DNA of 64,000 nucleotides from Clostridiales bacterium (GTDB lineage Bacteria > Bacillota > Clostridia > Saccharofermentanales > Saccharofermentanaceae): the NCBI GenBank assembly GCA_017427465.1, contig JAFRST010000043.1, positions 55,942 through 119,941 on the forward strand. Reading direction: 5' to 3'. Each line of letters begins with the position of its first letter. Positions within the stretch are counted from its first letter, which is position 1. This document shows, one piece after another, positions 1 through 64,000 of this stretch. Both the position numbers and the translations under genes were made by a program. Under the pieces are notes generated by a model. The model was not told the DNA's origin. It was given only the letters and a program-made list of their open reading frames with translations, and did no database searches.

Positions 1-2
1 GT

Positions 3-1430
3 ATCTGGACATATTCCGAGGAGATGATCCATACAGGAATTAAGAAGTGCTATGCGGCATTGAAGGCTGATGTTCTCGGCAAGTTCGGTGTTAAGCTTAC
101 GGCTTTAGGCGGTATCGGAATCTCAGCCATGATGCACGGATATCTTCCTTTTGATAAGGACGGCAACAGACTTGCCGAATTCCGCACATGGCGCAACACG
201 ATAACAGGTGAGGCTGCTGCCAAGCTTACTGACTTGCTCGGATTCAATATCCCCCAGAGATGGAGCATCGCTCATTTCTATCAGGCTATACTTAATCAGG
301 AGAGCCACGTTAAGGATGTAGCTTTCCTCACAACACTTGCAGGTTATATCCACTGGAAGCTTACAGGCGAGAAGGTAATGGGTGTCGGCGAGGCATCAGG
401 CATGTTCCCGATCGACAGTGCAACATGCGACTACAACGAGGGCATGGTCCAAAAGTTCAATGAACTTACGGGACTTGATCTAAGAAGGCTTCTTCCTAAG
501 GTCGTTTCTGCCGGTGCATATGCAGGCAAGTTAACTTCTGAAGGCGCCAGGTTCCTCGATCCTGAAGGTGACCTTGAAGCAGGTATTCCTCTTGCACCCT
601 GTGAAGGTGATGCCGGAACAGGTATGGTCGCTACCAACGCCGTACGTATCAGAACAGGTAATGTCAGTGCCGGTACTTCCGACTTCGCCATGATCGTAAC
701 CGATCACGAGCTCGGCGTGCACAGAGAGATCGATATGGTCACGACGCCTGACGGCGCACCTGTTGCGATGGTTCACTGCAACAACTGCACATCCGATATC
801 AACGCATGGGTCAATCTCTTCAGTGAGTTCTCTTCGCTGATGGGCGTATCCTTCAGCAAGGGCGATCTTTTCACCAAGCTTTTCCAGGTTGCCTCCGAGG
901 GCGATCCTGACTGCGGCGGACTCATGTCTTTCAACTATTTCTCAGGTGAAGGCGTTACAGATCTTGATGAAGGCAGACCTGTATTTGCCAGAACACCAGA
1001 CAGCGCTTTCACGATCGCAAACTTCATGAGAACACATCTTTATTCAGCTCTTGCCACACTTAAGATCGGAATGGATATCCTCCAGAGCCAGGAGCAGGTA
1101 AAGATCGACAAGCTTATGGGCCATGGAGGATTCTTCAAGACTCCCGAAGTCGGCCAGAGAATGCTCAGCGCAGCAGTCAATGCTCCTGTATCCGTTATGA
1201 AGACAGCAGGAGAGGGCGGACCTTACGGAATGGCTCTTCTCGTTGCTTACATGCTTAACAAAGCAGAGGGCGAGACGCTCCCTGATTATCTCGACAATAA
1301 GGTATTTGCCGGTGCCGAGTGTTCGACTATAATGGCTGAGGCATCTGACGTGGAAGGATTTGCAAAGTTCTTATCCGCTTACGTCAAGGCTCTGCCTATG
1401 GAGAAGACAGCTACGGAGGTTTTAGGCTAA
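3..1430 (+). CDS. FGGY-family pentulose kinase, 5' end outside window
   Basis: Carbohydrate kinase of the FGGY family, which phosphorylates a sugar such as L-ribulose or xylulose with ATP. The frame is open from base 3, ahead of the first ATG at 24, and the residues before it (WTYSEEM) fit the family, so the true start lies upstream and the gene is truncated by the window edge. The sequence shows the [11 protein letters not shown] segment of the sugar-binding half, a [10 protein letters not shown] phosphate-binding loop, and [13 protein letters not shown] with GGPYGMA in the C-terminal ATPase half. The stop overlaps the araD start by one base (TAATG), so the two are translationally coupled. 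With araD next door, an L-ribulokinase-like role is the best inference; xylulokinase is the alternative. Confidence 0.85.
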
Positions 1431-2119
1431 TGCTTGAAGAACTTAAGAAAACAGTATGTGACGCGAATCTGCTTTTGCCCAAATACGGACTTATAACATT
1501 TACATGGGGTAATGTCAGCGGTATTGACCGCGAAAAAGGACTTATAGTGATCAAGCCTTCCGGCGTTGATTATGACGGTATGTCACCCGATGATATGGTT
1601 GTCGTAGATATGGACGGCAAAGTCGTAGAAGGCAAGTGGAAGCCTTCAAGCGATACTGCCACACACCTTGTCCTTTATAAGGCGTTCCCCAATATCGGAG
1701 GCGTTGTCCATACACACTCCAGATGGGCTACGAGCTTTGCCCAGGCAGGTATGGCAATTCCTGCTATGGGAACTACCCAGGGCGACTATTTCTACGGCGA
1801 TATTCCCTGCACACGTCCCATGACTGACGAAGAGATCAAGGGCGAGTACGAGAAGGAGACAGGCAATGTCATCGTCGAGACCTTTAAGGACATCGATCCG
1901 GACGCAGTTCCTGCCGTTAACGTATTCTCACACGGTCCTTTCTGCTGGGGTACAGACCCGATGAACGCAGTCCACAACGCAGTCGTCATGGAAGAGGTCG
2001 CGTTCATGGATTATCACGCGCTGACGCTCAATTCTGAGCACAGGGACATGCAGCAGACGCTTCTTGATAAGCACTACTTAAGAAAACACGGAGCTAACGC
2101 ATACTACGGACAAGGCTGA
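1430..2119 (+). CDS. araD: L-ribulose-5-phosphate 4-epimerase (class II aldolase fold)
   Basis: Converts L-ribulose 5-phosphate to D-xylulose 5-phosphate, linking arabinose or other pentuloses to the pentose phosphate pathway. At 229 residues it has the usual family length. The zinc-binding HTHS motif is at residues 94-97, a third metal histidine sits in FSHGPFCWG, a catalytic-type Asp is at 75 (SSDT), and the C-terminal tail has the conserved Tyr region (NAYYGQG). It overlaps the kinase stop by one base and is followed directly by an intrinsic terminator, so it ends the operon. A fuculose-phosphate aldolase is the main alternative, but the C-terminus and the kinase neighbour favour AraD. Confidence 0.9.
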
Positions 2120-2140
2120 TCCATATCAGCCTTTTCTTTT
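2112..2140 (+). terminator. Intrinsic terminator after araD
   Basis: A 9-bp stem, AAGGCTGAT/ATCAGCCTT with a 4-nt loop, is followed by TTTTCTTTT. The stem includes the araD stop codon. Confidence 0.85.
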
Positions 2141-2144
2141 GGTG

Positions 2145-2236
2145 GTGGACATTTGAGGCGGAACTTGCGGGTGTAGCCTCAAATTTTCCCTCAAATCTGA
2201 TAGGCCAGGTCGGTGTTTTACCCTCAAATCTGATCT
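2145..2236. repeat. Word-repeat intergenic element, TTGAGG type (element D)
   Basis: Non-coding stretch between the araD terminator and purD. A 7-bp inverted repeat TTGAGGC/GCCTCAA (2153-2159 and 2176-2182) is followed by two exact copies of CCCTCAAATCTGAT at 2188-2201 and 2221-2234, 33 bp apart. The same short word thus occurs four times in two orientations. The layout resembles the elements at 8977, 14475 and 50107, which use other words; whether it is homologous to them is inference. Confidence 0.5.
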
Positions 2237-2316
2237 ACCATGTCATTAAGCAGTCTGCGCACCGGTTATATGTGCTAAAATATCAAAGTTAATTCAATCA
2301 TTCGGAGGAACACTAA

Positions 2317-3570
2317 ATGAAGGTTCTTGTTGTTGGCGGCGGCGGAAGAGAGCATGTTATATGTTGGAAGCTCAAGCAGGATCCCAGGGTAACGGATCTT
2401 TACTGTGCACCCGGTAACGGTGGTATCGCTTCTATTGCCACATGCGTAAATATTAAGGCTACGGATATTGACGGTATGGTCGAATATGCGAAAAAAGAGC
2501 AGTTTGACCTTGTTTTCGTTGCTCCCGACGATCCGCTCGCAATGGGTATGGTCGATAAGATGGAAGAAGCAGGCCTCAGGAGCTTCGGCCCTAAGGCAAA
2601 TGCTGCGATCATCGAAGGCTCCAAGGCTTTCTCCAAGCAGCTCATGAAGAAATATTCGATCCCTACTGCAAAGTATGAGATCTTCGACGATGAACAGAAA
2701 GCTTTAGCTTACCTCGAGACCCAGCCTATGCCTATCGTTATCAAGTGTGACGGATTGGCTCTCGGTAAGGGTGTTATCATCGCCCAGAACCTCGATGAGG
2801 CTAAGCAGGCAGTAAAGGATATGATGGAAGACCAGAAGTTCGGTTCTGCCGGCTCCACGATCGTTATCGAAGAATGCATGACAGGGCCCGAACTTACAGT
2901 TCTTGCTTTCTCGGACGGCAACACTTGTGTTCCGATGGTATCTTCCAGAGACCATAAGAGAGCTTATGACCATGATGAAGGCCTCAATACAGGCGGCATG
3001 GGTGCTGTTACACCCGGAGCTGACATGACGGATGAACTTAAATCACGCATCCAGAATGAGATCATCACACCTACTGTTGAAGCTCTTAAGAAAGAGGGAA
3101 GACCGTTTAAGGGGGTTATTTACTTCGGCTTAATGCTTACACCTGAAGGACCGAAGGTTGTTGAGTATAATGCACGTTTCGGAGATCCTGAGGCACAGGC
3201 AGTACTGCCGCTCTTAGAGAACAGTCTCCTCGATATAGTTGACGCTGTAATTGACGGCAAACTCGACCAGATCGACTTCAAGTGGAAGAATAAGTGCTCC
3301 TGCGTTGTCGTTATGGCTTCCGGCGGATATCCCCAGAGCTATGCCAAGGGCTATGAGATCACAGGAATCGACACCTGCGGCAAGCTCGTATTCCAGGCAG
3401 GCACAGCGCTTAAGGACGGCAAGCTCGTTACTAGCGGCGGACGCGTTCTCTGCGTATACGATGAGGCAGATACGCTTGACGAGGCTATTGACGGTGCATA
3501 TGAAGGTGTCGCTAAGATCTCCTTCCAGGACATGCATTTCCGTCACGACATAGGAAGGACACTCGGCTGA
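2317..3570 (+). CDS. purD: Phosphoribosylamine-glycine ligase (GARS)
   Basis: Second step of de novo purine synthesis: joins 5-phosphoribosylamine and glycine with ATP. At 417 residues it has the normal length. The N-terminal GGGGREHVI motif (residues 7-15) opens the preATP-grasp domain; the ATP-grasp region includes KCDGLALGKGV near 145 and the signature RFGDPEAQ near 289. The start has a good ribosome site (GGAGG, 2305-2309). It stands apart from other pur genes and lies 3 nt ahead of nadD, so the two are probably co-transcribed. Confidence 0.96.
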   Translation: MKVLVVGGGGREHVICWKLKQDPRVTDLYCAPGNGGIASIATCVNIKATDIDGMVEYAKKEQFDLVFVAPDDPLAMGMVDKMEEAGLRSFGPKANAAIIEGSKAFSKQLMKKYSIPTAKYEIFDDEQKALAYLETQPMPIVIKCDGLALGKGVIIAQNLDEAKQAVKDMMEDQKFGSAGSTIVIEECMTGPELTVLAFSDGNTCVPMVSSRDHKRAYDHDEGLNTGGMGAVTPGADMTDELKSRIQNEIITPTVEALKKEGRPFKGVIYFGLMLTPEGPKVVEYNARFGDPEAQAVLPLLENSLLDIVDAVIDGKLDQIDFKWKNKCSCVVVMASGGYPQSYAKGYEITGIDTCGKLVFQAGTALKDGKLVTSGGRVLCVYDEADTLDEAIDGAYEGVAKISFQDMHFRHDIGRTLG

Positions 3571-3573
3571 TAA

Positions 3574-4800
3574 ATGAAGATCGGCATTTACGGAGGATCG
3601 TTTGATCCCGTCCATAACGGGCACATAGCAATGATCAAGTCCGCGTTAAAGAGCGGGTTCATTGACTGCGTGATCGTAATACCGTCTGTACGCAACAACT
3701 TTAAGCTCTACGCGAACAAGCTCCCGCCTCCGTACCGTCTCTACATGATGAAGGAGACTATAGATGGGCTGGGGATCAAGAATTGCTATGTCAGCGATAT
3801 CGAATACGGAATAGAGGGTGTCAGCTATACTGCAGTCGTTCTTTCCAAATTGACGTCGGACGAATACATAAGGGATTTCCTGATCTCAAATGACGTCAAG
3901 AAAAAGAAGGCTGAAGAACACCATGAATTTTTTTGGATCATGGGCTCTGATACCCTTGGTACTTTTGAGACATGGTATAAGCCGGGCGAGATACTGAAAT
4001 ACGCATCGCTGCTTGCGGCAATGCGTCCGGGTGATGATACTGATGTTGATAAGGCAGCTGCTTCCATCAGGAAAAATCTCGGTGGAAAGGTAGAAGTCTT
4101 CAGACTCGACGGCATTTGCTGTTCGTCTTCCGAGATCACCAGGAGCGGTGACTTCTCGCTGGTCCCTGAGCCGGCTTGTGAGTTCATAAAAAGGCACGCT
4201 CTTTATACTGAGAACACCAGGCTTGAAGGTATAAGCGATACAGCCAGGAAACAGTTTTTCGACTATGCCACATGGATGTATAAGTATCTCGGAGCCAAGA
4301 GGCTTCTTCATACACTCAATGTCGGTTATCTGTCCGCTCATCTGGCTGATGTCTTCGGATGCGACAAGGACAAGGCTTTGATCGCAGGAGCTTTGCACGA
4401 TTGCGCAAAAGAGCTTCCTGTTGATCAGCAGCTCGAGATGGCGAAAAGATATACAGGTGATCTGTTTACAGAAAAGAAGATCATCCATTCTTCTGCAGGC
4501 GCTACCTTCGCGAAAGAAGAACTCGGCATTGAAGACAAAGAGATCCTTGATGCGATCTGCTATCACACGACAGGAAGAGGCGGTATGAGCGTTCTTGAGA
4601 AGATCGTATATCTTGCAGATAAGATCGAGCCTTCCAGGAACTATATGGATCTTGGTCCGATAAGAGAAACTGCTGAGCACGATCTTGATGAAGCGGTGCG
4701 CATGACGGCAGCTGCGGTAAGAAATAAATTCATTTCGCAGGGCAGGGAGATGCATCCCGTGACAATGGCAATGATGTCAGAGCTCGGTATGATCAATTGA
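3574..4800 (+). CDS. nadD: NadD-YqeK fusion: nicotinate-nucleotide adenylyltransferase plus HD phosphohydrolase
   Basis: Two enzymes in one 408-residue chain. Residues 1 to about 210 are NadD, which makes deamido-NAD from nicotinate mononucleotide and ATP: the GGSFDPVHNGH nucleotidyltransferase motif is at 7-17 and the SSSEITRS motif near 190. Residues from about 225 form a YqeK-type HD domain, with His in HTLNVG near 245 and HDCAKE near 275, followed by a YHTTGRGGM stretch. YqeK proteins are known as symmetrical diadenosine-tetraphosphate hydrolases. In many Firmicutes nadD, yqeK and rsfS are adjacent separate genes; here the first two are fused and rsfS follows. Confidence 0.95.
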   Translation: MKIGIYGGSFDPVHNGHIAMIKSALKSGFIDCVIVIPSVRNNFKLYANKLPPPYRLYMMKETIDGLGIKNCYVSDIEYGIEGVSYTAVVLSKLTSDEYIRDFLISNDVKKKKAEEHHEFFWIMGSDTLGTFETWYKPGEILKYASLLAAMRPGDDTDVDKAAASIRKNLGGKVEVFRLDGICCSSSEITRSGDFSLVPEPACEFIKRHALYTENTRLEGISDTARKQFFDYATWMYKYLGAKRLLHTLNVGYLSAHLADVFGCDKDKALIAGALHDCAKELPVDQQLEMAKRYTGDLFTEKKIIHSSAGATFAKEELGIEDKEILDAICYHTTGRGGMSVLEKIVYLADKIEPSRNYMDLGPIRETAEHDLDEAVRMTAAAVRNKFISQGREMHPVTMAMMSELGMIN

Positions 4801-4848
4801 TCACTAATGTGTTACAATCAAACTATTAAAAACCTAAGGAGATAAGTA

Positions 4849-5193
4849 ATGGACAGCAAAGAATTAGCCGCTAAGATCGTTGATATTCTTGATTCTAAGA
4901 AGGGTATTGATATTGAAACGATAGATTTAACAGGGAAGACAGTACTCGCTGATTATTTCGTACTTGCAAGCGGTAATTCAACAACACAGATCAAGTCTTT
5001 GGCTGATGAAGTTGAATATGTCCTTAAGAAGGAATTTGATATCGTTCCGGATCATATTGAAGGCCGTTCCGGAGATAAGTGGATCCTCTTGGATTATAAA
5101 GACGTTGTCGTTCACGTAATGGGCAGGGAAGAGCGCCAGAACTACAATATCGAGAAGTTCTGGGCCACAAAGCGCAGGGAAGACGAAGAGTAA
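4849..5193 (+). CDS. rsfS: Ribosomal silencing factor RsfS
   Basis: Binds ribosomal protein L14 on the large subunit and blocks joining with the small subunit under starvation. The 114 residues cover the whole small domain, with the family segments DYFVLASGNSTTQIKSLADEVE, here given as residues about 30-50, and DVVVHVM near 90. The start has an AAGGAG site six bases upstream. Its place right after nadD-yqeK is the classic conserved order. An intrinsic terminator follows. Confidence 0.94.
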   Translation: MDSKELAAKIVDILDSKKGIDIETIDLTGKTVLADYFVLASGNSTTQIKSLADEVEYVLKKEFDIVPDHIEGRSGDKWILLDYKDVVVHVMGREERQNYNIEKFWATKRREDEE

Positions 5194-5222
5194 TCTCTGA
5201 CTGATATTAGGATCAATCAAGA

Positions 5223-5252
5223 CCGGCAAGGACAGTCCTTGTCGGTTTTGTC
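5223..5252 (+). terminator. Intrinsic terminator after rsfS
   Basis: A ten-to-eleven base stem (CCGGCAAGGAC with GTCCTTGTCGG) has a very short loop and is followed by TTTTG. Its 3' arm can also pair with a second downstream arm at 5267-5277; see findings. Confidence 0.75.
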
Positions 5253-5299
5253 GTATTTTGTCGTAAAAAACCGACAAAGCTTGGTGTTATGCTTTTCGT

Positions 5300-6028
5300 A
5301 TGGTAAAGAAAAGCACGGCTAACAAGATCAAGAAAATGATTTATCCTTTGGCATTCATTCTGATCATAATCATGAGTGCCTTATATAAGCTTGTGCTAAA
5401 AGGGAACGGGGAATTCTCGGTGCAAGCTTTTAAGAGCAAGAAAACTGTGCAGATAGAAGAAAGCGGCACAGACATCCGGGAAAGTAATGAATCAGGCACC
5501 GGGATCACTTCTGACACAGCTGCCTCCGGTGAAACATCCCTGGCCATTCAGATGATCAGCGTTTATATCTGCGGGGAAGTCAAAAATCCGGGCATTTATG
5601 AGGTCCCCAAGGGCGTGATCCTCAATAAGATAATCGAAGCTGCCGGCGGATTTACCGAAGAAGCTTCAGAAAACAACGTCAATCTCGTTTATCAGATCGA
5701 GAGCAATATGTCGATCTACATACCTTCGGAGGACGAGATAACCCAAGGGTTCACGGGCGGTGACATTATCAGGCAGGAAGGTGTATATGTCTGGGGCGCA
5801 CAGTCCGGCGCATCAGGAGGGACGGACCAGAGTGCAACTCTGATGGTCAACATCAATACAGCAACAGAAGAGGAGCTCAAGAGCCTGCCCGGGATCGGGG
5901 ATGTGACAGCCAAAGCAATAGTCAATTACAGGAAGGACACGCCTTTTAAGACGATTGATGATATCAAGAACGTCACCGGAATAGGCGACTCGAAGTTCAA
6001 GCAGATCAAGGATTATATCTGTGTTTGA
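5300..6028 (+). CDS. comEA: ComEA-like DNA-binding competence protein
   Basis: Membrane-anchored protein related to ComEA, the receptor that binds double-stranded DNA in natural transformation. The 242 residues hold one N-terminal membrane segment (about 14-34), a spacer rich in Ser, Thr and Glu, an SLBB-type domain (about 87-150; ISVYICGEVKNPGIYEVP), and a C-terminal helix-hairpin-helix pair (about 180-242; INTATEEELKSLPGIGDVTA). Domain order and length match the family. The ribosome site before ATG 5300 is weak; an in-frame ATG at 5339 would remove most of the cytoplasmic tail but keep the membrane anchor. No other com genes are visible nearby. Confidence 0.88.
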   Translation: MVKKSTANKIKKMIYPLAFILIIIMSALYKLVLKGNGEFSVQAFKSKKTVQIEESGTDIRESNESGTGITSDTAASGETSLAIQMISVYICGEVKNPGIYEVPKGVILNKIIEAAGGFTEEASENNVNLVYQIESNMSIYIPSEDEITQGFTGGDIIRQEGVYVWGAQSGASGGTDQSATLMVNINTATEEELKSLPGIGDVTAKAIVNYRKDTPFKTIDDIKNVTGIGDSKFKQIKDYICV

Positions 6029-6031
6029 GAA

Positions 6032-7033
6032 TTATGTATAGCCGTAAAGGCCTCTTACGCTGACTTCACCGCTTCTTAAGGAAGAGACGGAACCGTCGGC
6101 AAATTCCACCTTCAGTGAGAAATCATCATTAATGGCAAGTGCGGTGCCCATGCGTCCTTTGCCGTTTTCCAGCATCTGTGAATAAGCCGTGATCTTGCTT
6201 CCGACAGTTATATTGAGGTCACGGTAACGCTCCAGATAGTAAGAAGAGCCGTCAGGCCAGTTGGAGCTAAGCTTGTCCATGGATCTGATGATTTCCGCAG
6301 CGAGCTTGGAACGGAAGAACTTCTTGCCGTCATTTTCTAAAGAAATCGATGTCGCGATCTCGGAAATCTCAGCCGGGAAGTCGCTCAAGGTCTCATTGAC
6401 GTTAACGCCAATTCCGATGATGCAGGTGTCAATGAAGCCGCTCTCGCCCTCAACGGACACTTCTGTGAGGATTCCGCAGATCTTTTTCCTGTTCATGAGC
6501 AAGTCGTTGACCCACTTGATCTGTGAATCAAGGCCATAAGCGTTCTTAATGGCGTCAGCTACAGCGACGGCGGTCCAGCTGGTAAGGTCAGAAATCTTGT
6601 CGAACCCTGCCTCAGGCTTTAAAAGATATGAGAGGTAGATTCCTACTCCGGAAGGGGACGTGAAGCTCCTGCCGCGTCTGCCTTTGCCGCCGGTCTGATG
6701 GTCAGCGATTACGACCGTGCCCGACGGAGCGCCTTTGGAAGATAAATCCTTAAGGACATTATTGGTTGAATCTACCGAATCGAAAACGTGGACTAAAGGA
6801 CTCTTATCATCGGGCAGGAAGGCAGCTATAGAGCCTTTCGAAAGGATATCATGGCAGTTTATAAGGAGATAGCCCTTGTTAGTAGAGGATTCTATCTCAT
6901 ATCCGTCTTCTCTGAGAGATTTGACTGCGGCATTAACGGCCGATCTGGTAACACCCAGCGTGCGGCTGATGGCCTCTCCGGAGGAGTAACCGTTTTCCCT
7001 TGATAAAAGCTTCAGAACATCGTCTTTAAGCAT
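6032..7033 (-). CDS. birA: Biotin-[acetyl-CoA-carboxylase] ligase / biotin operon repressor
   Basis: Bifunctional BirA: attaches biotin to carrier proteins and acts as a biotin-sensing repressor. The N-terminal winged helix (about 1-65; LGVTRSAVNAAVKSLREDGYEI) is followed by the ligase domain with the biotinyl-AMP loop GGKGRRGRSF near 121 and the catalytic Lys in KWVNDL near 183. The frame is open back to 7303, but that would overlap the divergent gene. ATG 7033 has AGGA 7 bases upstream and begins where the HTH domain begins, giving a normal 333 residues. Confidence 0.94.
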   Translation of the reverse strand: MLKDDVLKLLSRENGYSSGEAISRTLGVTRSAVNAAVKSLREDGYEIESSTNKGYLLINCHDILSKGSIAAFLPDDKSPLVHVFDSVDSTNNVLKDLSSKGAPSGTVVIADHQTGGKGRRGRSFTSPSGVGIYLSYLLKPEAGFDKISDLTSWTAVAVADAIKNAYGLDSQIKWVNDLLMNRKKICGILTEVSVEGESGFIDTCIIGIGVNVNETLSDFPAEISEIATSISLENDGKKFFRSKLAAEIIRSMDKLSSNWPDGSSYYLERYRDLNITVGSKITAYSQMLENGKGRMGTALAINDDFSLKVEFADGSVSSLRSGEVSVRGLYGYT

Positions 7034-7169
7034 TGCTGATCCTTTCATCTGTCCTTCTTGCCGGACAGCAAGATTTGCTTCTTTTAAGAAAAATAATAAC
7101 ACTTTGTTTCTAATATGAGGTAAAATAATCTTGGTTAGTGCTTTATAAATATCTGTAGTTAGGGTGACC

Positions 7170-8927
7170 ATGGGTATATATTCGATATTGTTGGCTGTAG
7201 TGATGGTGCTCAGCATGCTGTCTACTTTTGCACTCGTCCTCTTCTCAAGACGAGGTGCTAAGACGCTTGAGATTTTAGTCTCCGGATGCATCATGATCAG
7301 CAATATCGGCTATTTTGTTCTCTCATGCTCCAGTTCCATGGGCGAGGCTGTTCTCGCTAACTCCCTGACTTATGTCGGCGGCCTCTTTTTGCCGCTCCTG
7401 ATCGTTTATATCCTCATCGACTATTCTGATTCCAAGGTCCCAATCTGGTTTACGGGTACGATGATCCTTATCAATATCCTCGTTTTCGTAACAACATTGA
7501 TCCCCGAGAGAGCTCCGCTCTTTTATTCGGCAATGAGATTTATAGAGGGCGATCCTTCAAGACTCATTAAGGAACCCGGACCGGCATATTATGTCAAGTT
7601 CATCATACTGACCGTTGAGCTGGCTCTTGTAGCCTTCTTTACGATCCTTACATACCTTGGCAGAAGAAACGCTTCATTCAGGCTCATGCTCATCTATTTC
7701 GGTTCTTTGGTAGGAGCTGTTGTTGTTTATCTGACAAGACGTATCTTTAATCTTCTTTATGATCCGCTTCCATTCTTCTATCTTATTTGCTCGTTTATGC
7801 TCGATTATGTAGTAACCAGAGCGACTATCTATGACGTCAATCTGAGTGTCCAGGAGAAGATAGATGAGCTAAGTACTTACGGCTATCTCGTATTTGACAG
7901 GAAGTTCCGTTATGTCGGAAGCAACCCGGTGGCAGAGAAGTTCTTCCCTGAGATCGCAAATATGAGAATCGATGCCAAGATCATTGCCAAGGATTACGCC
8001 CTCAAGGATCTTCTTAAGTGGGTCATCGCAAATGCCACTGAAGCTAATGAGTCCAAGAAGACCAGCGGCAAGTTCAAGAAGGCAATCGTTATCAATGACA
8101 GAAGCCCCAGTGACAGAAGACACCTTGTATGCGAGATGAGCTTTATCCACTTCGGATTAAATAACCACGTCACCGGATATCTCGTCGAGATCAACGATGA
8201 TACAGAGCAGCACAACATGATCGAGTCCATGAGCTTCAGGGGTGAGTCACTGCAGCGTGAGGCTGAGCGTCAGGCCAAGAGAGCCAAGTCGATGCAGATG
8301 TCCACCATCCTCGGTATGGCTGCCATGATCGAATCACGTGACAACTCCACAGGCGGTCACATCAACAGAACATCTGCCTGCGTAGCTCTCTTCGTAAATC
8401 ACCTGAAGAAGCTTGATGACTATAACATGAGCGAGAACTACTGGGATGCGGTTATCAACGCTGCTCCTCTCCACGACCTCGGTAAGATCATGGTAGATGA
8501 TGCTATCCTGAGAAAGACATCCGGCCTTACGGAAGATGAGTATGACAAGATGAAGCAGCATGCCTCAGCAGGTGCGGAGATAATGAGCAAGGTCCTTGAA
8601 GACGTTGACGATAAAGAGTTCGTAAGAGTAGCTACCAATGTTGCGCACTATCATCACGAGAAATATAACGGCACCGGCTATCCTGACAGATTAAGAGGCG
8701 AGAATATCCCGTTCGAAGCAAGGATAATGGCTCTGGCAGACGTTTTCGATGCTCTCGTAAGCAGACGTTATTACAAGGAAGCCATGTCCTACGATGAGGC
8801 ATTCCATATCATCAAGACAGAGCTCGGACACCACTTCGATCCGCATCTCGGTCGCATATTCATCTCGATCAAGATGGATATCATTGATCTGTATGAGTCG
8901 TTCGAAAAGACCGATTACGCAAGATAA
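7170..8927 (+). CDS. Membrane HD-GYP domain protein, probable c-di-GMP phosphodiesterase
   Basis: Integral membrane signalling protein. Residues 1 to about 220 form about seven hydrophobic helices, like the 7TM sensor of histidine kinases. About 230-350 is a PAS-like sensor. About 365-585 is an HD-GYP domain with the HDLGK metal motif near 435, HHEKYNGTGYP near 494-504 and a later ALADVFDAL stretch. HD-GYP domains hydrolyse cyclic di-GMP; the metal-binding and GYP residues are all present, so activity is likely. ATG 7170 follows AGGGTGA closely; GTG 7164 is an alternative. It is transcribed divergently from birA and ends at a terminator. Confidence 0.9.
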   Translation: MGIYSILLAVVMVLSMLSTFALVLFSRRGAKTLEILVSGCIMISNIGYFVLSCSSSMGEAVLANSLTYVGGLFLPLLIVYILIDYSDSKVPIWFTGTMILINILVFVTTLIPERAPLFYSAMRFIEGDPSRLIKEPGPAYYVKFIILTVELALVAFFTILTYLGRRNASFRLMLIYFGSLVGAVVVYLTRRIFNLLYDPLPFFYLICSFMLDYVVTRATIYDVNLSVQEKIDELSTYGYLVFDRKFRYVGSNPVAEKFFPEIANMRIDAKIIAKDYALKDLLKWVIANATEANESKKTSGKFKKAIVINDRSPSDRRHLVCEMSFIHFGLNNHVTGYLVEINDDTEQHNMIESMSFRGESLQREAERQAKRAKSMQMSTILGMAAMIESRDNSTGGHINRTSACVALFVNHLKKLDDYNMSENYWDAVINAAPLHDLGKIMVDDAILRKTSGLTEDEYDKMKQHASAGAEIMSKVLEDVDDKEFVRVATNVAHYHHEKYNGTGYPDRLRGENIPFEARIMALADVFDALVSRRYYKEAMSYDEAFHIIKTELGHHFDPHLGRIFISIKMDIIDLYESFEKTDYAR

Positions 8928-8963
8928 AACGCTGTTCCGTAGAGTGGGACAGCGTTTTTTATT
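8926..8963 (+). terminator. Intrinsic terminator after the HD-GYP gene
   Basis: The arms AAAACGCTGTTCC and GGGACAGCGTTTT pair, followed by a run of T. The 5' arm starts inside the stop codon. Confidence 0.9.
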
Positions 8964-8976
8964 TCAACGTGTTTTT

Positions 8977-9093
8977 CCAATTGTTGCGATTTGGAGACTC
9001 CAAGAGGGCGAAATAGTCTCCATTTAGTCTTTTTTCGGCGAAAATGACTTTTTGGAGACTGTTTTGGCCTCGAAAAGTCTCCATTTCAGTTAT
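8977..9093. repeat. Word-repeat intergenic element, GGAGACT type (element A)
   Basis: Non-coding stretch between two convergent genes, containing GGAGACT or its complement AGTCTCC four times, plus an AGTC/GACT pair in the middle. This gives three potential hairpins in a row. Its reverse complement matches 50107-50222 nearly base for base over about 115 bp. It begins about 15 bases after a terminator. Confidence 0.85.
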
Positions 9094-9118
9094 TTGTTGA
9101 AACAGCGCCCGGAGGAAC

Positions 9119-10474
9119 TTAGAGTTCTTCGTTGATAATGTTCCTGACCCACTTGTACTTGCGGTAGTGAGCGATAACTACCGGGATCTTAACGATCTCG
9201 TCGAGGTTGAGCAGGAAGTATACGACCATTACGGGCCAGTCGAACACGAAGGCAGCCAGGAACCCGACAGGAACGATAAATGCCCACATAGTGACTGAGT
9301 CACAGATAAAGCCGAACTTAGTATCTCCGCCGGCAGAGAAGATTCCGCCGATGAGCGTGGAGTTGATCGATCTTCCGAGAATATAGTAGCTGCACATCAT
9401 GAGCATGATGAACAGGTAGTGCTCGGCAGTCTCCGTGAGATTAAGGAAATAAAGGACCACGGGAGCAGCTGCTGCAGCAATTAAGCCGAGTATTATTCCT
9501 GAGATAATGGTGATCTTAAAAAGCTTCTGACCATACTGCTTGGCAAGCTCGAGTTTGCCTGCTCCAAGCTCGTTACCGATAACAATAACGCTGCCGCCGG
9601 CGATAGCAAAGCAGAGGCATGATACGAGATCCTTAACGATATCTGCGATAGCATTCGCAGATGCCGCATCAGTTCCCAGATGTCCCATAATGATCGTGAT
9701 CATCGCGAACCCGAATCCCCAGCTGATCTGATTCATAAGGTAAGGCAGAGTATACTTCGAAAATCTCATGCGGAGTTCTTTGTCTACGCGGAATACATTA
9801 GAGATCCTGAGTCTGAATTTAGTCAGCTTGAGAAGGAAGATAAGGCACATTACGAATCCGACAAAATTGGATAATGAGGTTGCGAGAGCTGCGCCTTCAA
9901 TGCCCATCTCAGGTGCACCAAATAGACCGAAGATAAATATGGCATTAAGTATTATGTTAAGAAAAACGATAACGATACTTACGATCGTGCACTGCTTAAC
10001 AAAGCCGACGTTTTTTAGAAGTGTCTCGAAGATCAATGCAAGTGTCATAAAGACATAGGAAAAAGAAGCGAGCCTTAAATAGGGTATTGCGTTAGTTATA
10101 AGTTCAAGTTCATTAGTAAAGATGCCGATTACTCCCTGAGGCATGAACATCGAGCAGCAGAAAAAGACTGCCATAATAGGAAGGGAGAGTAAAAACATAT
10201 AACCGAAGATCTTTTCTACGGATTCCTTATCGCCTTTGCCCCAATATTGTGCAGCAAGAATTGAACCACCCGAAGTAATGGACAGCGTAAACAACGTCAG
10301 CACAAAAGGAACCTTTGAAGCAAGCGATACTGATGTCATCGCTTCCTGTGAGAGGCTTAAGAGCATAATCGCATCTGATACCGGAACCAGCGCCCAGACA
10401 AAATTCTGGAGCGTCATAGGAAGTATCAGCGAGATGAGCTTCTTTCTGAATGTCGTGTCTTTTTTTACTGTCAT
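9119..10474 (-). CDS. MATE-family multidrug/sodium antiporter
   Basis: Twelve-helix exporter of the MATE family, which expels drugs or metabolites using sodium or proton gradients. The 451 residues are the usual size, with two homologous six-helix halves; the N-terminal ALVPVSDAIMLLSLSQ and GGSILAAQYWGKGD segments are typical of the first half. The C-terminus is cytoplasmic and basic. Start ATG 10474 lacks a strong ribosome site. The substrate cannot be read from sequence, and no regulator lies beside it. Confidence 0.9.
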   Translation of the reverse strand: MTVKKDTTFRKKLISLILPMTLQNFVWALVPVSDAIMLLSLSQEAMTSVSLASKVPFVLTLFTLSITSGGSILAAQYWGKGDKESVEKIFGYMFLLSLPIMAVFFCCSMFMPQGVIGIFTNELELITNAIPYLRLASFSYVFMTLALIFETLLKNVGFVKQCTIVSIVIVFLNIILNAIFIFGLFGAPEMGIEGAALATSLSNFVGFVMCLIFLLKLTKFRLRISNVFRVDKELRMRFSKYTLPYLMNQISWGFGFAMITIIMGHLGTDAASANAIADIVKDLVSCLCFAIAGGSVIVIGNELGAGKLELAKQYGQKLFKITIISGIILGLIAAAAAPVVLYFLNLTETAEHYLFIMLMMCSYYILGRSINSTLIGGIFSAGGDTKFGFICDSVTMWAFIVPVGFLAAFVFDWPVMVVYFLLNLDEIVKIPVVIAHYRKYKWVRNIINEEL

Positions 10475-10549
10475 GTGCCCAATATACCTGAATAAATAAT
10501 TGATTCAAAGTCGGAAGCGTATTTTAGACTAATAAAATAAGAAAATCAA

Positions 10550-10590
10550 ATGAAAACAAAAAGGAGCTGCCGGTTAATTGGCAGCTCCCT
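10550..10590 (-). terminator. Intrinsic terminator after putP
   Basis: On the minus strand, GGAGCTGCC pairs with GGCAGCTCC across an 8-nt loop and is followed by TTTTTGTTTT. Confidence 0.9.
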
Positions 10591-10613
10591 GGAAAAACGG
10601 TTTAAAAAACGGA

Positions 10614-12188
10614 TCAGTCGTCGATCGACTTATCTGTAGCTCTGGCGTAGATAGCCTCAACTTCTTTGCCGGGTGCTTTAGTTATTAACGTAACAACAAT
10701 AGCTACGATAAGACCGCAGATGAAGCCGGGAACGATCTCATAGATCTTCGTATCGTAAATAATCTTGTCAGCAGGGAGGATCGTTGTTGTGTAGCAGAGG
10801 AGCCATGTGATGTCAGCTACTGCACCTGCGATGATACCTGCAACAGCTCCCTTGTAGTTAAAGCGCTTCCAGAACAGCGAGAGAATGATGACAGGACCGA
10901 AGGCTGCGCCGAACAATCCCCATGCGTTCTCTACCATGTTCATGATGTCATTTGTCCACGAAGCCGGGTTGTCATTACCAGCTTTTGCGATGAAGAAAGC
11001 AACAACAGCAACGACCATAACTACAATACGTCCGATCCAGAGCATCTCCTTATCAGAAGCCTTGTCCTTACGGATAAGAGGCTTGTAGATGTCGCTCGTA
11101 AAAGCCGAAGAAGCTACGAGGAGCTGTGAGTCAGCCGTAGACATAGCAGCCGCGATGATAGCGGAGAGCAGGACGCCTGCAATGAATCCCGGGAAGATAT
11201 CACATACGATATCTACGAAGATCATCTTGCGAAGATCCGAACCGTCCGAAGCCTTAGTCAGAAGGGTCTGTGTGATAGCATTTCCTTCAGAAGTAATATA
11301 AGTTCTTCCGAGGTAAGCGATGATGATAGCAGCGCCGAGAGTAAGGATTACCCAAACGATAGCGACAGCTGCTGACTTCTTGACCTGGGAAGGTTTGTTG
11401 ATAGACATGAAGCGGACCAGGATATGAGGCATACCGAAGTAACCTAAGCCCCAGCCTAAGCCGGTAACGATATCCTGCCATGAAGCTGTGAAAGGATTTG
11501 TGTTGAATGCAGAGATCCCCTTATCAGCGAATTCTGAATACTGCGTAGGATCGAAGTGGCCGACAGCATCCATAACGATCGGAACAGCAAGAAGTGCGAT
11601 GAGCATCATGAGTCCCTGGAAGAAGTCTGTCCAGCATACTGCCTTGTAACCGCCCAGGAATGTGTAGAGGAGGATCAGTACAGCGAAAACAAGCAATGCG
11701 AGATCCGTCTTGTCAGCGAACCAGGGCATTACAGAAACGAATACTGTTTTTCCTGCAACGAATGCGGAAGCTACATAAACAGTGAAGCTAATCAGGAAGA
11801 TGATAGCGCAAACCACCTTTAATACGGAACTCTGGCTTGCGAATCTGTTGGTGAGATATTGAGGCAGTGTGATGGAGTCACCGGAAGCCTTGGAAAAACG
11901 GCGGAGCCTTGTAGCAACGAAGATCCAGTTGGCTACTGTTCCTAAAGCCAGACCAATACCGATCCAAACCTGTCCCATACCGAGAGCAAAGATGGCTCCG
12001 GGGAAACCCATCAAAAGCCAGCCGCTCATGTCCGATGCCTGCGCACTCATCGCAGTAACGAAAGGACCCATGTGACGACCGCCCAGGAAATACTCTTTCT
12101 CGTCCCCGCCCTTACTCTTGAAGAAGAAGTAAATACCGATGGTAAGGACAACGACGAAATAGAGTATGAAAGCAATAATCTTGTCCAT
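10614..12188 (-). CDS. putP: Sodium/proline symporter
   Basis: Sodium:solute symporter family protein that imports proline with sodium. The 524 residues carry about 13 hydrophobic helices. The N-terminal stretch with YFLGGR, SAQASDMSGWLLMG and ALGTVANW is characteristic of PutP rather than of pantothenate or sugar symporters of the same family. The start has AGGAG six bases upstream, and a strong terminator follows. It is a single-gene unit between a MATE gene and an acetyltransferase gene. Confidence 0.93.
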   Translation of the reverse strand: MDKIIAFILYFVVVLTIGIYFFFKSKGGDEKEYFLGGRHMGPFVTAMSAQASDMSGWLLMGFPGAIFALGMGQVWIGIGLALGTVANWIFVATRLRRFSKASGDSITLPQYLTNRFASQSSVLKVVCAIIFLISFTVYVASAFVAGKTVFVSVMPWFADKTDLALLVFAVLILLYTFLGGYKAVCWTDFFQGLMMLIALLAVPIVMDAVGHFDPTQYSEFADKGISAFNTNPFTASWQDIVTGLGWGLGYFGMPHILVRFMSINKPSQVKKSAAVAIVWVILTLGAAIIIAYLGRTYITSEGNAITQTLLTKASDGSDLRKMIFVDIVCDIFPGFIAGVLLSAIIAAAMSTADSQLLVASSAFTSDIYKPLIRKDKASDKEMLWIGRIVVMVVAVVAFFIAKAGNDNPASWTNDIMNMVENAWGLFGAAFGPVIILSLFWKRFNYKGAVAGIIAGAVADITWLLCYTTTILPADKIIYDTKIYEIVPGFICGLIVAIVVTLITKAPGKEVEAIYARATDKSIDD

Positions 12189-12223
12189 AACATACTCCTT
12201 TGGAATTAATAAACATTTGCATT

Positions 12224-12264
12224 ATAACAAAAACACTGTATCCGGATAAAGATACAGTGTTTGA
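12224..12264 (-). terminator. Intrinsic terminator after the acetyltransferase gene
   Basis: A perfect 12-bp stem (AAACACTGTATC/GATACAGTGTTT) has T-rich sequence after it on the minus strand. Confidence 0.9.
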
Positions 12265-12288
12265 TATTCTTAAATTATTAAATGCGGT

Positions 12289-12768
12289 TTACAGTGTGTG
12301 GTAGTAAGGGCATATATTCTCGTAATGTCCGTCTTTCATGCGGAAGCCGCCCGGTATCGTTCCGAGCTGCACGAATCCCAGACGTTCGTAAAGGTGACGT
12401 GCATGAGTGTTGCTTTCCACGACGGCATTGAACTGCAGGACCTTATAGCCGAGTTTTGCTCCTTGTGCCATACAGTCGAGAACAAGTTTTTCGCCGATGT
12501 GAAGCCCCCGGACCTTAGAATCCACGGCATAGCTTGCATTGCAGATATGACCGCATCTTCCGACGTTGTTGGGGTGGAGGATGTAAAGACCTACGATCCT
12601 GCCGTCATCTTCTGCGACGCCTGTATAGCTCTGTGATTCAAAGAATGCCTTCCCAGTATCTTCATTAAGTGTATCTTCCTGTGGGAAGGCGATGCCTTCT
12701 TCCACGATCTCGTTCCAGATGGAGATCATGGACGGGAGGTCTTTGTCTTCAAATTTGCGAATGATCAT
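12289..12768 (-). CDS. GNAT-family N-acetyltransferase
   Basis: Acetyl-CoA-dependent acetyltransferase with a single 159-residue GNAT domain. The acetyl-CoA loop region is VRGLHIGEKLV near 90, preceded by the beta-strand segment GLYILHPNNVGRCGHICNAS. The overall pattern (NEIVEEG near the N-terminus, HARHLYERLGF near the C-terminus) resembles phosphinothricin- or sortase-unrelated small-molecule acetyltransferases. The substrate is unknown. The gene overlaps the upstream zinc-ribbon gene by four bases (ATGA), so they form an operon. Confidence 0.85.
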   Translation of the reverse strand: MIIRKFEDKDLPSMISIWNEIVEEGIAFPQEDTLNEDTGKAFFESQSYTGVAEDDGRIVGLYILHPNNVGRCGHICNASYAVDSKVRGLHIGEKLVLDCMAQGAKLGYKVLQFNAVVESNTHARHLYERLGFVQLGTIPGGFRMKDGHYENICPYYHTL

Positions 12769-13676
12769 TCTTCATCATCTTCCTTATTGTTGTCAGAATC
12801 AGAGCCGCCAATCGACCTCGGTTCATTTTTAATGATATCTTTGGCCATTGACTCATAACGGAACAGCAGCTTAGTGCTTTCCGCTTTGTTTTCTTTTATA
12901 GCGTCACTAAGTTGTTCAATCTTCTTAGTTAACGGGATAATGGCAGCCTGAAGCGCCTTATCGTTTACGGCTTTTTTGATGTTATATACGACTATGGTAA
13001 ATACAATCAGTGTTGCTACAATCGCAAGGACCATCCATCCCAATGCCCAGGTCGCATATCCGATACCGAACAGAATCAGCAGTGCAATAAACAATACAAC
13101 CTCAGAGGCCTTAGGGTCATCGGAAAACAGATTCGCGGAGAGATCCGATACCGTCATGGTAAAGCGGCGGTAATTTATCTCCTGGGACAGACGGAGCTTA
13201 TCCAACTGATGCTCAGAAGATACCCGTTCATCTTCGAGCTTTTGAAGCTCGGATCTCTTGCGTCTGAATTCCTTAAGCAGAGCGACGGCATCTCTGATTT
13301 TCTCGAAATATTCCTTATTCTGAGGCAAACTGTTTTCGATAGCGCTGATAAGTTCGGGATCATCGTCTCTCAGATGGACCTTGCTGTAAGCCGTCATAGG
13401 ACGCAGATTCTTCCACTTGCAGCGGCATAGAACAAGACCGCGGAGAGCCTGGAAATTATGCGGGTCCTTCTGAAGAATAAAATCGAACGCATCTTTGGCA
13501 GCTCCGAATTCGGCTCTGTTCAGAGACTTATTAGCGATCTCCAGCACATTGTCTTCACGGAAATATTCGTAGTCAAAAGTCACTCCGCAGAAAGGGCAGA
13601 TATACATCTGACGGTCGATATCGATATCGAGAAGACCGCCGCACATATTGCAAACATGACTTTTGATGATTGCCAT
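12765..13676 (-). CDS. Unknown membrane protein with N-terminal zinc ribbon
   Basis: No named family recognised. The 303 residues begin with a CxxC...CPFC zinc ribbon (residues 9-31), then a helical stretch of the tetratricopeptide kind (about 45-95, with AAKDAFDFILQKDPHNFQALRG), a charged coiled-coil segment (about 120-165), two adjacent membrane helices (about 188-230), and a second coiled coil. The C-terminus is acidic. The predicted topology puts both ends in the cytoplasm. It is co-transcribed with the acetyltransferase gene (four-base overlap), but no functional link is evident. Confidence 0.6.
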   Translation of the reverse strand: MAIIKSHVCNMCGGLLDIDIDRQMYICPFCGVTFDYEYFREDNVLEIANKSLNRAEFGAAKDAFDFILQKDPHNFQALRGLVLCRCKWKNLRPMTAYSKVHLRDDDPELISAIENSLPQNKEYFEKIRDAVALLKEFRRKRSELQKLEDERVSSEHQLDKLRLSQEINYRRFTMTVSDLSANLFSDDPKASEVVLFIALLILFGIGYATWALGWMVLAIVATLIVFTIVVYNIKKAVNDKALQAAIIPLTKKIEQLSDAIKENKAESTKLLFRYESMAKDIIKNEPRSIGGSDSDNNKEDDEE

Positions 13677-13745
13677 TATTATCCCGTCCTTTACTAAAGC
13701 CTACCAGGTAATAATATCATAGAAGCCTTAGCTGTGCTTTAATGA

Positions 13746-14342
13746 TCAGCTCTTGAGCAGGTGCTTTAAGACATCCTCGTAATTGCCCATGAATTGGAAC
13801 GTATTCATTCCGGCTTTTTTCGCGCCTTCGATGTTGTCCTCTCTGTCATCTACGAAAAGACATTCATCGGCATTGAGCTCATATTTATCAAGAAAAGTCT
13901 TATATATTTCAACGTCAGGTTTGAGCATGAGGTAATCAGAAGATACGAAGACTCCGTCAAAGAAACTGAGCGGTAAGAATTTAGGGAAATATTCGTAGAA
14001 CAGGTCACTTGCGTTGGATAAGACATAGATCCCGAATCCGTTCTGCTTTACGCATTCGCAGAAGACTTTAGCACCGTCCAAAGGCACCATGCAGATGCCC
14101 CACTTGTCGGCACAGTTCTTCAAGGCTTCGTGGTATTTCTCAGGCACTCTGGTCTTAACTAGATCGAATCGGTCTTTGTCCTTGATGTCGCCTTTGTCAC
14201 CGAGCTTCCACTCGGGTCCGTTGAAAAGTTCTTTATTGATTATTTCCTTCTCCTCATCAGAAGAACAGAAGGTATTAAGGACCAGCTCCGGATTGAAATC
14301 CAGAAGGACGTTTCCCATGTCGAGCACAACATTTTTGATCAT
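13746..14342 (-). CDS. HAD-superfamily hydrolase, subfamily IA
   Basis: Small phosphatase-like enzyme of 198 residues. The nucleophile motif is LDMGNVLLDF (Asp at 7), motif II is VLSNAS near 120, and motif IV is FVDDREDNIEGAKKAGM near 165. This YihX-type pattern, with Asn two positions after the nucleophile region, is common in sugar-phosphate or alpha-D-glucose-1-phosphate phosphatases. The substrate cannot be told from sequence. Single gene. Confidence 0.85.
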   Translation of the reverse strand: MIKNVVLDMGNVLLDFNPELVLNTFCSSDEEKEIINKELFNGPEWKLGDKGDIKDKDRFDLVKTRVPEKYHEALKNCADKWGICMVPLDGAKVFCECVKQNGFGIYVLSNASDLFYEYFPKFLPLSFFDGVFVSSDYLMLKPDVEIYKTFLDKYELNADECLFVDDREDNIEGAKKAGMNTFQFMGNYEDVLKHLLKS

Positions 14343-14474
14343 ATATATTCAGGTTGCTCCCCATAATTGTTGATGATTTTATTATCAGTTAAGCATTGTA
14401 CCATTACAATCGCTTTCTATGGAAATAGTGAGTTAATTGGGTTAGCTATTTGGTATGGTTGTCTCAAACGCTCT

Positions 14475-14590
14475 GATGACCGAAATGGTGACTCTTTTGA
14501 GAAAAATAGTCACCACTTGAGTCATAAATAGGAGAAAATGACTATTTTGGTGACTTATCTGGGCAAAAGAGTCAACATTTCAGTCACTAT
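14475..14590. repeat. Word-repeat intergenic element, GGTGACT type (element C)
   Basis: It has the same layout as the elements at 8977 and 50107, but the word GGAGACT is replaced by GGTGACT and its complement by AGTCACC, so the first hairpin stays perfectly paired. The central AGTC/GACT pair is also kept, and the flanks gAAATGG and ACCATTTCgg are shared. The third hairpin is imperfect. It lies just downstream of the feo operon terminator on the minus strand. Confidence 0.75.
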
Positions 14591-14619
14591 GATATCGAAA
14601 AAACGAAGCAATAATGAGT

Positions 14620-14648
14620 GAGGCTGCCTCAATAATGAGACAGCCCCT
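14620..14648 (-). terminator. Terminator of the feo operon, GGCTGCCTCA family
   Basis: The arms GGCTGCCTCA and TGAGACAGCC have a four-base loop. The T tract on the minus strand is weak. Closely similar stems occur at 50241 and 60416. Confidence 0.65.
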
Positions 14649-14679
14649 AATTCATTTTATGGCATATGAATACTTATCG

Positions 14680-14856
14680 TTATTTATGTTGACTGTGACA
14701 TTTGCCGGCCATTGCGCAATGAGAGCAGTTGCATCCGCAGGAGCTCTTGCCGGCTTTTTTGTCTTTTATCAAGCTCCTGGCGGCAAAGAATATAGCGACA
14801 GCAACAAGTGCTATTACCAATATGTTTACCCAGTTTGCAGCAAGCCAGTCAATCAT
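14680..14856 (-). CDS. FeoB-associated Cys-rich membrane protein
   Basis: A 58-residue gene that starts one base after the feoB stop. It begins MIDWLAANWVN, has one membrane helix (about 10-27), a short basic linker (KDKKAGK), and then a cysteine cluster CGCNCSHCAMAGKC. This matches the small FeoB-associated Cys-rich proteins found after feoB in Firmicutes; they probably assist ferrous iron transfer at the membrane, though their exact function is unproven. Size, position and motif all agree. It ends the feo operon and is followed by a terminator. Confidence 0.9.
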   Translation of the reverse strand: MIDWLAANWVNILVIALVAVAIFFAARSLIKDKKAGKSSCGCNCSHCAMAGKCHSQHK

Positions 14857-14857
14857 A

Positions 14858-17287
14858 TTATGCAGCCTTTACCTTTAATTGTTTCTTCGCAGGCCTTACA
14901 AGGAGGTAGATAAGAACTGCAAGGACGATGAGAGCAGCGATCAGACCGATAACATTTACGGAACCTGAGAAAAGGAGACCGAACTGATATACGAGGAGTG
15001 CAATAGCATAAGCGAATACACACTGATAACCGATTGCGAACCATGTCCACTTAGCACTGTTCATCTCTCTCTTGATAGCGCCGATAGCAGCGAAGCAGGG
15101 AGCACAGAGGAGGTTGAAGATAAGGAACGCGAAGCCGGATATCTGGTTCAAGCCTTCGAAGTCAAGGACACCGAATACGCCGACAACTTCTTCCTTAGCA
15201 ACAAGGCCCATGATAGTAGCGATCGTAGCCTTGATATTTGCAAATCCGAGAGGAGCGAAGATCCACTTAATACCGCTTCCGATCATACCAAGAACGGATG
15301 CTTCAAGTTCCATATCAGGATCAAATCCGAATCCGCTTCCGGTATTGCCGAATACCGAGCCAAGCCATACAACGATGGAAGAGAGCAAAATGATCGTTCC
15401 TGCTTTCTTAATGAAGGACCATCCTCTTTCCCACATTGATCTTAAGAGATTACCTATTGTAGGCCAGTGGTATGCAGGGAGCTCCATTACGAACGGAGCA
15501 GGATCGCCTGCGAAGGGCTTTGTCTTCTTAAGCATGATTCCCGAGATGATTACTGCGGCTACACCGATAAAATATGTAGACGGAGCAATCCAGGCACCGC
15601 TCCATAAGGAGTGACGGAACAAAGCCGCTGTGATCAATGCGATGATAGGAAGCTTAGCTCCGCAGGGGATAAATGTTGTTGTCATGATAGTCATTCTGCG
15701 GTCACGCTGATTCTCGATCGTACGTGAAGCCATGATACCGGGAACGCCGCAGCCCGAACCTACAAGCATCGGAATGAACGACTTGCCGGAAAGACCGAAT
15801 CTTCTGAAGATCCTGTCGAGTACGAAAGCTACACGTGCAAGATATCCGCAGGATTCAAGGAATGCAAGAAGGAAGAACAGGACGAGCATCTGAGGAACGA
15901 ATCCCAGTACTGCGCCGACGCCGCCGATGATACCGTCAATGACAAGGCCTGTAACGAAATCATTTGCGCCTGCGCTCTCAAGCCATCCTGATACAAGGTC
16001 AGGGATACTGGGAACGAAGACTGCACCTTCAGTCTCATCCATGCCGGGAGTCGTAAATTCGCCATCTTCCAAAGCACCTGATTCGACAAGAGGAGCTTCG
16101 ATATCGTAGCCCTTATCGATCAATTCATCTGCGTAGAATCCGTAATCTTCTTCGAAGGCACCGAAATCAGCATCTTCAAAGTCAGCCTGAAGCTTCTCGG
16201 CACCGGTAATATCATTATCTGCTGCTTCATCGATAACTGCTTTTACACCGTCAATGAAAACTGCTTCGCCGGCCCAGTTATCGACATCCTCGTCGTACTG
16301 TTTCTGGCCGATACCGAAAAGGAAGAATCCGTCACCGAATAAGTTGTCGTTAGTCCAATCCGTCAGATTTGCGCCAAAAGTCATCATGGCGATGAAATAA
16401 ACAATGAACATAACAGCCGCAAAGATCGGCAGACCGAGAATCCTGTTTGTTACGACCTTATCGATCTTGTCTGATGTGGAGAGCTTAGCCTTATTCTGCT
16501 TTTTATAGCAGCTCTTGATAATGGAAGCGATATAGACGTAGCGTTCGTTTGTGATAATGGATTCCGCATCGTCGTCAAGTTCTGTTTCGGCTGCTTTGAT
16601 GTCATTTTCAATATGATCGAGTTTTTCTTTTGAGATTCCGAGTTTCTCGATTACTTTCTCATCGCGCTCGAAAACCTTGATTGCATACCATCTCTGCTTA
16701 TCCGGATCCATGTCGTGAAGCACTGCTTCTTCAATGTGAGCCAATGCGTGCTCAACGGGACCTGAGAAAGAGTGGGGAGGTATGGTCTTAGTTCCTTCTG
16801 CTGCCTTGATAGCTTCTTCAGCGGCTTCCATAATGCCGGTTCCCTTAAGAGCAGAGATTGCGACTGCCTTGCAGCCCATCTGCTTTGTGAGCATTTCAAG
16901 GTCGATCTTGTCGCCGTTTTTATTAACGACATCCATCATGTTGACTGCCATTACTACAGGAATGCCGAGCTCTGTAAGCTGTGTTGTGAGATAGAGGTTA
17001 CGCTCTAAGTTAGTACCGTCAACGATGTTAAGGATAACATCCGGATTTTCATCGATTAAGTAGTTACGTGCTACGACTTCTTCCAGTGTGTAAGGTGACA
17101 GGGAATAGATACCGGGAAGGTCTGTGATGGTAACACCTGAATGCTTTTTAAGCTTACCTTCCTTTTTCTCAACAGTTACGCCCGGCCAGTTACCGACGAA
17201 CTGATTGGAACCCGTAAGAGCGTTGAATAGAGTAGTCTTACCGCTGTTCGGGTTACCTGCTAATGCGATCTTTATTTCTTTAGCCAT
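14858..17287 (-). CDS. feoB: Ferrous iron transport protein B
   Basis: GTP-driven Fe(II) importer. The N-terminal G domain shows GNPNSGKTTLF (residues 10-20), DLPGIYSL near 57 and NMMD near 120, followed by the helical GDI-like domain and then the membrane pore with two Gate segments (LVGSGCGVPGI near 515; PCFAAIGAIKRE near 730). The 809 residues exceed the family's common length because of an acidic insertion at about 330-435 in the first extracytoplasmic loop. It lies between feoA and a Cys-rich gene and is expected to be under the iron-box promoter upstream of feoA. Confidence 0.97.
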   Translation of the reverse strand: MAKEIKIALAGNPNSGKTTLFNALTGSNQFVGNWPGVTVEKKEGKLKKHSGVTITDLPGIYSLSPYTLEEVVARNYLIDENPDVILNIVDGTNLERNLYLTTQLTELGIPVVMAVNMMDVVNKNGDKIDLEMLTKQMGCKAVAISALKGTGIMEAAEEAIKAAEGTKTIPPHSFSGPVEHALAHIEEAVLHDMDPDKQRWYAIKVFERDEKVIEKLGISKEKLDHIENDIKAAETELDDDAESIITNERYVYIASIIKSCYKKQNKAKLSTSDKIDKVVTNRILGLPIFAAVMFIVYFIAMMTFGANLTDWTNDNLFGDGFFLFGIGQKQYDEDVDNWAGEAVFIDGVKAVIDEAADNDITGAEKLQADFEDADFGAFEEDYGFYADELIDKGYDIEAPLVESGALEDGEFTTPGMDETEGAVFVPSIPDLVSGWLESAGANDFVTGLVIDGIIGGVGAVLGFVPQMLVLFFLLAFLESCGYLARVAFVLDRIFRRFGLSGKSFIPMLVGSGCGVPGIMASRTIENQRDRRMTIMTTTFIPCGAKLPIIALITAALFRHSLWSGAWIAPSTYFIGVAAVIISGIMLKKTKPFAGDPAPFVMELPAYHWPTIGNLLRSMWERGWSFIKKAGTIILLSSIVVWLGSVFGNTGSGFGFDPDMELEASVLGMIGSGIKWIFAPLGFANIKATIATIMGLVAKEEVVGVFGVLDFEGLNQISGFAFLIFNLLCAPCFAAIGAIKREMNSAKWTWFAIGYQCVFAYAIALLVYQFGLLFSGSVNVIGLIAALIVLAVLIYLLVRPAKKQLKVKAA

Positions 17288-17340
17288 TATTATATGTTTC
17301 CTCCATTAACTATCGGTTTAGTGTTCTGACAGAGAGTGAA

Positions 17341-17400
17341 AATGTGCTGCGAGCGATTCTGCACAAGCGAAGCGCGGAAGCCCTAGCGAGCAGCGCATTT
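17341..17400 (-). other. Imperfect long hairpin between feoA and feoB
   Basis: The arms AATGTGCTGC and GCAGCGCATT frame a 40-nt GC-rich loop that starts right after the feoA stop and is followed by TTTTC on the minus strand. It could be an attenuator lowering feoB transcription or an mRNA-stabilising stem; this is inference only. Confidence 0.4.
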
Positions 17401-17622
17401 TTACTCGATTTCAATCATTTGGGCATCGTTCTTACGAAGAGATAACTCGTAACCTCTTACATTAACTTCGACTGGGTCACCCAGAGGAGCAACCTTGCGG
17501 ACATAGATCTCAACGCCTTTGGTGATTCCCATGTCCATGATCCTGCGCTTTACGGCGCCTTCACCGTGGAGCTTAACGACCTTAACGGTCTGTCCAACCT
17601 TCACTTCCTTAAGTGTCTTCAT
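17401..17622 (-). CDS. feoA: FeoA-domain protein (second in operon)
   Basis: Small SH3-like protein of 73 residues that works with FeoB in ferrous iron uptake. The sequence has the family pattern VKLHGEGAVKRRIMDMGITKGVE (split here as residues 17-39) followed by VAPLGDPVEVNVRGYELSLR, ending at residue 73. The start has AGGAGG six bases upstream. Two feoA genes in tandem before feoB is a common clostridial arrangement. Confidence 0.94.
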   Translation of the reverse strand: MKTLKEVKVGQTVKVVKLHGEGAVKRRIMDMGITKGVEIYVRKVAPLGDPVEVNVRGYELSLRKNDAQMIEIE

Positions 17623-17652
17623 ATATTCCTCCTGTTTATTTAATAAACTGCG

Positions 17653-17862
17653 TCAGACCATGATCTTCATGGCCATATCTTTGTTAAGAGCGATTCTGGA
17701 TTCTTTTACTTTGAGAATTACATTTCCGTTATTGACGGCGATAAGGGTAACGAATCCGCCGGGAACAATACCTAAGTTCTCAAGATGAAGCTTTACTTCA
17801 GAGTTCCCTCCGACTTTCCTGACGATCATTTCCTCGCCTGTGTCGGCAACTGTAATAGGCAT
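17653..17862 (-). CDS. feoA: FeoA-domain protein (first in operon)
   Basis: Second FeoA copy, 69 residues from ATG 17862, with the pattern LHLENLGIVPGGFVTLI and ALNKDMAMKIMV at the C-terminus. The frame is open to 17925, but the extra N-terminal residues do not resemble FeoA and would reach into the operator. ATG 17862 has GGAG 12 bases upstream; a TTG three bases before that ATG is better spaced and is a possible true start. It is the first gene of the feo operon, directly behind two overlapping iron boxes. Confidence 0.9.
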   Translation of the reverse strand: MPITVADTGEEMIVRKVGGNSEVKLHLENLGIVPGGFVTLIAVNNGNVILKVKESRIALNKDMAMKIMV

Positions 17863-17916
17863 CAATATTATCATCTCCGTTTCAAAAGTTAACTGTATAA
17901 ATAATGACTTATATAT

Positions 17917-17974
17917 GTTAGTCAAAACTAATTAGTCATGGCTAACATTATATATCTCATCTTGAATTGCGCAA
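17917..17974 (-). promoter_or_regulatory. feoA promoter with two overlapping DtxR-type boxes
   Basis: On the minus strand: -35 TTGCGC (17969-17974), 16-nt spacer, perfect -10 TATAAT (17947-17952). Immediately downstream, over the expected start point, lie GTTAGTCAAAACTAAT (17917-17932) and ATTAGTCATGGCTAAC (17931-17946), both of the form TTAG-N6-CTAA, with centres 14 bp apart. A repressor bound there would block initiation. Confidence 0.75.
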
Positions 17975-18033
17975 GGGGATATTTGAAAAAAGTGTATTTT
18001 CATCGATTCCCTTGAAAATCAATTATGTTTGAG

Positions 18034-18089
18034 TTGACAAGTTAGACACAACTAACTATTATCTATTCCGATGTTAGATATGACTAACT
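18034..18089 (+). promoter_or_regulatory. ABC-operon promoter with two DtxR-type boxes
   Basis: The -35 TTGACA (18034-18039), exact 17-nt spacer and -10 TATTAT (18057-18062) form a near-ideal promoter. One box, GTTAGACACAACTAAC (18041-18056), fills the spacer. A second, GTTAGATATGACTAAC (18073-18088), covers the start region; centres are 32 bp (three helical turns) apart. Confidence 0.8.
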
Positions 18090-18121
18090 TTTTGTTAAAT
18101 TTCATTCTTTAGGGGGGCACA

Positions 18122-19903
18122 GTGAAGAAGAAAAGTACTATTTCCTGGATCTTTGAGTTCGCAGGAAGAAAGATCAATTATTTCGGCTGGTGCGTCGTGC
18201 TGGCAATCTTTGGGGTTGCACTGGCATTCGCTCCTTATCTTGTAATTTCAGATATCGTTTCCAATCATTTGCAGGGAAACAGGGATTGGGATTACTACTT
18301 CGGCAGGATATTGCTTATGGCAGGCTGCTGGGCGTTAAGACTTACTCTGCATTCTTTATCGACATCGCTCTCACATATGGGAACATTCCATGTCCTGGGG
18401 GGCGTCAGGAAAGAACTTTGCGCGAAACTTACGAGGATACCTTTGGGTTCTGTTCTTGCCGGGAACAGCGGTTCATATAAGAACATTATCGTAGAACGTG
18501 TTGATTCGATGGAAACGACATTAGCTCATATCATTCCGGAATTTACGGCTAATATCATGCTTCCGGTCGTAATATTTGTTTATCTTTTAACAGTTGACTG
18601 GAGAATGGGTCTTGCTAATCTCATTTCCGTTGTTATCGGTGTTTTCTTTGCGGCAGGAATGCTGTTAAAGAGCAGAGGCGGATATGAAGTATCAGTTGAG
18701 AAGACCAAGAAACTCAATGAGACCGCAGTAGAATACATTAACGGTATTGAAGTAATAAAGGCTTTCGGCAAATCAAAGACCTCTTATGATAAATTCGTAA
18801 CTGCAGCAAGAGAAGGCGCTGACTGCTTTATCAACTGGATGAGAAGATGCATCTGGTGGCAGACGGGATTTATGCAGTTTATGCCTGCAACATTTTTAGG
18901 TGTCCTGCCTGTAGGACTTCTGCTCGTAAATAACGGCAGCTTAATGCCGGAAGATTTCATCATGTGTGTCATTCTTTCTGCAGGTCTTATCACACCCTTG
19001 ATCGTGGCATTCTCTTACACTGATGATTTCCTTAAAATAAAGACCATCTTCGGTGAAGTTACCGAGATCTTATCAAGGGAAGATATGAACAGACCTGAAT
19101 ATCTTACTGAAGAACCTTCAGGTTCCGACATCAGGCTTTCCGGAGTCAGATTTAAGTATAAGGATACGGAAGTCCTTCATGGCATTGATATGAATATAAA
19201 GCAGGGCGAGGTAACTGCAATTGTCGGACCTTCAGGTTCGGGTAAGAGTACGGTTGCAAGGCTCATTGATTCATTGTGGGATCCCAACGAAGGTGAGATC
19301 ACATTCGGCGGTATAAATATCAAGAATATCCCTCTCGATTACTATATGAGTCAGATCGCATATGTAGCCCAGGACAACTATCTTTTCGACCTTTCGATCA
19401 AGGAGAATATCAGATTAGGTAAAAAGGGCGCAACTGACGCGGAAGTAATCGATGCAGCAATAAAGTGCGGCTGTCATGAATTTATCTTAGGGCTTGAGAA
19501 CGGTTATGACACAGTTGTAGGCGGGGCCGGCGGACACCTCTCCGGCGGTGAACGTCAGAGGATCTGCATAGCCAGAGCCATGCTCAAGAATGCACCTGTA
19601 ATTATCCTTGACGAAGCCACAGCTTATACAGATCCTGAGAATGAGGCTCTGGTGCAGTCAAGCGTTGCCAGACTTGTTCAGGGCAAGACATTGATCGTAA
19701 TCGCACACAGACTCTCAACCATCGTAGATGCGGATAAGATCTTCGTTATAAACAAAGGTAATCTCGAAGCTTCCGGCACACATGAAACACTCCTCGCGAA
19801 CTGTCCTCTTTACAGCAATATGTGGGCTGCCCACAGTATGGCAAAGGATGAAGCTGAGTCAGAAAGAATTGCCATTAGCGGAAAGGAGGCTCTCAATGTT
19901 TGA
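18122..19903 (+). CDS. ABC exporter-fold half-transporter, first subunit (iron-regulated)
   Basis: Membrane domain of six helices (about 15-310) fused to an ATPase domain (about 335-570). The ATPase shows Walker A GPSGSGKST near 372, the LSGGE signature near 478 and Walker B VIILDEA near 498, all intact. The D-loop region reads ATAYTDPENEAL, like that in the Ybt/Irt siderophore-import pairs that use an exporter fold; that resemblance and the iron boxes upstream suggest import of an iron-siderophore, but this is inference. The start is GTG behind an AGGGGGG site. Its end overlaps the next subunit by 8 nt, so a heterodimer is likely. Confidence 0.88.
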   Translation: MKKKSTISWIFEFAGRKINYFGWCVVLAIFGVALAFAPYLVISDIVSNHLQGNRDWDYYFGRILLMAGCWALRLTLHSLSTSLSHMGTFHVLGGVRKELCAKLTRIPLGSVLAGNSGSYKNIIVERVDSMETTLAHIIPEFTANIMLPVVIFVYLLTVDWRMGLANLISVVIGVFFAAGMLLKSRGGYEVSVEKTKKLNETAVEYINGIEVIKAFGKSKTSYDKFVTAAREGADCFINWMRRCIWWQTGFMQFMPATFLGVLPVGLLLVNNGSLMPEDFIMCVILSAGLITPLIVAFSYTDDFLKIKTIFGEVTEILSREDMNRPEYLTEEPSGSDIRLSGVRFKYKDTEVLHGIDMNIKQGEVTAIVGPSGSGKSTVARLIDSLWDPNEGEITFGGINIKNIPLDYYMSQIAYVAQDNYLFDLSIKENIRLGKKGATDAEVIDAAIKCGCHEFILGLENGYDTVVGGAGGHLSGGERQRICIARAMLKNAPVIILDEATAYTDPENEALVQSSVARLVQGKTLIVIAHRLSTIVDADKIFVINKGNLEASGTHETLLANCPLYSNMWAAHSMAKDEAESERIAISGKEALNV

Positions 19904-21632
19904 GATGATAAAGAAGTTCTTTGATTTCTGTAACAGCAGGAACAGGAAAAAACTATATAAAGCAGTAGCTTTAGGCGTTTTGGAGGCAATCTTAGGTGCG
20001 ATGAAGATACCGGCCGCGTTTTTTGCCATCAAAGCAGTTGTTGAGAAGGACATCAATACCGGGAGCATACTTCTGGTCGTAGGACTTTTGCTCTTAAGCA
20101 CGGTCGCGAAAATGATCAGCAACAGATTTACGCAGATGTTGGAGACTGAGGCCGGTTACGACACTTGCGCAGGTAAGCGAATAGAGATTGCCGAGCATCT
20201 AAGATATCTCCCGATGGGATATTTCAATGATACGAGCTTAGGTCACATCACATCTGTAACTACAAATACTATGGAACAGGTCGGTGACATTGCTACCAGA
20301 GCTATCATGATGGTAATGCAGGGAAGCATAACTACAATCGTTGTCGGCATCGGATTGTTCTTCTTCGACTGGAGAATCGGCCTTATAGCGGTAGCAGGGA
20401 TCACGGTGTTCTTTTTGTGGAATAAAGTGACCAATCACTGTGTCGCAAAAGTCGCAGGAGAGAAGATCGATTCAGATAAAGATATCGTCGGAGTAATACT
20501 TGAATTCATTCAGGGAATTGCCGAGATACGTAATTACAATATCGTCGCTCTTAATACGTCACGTGTATCAAAAGCAATCGACCGCAAGGTTAAGGCAGAT
20601 ATAACAGCTGAGCTTGCTGCGATTCCCGCAGTAGGAGTCCAGATGCTCATAAGTAAGCTCACAGGCGTTATTATCGCAGGTGCAGCTGTATTCTTCTGCC
20701 TTAACGGCACCATGGAGCTTGTCTATACGATCACCATGCTCCTTTGCTCGTTCATGGTATTCGAATCACTTGATGCAGCAGGCGTATATACGGCGCTTTT
20801 GAAGGTGATCGGCAAGGGTGTTGATCTTGCTAACGATATTACAGATCTTCCTCAGATGGATATTGACGGTGAAGACATCAAGCCCGCTAACAGGGATATC
20901 CGCCTTGAGAACGTAAGCTTTGCTTATGAGAACCGGAAGATAATCGACAACGTAACTCTCGATATCAAGGAGAATACAACGACCGCTATCGTAGGACCTT
21001 CAGGCGGCGGTAAGACAACGATAACATCGCTTATCGCAAGATTCTGGGACGTTCAGGAAGGCAAGGTAACGCTTGGCGGCAGGGATGTCAGAGAATACAG
21101 TTTTGACTCTCTTATGGAGAACTTCAGCTTCGTATTCCAGAGAGTTTATCTTTTCGAAGACACTATCGCGAATAACATCAGATTCGGAAAGCCTGATGCT
21201 TCTATGGAAGAAGTAATAGCAGCAGCAAAGAAAGCATCCTGCCACGACTTCATCATGGCGCTTCCAGAAGGTTACGACACACTGGTTGGTGAGGGCGGCG
21301 CATCACTTTCAGGCGGTGAGAAGCAAAGGATAGCTATTGCAAGAGCGATCATGAAGGATTCGCCTGTAATCATCCTCGATGAGGCTACAGCTAATGTTGA
21401 CCCTGAGAATGAGAAGGAACTCACAGAAGCTATAGAGAACCTTACAAAAGAAAAGACGATCATCATGATCGCCCACAGATTAAAGACCGTAAGGCATGCT
21501 GACCAGATCATCGTTGTCGATAAAGGTCAGATAGTTCAGAAGGGCAGGCACGAAGACCTGATCGGTCAGGAAGGCATTTATAAGAACTTTGTATCCGGCA
21601 GAAAACAGGCAGTCAGCTGGAAGATCTCATAA
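19896..21632 (+). CDS. ABC exporter-fold half-transporter, second subunit
   Basis: Partner of the preceding gene, 578 residues from ATG 19896 (AAAGGAGG seven bases upstream; the frame is open further but inside the first gene). Six membrane helices, then an ATPase with GPSGGGKTT, LSGGE and VIILDEATANVDPE. Both ATP sites therefore look catalytically competent. Translation is coupled by the 8-nt overlap. A pair of fused permease-ATPase half-transporters under an iron operator resembles YbtPQ or IrtAB; multidrug export is the alternative reading. Confidence 0.88.
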   Translation: MFEMIKKFFDFCNSRNRKKLYKAVALGVLEAILGAMKIPAAFFAIKAVVEKDINTGSILLVVGLLLLSTVAKMISNRFTQMLETEAGYDTCAGKRIEIAEHLRYLPMGYFNDTSLGHITSVTTNTMEQVGDIATRAIMMVMQGSITTIVVGIGLFFFDWRIGLIAVAGITVFFLWNKVTNHCVAKVAGEKIDSDKDIVGVILEFIQGIAEIRNYNIVALNTSRVSKAIDRKVKADITAELAAIPAVGVQMLISKLTGVIIAGAAVFFCLNGTMELVYTITMLLCSFMVFESLDAAGVYTALLKVIGKGVDLANDITDLPQMDIDGEDIKPANRDIRLENVSFAYENRKIIDNVTLDIKENTTTAIVGPSGGGKTTITSLIARFWDVQEGKVTLGGRDVREYSFDSLMENFSFVFQRVYLFEDTIANNIRFGKPDASMEEVIAAAKKASCHDFIMALPEGYDTLVGEGGASLSGGEKQRIAIARAIMKDSPVIILDEATANVDPENEKELTEAIENLTKEKTIIMIAHRLKTVRHADQIIVVDKGQIVQKGRHEDLIGQEGIYKNFVSGRKQAVSWKIS

Positions 21633-21694
21633 AGGAAAACAGATAAAAATATTAAGGAACTCAAGAGAAAAAAATAACCTGACGGGAAATAGTT

Positions 21695-21943
21695 ATGTAT
21701 AAGACAACTGTTAAGATTGACGGAATGATGTGCGGGATGTGCGAAGCACACGTATGTGATGCGATTAGAAAAGCTGTTCCTTCAGCTAAGAAAGTGAAGG
21801 TTTCTAAGGCAAAGAAAGAAGCGACATTTATCAGTGATGAACAGATAGATTCCGATCTTATGGAAAAGACCATAAAAGATACGGGCTATGATTTCCTCGG
21901 ATGTGTATCTGAGCCTTATAAGAAAAAGGGGTTATTCGTATGA
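21695..21943 (+). CDS. Heavy-metal-associated (HMA) domain protein
   Basis: An 82-residue CopZ-like fold with the metal motif MMCGMCEAH (residues 10-18) and the usual closing DTGYDFLG. HMA domains bind Cu(I) or other soft metals and hand them to transporters. The C-terminus is basic. It overlaps the hydrolase gene by four bases (ATGA) and lies downstream of the ABC pair, so it is probably in the same iron-regulated unit. The metal is unknown. Confidence 0.85.
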   Translation: MYKTTVKIDGMMCGMCEAHVCDAIRKAVPSAKKVKVSKAKKEATFISDEQIDSDLMEKTIKDTGYDFLGCVSEPYKKKGLFV

Positions 21944-22701
21944 CTTTCGATGAGATGGGAAACATGCAGGGAAAGACACTTATGCTCTTACCCGGCACGA
22001 GCTGCGACTGGCAGTCTAACTTCTTAAACGTCATAGATGATCTTAAAGAGAAGTATCATCTGATCTGCGTCAACTACGACGGTTTTGACGGAAGTGATCT
22101 CATATTTCCCGATATGATCACTGTCACTGAAAAGATAGAAAAATACATCATCGATAACTTCGGCAGCAGGATCGACGGAGCGCTCGGTTCTTCTCTTGGA
22201 GGGACATTTGTCGGACAGCTCATAATGCGAGAGAAAGTCCATGTGGATCACGGTATCTTCGGAAGCTCTGATCTCGACCAGAGCGGAGTTGTTGCAGCAA
22301 AACTGCAGGCGGCTTTAGTAACTCCTCTGCTTACAGGCGTAACCAGGAGCGAGAAGAAAAAGCAGAAGACAAAGAAGATGTTGATAGATTCTTTCGAGAT
22401 GAGTGACGAGGTCGCGAGTTCGTTTATCGAAGCATTCTCGAAGTTCGATGTCAGATCGATAAAGAACGAATACTACACAGATCTTCTGACTCACTTAAAA
22501 GACGATATACATGTTGAAGGTACAACAGCTCATTTCATCTATGCGAAAAAGATGGGTGAGAAGTACCTGAAGAGATATCTCAAATACTTCCGTGATCCTG
22601 ACATCAGGACGTTCGATATGCAGCATGAACAGTGGCTGTTCGGTGAGAGAAAGTATGCCAAACCTGTTCTTAAAGCTATCGATGAATTTATGGAAATATA
22701 A
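21940..22701 (+). CDS. Alpha/beta-hydrolase-fold protein in the iron block
   Basis: A 253-residue protein with an alpha/beta-hydrolase look: an N-terminal LMLLPGTSCDW oxyanion-loop region, YDGFDGSD, and a nucleophile elbow GSSLGG near 87 that fits GxSxG. A C-terminal His in QHEQW near 229 may complete the triad. No lid or signal peptide is seen, so it is cytosolic. Being co-transcribed with the iron-box ABC pair, it could release iron from an imported siderophore by ester cleavage; this is inference, and a plain lipase or esterase is equally possible. Confidence 0.7.
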   Translation: MTFDEMGNMQGKTLMLLPGTSCDWQSNFLNVIDDLKEKYHLICVNYDGFDGSDLIFPDMITVTEKIEKYIIDNFGSRIDGALGSSLGGTFVGQLIMREKVHVDHGIFGSSDLDQSGVVAAKLQAALVTPLLTGVTRSEKKKQKTKKMLIDSFEMSDEVASSFIEAFSKFDVRSIKNEYYTDLLTHLKDDIHVEGTTAHFIYAKKMGEKYLKRYLKYFRDPDIRTFDMQHEQWLFGERKYAKPVLKAIDEFMEI

Positions 22702-22783
22702 GAATTGTGTTGCAAGAAAACCTATGTAAGGTGATCCTGCTGATCTGACAGAAATTAACTTTCGTTTTCAAGCAAATCTTTTA

Positions 22784-22836
22784 TTGACATCTCACGAACA
22801 AATTGGTATATTCTTAGTCAGTTAGTTAAGACTAAC
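22784..22836 (+). promoter_or_regulatory. DUF3793-flavodoxin promoter with a DtxR-type box
   Basis: TTGACA (22784-22789), 17-nt spacer, TATATT (22807-22812), and then GTTAGTTAAGACTAAC at 22821-22836 over the expected start point. The box has the same perfect 5-bp arms as the two upstream of the ABC operon. Confidence 0.8.
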
Positions 22837-22886
22837 AGATGTAAATTGGGAATAACTGATGGAAACTTTTAGAAAGGAATCTTCCG

Positions 22887-23438
22887 ATGTTTGACGAGGT
22901 GGTGGTGAGAAATTGTGCACCTACTCTTGCGGGCATAAAGGTAGGCAGTCTGTTCAACTGTATCGGACAGACGAACGAATACACTTTGGAACATGTCCGT
23001 TCTCTTAACATCAGACTCCATCCTTACGGTGTTCGCCTCATTCCTGTCTGTTCTGACAATAAGCCTTCTCTGGTCTATATGTACCGTCCGGAGAAACTTA
23101 GAAAGTATTTCATGGAAGATGACGTCAGGGAGCTTCTTTCTGAATTAGGTTATGAACCTGAGGATCTTGAAGGAAGCGTAAAGGCACTGGTAAGCAAGCT
23201 TTTCGAATCTGATGAATTCCCACATGAGATCGGTCTTTTCCTGGGGTATCCGTCAGAGGATGTAAGAGGCTTTATCGATAACAACGCATGCGGCTCTAAG
23301 TGCATCGGCTGCTGGAAAGTTTACGGTGATGTTGATGAAGCTAAAAAGCGCTTCGCTCTTTATAACAAGTGCACATCAGTCTACTGCAGAAGGCTTAGGG
23401 AAGGATGCACCATAGAAAAGTTAACAACGGCGTGCTGA
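22887..23438 (+). CDS. DUF3793 family protein
   Basis: Member of DUF3793, a clostridial family of unknown function, 183 residues. Diagnostic features are the N-terminal CAPTLAGIKVGSLFNC, the central EIGLFLGYPSEDVRGFI, and several cysteines near the C-terminus (CGSKCIGCW near 132-139; CRRLREGC). The conserved cysteines hint at metal or redox chemistry. It sits behind an iron-box promoter and just before a flavodoxin gene; such pairs suggest a role in iron-limited redox metabolism. The function remains unproven. Confidence 0.88.
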   Translation: MFDEVVVRNCAPTLAGIKVGSLFNCIGQTNEYTLEHVRSLNIRLHPYGVRLIPVCSDNKPSLVYMYRPEKLRKYFMEDDVRELLSELGYEPEDLEGSVKALVSKLFESDEFPHEIGLFLGYPSEDVRGFIDNNACGSKCIGCWKVYGDVDEAKKRFALYNKCTSVYCRRLREGCTIEKLTTAC

Positions 23439-23461
23439 CGCCATAGAAAGGAAATATATAT

Positions 23462-23884
23462 ATGAAAACAGCAGTTGTTTTTTGGAGTGGTACAGGCAAT
23501 ACAGAGGCTATGGCAAATGCAGTAGCTGACGGTATGAAGGAGAGGGGTGCAGAGGTATCCCTCATCGGACCTTCGGATTTTACGGCTGACAAGGTAGCTG
23601 AGTTTGATGCTATCGCATTCGGTTGTCCTGCAATGGGTAATGAAGTCCTTGAGGAGAGCGAATTCGATCCTATGTTTACAGGCATTGAAGGTTCACTTTC
23701 CGGTAAGAAGATCGCACTCTTCGGTTCGTTCGGATGGGGCGAAGGCGAGTGGATGAGAAACTGGGAAGACCGCTGCAAGGCAGCAGGCGCTAACCTCGTT
23801 TGCGAGAGCGTAACGGTAAACGATGCACCTGACGCTGACGGCGTTGAGAGTTGCAAGAAGTTAGGCGCAGCACTCGCATCTTAA
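23462..23884 (+). CDS. Flavodoxin
   Basis: Short-chain flavodoxin of 140 residues that carries electrons on FMN and commonly replaces ferredoxin when iron is scarce. The FMN phosphate loop is [11 protein letters not shown] (residues 8-18), and the second FMN loop is [11 protein letters not shown] near 82-92. It follows the DUF3793 gene by 23 nt and shares its iron-box promoter, which fits induction under iron limitation. Confidence 0.94.
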
Positions 23885-23922
23885 TATTTTCGATCAGGCA
23901 GCTGATCAGAATCGGAGAAAAA

Positions 23923-26017
<2,095 letters not shown>

Positions 26018-26045
26018 TTTCTCCTCTGTTTATACATCATGTCTT

Positions 26046-26088
26046 GGGAGGGTTGCTGTCATGATGAAGGCGGCAACCCTTCTCCCTT
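26046..26088 (+). terminator. Probable terminator after eno
   Basis: GGGTTGCTGTC pairs with GGCGGCAACCC, with flanking GGGA/TCCC arms extending the stem. The following T tract is poor (TTCTCCCTT), so termination may be partial. Confidence 0.6.
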
Positions 26089-26119
26089 GCAAGAAGACGG
26101 GATAATAGGAAGGTAAAAT

Positions 26120-26485
26120 ATGTGTTTGAGAGAATCCGGTGAAATGTATCTTGAGACAGTCCTTTTGCTCTCACAAAGCGGAGAACCCGTGCGTTCACTT
26201 GATGTTGCAAATCACTTGGGCTTCTCAAAGCCGAGCGTAAGCCGCGCAATGGGAAAATTGAAATCCGAGGATTATATCAAAATCGATAAGCTGGGATATA
26301 TCACGCTGACACAAAAAGGCGAGAGTATCGCGAAAAAGATCTTAGAGAAGCGATTTGTCCTCAAAGAATTGATTCTAAAACTTGGAGTAGATGAGAAGAC
26401 GGCAGCAACAGATGCTTGCCGGATCGAACATGTTTTAAGCGATGAAACATTTAATGCACTAAAGAATTATCAGGACAAAAAGTGA
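26120..26485 (+). CDS. Short DtxR/MntR-family metal-dependent repressor
   Basis: A 121-residue regulator with the DtxR winged helix (residues 1-65; SLDVANHLGFSKPSVSRAMGKLKSED given here as about 27-52) and the dimerisation domain with metal-site residues (Cys-Arg-Ile-Glu-His near 105-110). Family members bind DNA when loaded with Fe(II) or Mn(II). It ends right after the dimer domain, without the C-terminal SH3-like domain of DtxR or IdeR, as in MntR-type proteins. The start has GGAAGG upstream. It is the only such regulator seen here and the likely reader of the GTTAG-N6-CTAAC boxes between 17.9 and 22.8 kb. Confidence 0.85.
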   Translation: MCLRESGEMYLETVLLLSQSGEPVRSLDVANHLGFSKPSVSRAMGKLKSEDYIKIDKLGYITLTQKGESIAKKILEKRFVLKELILKLGVDEKTAATDACRIEHVLSDETFNALKNYQDKK

Positions 26486-26497
26486 TTGTTACAGTTG

Positions 26498-26557
26498 TGT
26501 AACATTGTTACAAAACTTGTAATTTTGGGAATTGCCTGTTTGTGTAACATTGTTACA
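26498..26557. promoter_or_regulatory. Two identical 15-bp palindromes
   Basis: TGTAACATTGTTACA occurs at 26498-26512 and again at 26543-26557, 45 bp apart, in the region between the regulator stop and its terminator. Each is a perfect 6+3+6 palindrome. They may be operators for a dimeric protein; which one is unknown. Confidence 0.6.
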
Positions 26558-26606
26558 TTTTGGCTTTGAGAGCTCTTTTGAACACAAAAATGTGATTATG
26601 AGACAA

Positions 26607-26642
26607 CAGACCGGTCATTTGACCGGCCTGTTTTGTTTTGCT
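26607..26642 (+). terminator. Intrinsic terminator after the DtxR-type gene
   Basis: CAGACCGGTCA pairs with TGACCGGCCTG over a two-base loop, followed by TTTTGTTTTG. Confidence 0.9.
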
Positions 26643-26690
26643 GATAAAAATGTTCTGATCACATATTTTTGTTCTAAAAGATATTTAATT

Positions 26691-26724
26691 TGTCCCCGTT
26701 TTGTACCTATTGCTTTGTTATCAT
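26691..26724 (+). promoter_or_regulatory. Adhesin promoter with 11-bp-spaced direct repeats
   Basis: Heptamers TGTCCCC (26691-26697) and TGTACCT (26702-26708) start 11 bp apart. Ten bases later lies a -10-like TATCAT (26719-26724). No -35 consensus is present, which suits activator-dependent transcription. The same layout occurs at 34141-34174. Confidence 0.55.
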
Positions 26725-26767
26725 CATAGCGTAAGAGTGGGCAATTCTTATGAAAAGGGCGTTATTT

Positions 26768-29700
26768 ATGAAGCGTAAAGACTTAATTAAATTAATTAAA
26801 AGGGTTATCGCAGTTATTCTGGTTGCTGTGATGACCGCGTCTGTCTTTACTTCTTATGATAAAGCCGGTCAATTTTTTAATTCCATTAAGTCTGTTTTCG
26901 CTGATGAGATCGATGAAGAAGAGGCTTCTGAACACTCTGAGAGCGTTGAAAATGCTGATTCCCTTATAATAGAAGATATTACTGATGTTATTGCTGCTGA
27001 AGAGACTCCTGTTGAGTCTTCAGAAGAAGATATAACTGATCCTTCTGAGGCAGACGTTAATATAGACGAGCCTGCAGAATCTTCTGTTGATGAACCCGAG
27101 TCCGCCAAGGAAGATATCGAGCTCAAGGAACGCACCGTCAAGGCTGAGGGTGAGGATCTCTTCGTATCCGGACTTTTACCTTCCGACGTCAGAGTTACAG
27201 CTGAGAGTGTCGAAGTCGAGATCAGCGGAGTGAAGGTAATCGCAGCTTATGACATTAAGGTCTTCGATAAGAACGGTAACGAGTGGCAACCGGTCGAGCC
27301 TCTGAAGATCTCTGTCGAATCCGATGAAGTCAACAAGGCATCCGAAGATGAGACTCAGGTCATCTATGTTCCTGACGATCTCGCTGAGAGCGGTAAGCCT
27401 GTCGACATCAAGGATGCGAGCATCGAGAAGATCGACGCAGTCGTAAAAGACGGCAACGTCGAATTCGAAGCAGAGCACTTCAGCGTTTATGTCATCATCG
27501 AGCACATGGGCGGTGAGGTTGTAACTCCCCGTGTACAGTTCCACTTCATAGCTCCAGTTGCTGAAGAATATCAGCCGACGAATAATAACGGAGTATTTGA
27601 ATATACTTCTAATCCTTATACATTTAATAACAAGGCTACTGATCCCCAGGCTACCAACAAGCAGGTTTCCATGATCGTTCGTGACGGTGACAAGCTCGAA
27701 TCTATCGAGGCACCAATGAACACTCAGAACACATACTTCTATGGTTGGTATACCGTTGATATGGAGTCTGATATTGTTACTTTTAATCCTTCTACAGGAA
27801 CTTATTCAGGTACCATTACATACAGCTGGCCTTTGAACGATCCCGGACGTGTTGAGCTGGATAAGACTGTATCGGTTAGCGCCGTCAAATCAGGCAGCAC
27901 TATTACAGCTATCAACTGGACAGTCGGTAATGCTTCCGGTACATCTACAGATATCGACTCAGAAGGATGCGCTCATGTTTACCTCGCACCTATCTACAGC
28001 AATTACTATTTTGTAAACTTCCACCTCGGTGCTCACAGCGAAGGCACGGCTGAAACTTTGCTTGCACGTAAGCTTATCGTTCTCGGTAACAGCAATCAGA
28101 CTGAAGTTAAGATAAGTGACGTACAGGCACCCAGCAATGATCCCGTTCACGTCGTATTTATCGGATGGGAAGAAAACCTCGGTACAGCTCAGGAAGATAA
28201 CTGGGTTTTGTATAGAACAATTGATATGAATAATGAAGAGATTATTGATCCAGGTAAGGATGGTACTTATATTACAGTTGGTGCCAAGACGGTTGATCTC
28301 TATCCTTTCTTTGTTCAGGCTCGTTATATTAGTTTTAATATCGGACCGAGCGGTAATGGTGCGATGTTCTTGGGACCTCAGCTTATATTCACCAGCGATG
28401 AAGCTCAGGAAAATGAATATGCATTAACACATTTGCCGGATGCGAAACGAAAGGGTTATACCTTTGGTGGTTGGTATACCGGTCCTGATGGTACTGGTCA
28501 TCAGATTACAGATGGAACCGGATATATATTAAATAATGATTATATTGTATATTCCAGTTCTGATCCGACAAAGATAGAATATGAAGTCAAAAATGGAGAG
28601 CTCTATGCATATGAAGCTCTTGATGAATTGGAATTATTCGCTAATTGGATTCCGAATACTACTACTACTTATAAGGTTGTTATCTGGAAGCAGAAGGTTA
28701 CTGATGATGTAGATGCAACAACTAAAACATACGATTATTATACTTATTTCTCGAGAGCATTTGACTATTCAGCAAATGGTAATAGTTATATTGTCAGCAC
28801 AACTGCTGCTGACCGTAATTATGCTACAACCAATCCAAATGGGGATTTTACCGGCTTTAAATTGGGGCATTATGATGCTGCAACTGAAGTTGATCCTCAG
28901 GGCGGTACAGTCTTAAATGTTTACTATGATCGAGTCACTTATAATCTAAAGTTTATCTTCGCCAGACGTCAGGTAAATAATAATGGAACGGAAACGGGAA
29001 ACTTTGAGGTTCCTACATTAAATAATAGATTTGGGCCCCCGTCGACAATAACATGGCAAGCTTACTGCACAAGCGGTGGTGGTCGAATAAATGGAGTTGA
29101 TACCAATCCTATAAATTGGCGCTCTGCTGGTACGACTCAATTATCCTCTATTTGTACTTATGATTCGTCATTAATGGGTGATGAAGTCTATAACGGTTAT
29201 CGATATTATTTCTACATAATAAAAGCGAACTATGGCACAGAAATCTCGAGTGTTTGGCCTAGTTATGGCAATTTCCCGGTAGTAAACTCTCTTACGATTA
29301 CCAGCTGGTGGTTGATGGGCAATGCTGGTTCGTATGGTAGCCCAGGACAGAATGATACCGTAAAAGGTGTTGTTGCTAAAATGGATGAAAAAATCCTTGG
29401 TTTCCCGGGTTCAGAAGATGGAAACTTCCTGATTGCCAGCTACAGAACATCTACTCCATATGAGTGGACATATAATATTTATTGGGAAACGCTTGATGGG
29501 GTTGATTATTCTGGCAAGGAATTAGTAACGAGAAATAACAAGACATATTACAAAGCGTTAAGTTTTGCTGCCCGTTCCAGCAGTGGTTCTCTTGATCAGC
29601 AGCAAGTCCCTGCATATACCGGATTTGAAGACGGTGAAAAGGTTAATGGTGGAACAAGAATTGCTAATTTCTATTATTCGCGTAAGACTTACGATCTGAC

Positions 29701-32700
29701 GTTCTCTGCCAACTATCCTTCGGGCAGTCAACCCGCACCTCAGGAGATCCACAACATCCCATTTGAACAAAGTCTTGCCTCATATAGTAGTACTGAAGCT
29801 CCTGAAGCACCAAGTGAGGATTACTTTTTCGACGGCTGGTATGAGGATGCAAGTGGAACGGTACCATTCGTTTTTGCAAATGAGACTATGCCTGATCCTG
29901 GTAAGATTGTATATGCTAAATGGTCGTTGGTTGAATATCCCATTAACGTAAATCCTAACGGCGGTGTTATCGATCACATTAATTACGGTGAGAATAGTTG
30001 GTTTACACCTGAAAAGCTCGAAGCTACAGGCCTTTCAGGTCATGACAATGGCTATGCTACTTATTTCGATAACTTGGCTACACAGACTATCGAGAGTTAC
30101 GATAACCTTGAGCGTAATTATGTTGAAGTAAGTGATGCAGAAGCTGCTCAGATGGATCCTAATGATGTATATCGTTATGTATATATTTACAAATCCAATT
30201 TGGAAGGCGGACAGGGAAAACTTGGAGCCGAAGCAAGAAATGCTGTTTATATAAAGAATACTGAGGAATCGCTTTCAACATTCTATGATTACTATGTCTA
30301 TCAGGTAGGCCTTCGCCATGAAAGAGATCCGGAGTTGACTGCTCTGCCTCGTGCACAGTGGGAAACTACTTACGTTTCAACAGAGAAGTATCGTGAATTA
30401 AGAAGCGGTGAGCAGTATGTATTCCTCGCATGGTACGAGGTCGTCAATGGCGTCCGCCAGAATACGCCTTATGATTTCTCTCAGCCGGCCTCCCATGAGA
30501 CTACTTTGATGGCTGAATGGCGTTTGGACGGCGGATACAGCATTCTCTATACCACAGAATATTATGCAGATAATAACGATTACATTACTGCCAATCTTGA
30601 GGATTGGACAGATCCTTTAGATGGAACTTCCAAATATGCAGATGGTGCTACTACACAGGCAATGCAGGAACCTACATCCGTTATGGTAAACGGTAAGGGT
30701 CCTCAGGATGCTGAATATGTAGATTACCAGTTCCTCGGTTGGCAGATTGTTAAGGTTGAGACTGTTGCAGGCAGACCCAGATATACACCTTTGGAACCCG
30801 GTGTTTACTACACTGCAGGTCAGGATCTTACTGTAAAGGCAAGATACTCTGATGCGAACATGGTTATCCATATGCAGGCTGTATATCAGCGCAGGGATGA
30901 GGCGTACAGAAGACCTGAAGTTGTTAATCTGACTTTGAATGCCGGTAAAGATGCTATGAATACGGCATATGGAGCTTTGGATAGCAGTGTTGGCGCATTG
31001 CCTGATTGGACTTGGCCTGGTCACTACTATTTAGATTCCGATAATAACAGCATTGTTTTTGGCGATACTCAGTCAAATACTGCGGTCTATTTATATAAAT
31101 ACGCTACGACTCTGAGCGAGGACGAAACTAACGGTGATCCGTTAGATCCGCCGGGAAGAAAATACTTTAAGCATCCTGCTGGTTATTTGCTTATAGGTTT
31201 TGATCTGGATGCTTATGACAATGATTTCGTTCCTCAATTTGCAGCTGATTCTGTAGTTGCTGTAACACCTGGAGAAAACCATACACTTTACGCTGTTTGG
31301 GAACCGATGGTTTATCTTGATCTGGTAAACAATACTGAACAACCGTTGACAGTATCACTTTCAACAACAAGCAGTAATGCTCTTTACGTAGTCAATCAGG
31401 CTGATGGATCTTTTTCCAGAACTCCGGTTGATCCGAATGGTTTTACGATTCAGCCGGGTACTACTCGTCTTGTAATGCCGTATGGTGCCGGTAAGGACTT
31501 TACTGTCAGTGGTACTAATACGCTCGGATATGGTTATGTAATGAAGGTTACAAGCACATATGCCGGTCGCTCAAGTGAATTTGACCCTGCTGAAGTTACA
31601 GATATAAAGAATACGAAAACTTATTCTATTACTGATCAGTTATATGAGGATACTCAGGGCCGAGCAGTTACAGTTACATTCTCTTGCCAGAGAATGCCGA
31701 GAACATTGGTTCTTCACGATAATGATACTATTGATTCAACTTGGGAAACGTCTTTTGATATTGATGAACCAACATATAATCTTACGGAAACCCGTGTCCG
31801 CGTCGGACGAGTATTTAAAGGCTGGGATGAAGACGCTACTGCTACTACGGCTACGTATCCTATTGATAGCAATGGTTTAATGAACCAGACTTTAGTTTTG
31901 AATGATTTGTTTGGTACTGATACAGAGAAGCATTTGTTTGCCGTTTGGGGATCAAATGATCAGGAAGGTGTAGTAAAGGTATATAAAGAAGTACCTGTTC
32001 CAGGTAATCAGAGTAAGGATTTTACTTTCACTGTAAGATTACAAGGTGAGTATAGACGAAATACCTATGGTAGTTTTACTAAGATAGATGAGCAAAAACA
32101 ATTTACACTCTCTAACGGGCAATATTTAGTTATTAGTATGGAACGCAATACGGGTGGTTCAGGTAATAGGGCTACCTTGCGTGTAGCTGTGCAGAAGTAC
32201 AATGCTGATGACACTAAGGATGGCTCTGTCGTCTATGTTGGGTGGCAGAATAATAATAACAATCAATACAATGGTGGCGTAAATCTGATTCAAGTAACTG
32301 TTACCGAAACAGTTGATGCTGATTATGTAGCCAACACTGAAATTGTCGGTCTATATGACAGTAACAAGCCAATTTTGCCTGGCGGAACGACAAATCCAAA
32401 CAATGTTGTCAGTTGGACGAATGATAGAGCAGGCGGCACGGTAATCTTTACTAATACGCGCAAGACGGCTGACGTTACTATCAACAAGCAGTTGCTGCCT
32501 GCAACGGTAGATCCTGAGAACTTCACGTTTACTGCAACGGTTATTCCTCCGGTAGGTGAGACAAGCACATACACTCTTAGTCCAAATACCATGACCATCG
32601 TAAGTGGCGGTGATGAGACTAACGGCGGCGTGTGGAAGATCGAGGGTATTCCTACAGGTTCAACATTGACCATTACAGAAGTGCTCAGTGATGAAGATAC

Positions 32701-34099
32701 TAACCTTAACCGCTTTGAGACAACCGCTGTCGGTACAAAGTCTGACAATTCTCCTGTTACGGACCGGTCTGATGTTGATACCATCTTCCAGTTCTTAGTT
32801 GAAGACGATACAACGGTTACCTTTACGAATAAACTCAGAACGCAGAATATTCGTTTGGTCGTAGTCGATGACGACATGCCTTTCAACTATCTGGATAGTG
32901 CTAACTTCACATTCCCTGGTGTTTTCGAGGGTACAAAGTTCTCAGCTGCAGGCACAGGCCTTGTTTGGGAAGGCACAGTTAATGTCGGTGAATATACTCT
33001 TACCGAGACATCAATGCCTGACCATGCAGGTGTCCGTTACACCAAGCTCCAGGCTCCTGTTACTGTTGCAGTTGCAGGCGGAGCGCGTGTCAATGACGTT
33101 AACAGGGTTACGGCTACTACTAATGATGCGGCTGATACGGTAACTGTTACTTACGATAACGCTACTGATACTTACATCATTACTGTAGTTAACCCGAAGA
33201 TGCTGCGTGTTACGGTCAGAAAGACTGTTTTGGACGATTACAGTATCAACAGCTTCGGTTTTACGGTAACTCTGACTGACAGCAACGACGATCCGATCCA
33301 GATGTCCAATGTTTATGGAACTCAGGGAACCAATGCCAAGGGTAAGCTGGAGTTCACTCTGGTCAATAACCAGACGGCATTGCTCTATGTCCCTAGAAAT
33401 GCGAATCTGCAGATCTCAGAGACCGTGGATGAGAATTACGATACCGTTTTCCAGACAGGTGCAGATGCAGACCACCTCAGCACTGCAGCAGTCGGAACAA
33501 GCACAACTCTTACCGGAATAACAGCTGACAAGTACGTGCTTTGCACCAATGTCAGACAGAAGGTCAATGTTACTGTCGAAAAGACCGTTATCGGTGACAG
33601 CGCAACATTCACTTTCAACATTCAGGTTAAGGATAATGATGCTCCTGTAGCTAACTTCACATTGAACAATAATGGTACTCCGGATGATGTTTCTGACGAT
33701 ATCGTTACTGATTCTTCCGGTATCGCTACATTCACATTGACTCCCGCAACGAACGGAACCGCAGATAATGTCTTCACGATCTATAAGGGAATGAAGGTCA
33801 ATGTTACGGAAGTCAGGAACACCACGGTGGAATACGAAGTCGAATACACCATCACTGACGGAAACGGCACATCATCTCCGGTCCGTGAGAACTCAACAGG
33901 TTTTGTAACAGTAAGAGGAAATACAACTATTACATTTACGAACAAAGCGGCATCGATCGTAGCACCCACAGACGTTAAGGACGGCAGCATGATCTTCATG
34001 ATCATGATGAGCTCTTCCGCAGTATGTTTCGCCAGTGCTGTGGTTCACAACGAGCGGAAGAGGAAAGGGGGGCAGGAGCTAACGGAAAACAATGAATAA
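26768..34099 (+). CDS. Giant sortase-anchored adhesin with InlB-type repeats and tandem pilin-like domains
   Basis: Surface protein of about 2443 residues. ATG 26768 has AAGGG upstream and begins a normal signal peptide (MKRKDLIKLIKR, then a hydrophobic run); ATG 26750 is an alternative. After an acidic Glu/Asp/Ser spacer (about 45-125) come InlB-like beta-repeat segments up to about 1720, recognisable by FxGWY-type motifs (GGWYTGPDG, FDGWYEDASG, FKGWDEDA). Then five tandem beta-sandwich domains (about 1735, 1900, 2026, 2145 and 2261 on) show T-x-x-K near the start and F-T-N or similar at the end, the pattern of self-formed Lys-Asn isopeptide bonds. The C-terminus has VAPTDV, a membrane helix and NERKRK: a non-LPXTG sorting signal. 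Probably the pilus tip or accessory pilin. Confidence 0.85.
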   Translation: MKRKDLIKLIKRVIAVILVAVMTASVFTSYDKAGQFFNSIKSVFADEIDEEEASEHSESVENADSLIIEDITDVIAAEETPVESSEEDITDPSEADVNIDEPAESSVDEPESAKEDIELKERTVKAEGEDLFVSGLLPSDVRVTAESVEVEISGVKVIAAYDIKVFDKNGNEWQPVEPLKISVESDEVNKASEDETQVIYVPDDLAESGKPVDIKDASIEKIDAVVKDGNVEFEAEHFSVYVIIEHMGGEVVTPRVQFHFIAPVAEEYQPTNNNGVFEYTSNPYTFNNKATDPQATNKQVSMIVRDGDKLESIEAPMNTQNTYFYGWYTVDMESDIVTFNPSTGTYSGTITYSWPLNDPGRVELDKTVSVSAVKSGSTITAINWTVGNASGTSTDIDSEGCAHVYLAPIYSNYYFVNFHLGAHSEGTAETLLARKLIVLGNSNQTEVKISDVQAPSNDPVHVVFIGWEENLGTAQEDNWVLYRTIDMNNEEIIDPGKDGTYITVGAKTVDLYPFFVQARYISFNIGPSGNGAMFLGPQLIFTSDEAQENEYALTHLPDAKRKGYTFGGWYTGPDGTGHQITDGTGYILNNDYIVYSSSDPTKIEYEVKNGELYAYEALDELELFANWIPNTTTTYKVVIWKQKVTDDVDATTKTYDYYTYFSRAFDYSANGNSYIVSTTAADRNYATTNPNGDFTGFKLGHYDAATEVDPQGGTVLNVYYDRVTYNLKFIFARRQVNNNGTETGNFEVPTLNNRFGPPSTITWQAYCTSGGGRINGVDTNPINWRSAGTTQLSSICTYDSSLMGDEVYNGYRYYFYIIKANYGTEISSVWPSYGNFPVVNSLTITSWWLMGNAGSYGSPGQNDTVKGVVAKMDEKILGFPGSEDGNFLIASYRTSTPYEWTYNIYWETLDGVDYSGKELVTRNNKTYYKALSFAARSSSGSLDQQQVPAYTGFEDGEKVNGGTRIANFYYSRKTYDLTFSANYPSGSQPAPQEIHNIPFEQSLASYSSTEAPEAPSEDYFFDGWYEDASGTVPFVFANETMPDPGKIVYAKWSLVEYPINVNPNGGVIDHINYGENSWFTPEKLEATGLSGHDNGYATYFDNLATQTIESYDNLERNYVEVSDAEAAQMDPNDVYRYVYIYKSNLEGGQGKLGAEARNAVYIKNTEESLSTFYDYYVYQVGLRHERDPELTALPRAQWETTYVSTEKYRELRSGEQYVFLAWYEVVNGVRQNTPYDFSQPASHETTLMAEWRLDGGYSILYTTEYYADNNDYITANLEDWTDPLDGTSKYADGATTQAMQEPTSVMVNGKGPQDAEYVDYQFLGWQIVKVETVAGRPRYTPLEPGVYYTAGQDLTVKARYSDANMVIHMQAVYQRRDEAYRRPEVVNLTLNAGKDAMNTAYGALDSSVGALPDWTWPGHYYLDSDNNSIVFGDTQSNTAVYLYKYATTLSEDETNGDPLDPPGRKYFKHPAGYLLIGFDLDAYDNDFVPQFAADSVVAVTPGENHTLYAVWEPMVYLDLVNNTEQPLTVSLSTTSSNALYVVNQADGSFSRTPVDPNGFTIQPGTTRLVMPYGAGKDFTVSGTNTLGYGYVMKVTSTYAGRSSEFDPAEVTDIKNTKTYSITDQLYEDTQGRAVTVTFSCQRMPRTLVLHDNDTIDSTWETSFDIDEPTYNLTETRVRVGRVFKGWDEDATATTATYPIDSNGLMNQTLVLNDLFGTDTEKHLFAVWGSNDQEGVVKVYKEVPVPGNQSKDFTFTVRLQGEYRRNTYGSFTKIDEQKQFTLSNGQYLVISMERNTGGSGNRATLRVAVQKYNADDTKDGSVVYVGWQNNNNNQYNGGVNLIQVTVTETVDADYVANTEIVGLYDSNKPILPGGTTNPNNVVSWTNDRAGGTVIFTNTRKTADVTINKQLLPATVDPENFTFTATVIPPVGETSTYTLSPNTMTIVSGGDETNGGVWKIEGIPTGSTLTITEVLSDEDTNLNRFETTAVGTKSDNSPVTDRSDVDTIFQFLVEDDTTVTFTNKLRTQNIRLVVVDDDMPFNYLDSANFTFPGVFEGTKFSAAGTGLVWEGTVNVGEYTLTETSMPDHAGVRYTKLQAPVTVAVAGGARVNDVNRVTATTNDAADTVTVTYDNATDTYIITVVNPKMLRVTVRKTVLDDYSINSFGFTVTLTDSNDDPIQMSNVYGTQGTNAKGKLEFTLVNNQTALLYVPRNANLQISETVDENYDTVFQTGADADHLSTAAVGTSTTLTGITADKYVLCTNVRQKVNVTVEKTVIGDSATFTFNIQVKDNDAPVANFTLNNNGTPDDVSDDIVTDSSGIATFTLTPATNGTADNVFTIYKGMKVNVTEVRNTTVEYEVEYTITDGNGTSSPVRENSTGFVTVRGNTTITFTNKAASIVAPTDVKDGSMIFMIMMSSSAVCFASAVVHNERKRKGGQELTENNE

Positions 34100-34100
34100 A

Positions 34101-34148
34101 TTGTGACACTTTAGCGTTGATTGCTCAAAAATACTTAAAGTGTCCCAA
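34101..34148. repeat. Inverted repeat upstream of the pilin gene
   Basis: The arms TTGTGACACTTTA (34101-34113) and TAAAGTGTCCCAA (34136-34148) match at 12 of 13 positions. There is no T tract after it, and its right arm overlaps the first TGTCCC heptamer, so it may be a regulatory cruciform rather than a terminator. Confidence 0.5.
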
Positions 34149-34174
34149 TTCTGTCCCTAAAGGAATGGTATAAA
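34141..34174 (+). promoter_or_regulatory. Pilin promoter with 11-bp-spaced direct repeats
   Basis: TGTCCCA (34141-34147) and TGTCCCT (34152-34158) start 11 bp apart, and a -10-like TATAAA (34169-34174) follows after ten bases. Spacing and repeat sequence match the adhesin promoter at 26691. SARP-type regulators are known to use 11-bp-spaced heptamers close to the -10. Confidence 0.6.
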
Positions 34175-34235
34175 GATACCAATACAACAATCAACAAACG
34201 ACTCAAAACTAGTTTTAAATGAGGAGGAAACTACT

Positions 34236-35465
34236 ATGAAACGCATAATACGAAAAGTGACAAGTATTTTCATTGCCACTGCTATCGTAGCCGCGATGGG
34301 TCTGGCCTCGTTGGCTGCAGAGAACATTCCGGGAAACGGAAATGTAATTGGAAGTAAAAATCCGGCTGATCCGGTGGAGAAGACTCTCGTAATCGAGAAG
34401 GAACTTACGGTTTATAATCCTGATACTACAGAGGTCTATGCTCCGAATGTAACATATAACTATGCAATTGCAGGAATCGATGCTAATAAACTTGTAACAG
34501 ATTCCGACGGAGTATCGGCAAGAACTAAGGAAGGTCCTTCCGGTGCCACAATAACATCGGAAATTAAGTGGGAAAATACTGAGAAGGTTCAGGCTAACTC
34601 AACCGGTTTTTCCAATACTAAGAATCTCACTATCGACCTTTCCAGTGTTACTTTCACAGGCGCAGGTGTATACCGTTATCAGATTACAGAGACATGCTCT
34701 GATAAAGCAGCCAATGGTGTAACAGAAGGAACAATTGCAGAAGTCCGTTATCTTGATGTATATGTAAGAGATCCTAGAACAGGTGAGACCGGTTATCAGA
34801 TCTATGGTTATGTATTGTTCGAGAACAATAACGATATCGACGGTACTGACAATGCAAGTGTAGAAGCTGCAGTTAAGACAGAAGGTTTTGTAAAGACTGA
34901 CAGCCTTACAGCAGATTCTTACTACACATACAATGTTTCTGTAACAAAGACACTCGTAAATGACCAGGCTAATGAAAGCCACGCTTTCCCGTTTGCTTTT
35001 ACATTTACTAAGGCTTCTGGTGTAACAGGTGACTTCAACCTTATCGCTTCTTATGCAGCAACTTCTGCTACAGCTATGGATGCAACAGTTTCTACTACAA
35101 TTGCTCACAACAATACAGTAACTTACACCGGCATCCCTTGTGGAACAACAGTAAATATCGTTGAGACAAACGATGTTGCTACAGCAACTTACAAGGTAAC
35201 AACAACTGGTGCAGACGCTAATATCGCTGCTGATGATGACGTTCTCTTGAACTTTAATGAGTCAACCGACGCTGCTGCTGTAGAGATCAATTCTAATGCA
35301 GTTGACGCTGCCGGAACCGATTTCGACGTCACATTCACCAACACATTCGAACTTATCTCACCTACGGGTGTTGCAATGGCAGTGCTTCCGTTCGTAATCC
35401 TCCTGGCATTCGGTATCGGATTCATGGTTGTCAGCACAAAGAAGAGAAAAGAAGAGCAGGCTTGA
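34236..35465 (+). CDS. Major pilin, FctA/Spy0128-type, sortase substrate
   Basis: Secreted shaft pilin of 409 residues with a signal peptide (about 1-30), two isopeptide-type beta-sandwich domains and a C-terminal anchor. Domain 1 (about 45-210) contains VYRYQITE near 147, the E-box of Spy0128-like pilins whose Glu catalyses the Lys-Asn bond. Domain 2 (about 230-375) opens with VTKTLVN and closes with VTFTNTF. The sorting signal is ISPTGV, then a 20-residue helix and KKRKEEQ; it is not LPXTG but resembles the xPTG motifs read by class B pilus sortases. A strong GAGGAGG site and a terminator after the gene fit a highly made, separately tuned product. Confidence 0.88.
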   Translation: MKRIIRKVTSIFIATAIVAAMGLASLAAENIPGNGNVIGSKNPADPVEKTLVIEKELTVYNPDTTEVYAPNVTYNYAIAGIDANKLVTDSDGVSARTKEGPSGATITSEIKWENTEKVQANSTGFSNTKNLTIDLSSVTFTGAGVYRYQITETCSDKAANGVTEGTIAEVRYLDVYVRDPRTGETGYQIYGYVLFENNNDIDGTDNASVEAAVKTEGFVKTDSLTADSYYTYNVSVTKTLVNDQANESHAFPFAFTFTKASGVTGDFNLIASYAATSATAMDATVSTTIAHNNTVTYTGIPCGTTVNIVETNDVATATYKVTTTGADANIAADDDVLLNFNESTDAAAVEINSNAVDAAGTDFDVTFTNTFELISPTGVAMAVLPFVILLAFGIGFMVVSTKKRKEEQA

Positions 35466-35513
35466 TTCAAAAAGGTATCCGGTTTGCTTAGATTATCGGT
35501 TAAATGAATTTAA

Positions 35514-35552
35514 GGGGTGCGGATGCTGACGAAGCATCCGTACCTTCTTTAG
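35514..35552 (+). terminator. Terminator between pilin and sipA-like gene
   Basis: GGTGCGGATGCT pairs with AGCATCCGTACC with a 5-nt loop, followed by TTCTTT. Partial read-through would give much pilin and little assembly machinery. Confidence 0.75.
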
Positions 35553-35583
35553 AAAATCAAGGCGGGCGATAAGAGGTAGCTAT

Positions 35584-36162
35584 ATGAGTGAAAACAATAA
35601 TCCGGTTGAGAAGAAAAATGAGGAGAACGCTGCGGCATTCGGTACGCAGAAGACTATCGGCAAGGCCAAGTCCCAGATGAGATCCCTTCATTTCTCACTC
35701 TTGAGTATCCTGATAATCATAATACTCGTATGGCTCATGCTCGGAGTCGTTTTCGGGATCATGAAGGCTCCTTCTAACGATATGACACCGAGAGTCGATT
35801 ATGGTGACTTGCTCTTCTATTTCAGATGGGACAAGAATATCGACATTAATGAAGTCGTAGTCATAAACAAGAATGATACCATCTATATCGGCAGGGTCAT
35901 CGCAAAGGGTGGCGATACTGTAGAGATTACCGATGATGCAGTTCTTAAGGTTAACGGCAATACGATCATCGATCCGAAGATCTTCTATTCAACGCCACGT
36001 TATGAAGGCTATGAGGAATTCCCGCAGACAGTTCCTGAAGGTGAATATTTCATCCTGGTAGACAGAAGAGAAGGCGGGGAAGACAGCCGTTACTACGGCA
36101 CCGTTACATCCAAAGAGATCAAGGGCACGGTTGTAACAATAATAAGGCGTAACAATTTGTAA
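35584..36162 (+). CDS. SipA-like inactive signal peptidase homologue (pilus assembly factor)
   Basis: A 192-residue protein with the type I signal peptidase fold: a cytoplasmic N-terminus, one membrane helix (about 36-60), then the peptidase boxes. In box B the catalytic Ser of SMxP is Asp (D66-M-T-P), and in box D the catalytic Lys before RVI is Gly (G103-R-V-I). Both dyad residues are thus missing, while GGD (109-111) and the fold remain. Streptococcal SipA, required for FCT pilus polymerisation, is known to have the same Ser-to-Asp and Lys-to-Gly changes. Its place between pilin and sortase supports a chaperone-like role, not proteolysis. Confidence 0.87.
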   Translation: MSENNNPVEKKNEENAAAFGTQKTIGKAKSQMRSLHFSLLSILIIIILVWLMLGVVFGIMKAPSNDMTPRVDYGDLLFYFRWDKNIDINEVVVINKNDTIYIGRVIAKGGDTVEITDDAVLKVNGNTIIDPKIFYSTPRYEGYEEFPQTVPEGEYFILVDRREGGEDSRYYGTVTSKEIKGTVVTIIRRNNL

Positions 36163-36189
36163 TTCATTTTGTTTTAACAGAGGCAAAAG

Positions 36190-37617
36190 ATGAAAACTGT
36201 ATGCGGCATAGTAAAGATCATCGAGACGGTTATGAGAGTTATCGTAGCCGTTGTTGCCGTGATCATTATACTTTTTGCCGCATATTCTCTTTATGATACT
36301 TTCTACATTAACCAGCACGCGTTTTCTTCCGTTGAGTTAAAGCAGTATAAGCCCGTTCCGGTTGATGTTAATAACGGAAACGGCAAGGGCAACGGCGACG
36401 GAAGCGGTACTGACTACGATGAGGACAGCTTTGCAAGACTTAAGGAAGTCAATGAGGATTCCAGAGGCTGGCTCACTATTTATGATACAAATATCGATTA
36501 CCCGGTAGTTCAGGGTGATGATGACCTGGAATATGCTTCCAAGAATATCTTCGGCAAGACAAGCATTACCGGTGCGATCTATCTTAAGACTGAAAATGCT
36601 GAGGATTTCAGCGATCCTTATAATGTTATCTTCGGTCACCACATGGATAACGGTGCTATGTTCGGTGATCTCGAGAAATATAAGAAAGAAGATTATTTCA
36701 ATTCCCATTTGGGCGGCTGGCTCTATGCTGACAGCAGATATTACAGACTTGACGTTTTCGCTGTAATGATGACCGATGCCTATGATGAGAATGTTTATAA
36801 TATCGAAGCTCTTACGATAAATGAGAGAATCGACTATATTTATACGAATTCGTCTTATTACAGGCAATTAAGCGATTCTGACAGAGAGTCACTTGAATTG
36901 TTCGAACAGGAGGGCGTTTCAGTTCTGGACGAACTCCAAAGATCAGGCAATCCTGCTATGGTGATTGCACTCTCGACTTGCGAGTCTGCGATTACAAACG
37001 GTCGAATCGTCGTTTTCTGTATGGCCACACCTGTAGATGCTAAAGACCTTCCCGGCTTTAACAATAATGGCGGTGAGGATGGCGGTAATAATCCTAAAAA
37101 TGATACCGAGACTCCTAGTATTATCGACAGACTCACCGCAATTGGCCATCCTTTCGGTTCTGACAAATGGGCTTTCCTTAACGTAGTATGTGTTATCTAT
37201 TGCATCTGCGTTGTTTTGCCCTTCAGAAAGACCAAGTACAAATTCAGCCAGAGCGGTGCAGCCAAGAAGGTTAAAGATCTTTATTCCGGATACGGATACA
37301 GCGGTGCCGATGCTATGGCGGTCATAAGATACGGCAATAAGATCAAGAGCAAGCTCAGAAGCTACCGTATCAGGCTAAATGTCGGCACAGCCATTGAGAT
37401 CATTATACTGTTCACGTCTGTTCTTGCGTTCTTCCTGACTGAAGATATGACGACCCCTGTAGTCATGTGCGACCAGTACACTCCGGTCATGATTGCAATT
37501 AGTGCTTTAATGTTTGTCATTGATGTTGTATGCTTTGTTTATAGAGATATAAGAATTTTGACACCTGAAGAAGTAGCACAAATGAGCAAACCGGAAGGCA
37601 CGAACAATGGTAATTGA
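36190..37617 (+). CDS. Class B sortase with C-terminal three-helix extension
   Basis: Transpeptidase that joins pilins and anchors them to the wall. An N-terminal membrane helix (about 13-36) is followed by a Gly/Asn/Asp spacer and the class B catalytic domain (about 78-285): FGHHMDNG with His 150, LSTC with Cys 264, and GRIVVF with Arg 272, all catalytic residues present. The last 190 residues are unusual: a Pro/Asn linker, one membrane helix (about 326-342), a basic loop, and two more helices (about 398-450). Its position after pilin and SipA homologue marks it as the pilus sortase. The end overlaps the kinase start by 11 bases. Confidence 0.92.
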   Translation: MKTVCGIVKIIETVMRVIVAVVAVIIILFAAYSLYDTFYINQHAFSSVELKQYKPVPVDVNNGNGKGNGDGSGTDYDEDSFARLKEVNEDSRGWLTIYDTNIDYPVVQGDDDLEYASKNIFGKTSITGAIYLKTENAEDFSDPYNVIFGHHMDNGAMFGDLEKYKKEDYFNSHLGGWLYADSRYYRLDVFAVMMTDAYDENVYNIEALTINERIDYIYTNSSYYRQLSDSDRESLELFEQEGVSVLDELQRSGNPAMVIALSTCESAITNGRIVVFCMATPVDAKDLPGFNNNGGEDGGNNPKNDTETPSIIDRLTAIGHPFGSDKWAFLNVVCVIYCICVVLPFRKTKYKFSQSGAAKKVKDLYSGYGYSGADAMAVIRYGNKIKSKLRSYRIRLNVGTAIEIIILFTSVLAFFLTEDMTTPVVMCDQYTPVMIAISALMFVIDVVCFVYRDIRILTPEEVAQMSKPEGTNNGN

Positions 37618-39016
37618 GAACTTACTGGCAGCTTTTGAGATCTGGGGTATCCTCATCTGTTCCGGCATCGGTATATATTTTTTTCTGGTCAGAAAAATCA
37701 ATAACAGAGCTGATTCGGTAATGTGTACCATGCAGTTTATCTGCGCTGCGACACTGACTTTTGATGTCGGAGTTGTAATCAGTCAGGGCGTCAATGAGCC
37801 CTGAGCAAAGATCGTTTTCCAGGCTTCGGAACTGGCCACAGTGCTCCTTCAGTACCTTATGGTCGCTTTGTTCGTAGGTTATGTCAAATACCTCTCCCGG
37901 AGCGGCAAGGCAGCAAGGGTTTTAGCTTTGATTGCTTATTTCTTTGCGGCTTTCTGCGCGCTGCTAGCTATAATTTCTGCAAAGTACACACATTGGTACT
38001 ATCTGATCGACGAGCAGAATGTCTATCACAGACAGCCGTACTATCTGGTCGCGATTGCTTTGTCCGGCATTTTATATCTGCTTGTAATCCTTCAGATCAT
38101 ATTGTGCTCTAAAAGGCTTATGCCCAGGCAGATCGTCAGCCTGTTGCTCTATGTCACGATTCCTTTCCTGTTTGTCATCCTTCAGGTCATGCTCAAGCCG
38201 TCAATAGGACTTCTTAATATCGGAATGGCAATTTCCCTTATTATCGTCTTTATCGCCAACAACGTGCGGATCTCGTTGATGGAGAAAGAACTTAACAATA
38301 AGGTCCTTCAGCAAAACATGGTCCTTTTGAACCAGAACAAGGTAATAGCCGAGAAAAAGGAAGAAATCGAGAATCTCCAGCTCAATATGGTCATTACGCA
38401 GATGCAGCCGCACTTTGTATTTAATGTCCTTAACATAATCTATTACCTCTGCGCTAAAGATACGAAGCTTGCCCAGACTGCGATCGACAGATTCTCAAGT
38501 TACTTGAGGGCTAATATCGATTCGCTTGTATCTGACGAACTGGTTCCTTTCAGCAAGGAACTCGAACATGTTAAGAATTATCTTGATCTTGAGAAGCTCC
38601 GTTTTGATGATGAGCTTGAACTCGTGTATGACATCGGTCCGTCTGATTTCCATGTTCCAATGCTTGTTGTACAGCCTTTGGCAGAGAATGCAGTAAAGCA
38701 CGGTATTGCTAAGAGCCCGAACGGCGGCAGGCTGATCATCCGTACCATCGAAGATTTTGATAATTTCTACATTTACGTTATCGATAACGGTGTAGGATTT
38801 GATCCGGATAAGAAGCACGCATATGACGGGCGTTCTCATATCGGAATAGATAATGTCCGTTTGAGGATCGAGAAGAGGGTAAACGGCAAGCTTGAATTGT
38901 TCTCAAAGAAAGGCAGGGGCACCACCGCGATAATCACTATCCCTAAACTGCCTGGAGAGAAGAGTGCCGTAAAAACTGATGATGATCTGAATGAAGCTGC
39001 AGGCACTGTTGATTAA
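37607..39016 (+). pseudogene. LytS-type sensor histidine kinase interrupted by in-frame TGA
   Basis: One reading frame from ATG 37607 to 39016, split by TGA at 37802-37804. The first 65 residues hold two membrane helices. After the stop the frame continues without a shift: four more helices to about 38280, a coiled coil, the phospho-acceptor region MQPHFVFNVLN and the ATPase N-box PLAENAVKHGI, then DNGVGF. Read through, it is a complete 469-residue membrane kinase of the LytS kind, matched to the next response regulator gene. The TGA follows GAG-CCC and would be TGG (Trp) by one base change. No good start with a ribosome site is seen after it; GTG 37841 is the best. A nonsense mutation, phase-variable or sequencing error are all possible. 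Confidence 0.85.
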
Positions 39017-39032
39017 TAAGGAGACTTGTTGA

Positions 39033-39815
39033 ATGAACATTATAGCTGTGGATGATGAGAAGTTATCATTAGAAGCTCTTGTTGCTGCTGTTAAGGAGAA
39101 TCTTCCGAATGAGACCATCAATTCATTCAGAAGTACTACTGATGCTGAGGTCTTTGTAAGCAGGCACGGCTGTGATATCGCTTTCCTTGATATCGAAATG
39201 AGAGATGTCGACGGTATAACTTTGGCAAAGAGAATTCAGGAGATAAATCCGAAGGTTAATATCGTATTCGTTACAGGTTACGGTGATTTCACCGGTGAAG
39301 CCTTCTCACTTTATGCTTCTGCTTACATCATGAAGCCTGTTACTACCGAAAAGATCAAGAAGGCCCTGGAGACCTTAAGATACGGCAGTGTCCTTGAAGA
39401 GGGACGCTTAAAGGCTGTAACTTTCGGTAATTTTGAAGTTTATTACAATGGCGAACCGATAAAGTTCGGATATAAGAAGACAAAAGAGCTTCTGGCTTAT
39501 CTTATCGACAGAAGAGGCGCAATGTGCACCAATAACGAGATCATTGCGGTGATTTGGGAAGATGATGATTTCGGAACAGACCGCCAGGACTACTTAAAGA
39601 AACTCAAGCAGGATCTTACCAAGACGATGAATGAACTCGGTGCTGAAGATGCTGTTGTAAAGCAGCGTGGACAGATCGGTATTAACCCTAAGCGCTTTGA
39701 ATGTGACTATTTCAAGTATCTTGAAGGCGACAGTACGATCCTGAATTCCTATCAGGGTGAGTATATGTCCCAGTACAGCTGGGCTGAGTATTCTATTTTT
39801 AAGCGAAACAAATAA
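39033..39815 (+). CDS. Response regulator with SARP-like DNA-binding domain
   Basis: Partner of the adjacent kinase. The receiver domain (residues 1-120) has the acidic pair DDE at 6-8, phospho-acceptor Asp near 52 (FLDIEMRD), Thr in FVTGYG near 82 and Lys in IMKPV near 104. The C-terminal part (about 130-260) is an OmpR/SARP-like winged helix (FGNFEVYYNGEP, KTKELLAYLIDRRGA, SNGE-like NNEIIAVIWED) ending where the BTAD domain would begin (YQGEYMSQYSWAE). The start has AGGAG-like bases upstream. It probably activates the adhesin and pilin promoters, which carry SARP-style 11-bp repeats. Confidence 0.9.
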   Translation: MNIIAVDDEKLSLEALVAAVKENLPNETINSFRSTTDAEVFVSRHGCDIAFLDIEMRDVDGITLAKRIQEINPKVNIVFVTGYGDFTGEAFSLYASAYIMKPVTTEKIKKALETLRYGSVLEEGRLKAVTFGNFEVYYNGEPIKFGYKKTKELLAYLIDRRGAMCTNNEIIAVIWEDDDFGTDRQDYLKKLKQDLTKTMNELGAEDAVVKQRGQIGINPKRFECDYFKYLEGDSTILNSYQGEYMSQYSWAEYSIFKRNK

Positions 39816-39895
39816 TGATATATCTCTCACAAATGTGCTAATATCATAAGCGTAACCTAAGCAATTATATTTTTGGGGATTAATAGGAGTTGCTT

Positions 39896-42250
39896 ATGAA
39901 AAGATTTATCTGCAAAGCAGGTGCAGTACTGCTGCTCGCTTCTATGATGCTGTCTATAGCATCGTGCGGTAAGAAAAAGAATGCCAAAAAGGCCACTGTA
40001 GTCGCTGAAGATACTCCTTGGTTTGACATCAATACTATTGATGTTGATTCTGGCGCAGACCCTGAGAAAGAGATAGAGTCTGTAAACCACGAGTTCTGCG
40101 GTTCAGATGACAAGTATCTTGTCGTGCGTTCTTCCGGAAGGTATATGGAACCGCCTGAAGATGAGATCGACTGGGATAATTATAATTTTGAAAGCTATAA
40201 CTTTAGCGTTATCGCCGTGATCGACAGAGAAAAAATGGAGACCGTTAATACCATTGATCTGTATAACGGTCTGGATACGGGGCTGCTCACACATGAACAT
40301 GTTGATACAGCAACATATGTTGACGGAAAGATCACCGTAAAGACAAACTCAAAGGAAAGAGACTATGATCTGCTGACGGGAGAGCTGCTTGATACCAGAC
40401 CTTCGACTACTTCAGATCTTGGCTCGAGTTCGCAATACTATAAAGTCGGTGATTATGTTATCGATGCCGAGACAAATTGGGACGAGAACAGCAGAAGCAA
40501 CAGTTATCTGAACATCAAAGCACCGGACGGCACATTTTCGAAGATAGATATGAACGAGCCCGGCAAGACAACTTATGTTATGAGTGTTCTGCCGCTGGAT
40601 GATACTACAGCATTGGTGCCGGCTTTGGTCAATAATGAATATGTCTTCTATGAGCTTGACCTGACCACGAATAATCTTAAGGAGGGAAAGGCGAAGGATT
40701 ACGAGTGGCTCGATACAAGTGCACTGGGTCAGGCGCTTATCGGAACTGACGGTCTGGCATACAGCAGAACAGAAAACGGCATTTCCAGGATAAATACGAA
40801 GACCAAGACTGTTGAAGAAGTTTTCAATTACAATTGGTGCGGATTGAACAGGGCAATTGTGGAGAGTTATTTTTTCGATCTTATAGAGTGTTCAGCAGAT
40901 AAGCTGGTCTTTATCGGTCAGACAGAACCGGCATCGATGTATCAGAGTGAGCCCGGGACGTTCCAGATCGTGGAGTTTGTTAAGGCAGATAAGAATCCGC
41001 ACGCGGGTAAAACCATTCTGGAGCTTTTTGACTATTATCTGGATGAGAATACAGGTGCCGCTATCGTAAAATTCAATGAGAACAACGATAAGTACTATAT
41101 CCAGGTTTGTGACCGCTATAACTTGGCTGATATCTTTGACAGTTCTGCTTACCCGGATTATATGAATGAAGATGATTGGAGCAGGTATTTAATTGATGAA
41201 AGATCCGCAATGAGTAATGCGCTTGCGATGGATATCATCAACGGCGAAGGCCCCGATATCCTCATGAATACAAGCAAGTACGGCCAGCTCAACAGTCCGA
41301 ACTGTCTGGTAGACCTTTCACCGTATGTAAAAAAGCTTGATTCCGATAACTATTTCACAAACATTATCGAAGGCTCGAAAACAGAAGGTGCGCTCTACCA
41401 GCTGTCTGTCAGCTTCTCGATAGCGGGCATCTATACAGACGCAAAAGAAGCAGGAGCCTCAGGAGTCGGTTTTACGCTTGATGAATATCAGTCGTTTGTA
41501 AAAGACTCTTTGAATGGCACAGATATTATTGTTTCAGGACAGGCGATCTATTTTGCCGATCTGTTTAATTCCATGAACGAGAAATTCATAAAAGACGGCA
41601 AAGCAGATTTCTCAGGACCTGAGTTTGAAGCGCTTGCTGATTATGTAAAAAACAACGTGCCTGAAGAAAGCACCTCATCAGATGACATCCCGTGGCAGAT
41701 TTACAATTATGCCGATTTTGGTACTTGTTACGGTATCGGAGGATTCTATTGGAAAAAAAGCAGCATGGTCAAAAATCCGACGATTCTGGGCGGCCCTTCT
41801 CTTGACGGGCGTGGTCCTTCGTTCTCGTCTAAATGCTCTGTCGCGATCTCGGCCAATGCTGTCAATGTTGATGCCTGTGCTGAATTTGTGAAGATCCTTC
41901 TTTCCGATGAGATTCAGACATACATAGCCATGAACGATTATTTCGTCCTGAACCGCAATGCTTTCAGAAGCGGCGGTGAAGCAGCAAACGATTACTATAA
42001 CAAGGGCGGAGCAGAAAGCGCTTTTGCATCCGGAAGACCCTATAACAATGGCGTGAAGTACACATCTGCAGATATTGATAATATCGAGAGGATCATCTTA
42101 AGCTGCTCGAGGCTGCAGTATGAAGATCCGGCCATAACCATAATCCTTATAGAGGAGATGCCCGCATATTTCTGTGACCAGAAAGATCTTTCCAAGGTAA
42201 TCAAGATCGCCCAGGACAGAGCGCAGAAAGTGCTGGACGAAAGAGATTAA
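39896..42250 (+). CDS. Lipoprotein, extracellular solute-binding-like
   Basis: A 784-residue lipoprotein: signal peptide with lipobox SIASC (Cys near 21), then KKKNAKK. The N-terminal half resembles a beta-propeller or sensor region with repeated short strands. The C-terminal half (about 390-780) resembles ABC family 1 solute-binding proteins (AMDIINGEGPDILMNTSKYG, LVDLSPYV, KCSVAISANAVN). The TTG at 39890 opens the frame, but ATG 39896 has AGGAG six bases upstream. No transporter subunits are nearby, so it may be a sensor or wall-associated binding protein linked to the two-component genes before it. A long hairpin follows. Confidence 0.75.
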   Translation: MKRFICKAGAVLLLASMMLSIASCGKKKNAKKATVVAEDTPWFDINTIDVDSGADPEKEIESVNHEFCGSDDKYLVVRSSGRYMEPPEDEIDWDNYNFESYNFSVIAVIDREKMETVNTIDLYNGLDTGLLTHEHVDTATYVDGKITVKTNSKERDYDLLTGELLDTRPSTTSDLGSSSQYYKVGDYVIDAETNWDENSRSNSYLNIKAPDGTFSKIDMNEPGKTTYVMSVLPLDDTTALVPALVNNEYVFYELDLTTNNLKEGKAKDYEWLDTSALGQALIGTDGLAYSRTENGISRINTKTKTVEEVFNYNWCGLNRAIVESYFFDLIECSADKLVFIGQTEPASMYQSEPGTFQIVEFVKADKNPHAGKTILELFDYYLDENTGAAIVKFNENNDKYYIQVCDRYNLADIFDSSAYPDYMNEDDWSRYLIDERSAMSNALAMDIINGEGPDILMNTSKYGQLNSPNCLVDLSPYVKKLDSDNYFTNIIEGSKTEGALYQLSVSFSIAGIYTDAKEAGASGVGFTLDEYQSFVKDSLNGTDIIVSGQAIYFADLFNSMNEKFIKDGKADFSGPEFEALADYVKNNVPEESTSSDDIPWQIYNYADFGTCYGIGGFYWKKSSMVKNPTILGGPSLDGRGPSFSSKCSVAISANAVNVDACAEFVKILLSDEIQTYIAMNDYFVLNRNAFRSGGEAANDYYNKGGAESAFASGRPYNNGVKYTSADIDNIERIILSCSRLQYEDPAITIILIEEMPAYFCDQKDLSKVIKIAQDRAQKVLDERD

Positions 42251-42251
42251 A

Positions 42252-42323
42252 AGCAAAATATAACCTCCGTACTTCAGACAGTAATTTGCTTCGCAAATTA
42301 ACTCGTACGGAGGTTTATTTTGC
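42252..42323 (+). repeat. Long palindrome, first copy; also terminator of the lipoprotein gene
   Basis: The core is 42262-42315, with arms AACCTCCGTAC/GTACGGAGGTT and an inner stem TAATTTGC/GCAAATTA. AGCAAAATA and ATTTTGCT extend the stem outward, and T-rich sequence follows. Its reverse complement is nearly the same as 43175-43229 beyond tcdA. Confidence 0.85.
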
Positions 42324-42400
42324 TTTTGTCCGTTTAAGTCAAATCGGATGGTTGAGCAGTAGTGATATAATCTGAAAAACTAAAGAGTTGAGCAGGGAAT

Positions 42401-43141
42401 ATGTTAAACCAGTTTTCGAGAACAGAGATCTTATTGGGAAAGTCCGCTATGGAGCGTCTGTCTAAAAGCCGTGTAGCAGTATTCGGCATCGGCGGAGTCG
42501 GCGGATATGTGTGTGAAGCACTCGCGAGAAGCGGAGTCGGTGCTCTCGATCTGATAGATGATGACAAAGTCTGCCTGACGAATATTAACAGGCAGATCAT
42601 TGCGACCACAAAAACAGTCGGAGAATATAAGACTGACGTTATGCAGGCGCGCATTCTTGATATAAATCCTGAGGCGGAAGTTCACACGTATAAATGCTTT
42701 TTCCTTCCCGAGAATGCATCTGATTTCCCGTTTGATAAATACGATTATGTAGTCGATGCCATTGATACGGTCACGGCTAAGATCGAGCTTGTAATGCAGT
42801 GCCGGGAGGCGGGAGTCCCGATCATCAGCTCGATGGGAGCAGGTAATAAGCTCGATCCTGCTAAGTTCCGTGTTGCGGATATCTACAAAACCCAAATGGA
42901 TCCGCTCGCAAAAGTGATGCGCCGTGAACTTAAGAAGAGAGGCGTGAAAAATCTTAAAGTAGTCTATTCAGAAGAAGAGCCGGTCCTTCCGGTTGAAGAT
43001 ATGACCGAAAGCCAGGCGGACTGTGAGTCAGAACGACCTGATTCTAAGCGCAGAAGCATTCCCGGCAGTACGGCCTTCGTACCGTCTGTGGCCGGACTTA
43101 TCATTGCCGGAGAAGTGATCAAAGATCTGACCGGTGCGTAG
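42401..43141 (+). CDS. tcdA: tRNA threonylcarbamoyladenosine dehydratase (TcdA/CsdL)
   Basis: ThiF/MoeB/E1-like enzyme that cyclises t6A37 of ANN-decoding tRNAs to ct6A with ATP. The 246 residues have the nucleotide loop GIGGVGGYVCEALARSGV near 28, DDDKVCLTNINRQ near 53 and DAIDTVTAK near 127. The C-terminal part has the family's GSTAFVPSVAGLIIAGEV. An extended -10 (TGATATAAT, ending 42371) lies about 30 bases upstream. The gene is framed by two copies of a 54-55 bp palindrome in inverted orientation. Confidence 0.93.
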   Translation: MLNQFSRTEILLGKSAMERLSKSRVAVFGIGGVGGYVCEALARSGVGALDLIDDDKVCLTNINRQIIATTKTVGEYKTDVMQARILDINPEAEVHTYKCFFLPENASDFPFDKYDYVVDAIDTVTAKIELVMQCREAGVPIISSMGAGNKLDPAKFRVADIYKTQMDPLAKVMRRELKKRGVKNLKVVYSEEEPVLPVEDMTESQADCESERPDSKRRSIPGSTAFVPSVAGLIIAGEVIKDLTGA

Positions 43142-43174
43142 GGTCTGGTTTCACGATTAGAAAAGAAAAAATAA

Positions 43175-43229
43175 AACCTCTGTACGAGTTAATTTGCGCT
43201 TGCAAATTACTGTTTGAAGTACAGAGGTT
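43175..43229 (-). repeat. Long palindrome, second copy; also tmRNA terminator
   Basis: The arms AACCTCTGTAC/GTACAGAGGTT and inner stem TTAATTTGC/GCAAATTA are inverted relative to the copy at 42262. The arm base that differs is compensated on the other side. On the minus strand it follows the tmRNA 3' end and is succeeded by TTTTATTTTTTC, so it serves as terminator. Confidence 0.85.
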
Positions 43230-43243
43230 ATATTTTTTCGCCT

Positions 43244-43622
43244 TGGTGGAGATGAGGAGAATCGAACTCCTGTCCGAAACCTCTTCCTCCGGGACAATCT
43301 CCGGGTGCAGTCGACGGATGAATTATTCCTATTCCCGCGTGGCCCATCGACGGGCGTCGGTTCCAGTAGCTTCATAAGATTAAAGTCGCTAGCCGGCGCA
43401 AAGCTTAACCGGTAGGACTGCCTGCTTAACCTCTCTCAGGCGAGGTCTTCGGTGTACGTACACTCCCGCGAGAAGATAGGCGGGAGGACGGTAGCCTTAG
43501 GCTGCTACGAGCTCTGTGTTGTCTGCAATTACTTGCAATTCCCCGTTTTTTAAGGAGGCACAACGAGGATCCTCCACCCGCTTTCCCGACCTCAGAAGCC
43601 CCGTCGAAACCAGTGCATCCCC
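43244..43622 (-). ncRNA. ssrA: Transfer-messenger RNA (tmRNA)
   Basis: Rescues stalled ribosomes and tags the broken peptide. The 5' end GGGGATG pairs over 7 bp with CATCTCC before the encoded CCA at the 3' end. The T-arm GTTCGATTC is near the 3' end and the characteristic GGTTTCGACGGG is near the 5' end. The tag frame is at 43497-43544: after AAAAAAC it reads GELQVIADNTELVAA and ends TAA. It is a one-piece tmRNA of about 379 nt. The tag's resume codon is inferred from the AAAAAAC context. Confidence 0.95.
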
Positions 43623-43633
43623 GAATCAGAAAA

Positions 43634-43674
43634 TAATTGCTCCGGCCTGACAACTTAGGCCGAAGCAATAAAGC
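43634..43674 (-). terminator. Intrinsic terminator after the zinc-ribbon gene
   Basis: ATTGCTTCGGCCT and AGGCCGGAGCAAT form a stem on the minus strand, followed by TATTTTC, just upstream of the tmRNA gene. Confidence 0.85.
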
Positions 43675-43707
43675 TTATGCGTGATTATACAATCTTATAA
43701 GCGAAAA

Positions 43708-44283
43708 TCAAGTTTCTTCGTCGAAACCCAGGTCCTTAGTTACATCGTAGGGCTCGAAGCTCTGGCTGATAACATCCTGTGCTTCTTTGAGTTCCTGATT
43801 GTCTGCTTCATCATCTGAGACATAGGGCTCAGGTGTGAGACCTGTATTCTCAGGATAATCAGTTTTATAAGGATCCAGACCGTCATACTTCTTGTAAGGG
43901 TTGCCCATTACTTCAGTTCCGCAATAGTAACACTTTAAAGTGAAAGGGAGGTTTTCCATAGTCTGGAGGCCCTTGCCGCAGTTCGGACATTCGGTAGTGT
44001 TCTTGAAGTTCTTTTTCTTCTCGAGAAGAACAGCTTCGTTCAAAGCCTTATCGAGCTGCTCATTCGTGATGCCCTTATCTTTGAGAAGGATCCACATGGC
44101 GTGAAGCAGATATTCCTGCTTGGTTACAATGTTCTTAAGATCTTCAACTTCCTTAAGAGCATGGAACTCGCCTTTGATATCCTGATCTTTCTGGCCGGTT
44201 ACTTCGCGAAGAAACTCATCGGCTTCATTGGTACTCCTGAGCTTGGACATATCCTTGATTGACATTGGATCGATACCTTGCAT
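43708..44283 (-). CDS. Unknown protein with zinc ribbon
   Basis: No named family recognised. A 191-residue soluble protein: an N-terminal helical part (about 1-95, with a KQEYLLHAMWILLKDKGI helix), a four-cysteine ribbon CPNCGKG...CYYCGTE (about 99-122), and an acidic, disordered C-terminal third. The start is ATG 44283 with AGGAGGT six bases upstream. Single gene with its own terminator, next to tmRNA. Possibly binds RNA or protein through the ribbon; not provable here. Confidence 0.65.
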   Translation of the reverse strand: MQGIDPMSIKDMSKLRSTNEADEFLREVTGQKDQDIKGEFHALKEVEDLKNIVTKQEYLLHAMWILLKDKGITNEQLDKALNEAVLLEKKKNFKNTTECPNCGKGLQTMENLPFTLKCYYCGTEVMGNPYKKYDGLDPYKTDYPENTGLTPEPYVSDDEADNQELKEAQDVISQSFEPYDVTKDLGFDEET

Positions 44284-44374
44284 AAATTACCTCCTGTATG
44301 TTGATGAAATATAGATACCCTGAATCTACTATAACAAACTTTTTCAAATTTCAATTGCGCAATATTTTTGACTG

Positions 44375-45832
44375 TCAGCCGCCAAAGAATTCGGCGACGG
44401 CAACGGCAGTATTGTAAGGAGTCTCGGGATCACCGAGCAGAGCATCGTCAGAAACGTTGGAAAGATATCCTACGACAAGCTGGTATGACTTAATGGAATC
44501 CGCGTGGTTAAGCCCCGTGTACATATTGGACTGGACGCATCCTAAAGAAGCTGAACCGATGGAAGATGCTACGGCTTCAGCCAGTTTCTTGCCGTCATTA
44601 GCAGCAGATGATGAATACTTTCCTGTGGAAGGAACGTAAACTTTGACGCCGCTGATATCTTCGTCAGGCGCGCTGTCTGCATGAAGTCTCAAGAAATAAT
44701 CAGCATTGTAATCCGTTGCTATCTTTGCGCGCTCGATGTTAGAAATGTCTATATCATTTGTATCTCTTGTGAGGATGACCTTTGCGCCGCAGCCTTCTAA
44801 GTATTCCTTCATTATGACCGCGTACTCAAGGGTGAGCTCGTACTCTTTTGTTTTGCTTACTACGCCGATTGCACCTTGAGATGCACGTTCCTTCTCGGCT
44901 GTTGTACCGGGAATGGATTCCTCGAGTTCAGTATCAGCTTCAGCCTGGTGACCCGGATCGATGACAATGACAAGACCTGACAGATCAGGATGATCATCAG
45001 GGATAGGAACGGGTGAGGGAGTAGGTGTAGGAACAGGCGTGGAAGTGGGGTAAGAATTGCTCGGTTCAGGTCCGATGATGCCTGGGTCAGCTTCAGTATC
45101 AAAAGTTTCTTCTACGGGCATTCCGAACATCTGGTTGAATTTTCCGTCGATCTTTTCTTTATTAAAGATGTAGATCATATACAAAGCTCCTACAACAAAT
45201 AAAGCTGTAAGGATACCGATGATTATGCTCGTGGAAGCGTTCTTCTTAGCAGGCTTCTTTACTTCTTCTTCGGGCTCGTTAACGTGAGTGGCTTCGATCC
45301 TCGGAGGTGCTTCTTTCTTAAGAGCTTCCTTCGGTGCAGGTGCTTTCTTGGGAGCCGGTCCCTTATCGTTTACGGGCCTCTTGTGATTAATGCCTTCGTT
45401 ATGAGGAGCAGGTTTGCCTGAAACGGGCTTCTTAGAAGCGGGGGCTTTGCCGGAAACCGTTTTACCCGCAGGTGTTTTTCCGACCGGTGCTTTGCCTGCA
45501 GGGGCTTTTCCTGAAGGAACTTTACCCTGTGGTGCTTTACTCTGTGGAGCTTTACTCTGGGGAGATTTTCCTTGTTGAGCCTGTCCCTTTTGAGGAACGG
45601 GCTTCTTGCCCGGTGCAGGCTTTTTGCCTGAGCCGGAAGGCTTGGAAGCAGGGTAGGCCTTGGCTGGTTCCTGCTTCTTATTCCTGTCATCGTACTTTTT
45701 TACAAAGTCATTGATGAAAGGTTCTCTCTCTGCTTGGGGAAGACCATGAAGACGCTCATAAAGAAGCTTCCTTTTGTCTTCAGGGAGCTTCGAAAGTATC
45801 TGTTTAAACTTTGCAAGATTATCTTCGGGCAT
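44375..45832 (-). CDS. Membrane-anchored amidase_3 protein, catalytic Glu apparently lost
   Basis: A 485-residue protein starting at ATG 45832 (GGAGG upstream; the frame is open to 45859). An N-terminal helical segment (1-50) is followed by a low-complexity Lys/Pro/Ala/Gly region (about 54-181) made of five-residue units such as GKAPA, GKAPV, GKTPA; then one membrane helix (about 200-220) and an N-acetylmuramoyl-L-alanine amidase domain (about 280-485). Zinc ligands are visible: DPGH, the Glu in YELTLEY and RLHAD. The final catalytic Glu, normally in an IIExGYxSN-like motif, is Val (LVVGYLSN near 451). It may therefore be a peptidoglycan binder rather than an enzyme. Confidence 0.8.
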   Translation of the reverse strand: MPEDNLAKFKQILSKLPEDKRKLLYERLHGLPQAEREPFINDFVKKYDDRNKKQEPAKAYPASKPSGSGKKPAPGKKPVPQKGQAQQGKSPQSKAPQSKAPQGKVPSGKAPAGKAPVGKTPAGKTVSGKAPASKKPVSGKPAPHNEGINHKRPVNDKGPAPKKAPAPKEALKKEAPPRIEATHVNEPEEEVKKPAKKNASTSIIIGILTALFVVGALYMIYIFNKEKIDGKFNQMFGMPVEETFDTEADPGIIGPEPSNSYPTSTPVPTPTPSPVPIPDDHPDLSGLVIVIDPGHQAEADTELEESIPGTTAEKERASQGAIGVVSKTKEYELTLEYAVIMKEYLEGCGAKVILTRDTNDIDISNIERAKIATDYNADYFLRLHADSAPDEDISGVKVYVPSTGKYSSSAANDGKKLAEAVASSIGSASLGCVQSNMYTGLNHADSIKSYQLVVGYLSNVSDDALLGDPETPYNTAVAVAEFFGG

Positions 45833-45972
45833 AAGATCCTCCAATAAGGATAATACCATTCTTTATCAAACCGACAAAACGTTTTTGAGGCTATATTGAG
45901 GGCTTTTCAGCACGCCTGGAAAGAATTCAAAAAGGAGCTTTTCGCGCCTTAGGAATTGTTTAAAACTTAGTA

Positions 45973-46048
45973 TTGAACAATAAACAGTAGTGTGCTATAA
46001 ATGATAGTGACGGTGGTGGCGCTAAGGAATAAGGGGCGCCCCACGTCA
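45973..46048 (+). promoter_or_regulatory. padR promoter with downstream dyad
   Basis: The -35 TTGAAC (45973-45978), 17-nt spacer and -10 TATAAA (45996-46001). From 46008 a dyad (TGACGGTGGTGGCGC with GGGCGCCCCACGTCA, imperfect) covers the start region, a plausible PadR operator. Confidence 0.6.
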
Positions 46049-46077
46049 GTCAAATCGGAATGAAAGGGGATTTGCCA

Positions 46078-46413
46078 ATGAACAGCCAAATCAAGAAGGG
46101 CATTCTCGATTTGTGCGTGCTGGCCTTGTTGGAACAGGGTGACAGTTACGGCTACGACCTCGCAGGTAGCCTCGCACGCAAAGTCGAAGTAGCAGACGGC
46201 ACTGTTTATCCGATACTGCGCAAGCTCGCTTCTGAAGGTGTTGTATCAACTTACCTGCAAGAATCGCAGAACGGGCCCCCGCGCAAATACTATCATCTCA
46301 CCGATTCCGGACGCAGAAAGCTTAATGCTGACCGCGGGGAATGGTTGAAGTTCTGCGGGGAAGTAAATGCGATACTTGAGCGAGGAGAAACGGGAGGAAA
46401 AGCCGATGAATAA
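46078..46413 (+). CDS. PadR-family transcriptional regulator
   Basis: Winged-helix regulator of about 111 residues. The sequence has the PadR pattern: ILDLCVLALLEQGDSYGYDLA, VADGTVYPILRKLASEGVV and GPPRKYYHLTDSGRR. ATG 46078 starts at the domain; ATG 46060 in the same frame would add six residues. It overlaps the DUF1700 gene by 8 bases, the usual pairing in Firmicutes, where PadR represses a membrane-stress operon and itself. Confidence 0.93.
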   Translation: MNSQIKKGILDLCVLALLEQGDSYGYDLAGSLARKVEVADGTVYPILRKLASEGVVSTYLQESQNGPPRKYYHLTDSGRRKLNADRGEWLKFCGEVNAILERGETGGKADE

Positions 46414-46969
46414 GACCGAATATCTTAACAGGCTCAGCAATGAATTGGGGCACATGCCCTACGGCGATGTCAAAGACATCATGCAATCCATTGAAGAGCA
46501 TTTTGACTTAGGCGTAAGTGAAGGCAGAAGTGAAGCCGATATCGCCGAGAGTTTGGGAGATCCCAAGGAACTTGCTAACGAATTTAAGGACGGCGCCAAG
46601 TTCAACCAGATCATGAAAAAGCGCAAGAAGGTTGATAACGGCCGTGACGGCACAGGCAGGATATTTGTGGTAGTATTCAATATTTTCGTCGGTGTCGGTA
46701 TGTGGCTTGTACTCCTTGCAGCAATCATTGCAGCTTTGTGCTTCCTTGGTGTTGATCTCGGAATTATCGGAGTTATCGTAACTTCGCTCATCATGGGTAA
46801 GTTAACAGAGTTTATAGTTCCATTTATATTCCTGTTGCTCACTCTTATCTTCGTGGCAGTGTTCCTTGTTATTTTGTTGATACTCGGAATCAAGTACTAC
46901 GGAAAAGGCCTCAAGGCATACATCAGATGGAACAGACACGTATGGAACTACGGTCTGGGGGAGGACTAA
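46406..46969 (+). CDS. DUF1700 (HAAS) membrane protein
   Basis: A 187-residue protein with an N-terminal HAAS helical domain (MNKTEYLNRLSNELGHMP, SIEEHFDLGVSEGRSEADIAESLGDPKELANE region) and three to four membrane helices in the C-terminal half. HAAS proteins are typically paired with PadR regulators and are thought to take part in signalling with them. The start overlaps padR by 8 bases, with GGAGG upstream. Confidence 0.88.
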   Translation: MNKTEYLNRLSNELGHMPYGDVKDIMQSIEEHFDLGVSEGRSEADIAESLGDPKELANEFKDGAKFNQIMKKRKKVDNGRDGTGRIFVVVFNIFVGVGMWLVLLAAIIAALCFLGVDLGIIGVIVTSLIMGKLTEFIVPFIFLLLTLIFVAVFLVILLILGIKYYGKGLKAYIRWNRHVWNYGLGED

Positions 46970-46970
46970 T

Positions 46971-47150
46971 ATGAGTAAAGGTGATATTAAATTATTGATT
47001 ACCGGCGCGATCGCTCTCTTCATGGCATGCTTCTTAGGCATAATCACATTGATAGTTTTCGCGGTAAAGCTTGGCGGCAAGGCAATGGAATACGACTGGA
47101 AAGGCGCTTTCGGCAATTCCTGCGCATCATCCGCAAGTATAGAAGATTAA
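46971..47150 (+). CDS. Small membrane protein of the padR operon
   Basis: A 59-residue gene starting one base after the DUF1700 stop with GGGGGAGG upstream. It begins MSKGDIKLLITGAIALF, has one long membrane helix (about 7-33) and a short outer tail (YDWKGAFGNSCASSASIED). No family recognised. Position and ribosome site support it being real. A terminator follows. Confidence 0.75.
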   Translation: MSKGDIKLLITGAIALFMACFLGIITLIVFAVKLGGKAMEYDWKGAFGNSCASSASIED

Positions 47151-47171
47151 AATTCGGGATAGGGATAGATC

Positions 47172-47210
47172 AGGGGCTGTCTTGCAAGGAAGGCAGCCCT
47201 TAATTATTCT
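47172..47210 (+). terminator. Terminator of the padR operon
   Basis: GGGCTGTCTT pairs with AAGGCAGCCC over a six-base loop, followed by TTAATTATT. The stem is related to the GGCTGCCTCA-type terminators elsewhere in the window. Confidence 0.8.
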
Positions 47211-47240
47211 TAGATAGAACAAATTAATCGGAGTCACTAA

Positions 47241-47396
47241 ATGGAACAGGATAAAGAACTTGAGTCGAGAATCGAAGAAGTCCTCAAAGCTGAGAAAGAG
47301 AATCAGATCCCGCGCATGACCAAGCGCGATTACATCATAGCAGCGGTAATAACGATCGTATGCCTGCTTGGAATCATCGGAGGATTCTTCCTATGA
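47241..47396 (+). CDS. Small single-helix membrane protein before the permease
   Basis: A 51-residue gene: a charged N-terminal helix (MEQDKELESRIEEVLKAEKE), a basic TKRD step and one membrane helix at 31-51. It overlaps the permease start by four bases (ATGA), with AATCGGAG upstream. It resembles the tiny accessory subunits seen before some transporters; no family recognised. Confidence 0.7.
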   Translation: MEQDKELESRIEEVLKAEKENQIPRMTKRDYIIAAVITIVCLLGIIGGFFL

Positions 47397-48871
47397 GCCG
47401 CAAACATGATGTAAATAAAGAAGTCGAAAAAGAAGTATATTGCGGAACATTGCCTGTTCTGCCCAAAGAGCGAAAATATGGATTTTTAGATGCTCTCCTG
47501 GTGTTGTCAGGATACTGCATCGCCACCTGGAGTTATACCCAGGGCTCATATCTTGCAACCCTTGTAGGATTCAAGCAACTCCTGATAGGAGCATTCCTTG
47601 CGGCTATCTTTATGCTCCTGATCTACCAGATCCCGGTAATAATGTCGACCAGATACGGTATCGATATATGGATATGGCTTCGAAGTGTTTTCGGGCCAAT
47701 GGGAAATAAGATAGTAACCATAGTAATAATCGTCATCAATTTCCCGTGGTATGCAGTGTGTTGCGAACTGTTCGCAGACTCGATGGAAAATCTTCTGGGA
47801 CTGTTCGGAATACAACTCTTTAGCGGGGCACATCTCATATTAAGTCTCTCATGCGTAGTTGTCGGAACGGTCATTGCCCTGCGCGGCGTAAGCACGATCA
47901 CATGGACTACAAGAATACTTGTCCCGCTCCTTCTCCTTGTCGGTGTAGCGGTAGTCGTCGTAGGCTTTACATCAGTCCCTATGGATGTCATCTGGAATTA
48001 CCAGCCTGAGCTGGCAGGCGATGCGGACAAGACGGTTAATTACGTCTTAAGCATCGAAGCTAACTTCGCGTTCGTTATCACGCTTGTCGGAGGTATGGCT
48101 GAGGTCCCGCGTCTTTGCAGATCCGAGAAATCGGGATATTACGCAGGCGTTCTTGGACAGGGCGCTGCAGGCTCTTTCTTCGTAGTCGTCGGCGCTGTCA
48201 TGGCTATCGCAATGCAGCATGTTACAGGCGCAATGGTTGACGATCCTACGCTCATGATGGCTACGTTGTCAGCTCCGATTCTCGGTCTTTCTTCGCTCCT
48301 GCTGGTAGCATTCGCGAATATCGGAACACAGGCCGTCGGTTCTTATATCTACGGCGTAATGCTCAAATCGACATTCAAGAAAGTCTCCTATAAAGTCCTT
48401 GTCCTGATATTAGGACTTTATGTAGCATTGCTTTGCGTATGGGGCAAGATCACAGAATACTTCGGAAGTTTCCTGACGATCGGTGCATGCGTATATGCGC
48501 CTTTGGCAGCACTCCTCTTCGTGGATTTCTTCCTGGTAAGGAAGCAGAAGATAGATTTAAAGAGCGCGTATGAACTGCCCGGCCATAACGCTTACAAATA
48601 TACCAAGGGATTTAATATTGTCGGCGTAGTCTGTCTGGCATTGGGCTTCGGTTTTACTTTGCTGATCTTCGATCCGATCCGCGTCGTGATCCATAGCAAG
48701 ATACTGTTCATGCTGACGCCTACGTTCGCTTCATTCCTTTTTACGGGCATGCTTTATTATCTGCTCTGCAAAATACCGGGCATAAGACTTATGTCAGAAG
48801 AGATACATATGCGGGTCCTGATAAGAAGCCTTTCGACAGGGCAAAGACACCACCGAGGCAGAATCTTCTGA
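47393..48871 (+). CDS. NCS1-family nucleobase/cation symporter
   Basis: About 12 membrane helices in 492 residues, similar to CodB/purine-cytosine permeases, which import nucleobases or related heterocycles with sodium or protons. Segments such as SGYCIATWSYTQGSYLATLVG (given as about 27-47), NFPWYAVCCELFADS and GGMAEVPRLCRSE fit the family. The first ATG in frame (47360) lies inside the small upstream gene; ATG 47393 overlaps that gene's stop. The last 27 residues (IHMRVLIRSLSTGQRHHRGRIF) look unlike a genuine tail; see the frameshift finding. Confidence 0.8.
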   Translation: MSRKHDVNKEVEKEVYCGTLPVLPKERKYGFLDALLVLSGYCIATWSYTQGSYLATLVGFKQLLIGAFLAAIFMLLIYQIPVIMSTRYGIDIWIWLRSVFGPMGNKIVTIVIIVINFPWYAVCCELFADSMENLLGLFGIQLFSGAHLILSLSCVVVGTVIALRGVSTITWTTRILVPLLLLVGVAVVVVGFTSVPMDVIWNYQPELAGDADKTVNYVLSIEANFAFVITLVGGMAEVPRLCRSEKSGYYAGVLGQGAAGSFFVVVGAVMAIAMQHVTGAMVDDPTLMMATLSAPILGLSSLLLVAFANIGTQAVGSYIYGVMLKSTFKKVSYKVLVLILGLYVALLCVWGKITEYFGSFLTIGACVYAPLAALLFVDFFLVRKQKIDLKSAYELPGHNAYKYTKGFNIVGVVCLALGFGFTLLIFDPIRVVIHSKILFMLTPTFASFLFTGMLYYLLCKIPGIRLMSEEIHMRVLIRSLSTGQRHHRGRIF

Positions 48872-50052
48872 TGCTGCCCCTTATTTGGCTCGCGTGCAAG
48901 GCAATTGTGTCGCCTTATAAGCTTAAGATCGACAAGCACAACATGGAAGGCATCAAGCCGCCGTTCCTTGTCTATGGCTCGCACAACTCTTTTATGGATT
49001 TCTATGTAACTCCGCTGGCTTTAAAGCCTTACAGGGCAAATTATATTTCCGAGCTCGAGGGTTTTGAGAATTTCGGTGAGTGGATATACCGCCAGGTCGG
49101 ATGCCTCGGAACGCGCAAATTCATTAACGACCAGCACCTGATAAAGAACATTATCAAGGTTATCAAGCGCGGTGACGTCATGGTCATATATCCTGAGGCA
49201 AGGTATGCCAATGTCGGTACCAACTCTCATCTGACGCCTTCCGTCGCCAAGCTCGCGAAGCTCCTGAAGGTCCCTGTCGTTACAATCAACATGCAGGGCA
49301 ACTATCTGCAGCAGCCTATTTGGAACCTCAAGGAACGCAAAGGCGCGAAGCTGCACGCTGATCTTAAGTGCGTAGTAACAAAAGACGAGATAGATAAGCT
49401 TTCCGTAGACGAGATTCTCGGAAGAATCTCAAAGGAGCTTACTTACGATGAGTATAAGTACCAGCTCGAAAACAAGATTGTTATCGATGACGAGTGGAGA
49501 GCAGAAGGCCTGCATTATCCTTTGTACCGCTGCAGAAAATGCGGCAAGGACTTCGCTATGACGACATCAGGCAGCAAGATCACCTGCAAGTACTGCGGCG
49601 ATTCATACGAGATGGATGAATACGGACAGCTTCATTCAGAAGCAGGTGAGACGATTCATATCCCTGACTGGTATGAATGGCAGAGAGGCTTTGTCCATGA
49701 GGAGATCAGGGAAGGACGCTATAAGCTCGATATCCCCGTAAGGATATGGGCTCTTCCTAATGCTGTTAACTTCGTTGATTGCGGAGTGGGAAGGTTCATA
49801 CATGACAACAGCGGTTTCTCCCTGGAGTTTGATAACTACAGGTCTGAAAAACACGAGACTTTGAGATTTCCTGCCAAGTCTATGACATCTCTGCATACTG
49901 AATATGATTATCGCGGAAAATACGGCCCTTGTGTAACGCTGTCGACCTACGATGACACGTTCTTCATCTATCCGACTGATGAGAGCAGGGATGTGTTCAA
50001 TCCTACGAAGATACAGTTTGCGACAGAGTTCTTGGGCGGACTGTATAAGTGA
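48871..50052 (+). CDS. PlsC-type acyltransferase with C-terminal zinc ribbon
   Basis: Lysophospholipid-acyltransferase-like protein of 393 residues. The HX4D motif is HNSFMD (His near 30), and the substrate motif region YPEARYANVG lies near 108-117. After the catalytic domain (about 1-195) comes a zinc ribbon (CRKCGKDF...CKYCGDSY, about 217-241) and a C-terminal domain of about 130 residues of unknown kind. ATG 48871 overlaps the permease stop (TGATG). The same frame is open upstream and reads like protein (YAGPDKKPFDRAKTPPRQN), so the real N-terminus may be longer. Confidence 0.78.
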   Translation: MLPLIWLACKAIVSPYKLKIDKHNMEGIKPPFLVYGSHNSFMDFYVTPLALKPYRANYISELEGFENFGEWIYRQVGCLGTRKFINDQHLIKNIIKVIKRGDVMVIYPEARYANVGTNSHLTPSVAKLAKLLKVPVVTINMQGNYLQQPIWNLKERKGAKLHADLKCVVTKDEIDKLSVDEILGRISKELTYDEYKYQLENKIVIDDEWRAEGLHYPLYRCRKCGKDFAMTTSGSKITCKYCGDSYEMDEYGQLHSEAGETIHIPDWYEWQRGFVHEEIREGRYKLDIPVRIWALPNAVNFVDCGVGRFIHDNSGFSLEFDNYRSEKHETLRFPAKSMTSLHTEYDYRGKYGPCVTLSTYDDTFFIYPTDESRDVFNPTKIQFATEFLGGLYK

Positions 50053-50106
50053 GTGTTAACTGATAAATCCAGTTTTCGCGAATTCAGATAATCGAAAATA
50101 TATTTT

Positions 50107-50222
50107 TAACTGAAATGGAGACTATTCGAGCCCGAAATAGTCTCCAAAAAGTCATTTTCGCCGGAAAAAGACTAAATGGAGACTATTTTGCCCTCTTGGA
50201 GTCTCCAAATCGGCACAAATGG
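50107..50222. repeat. Word-repeat intergenic element, GGAGACT type (element B)
   Basis: Inverted copy of the element at 8977. The first hairpin is GGAGACTATT/AATAGTCTCC (perfect 10 bp), the second is AGTC...GACT with TTTTC/GAAAA inside, and the third is GGAGACT/AGTCTCC. Differences from the other copy fall mostly in loops. It lies between two convergent genes, beyond the terminator of the minus-strand one. Confidence 0.88.
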
Positions 50223-50240
50223 AATAATAGCGCCTGCAAA

Positions 50241-50277
50241 GAAAAAAGGCTGCCTCAGTAATCTGAGACAGCCTTAA
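50241..50277 (-). terminator. Intrinsic terminator of the minus-strand plsC gene
   Basis: On the minus strand, AAGGCTGTCTCAG pairs with CTGAGGCAGCCTT and is followed by TTTTC. It belongs to the GGCTGCCTCA terminator family. Confidence 0.9.
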
Positions 50278-50294
50278 ATATATAAATGCAATTT

Positions 50295-51083
50295 TTACTT
50301 AGCTTCGAAGTTTGTCTCGGGATCCCAGTGCAGATCTTCCTGTCTATGCATCCAGTTGGACAGAGCCTCGGTCATCTTGTGAGCATCATTGTCAAAATCC
50401 TCGCCGCGCATGGGTTCGCCGACATAGATCCTTATCTTGCGGCGGTGTAAGCCGTTGAGCGGATGGGGTTTCTTGGATGTTCTGGGCCAGATCTGGTATG
50501 CACCTGCGATATAGACGGGAACCATGGGGACGTTTGCCTTGATGGCAAGATAAGCAGCGCCGTCCTTCATCTCGGCGAGTTTGCCGGTGTGGGATCTGGT
50601 GCCTTCAGGGAAGACGAAGCAGATATTGCCTTTCTCGATCTCCTTTTTAGCCTTGATGAGACCTCTTACGGGATTGCCGTAACGGTCTACTGCGATGCCT
50701 CTTCCTACTCTCATGATGAGGCGGCCTAATTTGCCGTGGTTAGTCTCAAGGTCAGAAGCCGCAAGGCAGCACATCCATTTGAAGTGGCCTTTGGGAAGAT
50801 AGTCAATGATAAGAACGCCATCCGGATAGCTCTGGTGGTTGGAAGCCACGACATAAGGATTGTCTTTAGGGAAATTCTCTCTGCCGATACATTTCATATC
50901 ACAAAGGATATGGGTAAGGAGAAGGAACCCGTCCTTGGCTACTTTGTCCCAAAAGCCTCTTTTTGTAGGGTATTTCTCGTCAAGATGTTTATGGTGTTCA
51001 GCTTTGGACATCTTAGACTCAGATTCCTGAGCAACATTTCCGGTGTTCTCTATATTATTTTCAAGATTTTTATCTTCTGACAT
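50295..51083 (-). CDS. plsC: 1-acyl-sn-glycerol-3-phosphate acyltransferase family protein
   Basis: Acylates lysophosphatidic acid to phosphatidic acid, or a related step, at the inner face of the membrane. 262 residues with an acidic, Asn-rich head (1-30), the catalytic NHQSYPD motif (His near 83) and the FPEGTRSHTGK substrate motif near 158-168, then VPMVPVYIAGA. Both catalytic motifs are complete. It is a single gene with a strong terminator, facing the other acyltransferase gene and divergent from the acyl-CoA ligase gene. Confidence 0.9.
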   Translation of the reverse strand: MSEDKNLENNIENTGNVAQESESKMSKAEHHKHLDEKYPTKRGFWDKVAKDGFLLLTHILCDMKCIGRENFPKDNPYVVASNHQSYPDGVLIIDYLPKGHFKWMCCLAASDLETNHGKLGRLIMRVGRGIAVDRYGNPVRGLIKAKKEIEKGNICFVFPEGTRSHTGKLAEMKDGAAYLAIKANVPMVPVYIAGAYQIWPRTSKKPHPLNGLHRRKIRIYVGEPMRGEDFDNDAHKMTEALSNWMHRQEDLHWDPETNFEAK

Positions 51084-51239
51084 AAATACTTCCTTAAGTG
51101 GTTCTCGCTTAAATCTAACATATTATACTCAAAAAAGGTATTTTAGCGAATTATTGTAAAATTATTCTCAAATATGTTATATTTGCAAATGCGCTTGTAT
51201 TTTCGCGACAGCGGGATACGCGCAATATGGAGGTATAAT

Positions 51240-53105
51240 ATGAATCCTGTTCAGGGCACGCCCGTTTATACAGCAGAGAAGTTTACGGACTTAAGGGATT
51301 TGGTAGTCCGCACGTGCTCCAAATACTCTGAACTCGACGCTTTTATCTTCAGACGCTCACCGAAGTTGTCTGAAGTTCACAGAACTTTTTTCGAGTACGG
51401 CAAAGATATCAAGGGTCTTGCAACTTTCATTCTTAACAGCAGCTTTGCAGGTGAGAGACTGGCTGTAGTAGGCGAGAACGCTTACGAGTGGTTTGTCTCT
51501 TATAATGCAATATTGTCTTCAGGCGCTATAGGAGTTCCTTTGGACAGAGCGCTTCCTGAAGAAGAGCTTATCCAGCTGCTTCAAAGATCAAGATCACGTG
51601 TAATCTTCTACCATCACAAGCATCACAAGATGATGTTGTCGATTGCGGAGAAGATCAAAAAAGGAGAGCTGGATATCCCGCTGGAGATGTTTGTCATCTT
51701 CTATAAGGACGGACTTACAGGCAAGACTGCTGATGATACCTGGCCTGACGATGACCGCTTTAAAGACATCTACGATCTTATCAAAGAAGGCAACTTCATG
51801 GTCGAAGCAGGCGACAACAAGTTCGAAGACACGCCTATAGATCCGAATGAAGCGAAGATCATTCTGTTCACATCAGGTACGACGTCTATGAGTAAGGGCG
51901 TTTTGCTCTCTCATAACAATATCGTTTCCAACGTTTACAGTATCGCTCAGACGCTTGACGTAAGAAGAGGTGACAGAGCTTTCTCGATCCTTCCTCTGCA
52001 CCACACGTTTGAGAATACCTGCGATTATTTCATCTCCTCATGCGGCGCCTGTATCTGCATGTGCGACGGCTTGAGATATATCGTCAAGAATATGGAAGAG
52101 TGGAAGCCTAATGTCTGTATATCGGTTCCTCTTCTTTTCGAGAATATCTATTCCAAGATCGAAGAAGGTATCAAAGCTTCGGGCAAGGAGAAAATCATTG
52201 CAGTTGCAAGGCCGGTTACCAGATTCCTAAGAAAGTGCGGCCTTGATATCAGACGCAATGTCTTCAAGGATATCCTCGATAAGCTCGGCGGAAATTTCCG
52301 TATGGTCGTTATCGGCGGTGCCGGTATCGACAAGAAATATATCGATGCATTTACTGACTTCGGTCTCCAGTTCTTTATGGGTTATGGTCTTACTGAGACA
52401 TCTCCTGTTATCTCTGTTACGACCGAAGTATGCGATGTCCATGGCTCTGTCGGCCGCCCTATGAATGGTATTACAGTTGCCATCGATGCTGAAGGCACAG
52501 GTCCTAAGGCTGTCGGCGAGATCCTCACCAAGTCCGATTGTATCATGCTCGGTTATTACGAGAATGAGGAAGCTACCAAGGAAGCCATCGATGAAGACGG
52601 GTGGTTTCATACGGGCGACATGGGTTACATCGACAAGACCGGCTCTATCCATATCACAGGCCGTGTTAAGTCCATGATCGTAATGACCAACGGCAAGAAA
52701 GCCTTCCCTGAGGAGATCGAGGCTGTTATCACCGAGATCAAGGGTGTCTCTGAGGCATTTGTCTGGGGCAACAAGAATGAGCGTGAGGCTATCGATGTTT
52801 GTGCCAAGCTCCTCATCAACCGTAAGGTGATCGGTGCTGAGCTGGGCCTTTCCACAGAGCCTGATGACGGCCAGGTCGAAGCTTACCTTAACGATAAGAT
52901 GCATGAGGCAAACCACAAGCTGCCTCAGTATAAGATAGTTCGTAATTACGTCTTCTCCGAAGAAGACATGATCAAGACAACGACGCTTAAGATCAAGCGT
53001 CCGAAGGAGCAGGAGCACATCGAGTCGCGCCTTGCCGAATTAGGTCACACCATGTATGACATGAACGGTAAGAACTTCGATAAGATGATCAAGGCAAATC
53101 CTTAA
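51240..53105 (+). CDS. Long-chain acyl-CoA/acyl-ACP synthetase (AMP-binding)
   Basis: Adenylate-forming ligase of 621 residues that activates fatty acids. The P-loop-like ILFTSGTTSMSKGV is near 206, GYGLTETSPVI near 381, DEDGWFHTGDMGYID near 451 and ITGRVKSMIVM near 472; the catalytic Lys region TTLKIKRP is near the C-terminus. The frame opens at 51174, but ATG 51240 has GGAGG upstream. Neighbouring acyltransferase genes suggest a joint phospholipid or fatty-acid recycling role. Confidence 0.92.
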   Translation: MNPVQGTPVYTAEKFTDLRDLVVRTCSKYSELDAFIFRRSPKLSEVHRTFFEYGKDIKGLATFILNSSFAGERLAVVGENAYEWFVSYNAILSSGAIGVPLDRALPEEELIQLLQRSRSRVIFYHHKHHKMMLSIAEKIKKGELDIPLEMFVIFYKDGLTGKTADDTWPDDDRFKDIYDLIKEGNFMVEAGDNKFEDTPIDPNEAKIILFTSGTTSMSKGVLLSHNNIVSNVYSIAQTLDVRRGDRAFSILPLHHTFENTCDYFISSCGACICMCDGLRYIVKNMEEWKPNVCISVPLLFENIYSKIEEGIKASGKEKIIAVARPVTRFLRKCGLDIRRNVFKDILDKLGGNFRMVVIGGAGIDKKYIDAFTDFGLQFFMGYGLTETSPVISVTTEVCDVHGSVGRPMNGITVAIDAEGTGPKAVGEILTKSDCIMLGYYENEEATKEAIDEDGWFHTGDMGYIDKTGSIHITGRVKSMIVMTNGKKAFPEEIEAVITEIKGVSEAFVWGNKNEREAIDVCAKLLINRKVIGAELGLSTEPDDGQVEAYLNDKMHEANHKLPQYKIVRNYVFSEEDMIKTTTLKIKRPKEQEHIESRLAELGHTMYDMNGKNFDKMIKANP

Positions 53106-53114
53106 GGGAGTCTT

Positions 53115-53828
53115 ATGTCTTCCATCCGCAAGATCGTTCTCGGCAGCCGGGAAGTCACTATCGAATTCGAACGCAAACGTGTAAGGAATATCAACGTCCG
53201 CGTCAGACGTGACGGGACGTTGTATTGTTCTCTGCCATATTATGTTGCAGAAAGGGAAGCTCTTGCGTTCATAATCTCCAAGCAGGACTACCTTCTTAAG
53301 TCGCTTGATTCCATGGTATCGGAAGAGAAGAGCAAAAGCCTGTCACGTTCATATGTTGACGGCGAGATCTTTTATGTGCTTGGTAAGCCTTATTCTCTCA
53401 GGGTTGTTCAGGGCTCGAAAAACATCTGCCGCGCTGAAGCCGGCATCATCACCCTGGAAGTCAAAGATCCTTCTGATTACCGCTCAAAATACATGACTTA
53501 TGAGAAATGGAGACGCGCTGCCATCAGGAGCGTGATCATTGATTACTGCAACGAGATTTATCCTTTATTCGAGCGCAAAGGCGTAAAGCAGCCTAAGAAG
53601 ATAACTTTAGGTGAATACAAGTCTTTCTGGGGCGAATGCTTTGCCAAGAGGGGAGAGCTCAAGTTCAGTTACAGACTTTTCGAGAAAGAAACAGAGCTTA
53701 TCAGGTATGTTGTCGTTCATGAGTTTGCGCATTTCTTAGAGCCTAATCATTCGGACCGTTTCTGGACGATCGTAGAAGAGATCGTACCTGACTATAAAGA
53801 ACTCCGCAAAAGGCTTAATTCTAAATAA
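53115..53828 (+). CDS. YgjP-like metallopeptidase-fold protein (DUF45)
   Basis: A 237-residue protein with the gluzincin-type motif VVHEFAHFLEPNHSDRFW (given as residues 197-214): HExxH with a third His 7 residues later. N-terminal half has the family's VRRDGTLYCSLPYYV and KPYSLRVV; a KITLGEYKSFWGEC segment precedes the active site. The family is known as DUF45 or YgjP, with proposed peptidase or nucleotide pyrophosphatase activity. It starts 9 nt after the ligase gene, so it is co-transcribed. Confidence 0.88.
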   Translation: MSSIRKIVLGSREVTIEFERKRVRNINVRVRRDGTLYCSLPYYVAEREALAFIISKQDYLLKSLDSMVSEEKSKSLSRSYVDGEIFYVLGKPYSLRVVQGSKNICRAEAGIITLEVKDPSDYRSKYMTYEKWRRAAIRSVIIDYCNEIYPLFERKGVKQPKKITLGEYKSFWGECFAKRGELKFSYRLFEKETELIRYVVVHEFAHFLEPNHSDRFWTIVEEIVPDYKELRKRLNSK

Positions 53829-53904
53829 TCTACGAGGCTATTTAATAAAAAATAGTTTATAATAATTTGATAATGCTAACTAACGCTATCAGGAGGAATC
53901 ACTC

Positions 53905-56900
53905 ATGGGTGAACTTAATCTTGAACGAAGCAAAGTCAAATTCGATACTTGGGAGCGCAAACTCCTTGACTTAAGTACCCGTAATTCACTTCTTAATCTT
54001 AGGATAAAAGGTTCATGCATTCCACTCTTTGTTCCGGAATGCTCCAATATCGAAGACCTGATAGCACAGGAGAAGAGCTTTTCCATCAAGTCCAGAGGCA
54101 GTGAAGAGCTGACCGAAGAGACTGAAGCAACAGAAGAGCTCCCGGAAGCAGTTAAGCCGGCCGAAGATAGGCCTGAAGAAGCTGCTGAAACTGCATCCCT
54201 GACTTTACCTGCTGAAGGCTCTGCACCTTCTGAGGTTTTAGCAGAGCCTGTACAGGAGAACGCTCCGGAATCTGCGTCGGCTGTTACATCTGAAGAAACT
54301 CCTGCAGTAGCAGAAGAACCTGAAAACGAGAAGAAGACAAAGAAGGTAAAGGCAATCCCGGCAAAAGATTATTCCATTGTTGATATTGCTGACATAGAAG
54401 AATTTAAAGACGTCATCGTTAAGAATTTTGATAAGGGCGTACTTATTTCATCGCTTACCGATGCTGTTCTTGAAAAGAATATCAAGACACTCTACAGAGG
54501 TGCTAAGACCTCAATGGAAGAGAACGGCGCCAACACGCTGTTCCTGGCATGCGGTTTTTTGAAGTGGTATGAGAAGGACAGGAAGGAGCCCTGCTATGCT
54601 CCGATCCTTCTGATCCCCGTAGATCTTGTTAAGAAGTTCGGCATCAAATATACAATGAGAAGAAGGGACGAGGATGTGCAGTTTAACGTTACCGTCTCGG
54701 AGAAGCTCAGACAGGATTTTAAGATCGAGTTCGATACTTTCAGCAAAGAACTACCGACTGATGATAGCGGAGTTGATGTAAGAAAGGTTTTCGACCAGGT
54801 CAAGGAAGCAGTTAGCACTCTTAAGGGCTGGGAAGTTATCGAGTCTTGTGTTCTTGGACTGTTCTCATTCTCTCAGTTCGTAATGTGGAACGACATGCAC
54901 AGCCACAGGGATCAGATCTCGAAAAATAAGATCGTAAAGAGCCTGATCAATGGACAGCTTGAGTGGGATTACGAAGATATTTCCAAGCAGGGAAAAGTCC
55001 CTGAGGATAAAGTGTTCCTGCCTCTCGTTGCCGACAGCTCACAGCTTGCAGCGATAATGCAGGCAGGCAAGGATGAAGGCGCGAGCTTTGTTTTGCACGG
55101 CCCTCCGGGAACAGGTAAATCACAGACCATTACATCGATAATCGCCAACTGTCTTGCAAGCGGCAAGAAAGTTCTTTTCGCTGCTGAGAAGAAGGCTGCG
55201 CTCGATGTCGTTTATAAGCGCCTTGAAAAGATCGGCATTGCACCGTTCTGTCTCGAACTTCATTCCAACAAGGTGCGTAAGAGCTATGTGCTTGACCAGC
55301 TCAAGATAGCGAGCGAAGTCAGCCTTAAGGCGAAGGGTGACGGCGATTATAACAAGGCATTAGAGGATATTGCTGCAAAGCGAAATGACCTTGATAAATA
55401 TGTTAACGAGCTTCACATCAAACGTGGATGCGGCATGTCACTTTATGAACTTATCAATGTCTACGCATCCAATCAGGCTGCCGCTGACTGCGGAGCCTTC
55501 GATGACGGCTTCATCAATGAACTGAATGCAGGCAGGATCAAGGAGATCGAGTCTTCATTAGGAGAACTGGTCGCTTCTTCCGGCAATCTTCAGGGCAAGC
55601 TCCCGTTCGTCAAGTCATCGGCTTATTCCCAGGACGCTAAGAATAAGCTCCCTTCTCTGACAGAGGCTTATATCAAGGCTTACGATGAATTTATTGCAAG
55701 TGTAGACGGATTCGAAAAACTCCTGGCAGACAATAACTGCAGGATAGCAGGTGAGCCCGGTACTATCGGACGCATAGCAGGTCTTTCAGCATGCGGTTCT
55801 GCTATAGTTAAGCTTAAAGGGCTTAATCTTCCCAAGGGCCTCATCTGCTGTGATGACACGGAGAGCGCATATCTGTCTTTAAGGGATGCAATTGCCAGTT
55901 GTAATGATGCTGTATCCAAGAGAGATAATCTGCTTGCTTCATGGCAGCCTGCATTCCTTGACCTTGACGGTGCAGCTCTTTTGGCAGAGCTTATGACAGC
56001 CAAGTCCAAGAACGCACTGATGCGTGGCATGGCAGAGAATAACGTCTATAAGAAGGTCAAGGCTTATGACCTCAAAGGCAGCCGCAAAGAAACTCTCGAG
56101 CAGGACTTCAAGCTCCTGACCGATTACAAGAATTCTGTTCAGAATGCGATGAACTATATAGCATCTGTCAGAGGTTATCTCGGCGAGCTTTATAATCCAG
56201 GAGCAGGTTTTCCGGGCTTTGATCTCGCTGCGGTTGCAGCTCTTAACGAGCAATCCCACGCGGTATTTACCGGGTTTGCGTCATTTGATCCTACAGGATC
56301 TCTTCGCAAACTCGTCGGCAACGGTGATGTATATCTTGCTGATGCCGTTAACGCTTTTAACGGAAAGGCTCAAAACTATAAAGCTGCTTACGATGAGCTT
56401 AATGCCGTATACGGACTTGAGTTTGGTGCTTTTGAGCCTGCTGCAGCAATGCTTGAGACTAAGAGGCAGATGGCGCAGTCTCTCCTTGATGACAGTGAAT
56501 ATTTAATAGACAGAATGCAGTTCAATCTCATGGCTTCAAGGTGCGGCGATTATAAGATCTCTAATCTGGTTAAGGCATATGACAGTGGCGCCGTAGACGG
56601 CAACGGAATAATCAGTTCGTTCCGCAAAGGCTACAGCAAACTTCTTACTACTCTGATCATTGACAGCTCTGAGGTATTAAGAACATTCAGCGGACTTGTC
56701 TTCGAGAAAAAGATAAGCGAACTGTCCAGGGTCAACGATGAATTCGAAAAGCTCACAAGACAGGAGATCTACTTAAGGATCGCTAAGAACCTTCCTGATA
56801 TGAGCCGCGACGCTAATGTATCTTCGGCATTAGGAATTCTGCAGCATGCGATAAAATCCGGCGGCAGGGGCGTATCTATCAGAACCCTGTTCTCACAGAT

Positions 56901-59055
56901 CGGCGAGCTTATCCTGAAGCTCTGTCCTTGTGTTCTCATGAGTCCTTTGTCATGCGCACAATTCCTTGATCCCGATAAGTGCGGCATGTTTGATATCGTT
57001 GTTTTCGACGAGGCATCGCAGCTTCCTACATGTAAAGCAATAGGTGTTATCGCAAGAGGTAAGGAAGCGGTCATCGTCGGTGATCCTAAGCAGATGCCTC
57101 CTACGTCTTTCTTTACCGAGCAGATAGATGACGGTGATGACAATTACGAGACGGATGATCTGGAGAGCATCCTCGATGACTGCCTTGCTGTCAGCATGCC
57201 CCAGATGTATCTTGAATGGCACTACAGGAGCCGTCACGAGAGCCTTATCACTTTCTCTAATAAGTCTTTCTATGAGGGAAGACTGTTTACGTTCCCATCG
57301 CCTGATGACAGGCAGTCGAAGGTCACATTAGTTGACTGCGGCGGATCGTTTGATTCAGGTAAGACCAGGACAAACAAGATCGAAGCCCAGGCTGTTATCG
57401 ATGAGATCACGTCCAGGGCACACGATCCTGAGCTTTCCAAGTACAGTGTCGGTGTAGTCACATTTAATATCCAACAGCAGGCACTTATAGAAGATCTTTT
57501 GGATCTCGCCTCGAGCAAGGATCCGGTGCTTGAGAAGTGGGCATTCGGAAGCGAAGAACCTGTCTTCATCAAGAACTTAGAGAACGTTCAGGGCGATGAG
57601 CGTGACGTTATCCTTTTCTCCGTCGGATACGGTAAGGATGAGACAGGAAAGCTCATAATGAACTTCGGACCTCTTAACAGAGAAGGAGGATGGAGAAGAC
57701 TTAACGTCGCTGTTACCAGATCAAGAATCGAGATGAAAGTATTCTCATCTATCTCACCTGAAGAGATCCGTCTTACGGATACATCTTCAGAAGGTGTTAA
57801 GGCATTTAAGAGGTTCCTGCAGTATGCCGCAGGCAGCACTGTATGGGATCAGGATATTGCCGCAACAGGCAGTTCGTCAGATAATTCAGGCACGCCGCTG
57901 ATCGACAGGAATGCGGCGTTTACGGGCATTGCAGATGATATCTGCAAGCGGTTCAAGGATATCGGATACGATACTGATAAGGGCGTCGGAAAATCCGGCT
58001 TCAAGATCGATATCGGTGTTGTATCTCCCAATCAGGAAGGCACATATTGCCTTGGTATCTTGCTCGACGGACCTGTATATGCGGCTTCCGGAACTACTAC
58101 TTCAAGAGAAATATCACAGATGTCCATGCTCAAAAGCTTCGGCTGGAATATCGTAAGGATCTGGTCTCTCGAATGGTGGGAGAACCCGGACGGAGTTTTC
58201 GAGAAATTGGTAGAACTCATAGAAGACTCCAAGAAGACTGAAGAGCCTGAGGAAACACCTGCTGCTCAAGAGCCGGCCCCGGATGAAGCTTCACAGGAGC
58301 CTGTAAATGAAGAGCCTGCAGGAGATACAGATGACGGCCCGGAAGTAATCATATACGGCGCGTCTTCTCAAGAAGAACCGGAAGAAACAGAAGATCAGAC
58401 TCAAAAAAAAACTGACGACATAGCAGAAGGCAGTCCGGAGATAATCTATCAGGCTGCGAGCATAAAGCCAAGAACTATGAGCGCTGCTGAATTCTGTGAT
58501 GCTATGAATACCAAGTTCCTTCAAGCGAATGTCGTCGCTATCGTCGAACAGGAATCTCCCGTAAGTTCTGATGTTCTTGCTAAAGAACTGATAACGCTTG
58601 CGGGTCTTAATAAGATGACGCCTAAGCTTCGCGACCGCTGCGCATATCTGGTTAAGAGCATCGAGAGGAGCGCTAATCTCAGATACACCACACAAAGACT
58701 CGACCCTGCATCTGAAGATGATGATGCGGAAGTTATCTTCCTTTGGAAAGAAGGCACTGAGATCGGCAAGGTCATGGATTTCTACAGAATACCCGCAGAA
58801 GGTGAGAAACCCAGGAAAGCATCTGATATCCCGGTCCAGGAGGCTGCGTGCGCTGCGCACTATCTTGCCAAGTCTCAGTACGGAATGCCGTATGGCAATC
58901 TTATTGTAGAGACTTGCAAGGCGTTGGGCTTTACAAGAGCACCTGAAGATTCGGATAACTACAAGCTCGGAAAGCGTGCGGTAGATTATTGCATCCGTCA
59001 GGAACTGCTTGTCATTGACGACGATCAGTTCGTTAAAGCAGCCGAGATGGTATAA
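53905..59055 (+). CDS. DUF4011 superfamily 1 helicase with C-terminal nuclease domain
   Basis: A 1716-residue protein. DUF4011 lies at about 10-360, interrupted by an acidic Glu/Ala/Pro stretch (66-150). The helicase core has Walker A GPPGTGKSQT near 399, a DEAS motif near 1035, GDPKQMPPTSFF near 1055, NVQGDERD and NVAVTRSR, all intact. A long helical insert separates the motor halves. At about 1337-1437 there is a Vsr/MTES_1575-like restriction-endonuclease fold (LLDGPVYAASGTTTSRE, GWNIVRIWS). After a second acidic linker, about 1524-1712 is DUF3320. Proteins of this layout often occur in phage-defence islands; that role is inference here. Codon use matches the neighbours, so recent transfer is not evident. 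Confidence 0.88.
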   Translation: MGELNLERSKVKFDTWERKLLDLSTRNSLLNLRIKGSCIPLFVPECSNIEDLIAQEKSFSIKSRGSEELTEETEATEELPEAVKPAEDRPEEAAETASLTLPAEGSAPSEVLAEPVQENAPESASAVTSEETPAVAEEPENEKKTKKVKAIPAKDYSIVDIADIEEFKDVIVKNFDKGVLISSLTDAVLEKNIKTLYRGAKTSMEENGANTLFLACGFLKWYEKDRKEPCYAPILLIPVDLVKKFGIKYTMRRRDEDVQFNVTVSEKLRQDFKIEFDTFSKELPTDDSGVDVRKVFDQVKEAVSTLKGWEVIESCVLGLFSFSQFVMWNDMHSHRDQISKNKIVKSLINGQLEWDYEDISKQGKVPEDKVFLPLVADSSQLAAIMQAGKDEGASFVLHGPPGTGKSQTITSIIANCLASGKKVLFAAEKKAALDVVYKRLEKIGIAPFCLELHSNKVRKSYVLDQLKIASEVSLKAKGDGDYNKALEDIAAKRNDLDKYVNELHIKRGCGMSLYELINVYASNQAAADCGAFDDGFINELNAGRIKEIESSLGELVASSGNLQGKLPFVKSSAYSQDAKNKLPSLTEAYIKAYDEFIASVDGFEKLLADNNCRIAGEPGTIGRIAGLSACGSAIVKLKGLNLPKGLICCDDTESAYLSLRDAIASCNDAVSKRDNLLASWQPAFLDLDGAALLAELMTAKSKNALMRGMAENNVYKKVKAYDLKGSRKETLEQDFKLLTDYKNSVQNAMNYIASVRGYLGELYNPGAGFPGFDLAAVAALNEQSHAVFTGFASFDPTGSLRKLVGNGDVYLADAVNAFNGKAQNYKAAYDELNAVYGLEFGAFEPAAAMLETKRQMAQSLLDDSEYLIDRMQFNLMASRCGDYKISNLVKAYDSGAVDGNGIISSFRKGYSKLLTTLIIDSSEVLRTFSGLVFEKKISELSRVNDEFEKLTRQEIYLRIAKNLPDMSRDANVSSALGILQHAIKSGGRGVSIRTLFSQIGELILKLCPCVLMSPLSCAQFLDPDKCGMFDIVVFDEASQLPTCKAIGVIARGKEAVIVGDPKQMPPTSFFTEQIDDGDDNYETDDLESILDDCLAVSMPQMYLEWHYRSRHESLITFSNKSFYEGRLFTFPSPDDRQSKVTLVDCGGSFDSGKTRTNKIEAQAVIDEITSRAHDPELSKYSVGVVTFNIQQQALIEDLLDLASSKDPVLEKWAFGSEEPVFIKNLENVQGDERDVILFSVGYGKDETGKLIMNFGPLNREGGWRRLNVAVTRSRIEMKVFSSISPEEIRLTDTSSEGVKAFKRFLQYAAGSTVWDQDIAATGSSSDNSGTPLIDRNAAFTGIADDICKRFKDIGYDTDKGVGKSGFKIDIGVVSPNQEGTYCLGILLDGPVYAASGTTTSREISQMSMLKSFGWNIVRIWSLEWWENPDGVFEKLVELIEDSKKTEEPEETPAAQEPAPDEASQEPVNEEPAGDTDDGPEVIIYGASSQEEPEETEDQTQKKTDDIAEGSPEIIYQAASIKPRTMSAAEFCDAMNTKFLQANVVAIVEQESPVSSDVLAKELITLAGLNKMTPKLRDRCAYLVKSIERSANLRYTTQRLDPASEDDDAEVIFLWKEGTEIGKVMDFYRIPAEGEKPRKASDIPVQEAACAAHYLAKSQYGMPYGNLIVETCKALGFTRAPEDSDNYKLGKRAVDYCIRQELLVIDDDQFVKAAEMV

Positions 59056-59063
59056 TAGCCGTT

Positions 59064-59636
59064 ATGAGTGAAGAAGATAACAGCTTGATCAATAAGAGCG
59101 TTGAGGAGACTCCGCTTTATGAGCGGCCGGGAGTGCTTAATCCCGATCGTAATGTTCCCATTAACCGTAAATCGGGCGACTATGTTAACGTCCACTACGA
59201 TAATGAGAATAAGGGTTACCTCAAAGATTCGGATTCTCCGGAGTTTACGGAGAATTCGGTAAACGCCATGAATCCTTTTGAAGACAGCGAGCTTTTAAGT
59301 GGTTTTATCAGACCAAAGTCGACAGGTGTAAAGACAGGCGCGAAGAAAGTCGAGAGTAAGATCTTTGTCCCCGAGACAAATACCGAGGCAGTCAGGAAAA
59401 AGGTCAGAAAGACTCTTCCGCAAGAAGAACCCCGTCCTGTCTATGTTGCTGAAGAAGATGCGGCTGCTTCAACTGATTACATAGCCGATGCAATGAGCGG
59501 AGTAGATACTATCGAGCAGAAGAAGGCAGACCCTTCCGAGACAACGGAAACTTCTAAACTCAAAACGCTTATTTACCTTCTTGCGGTAGTAATTGTAGTA
59601 GAGATCGTAGGAATAGCCATTCTTGCTTTGGTCTGA
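59064..59636 (+). CDS. Unknown acidic protein with C-terminal membrane anchor
   Basis: No family recognised. 190 residues, starting 8 nt after the helicase stop. Mostly polar and probably disordered (MSEEDNSLINKSVEETPLYERPG start, many Asp, Glu, Ser), with one membrane helix at the very C-terminus (about 168-189), as in a tail-anchored protein. Close spacing suggests it is co-transcribed with the helicase-nuclease and could tether it, but this is speculative. Confidence 0.6.
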   Translation: MSEEDNSLINKSVEETPLYERPGVLNPDRNVPINRKSGDYVNVHYDNENKGYLKDSDSPEFTENSVNAMNPFEDSELLSGFIRPKSTGVKTGAKKVESKIFVPETNTEAVRKKVRKTLPQEEPRPVYVAEEDAAASTDYIADAMSGVDTIEQKKADPSETTETSKLKTLIYLLAVVIVVEIVGIAILALV

Positions 59637-59650
59637 CATCCTGCTATCTG

Positions 59651-59690
59651 TTGACAACGAGTTTCCTTGTGTAAAAATATTTTTATAAAG
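59651..59690 (+). promoter_or_regulatory. Possible promoter before the PH-like gene
   Basis: A consensus TTGACA at 59651-59656 is followed by AT-rich sequence (TAAAAATATT) at roughly -10 distance; the exact -10 hexamer is ambiguous. Confidence 0.4.
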
Positions 59691-59735
59691 TGAGTTCTTA
59701 ATGGAGCTGACAATCCTATTTTTCGGAGGTGAACC

Positions 59736-60392
59736 ATGAGAGTACCTATAGTTGGTCAAATGGATGCAAATTCTGCGGAGATAAGACCGTTTCCTGCTTT
59801 GGATGCTGCAGCGAGAGTGACATTGACTGCCAATGACGGCCAGCCCGCTATTTTCCAGGCTGATTCAGTTGAATGCAGAGATTTTCTTGCCGGAGGAAGA
59901 TCTGATATATGTTTCTGGCTTGACGGAATTCCTGCAAAATCCTGGAGCGCTGTTGTTACCGATCAGAGATTCATCGTTCATAATACATACTCTAAGGGAT
60001 TGATAGGCAAACCTAAGGAAAAGCCCGGAAAAGCTACTGCAGGACACCTTTATTTCGGTTCGATCTCCAATCTGAGTGCTTTCCTGCATAACGGAACACC
60101 TGTTCTTTTGGTCTGCTGCATCAGACAAGACGGTACAAGAACAGCGATTACGCTAAAGTCATCTGATATTGAATCAATGAAGAGATTAGCTTATGAACTT
60201 CACGACAGGATCGATAAATGGATAGTAGCCCAGGGCCGCAAGTTTGATGAAGCTTCCGCGGATGAGAAGAGACTCTCTGTTCTGCAAAAGTGGAATAAGT
60301 TCAATTCGAGCGTGTGGACCGGAGATAAGGAATACTCGGTATTCGTTCCTTGCAACAGCTGGGATCAGGTGGCTGACAGCCGTTTGTCCTGA
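59736..60392 (+). CDS. Unknown protein, possible bacterial PH-like domain
   Basis: A 218-residue soluble protein of beta-rich composition. Its middle (about 65-150) reads like a bacterial pleckstrin-homology domain: SAVVTDQRFIVHN, then GHLYFGSISNLSAF and LLVCCIRQDGTRTAITL, closed by a helix (SMKRLAYELHDRID). The C-terminus has a short conserved-looking tail. AGGTG-like ribosome site upstream. Function unknown; PH-like domains usually bind membranes or partner proteins. Confidence 0.6.
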   Translation: MRVPIVGQMDANSAEIRPFPALDAAARVTLTANDGQPAIFQADSVECRDFLAGGRSDICFWLDGIPAKSWSAVVTDQRFIVHNTYSKGLIGKPKEKPGKATAGHLYFGSISNLSAFLHNGTPVLLVCCIRQDGTRTAITLKSSDIESMKRLAYELHDRIDKWIVAQGRKFDEASADEKRLSVLQKWNKFNSSVWTGDKEYSVFVPCNSWDQVADSRLS

Positions 60393-60415
60393 TGAATAAC
60401 TTCACCACAGCAAAC

Positions 60416-60458
60416 TACAGGGCTGCCTCAACGGAAGTGAGACAGCCCTGTTAATTTC
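60416..60458. terminator. Bidirectional terminator, GGCTGCCTCA family
   Basis: CAGGGCTGCCTCA and TGAGACAGCCCTG form a 13-bp stem between two convergent genes (ends 60392 and 60475), with T-rich sequence to the right. Confidence 0.85.
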
Positions 60459-60474
60459 TGTTACAGAAGAGTGT

Positions 60475-62082
60475 TTACTTCTTCTTTTTCTTCTTGTTCT
60501 GGCTCTTTACGGGCTCAGCCTGAATAATGCCTTCCTTGGACTGTGCTGCTTGCTGATTGTCTTCGAAAACATAGTCCTTTCCCGGCAGTGCAGCGTTGAG
60601 GATGATGCCTACGAGTGAGCCGATGGCAAGACCTGAAAGGGAGATATCGATGACAGGCACAGTATTCTCGACCGTCTCGCTCTTGATCTCGACGTCTTCA
60701 GGAACATTCGCATCGTAAGTTACCATGAATTTGCCGTCTGCGTCCGCATAGACCTTCTCGCCGTTGACCTCGATGTACTGAACTTCAGATGTTACAACCT
60801 TCTTGCCGATGGGGATGTTGATCGCGCCGGCAGCGCTGTATGTGACACCGATTGAGAGTACGAGGATAATGGCAGCAATGATAACGTTTCTGGCTTTGGA
60901 GAAATCGATCTTGTTCTCGACAACGTTTCTGACTCCGACAGCGGAGATCATTCCGTAAAGTACGAGTGAGATGCCGCCGACAACAGGTGTCGGGATCGCG
61001 GAGATGCATGCTGCGAGCTTAGGAGAGAAGGAGAAGCAGAGTGCGAAGAGTGCTGCAAGTCTTACTACCATAGGATCATAAACCTTGGAGAGTGTAAGAA
61101 CGCCCGTGTTCTCACCGTATGTTGTGTTGGCAGGAGCACCAAAGAGTGATGCCAATGTTGTTGCAAGACCGTCACCGACAAGTGTTCTGTGAAGTCCGGG
61201 ATCCTTGATGAAGTTCTTGCCTACTGTTGAAGAGATAGCTGAAATGTCACCAATGTGTTCGACGATCGTTGCAAGAGAAATAGGAACGATCGTAACGATA
61301 GCCGTAACGAGGAGGCCTGTATTCATTTTTCCGCCTGTGAAAATGTTGAAGACAGTATCCTGATACTGGAATGGAAGACCGATCCAGGGAGCACTCTTAA
61401 TGTTCTCGATACTTGCAACGGAGAACAGCTGGAAAGAAGAATTGCCGTTGAAGCAATAGTAACCGTCAACTGCCTGGCCCTGGATTACCGTGAGGAAGAT
61501 GCAGAGCAGGCATGCGCCTACGACACCGAGGAGGATAGGGATGATCTTGACCATGCCCTTGCCCCAGATATTGCAGATAACGATGATGAGAATTGCAACT
61601 ATAGCTACTATCCAGTTTGTGGAGCAGCTGTTGATGGCCGTGCCTGAAAGGCAAAGACCGATGGCTACGATGATAGGTCCCGTAACGATAGGCGGGAAGA
61701 ATTTCATTACACGGTTAACACCGAATAATTTGATGAGTGCTGCGAGGATCAGATAAACGAGACCTGCTATTGCAACACCGAAGCAGGCATAAGGAAGAAG
61801 CTCGCGCTCACCATGAGGCGCCAACGCGAAATAACCTGCAAGGAAAGCAAAAGATGAACCTAAGAATGCAGGAACTTTTCTCTTGGAAACGAGATGGAAA
61901 AGCAGTGTTCCAAGACCTGCGAAAAGAAGTGTGGCTGACACCGATAATCCGGTGAGAGCAGGAACGAGGACAGTCGATCCGAACATGGCAAACATGTGTT
62001 GGAAACCAAGAACAATAACACGGCCGGCACCCAGAGTTTTGGCATCATAGACCGGACCATCCTGAACGGCGGATTTACCCAT
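60475..62082 (-). CDS. uraA: Uracil permease with hydrophilic insertion
   Basis: NCS2/UraA-type uracil:proton symporter of 535 residues. Segments GFQHMFAMFGSTVLVPALTG, EHIGDISAISS (substrate Glu), GAPANTTYGENTG and PTPVVGGISLVLYG are family hallmarks. About 45 polar residues are inserted at roughly 425-470 between two late helices, and the C-terminus ends in a Lys-rich run. ATG 62082 has GGGAGGG upstream, better than 62097. It is divergent from upp, the next step in uracil salvage. Confidence 0.92.
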   Translation of the reverse strand: MGKSAVQDGPVYDAKTLGAGRVIVLGFQHMFAMFGSTVLVPALTGLSVSATLLFAGLGTLLFHLVSKRKVPAFLGSSFAFLAGYFALAPHGERELLPYACFGVAIAGLVYLILAALIKLFGVNRVMKFFPPIVTGPIIVAIGLCLSGTAINSCSTNWIVAIVAILIIVICNIWGKGMVKIIPILLGVVGACLLCIFLTVIQGQAVDGYYCFNGNSSFQLFSVASIENIKSAPWIGLPFQYQDTVFNIFTGGKMNTGLLVTAIVTIVPISLATIVEHIGDISAISSTVGKNFIKDPGLHRTLVGDGLATTLASLFGAPANTTYGENTGVLTLSKVYDPMVVRLAALFALCFSFSPKLAACISAIPTPVVGGISLVLYGMISAVGVRNVVENKIDFSKARNVIIAAIILVLSIGVTYSAAGAINIPIGKKVVTSEVQYIEVNGEKVYADADGKFMVTYDANVPEDVEIKSETVENTVPVIDISLSGLAIGSLVGIILNAALPGKDYVFEDNQQAAQSKEGIIQAEPVKSQNKKKKKK

Positions 62083-62194
62083 AACAGACCCTCCCAAAAT
62101 AGATTATTAGGTTAATAATAGCACTCTTATTTGGAATTCAAGATACAAATTGTCATTTGTTTGTAATAATTTCAAAGTGCCGCAGCTTTGTTTA

Positions 62195-62222
62195 TTGACT
62201 TAAAAATTCATTAAATTAAAAT
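62195..62222 (+). promoter_or_regulatory. upp promoter
   Basis: The -35 TTGACT (62195-62200), 16-nt AT-rich spacer and -10 TAAAAT (62217-62222), about 55 bases before the start codon. Confidence 0.6.
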
Positions 62223-62276
62223 AGTCCAAAAGGTGCGTTTAGCCTTATACTTTCGGATGTGAAAAGGAGATTATCT

Positions 62277-62921
62277 ATGCAGTACAAGGATTTTGCGAAC
62301 GTTCAGGTTATGGATCATCCGCTTATTAAGCACAAGATCTCGCTCTTGAGAAAAGTCGAGACCGGTACTTACGAGTTTAGACAACTGGTAGAAGAGATCG
62401 CTACACTTGAAGGCTATGAAGCTTTGAGAGATCTTCCTTTGGCAGACGTTGAAGTCCAGACTCCTCTCGAGAAGACCATGGCTCCCATGATCGACGGCAA
62501 GAAGCTTGCTATCGTTCCTATCCTCAGAGCAGGTCTCGGCATGGTTCCCGGCGTTCAGGCCCTTACACCTCTTGCTAAGGTAGGCCATATCGGTCTTTAC
62601 AGAGATCCTGAGACTCATGAACCTCACGATTATTACTGCAAGCTTCCTGATCCCATTGACCAGCGTCTTATCGTTGTAGTTGATCCTATGCTCGCTACAG
62701 GCGGTTCAGCTGTTGATGCAATCAATTCCATCAAGGCTCACGGCGGAAAGAACATCAAGTTCATGTGTATTATCGCAGCTCCCGTAGGAATCGAGAGACT
62801 TGCTAAAGCTCATCCCGACATCGATATCTATGTCGGTAACGTTGACAGAGAGCTTAATGAAAATGCTTACATTCTCCCCGGATTGGGAGATGCAGGTGAC
62901 CGTATCTTCGGTACAAAGTAA
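62277..62921 (+). CDS. upp: Uracil phosphoribosyltransferase
   Basis: Makes UMP from uracil and PRPP. 214 residues from ATG 62277 (AAAAGGAG upstream; the frame opens at 62259). Shows [13 protein letters not shown] near 80, the PRPP loop [10 protein letters not shown] near 137 and the uracil-binding [17 protein letters not shown] end. Faces uraA across a shared promoter region, so uptake and salvage are together. Confidence 0.96.
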
Positions 62922-62957
62922 GATGCGTCAGAATATATCTTTGGAGGAAAAGTGTTT

Positions 62958-63809
62958 ATGTTAATTAAGAAGGCAGTAGCTTCAGTAATGGCAGTTGCTA
63001 CTTTTGCAGCCGTATTTACGGCTTGCGACAAGGACCGTGTTAAGAATCCGAGTGATACTAACGGTCCTGATACAAGTGTTCAGTCTGAAGAGGGACAGGG
63101 TGATCCCGCTGCGGCTAAGAAGTTCATCGTAGGTTTTGACCAGGATTTCCCGCCTATGGGATTCGTTAATGAAAATAACGAGTATGTCGGTTTTGACTTA
63201 GATCTTGCCAAGGAAGCTGCAAGCCGTATGGGTATGGAGTTCGTAGCTCAGCCTATCGCTTGGGATTCCAAGGATATGGAGCTCGGTTCAGGCAACATCG
63301 ACTGCATCTGGAACGGATTTACGATCAGCGGAAGAGAAGACAAGTATACATGGACTGACGCATACATGATCAACGATCAGGTCGTTGTAGTTAAGAATGA
63401 TTCAGATATCAAGTCTCTTTCCGATCTTGCAGGCAAGACAGTAGCTGTTCAGAAGGATTCATCAGGACTGGCTGCTCTTAATGACAACGCTGACCTTAAG
63501 AATTCTTTCGGCCAGCTTATCGAGACGGATACTTATCTCAATGCACTTATGGAACTTGAGATGGGCAGCATTGATGCCATCGTAATGGATGAGATCGTAG
63601 CACGTTATGAGATCCAGACATCCGGCAAGCCTTTCAAGGTCCTTGATGAAGCTGTAGCTTCCGAAGAATACGGCGTAGGATTCCTTCTCGGCAACACCGA
63701 GCTCAGAGACCAGGTACAGAAGGTCCTCGAAGACATGGCTGCTGACGGCACTATGGCTAAAATCTCCGAGAAGTGGTTCGGAACTGATGTAACGATCATC
63801 GGAAAGTAA
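62958..63809 (+). CDS. Amino-acid ABC transporter substrate-binding lipoprotein
   Basis: Family 3 solute-binding protein for a polar amino acid, about 283 residues. A signal peptide with lipobox FTAC (Cys near 23) is followed by a short linker and the binding fold: VGFDQDFPPMGFVNENNEYVGFDLDLAKE (about 55-84), IDCIWNGFTI, and a hinge near GKTVAVQKDSS. ATG 62958 lies ten bases after GGAGG; GTG 62952 is closer. Permease and ATPase genes would lie beyond the terminator or elsewhere. Confidence 0.92.
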   Translation: MLIKKAVASVMAVATFAAVFTACDKDRVKNPSDTNGPDTSVQSEEGQGDPAAAKKFIVGFDQDFPPMGFVNENNEYVGFDLDLAKEAASRMGMEFVAQPIAWDSKDMELGSGNIDCIWNGFTISGREDKYTWTDAYMINDQVVVVKNDSDIKSLSDLAGKTVAVQKDSSGLAALNDNADLKNSFGQLIETDTYLNALMELEMGSIDAIVMDEIVARYEIQTSGKPFKVLDEAVASEEYGVGFLLGNTELRDQVQKVLEDMAADGTMAKISEKWFGTDVTIIGK

Positions 63810-63831
63810 CCGTTTTTCAAAGAAAAAATCA

Positions 63832-63868
63832 CCAAAAAGACTGCTCTTTGAGGGCAGTCTTTTTATTT
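63832..63868 (+). terminator. Intrinsic terminator after the binding-protein gene
   Basis: AAAAAGACTGC pairs with GCAGTCTTTTT over a nine-base loop, followed by T-rich sequence. Confidence 0.9.
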
Positions 63869-64000
63869 CTTGGAGACGTGACTCCGTCGAGTACGCGAGG
63901 AACGAAGCGTGCGAGACAATAAACCACCCGCTATGCGGGTGCGCGACAGAAGTTATACAAAGAAGTCACCTTTCCCTATAATCGAGGTGTTCAAGCCGAG

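Follow-up and report, generated by a model that had tools for sequence, protein, structure and literature searches.

The 64,000-nucleotide stretch of Clostridiales DNA that was analysed here (the window) carries three palindromic elements of one plan, A, B and C, of which C uses a different word, raising the question of whether such a change between copies reflects selection on base-pairing or the exchange of whole words by some copying process. Element C (14472–14593, no strand assigned, edges ±2 bp) consists of eight words in fixed register: the outer word GATGACC (14475–14481, plus strand, position −12), the inner word GGTGACT (14487–14493, plus, position 0), its reverse AGTCACC (14508–14514, minus, position 18), the outer word core AGTC (14520–14523, minus, position 30), the outer core GACT (14540–14543, plus, position 50), the inner word GGTGACT again (14549–14555, plus, position 62), the reverse inner word AGTCAAC (14570–14576, minus, position 80) and a last outer core AGTC (14582–14585, minus, position 92). 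Elements A (8993–9082, plus strand) and B (50117–50206, minus strand) follow the same array plan with the word GGAGACT and a period of 61. As the first-pass annotation had described, C carries GGTGACT and AGTCACC where A and B carry GGAGACT and AGTCTCC, its first hairpin is compensated, and the central AGTC and GACT are retained. The second hairpin is not fully compensated, with GGTGACT facing AGTCAAC, and the outer flanks claimed as AAATGG/CCATTT survive as AAATG/CATTT, the exact form being lost on the right side, which reads AACATTT. The spacings differ as well: C has 18 from GACT to AGTC and 12 from AGTC to AGTC, whereas A and B have 19 and 11. By placing 18 copies in register, we found positions 0, 30, 50 and 80 common to the A and C types, while the other inner words lie at 19 and 61 (A type) or at 18 and 62 (C type). 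One copy, from genome G007, departs from its type register by one base.

The folding of element C is not chance: its single-strand fold reaches −25 kcal/mol versus −8.6 in shuffles (z = −7.5, 0/200 shuffles as good), with z-scores of −7.4 and −5.4 for A and B, respectively. At the lowest energy the entire palindrome folds into a single long hairpin, not into three separate ones. Terminator-like hairpins lie before each element, at 8926–8958 (plus, ~34 bp before A), at 50246–50275 (minus, ~39 bp before B), and behind the feoB genes at 14620–14647 (minus, ~26 bp before C in the direction of transcription), and a hairpin within element B (50146–50116) also receives a terminator-like score. Strong folding, this hairpin of B and the location of all three elements 26–39 bp behind terminators would suit an explanation in which selection acts on the arrays themselves as hairpins of RNA or DNA, e.g. 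as transcript ends, with pairing kept by compensation and a neighbouring nuclease gene family incidental. We consider this quite unlikely, in view of the comparisons of words that follow.

Compensation and the change of whole words

Across 36 half-elements, the covariation score was 0.112 versus 0.077 in shuffles that do not keep the relatedness of the copies (1/500 as high), and it fell when the partners were slid, which favours selection on pairing. Paired cells amounted to 90.7% versus 88.5% in shuffles (2/500), and pairs with change on both sides to 3 versus 3.5. Among the 18 doubly changed cells, 16 came from one pair, columns 3/27 (UA 18, AU 16, other 2), because whole elements switch word. 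The inner words were unequal in 14 of the 18 elements, and in these the mismatches at word positions 1–3 were as frequent within hairpins (19/84) as across them (19/84); those between words of the same orientation (13/84) fit a duplication of the 62-bp unit. In the right array on contig C41 of the own genome (G000), GGAGACT stands opposite AGTCACC, uncompensated, and in some arrays of G032 non-complementary words occur together. The equal mismatches within and across hairpins and the uncompensated pair at C41 therefore do not show hairpin-specific covariation, and we rejected it as the main signal despite the simple shuffle test. The mixed words of G032 and the spacers between the two words, which pair at the expected rate (0.32 versus 0.34), likewise speak against selection of the hairpins themselves. 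Unpaired spacers are known from integron attC sites, and selection for them had seemed likely by eye here, but this was dropped at 31 of 98 interior positions paired.

Of the two readings offered in the first pass, base-pairing under selection thus kept the shuffle test in its favour and lost the comparison within and across hairpins, and the exchange of whole words by a copying process is the better supported, because whole arrays keep their layout while the word changes. The change between copies is concerted, with almost every word of an element switching along with the others.

The feoB site and the copies in the genus

The orthologous site of element C was located by the gene at 14858–17287 (minus strand, 809 aa), which we take to be FeoB-like, and by the marker gene at 14680–14855 (minus), presumably encoding a small Cys-rich protein next to FeoB. 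Element C is missing from the close relative G023 with the flanks intact. This genome, with FeoB 92% and the nuclease 82% identical, is colinear across the region, and window positions 14440–14621 correspond to ~30 bp in it. The best joint (16/20 bases, tied with one other placing) yields an insert of 122 bp at ~14472–14593 with at most ~2 bases duplicated. A gain of element C here is likelier than a loss, because other relatives are also without it. G023 was not used as an empty site for element A: it lacks the terminator too, and for this reason no clean alignment was obtained.

The feoB loci were matched in 80 of 83 genomes, and among the 30 sites in hand arrays were seen by eye at nine, whereas 16 had none, one was unclear, two lay at contig ends and two were unread. 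The array words at this site are GACT in G000, TTCCAG/GTCGGAC in G005, G033 and G059, GTGC in G008 and, weaker, AGTCAACTTTT in G078, G025 and G020, while the site of G043 holds a nuclease gene (also found by tblastn) with a TTCACG/GGGACACG array. For counting we used a word-blind detector (in 125 bp, three or more five-letter words, every one of them present two or more times in both orientations), which replaced a strict two-stem detector that was too noisy genome-wide; at the feoB sites it flagged 7/30, two of these empty by eye, and missed four of the arrays seen by eye. Presence and absence with sharp edges, and several array kinds at one site, are what would be expected if the arrays were MITEs of some other transposase, with the nuclease genes as passengers or sharing with them no more than insertion hot spots behind terminators. 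We regard this as unlikely, for reasons that lie at the nuclease loci and in the search for a Y1 transposase described below. Selection of the arrays as hairpins leaves the absence from G023 unexplained.

The array units are inverted palindrome pairs dispersed outside open reading frames in the window and, by eye, elsewhere. BLAST in the own genome returned 14 matches with element A and 8 with element C, some being the same place on the opposite strand; in total, 12 sites of the 2.59-Mb assembly were read as arrays. On contig C48 (L008) arrays of the A type and the C type are fused; at what is seemingly the same site in G023 (C34, L114) a single hairpin stands in place of this fused pair, so that the unit number changes. 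The pattern GACT-N14..15-AGTCNNC-N4..5-AGTC occurred 11+10 times in the own genome versus 1+0 for the reversed control, and 7+7 versus 1+1 in the relative G005, while in most of 59 genomes its count was similar to that of the control. A covariance model of the 36 half-elements (E ≤ 1e−4) found GACT-word arrays in 7 of 85 genus genomes including the own one. Words vary among these: on C1 of G007 the A-type spacing is kept with GGTGACT in all four words, and G032 has GCCGACT/TCCGACT at some places and mixed GTGACT, GAGAGT and GTGYAGT words at others. In a genome collection the GACT pattern matched four stretches, three of them from Catellatospora (two) and Novosphingobium, and in viral contigs none. 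Rfam 15 matched only tmRNA in the window (the gene at 43244–43622, minus strand) and no array, and on eight array loci it gave one miRNA-family match below its gathering score and none over the cut-off. Another word array, GTTACA/TGTAAC with spacings of 19, 45 and 64, lies in an intergenic gap of the window (26487–26557; seven words by the detector). G005 also carries a composite repeat of 330–400 bp built of several word arrays (L047, L057, L062, L064–L066, L093, L097), whose right end often abuts the T-run of a terminator and some copies of which have internal deletions or other modules.

Arrays with fixed geometry and variable words at a predicted nuclease gene family

Two arrays bracket a 266-aa open reading frame on C41 of the own genome, a predicted PD-(D/E)XK-type nuclease, and its homologues adjoin GACT-word arrays in G023, G007 and G032. 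Of 83 genus genomes, 82 contain homologues, G067 alone being without a match; one from Butyrivibrio is listed as well. Among 66 sequences, E147 and D179 are conserved in all 66 and E194 and K211 in 65 each; in a second alignment of 62 sequences, E147, D179 and K211 are invariant and E194 reaches at least 90%. The family thus has the conserved E..D..E/K set of the PD-(D/E)XK superfamily, with the classical ExK replaced by EHxG, and the assignment of catalytic residues is putative. In a confident structure model (pLDDT 89), the C-terminal part could be aligned with Bax1, TnsA, Can2 and type II enzymes; a sequence search of solved structures gave no match. No carrier was found by tblastn on plasmids and phages, and viral contigs gave one weak 61-residue match.

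For 70 loci from the top of the match list, of which three repeat places were removed to leave 67, each oriented by strand, we compared near flanks of 450 bp with far stretches 650–1100 bp away. Inverted 6-mer pairs exceeding all 60 shuffles at z ≥ 5 were found in 16/67 upstream and 26/66 downstream flanks versus 0/65 and 0/62 far stretches. At three words, the detector flagged 22/67 upstream and 31/66 downstream flanks and 43/66 loci on either flank, versus 1/65 and 1/62 far, with shuffles at 15/335 and 14/330 for the near flanks and 14/325 and 24/310 for the far ones. At five words it flagged 13/67, 15/66 and 26/66 loci, versus 0/65 and 0/62 far, with shuffles at 3/335 and 4/330 (near) and 2/325 and 4/310 (far). 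Since the far stretches are likely mostly coding, intergenic gaps were taken as a second control, and their rates at three words (9/107 in a G005 sample, 3/88 in G067, 4/19 in the window) were all below those of the nuclease flanks. The strict two-stem search had units at 23 of the 67 loci.

Around the nuclease genes the arrays keep one geometry but vary in their words, among which are TTGCA, TTCACG/GGAACACG, TCCGACT, TCGTCAA and TCCAACT. When 132 near flanks were pooled after trimming off their promoter end, direct 7-mer repeats peaked at 62 bp (bin 60–64: 102, versus 18.4 in shuffles and 39 far) and again at 12 bp (bin 10–14: 60, versus 26.4 and 23), with side peaks at 48–50 and 74, i.e. 62 less or plus 12, and further peaks at 27 and 111; the far stretches had 10 to 54 per bin. 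Symmetry centres were most often 29–31 bp apart. This geometry, a 62-bp period with 12-bp word pairs, is that of A, B and C with other words. In the G005 sample some arrays have periods of 61–63 bp and others of 51–53 bp, about six and five helical turns, a hint that a protein may read the words on double-stranded DNA. Arrays at 43/66 loci with locus-specific words argue against MITEs with the nuclease as passenger, and selection of hairpins leaves the clustering of this layout at one gene family unexplained.

Ahead of 63 of the 67 nuclease starts there are at least two TGTCG words, usually spaced by 10 bp, against none in the control stretches, so that a constant control region stands beside a variable array. 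The TGTCG words lie within 160 bp before the start (L157–L226), often followed, by eye, by a TATAAT-like box. An array beside a nuclease gene whose promoter region is conserved, together with a weak similarity between the C-terminal part and the PADLOC candidate PDC-S68 (7e−10), might point to a toxin-antitoxin or defence pair, in which a repeat RNA inhibits the nuclease, on the model of type III toxin-antitoxin, and solo arrays are decoys or remnants. This is very unlikely, considering that the arrays lie upstream, downstream or on both sides of the gene (both at 10/66 loci), that dispersed arrays occur without it, and that element C sits behind a terminator-like hairpin.

Word and nuclease turn over together. 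One orthologous nuclease locus was recognised by eye in five species by the start sequence of the downstream gene, presumably a glycosyltransferase; the nucleases of G020, G005, G050 and G078 are 65–70% identical to that of G000, and by eye five words were read at it, GACT in G000, GGACGG in G020, TTGACG/CTGTACG in G005, TTGCCAA in G050 and TTGCA in G078. The local word is also found in dispersed arrays in G000, G005 and G078, the three of these five species in which it was sought. In G005 the nuclease word array is, by eye, the first module of dispersed repeats of ~330 bp, the other module being a GACT-word array, and in G078 the nuclease array has two further copies (C4:239078 and C7:128425). 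Among 58 loci with at least three words, at least two words were shared by 10/22 nuclease pairs of at least 75% identity, 6/111 of 60–75%, 20/675 of 50–60% and 9/845 below 50%, a trend to which common descent of the DNA contributes. This drop in word sharing with nuclease identity again argues against MITEs. At two fixed gene neighbours the array word varies between species, and the comparison of word type with context proposed in the first pass came out accordingly: the word follows the linked nuclease, not the neighbouring gene.

The one nuclease-free genome, G067, was compared with G005 over 400 kb each. At three words there were 25 clusters (shuffle 14) versus 58 (shuffle 21), at five words 1 versus 13 (shuffles 0–2 and 0–3, respectively), and at six words 1 versus 5. 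By eye, the single five-word cluster of G067 is a coding repeat, whereas the 13 of G005 fall at eight array-like places, and arrays of at least five words occupied 0/88 intergenic gaps in G067 versus 5/107 in G005.

Putting these observations together, we hold it about 60% probable that element C is a nuclease-linked palindromic word array, likely dispersed behind the feoB terminator by a nuclease that recognises its private word. The predicted nuclease would cut DNA at the private word of its array, and cutting and copying would spread the arrays in trans; the step from association to movement by the nuclease is an inferred one. Words and nuclease would co-evolve, so that a whole array may switch its word together. 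With slightly better than even odds, we see here a class of selfish DNA absent from the sources searched, a PD-(D/E)XK-like nuclease with palindromic arrays sharing a private word, in which the word is replaced outright from one species to the next at a given locus and the 62-bp scaffold of six helical turns stays fixed, a bacterial analogue of fast co-evolution of enzyme and target with arrays seeded behind terminators genome-wide.

Comparison with known systems

The nuclease domains of TnsA of Tn7, Bax1 and Can2-Card1 are among the closest known systems. Type III toxin-antitoxin loci place a short repeat array beside a small nuclease gene, as is seen here, but our units are two-word palindromes in inverted arrangement that can lie on either flank of the gene, and solo arrays are dispersed elsewhere. 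No paper on nuclease-linked palindromic arrays was found in literature drawn mostly from outside subscription journals, and the main text of the REP survey PMC12306157 does not contain 'nuclease', 'Clostridia' or 'Saccharofermentans'. Palindromic repeats without a dedicated transposase have been reported as CGTC-tagged REPs, according to PMC3733652; element C is likewise palindromic but lacks the CGTC tag, and here a dedicated gene family is linked.

The REPIN/RAYT system is the subject of a paper by Bertels and Rainey (PMC3116915). As set out there, REPINs are dispersed, mostly extragenic inverted palindromic units of several kinds per genome, each RAYT of the strain studied has its own REPIN kind beside it, and the enzyme is rarely transferred at the species level. 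Our arrays resemble them in being inverted palindromes dispersed outside genes, in the flanking of the enzyme gene by its own palindrome kind and in having several kinds per genome. They differ in an enzyme that is PD-(D/E)XK-like rather than a Y1 HUH transposase, and in multi-hairpin arrays of 62-bp period with words widely different between loci. No GTAG or CGTC tag stands at the hairpin foot in the words read, the constant core of element C being AGTC/GACT. A search for Y1 transposase (PF01797) in six of the seven GACT-array genomes, all but G060, found none in five (G000, G005, G023, G032, G057) and seven matches, mostly partial, in G007; G005 and G032 are 99–100% complete and G000 85%, and Y1 occurs in 16 of 58 genus genomes. 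RAYT was thus rejected as a general partner, and the MITE explanation loses support as far as a Y1 transposase would be its mover.

Wherever the sources consulted name an enzyme, dispersed palindromes are explained via a RAYT or IS200-like transposase, while here a genus-wide multi-copy gene family, apparently of another fold, would keep palindromic arrays by the same logic with a word that appears freely replaceable. If true, this provides a natural set of enzyme-word pairs from which to learn how the sequence choice of a nuclease evolves, and a new route by which intergenic palindromes arise. With Y1 absent from most array-bearing genomes and no GTAG tag, the arrays are not members of the REPINs, yet they work like them: they would be non-autonomous mobile DNA maintained by an enzyme that is inherited vertically, the part that RAYTs play for REPINs, but the enzyme here is an unrelated one.
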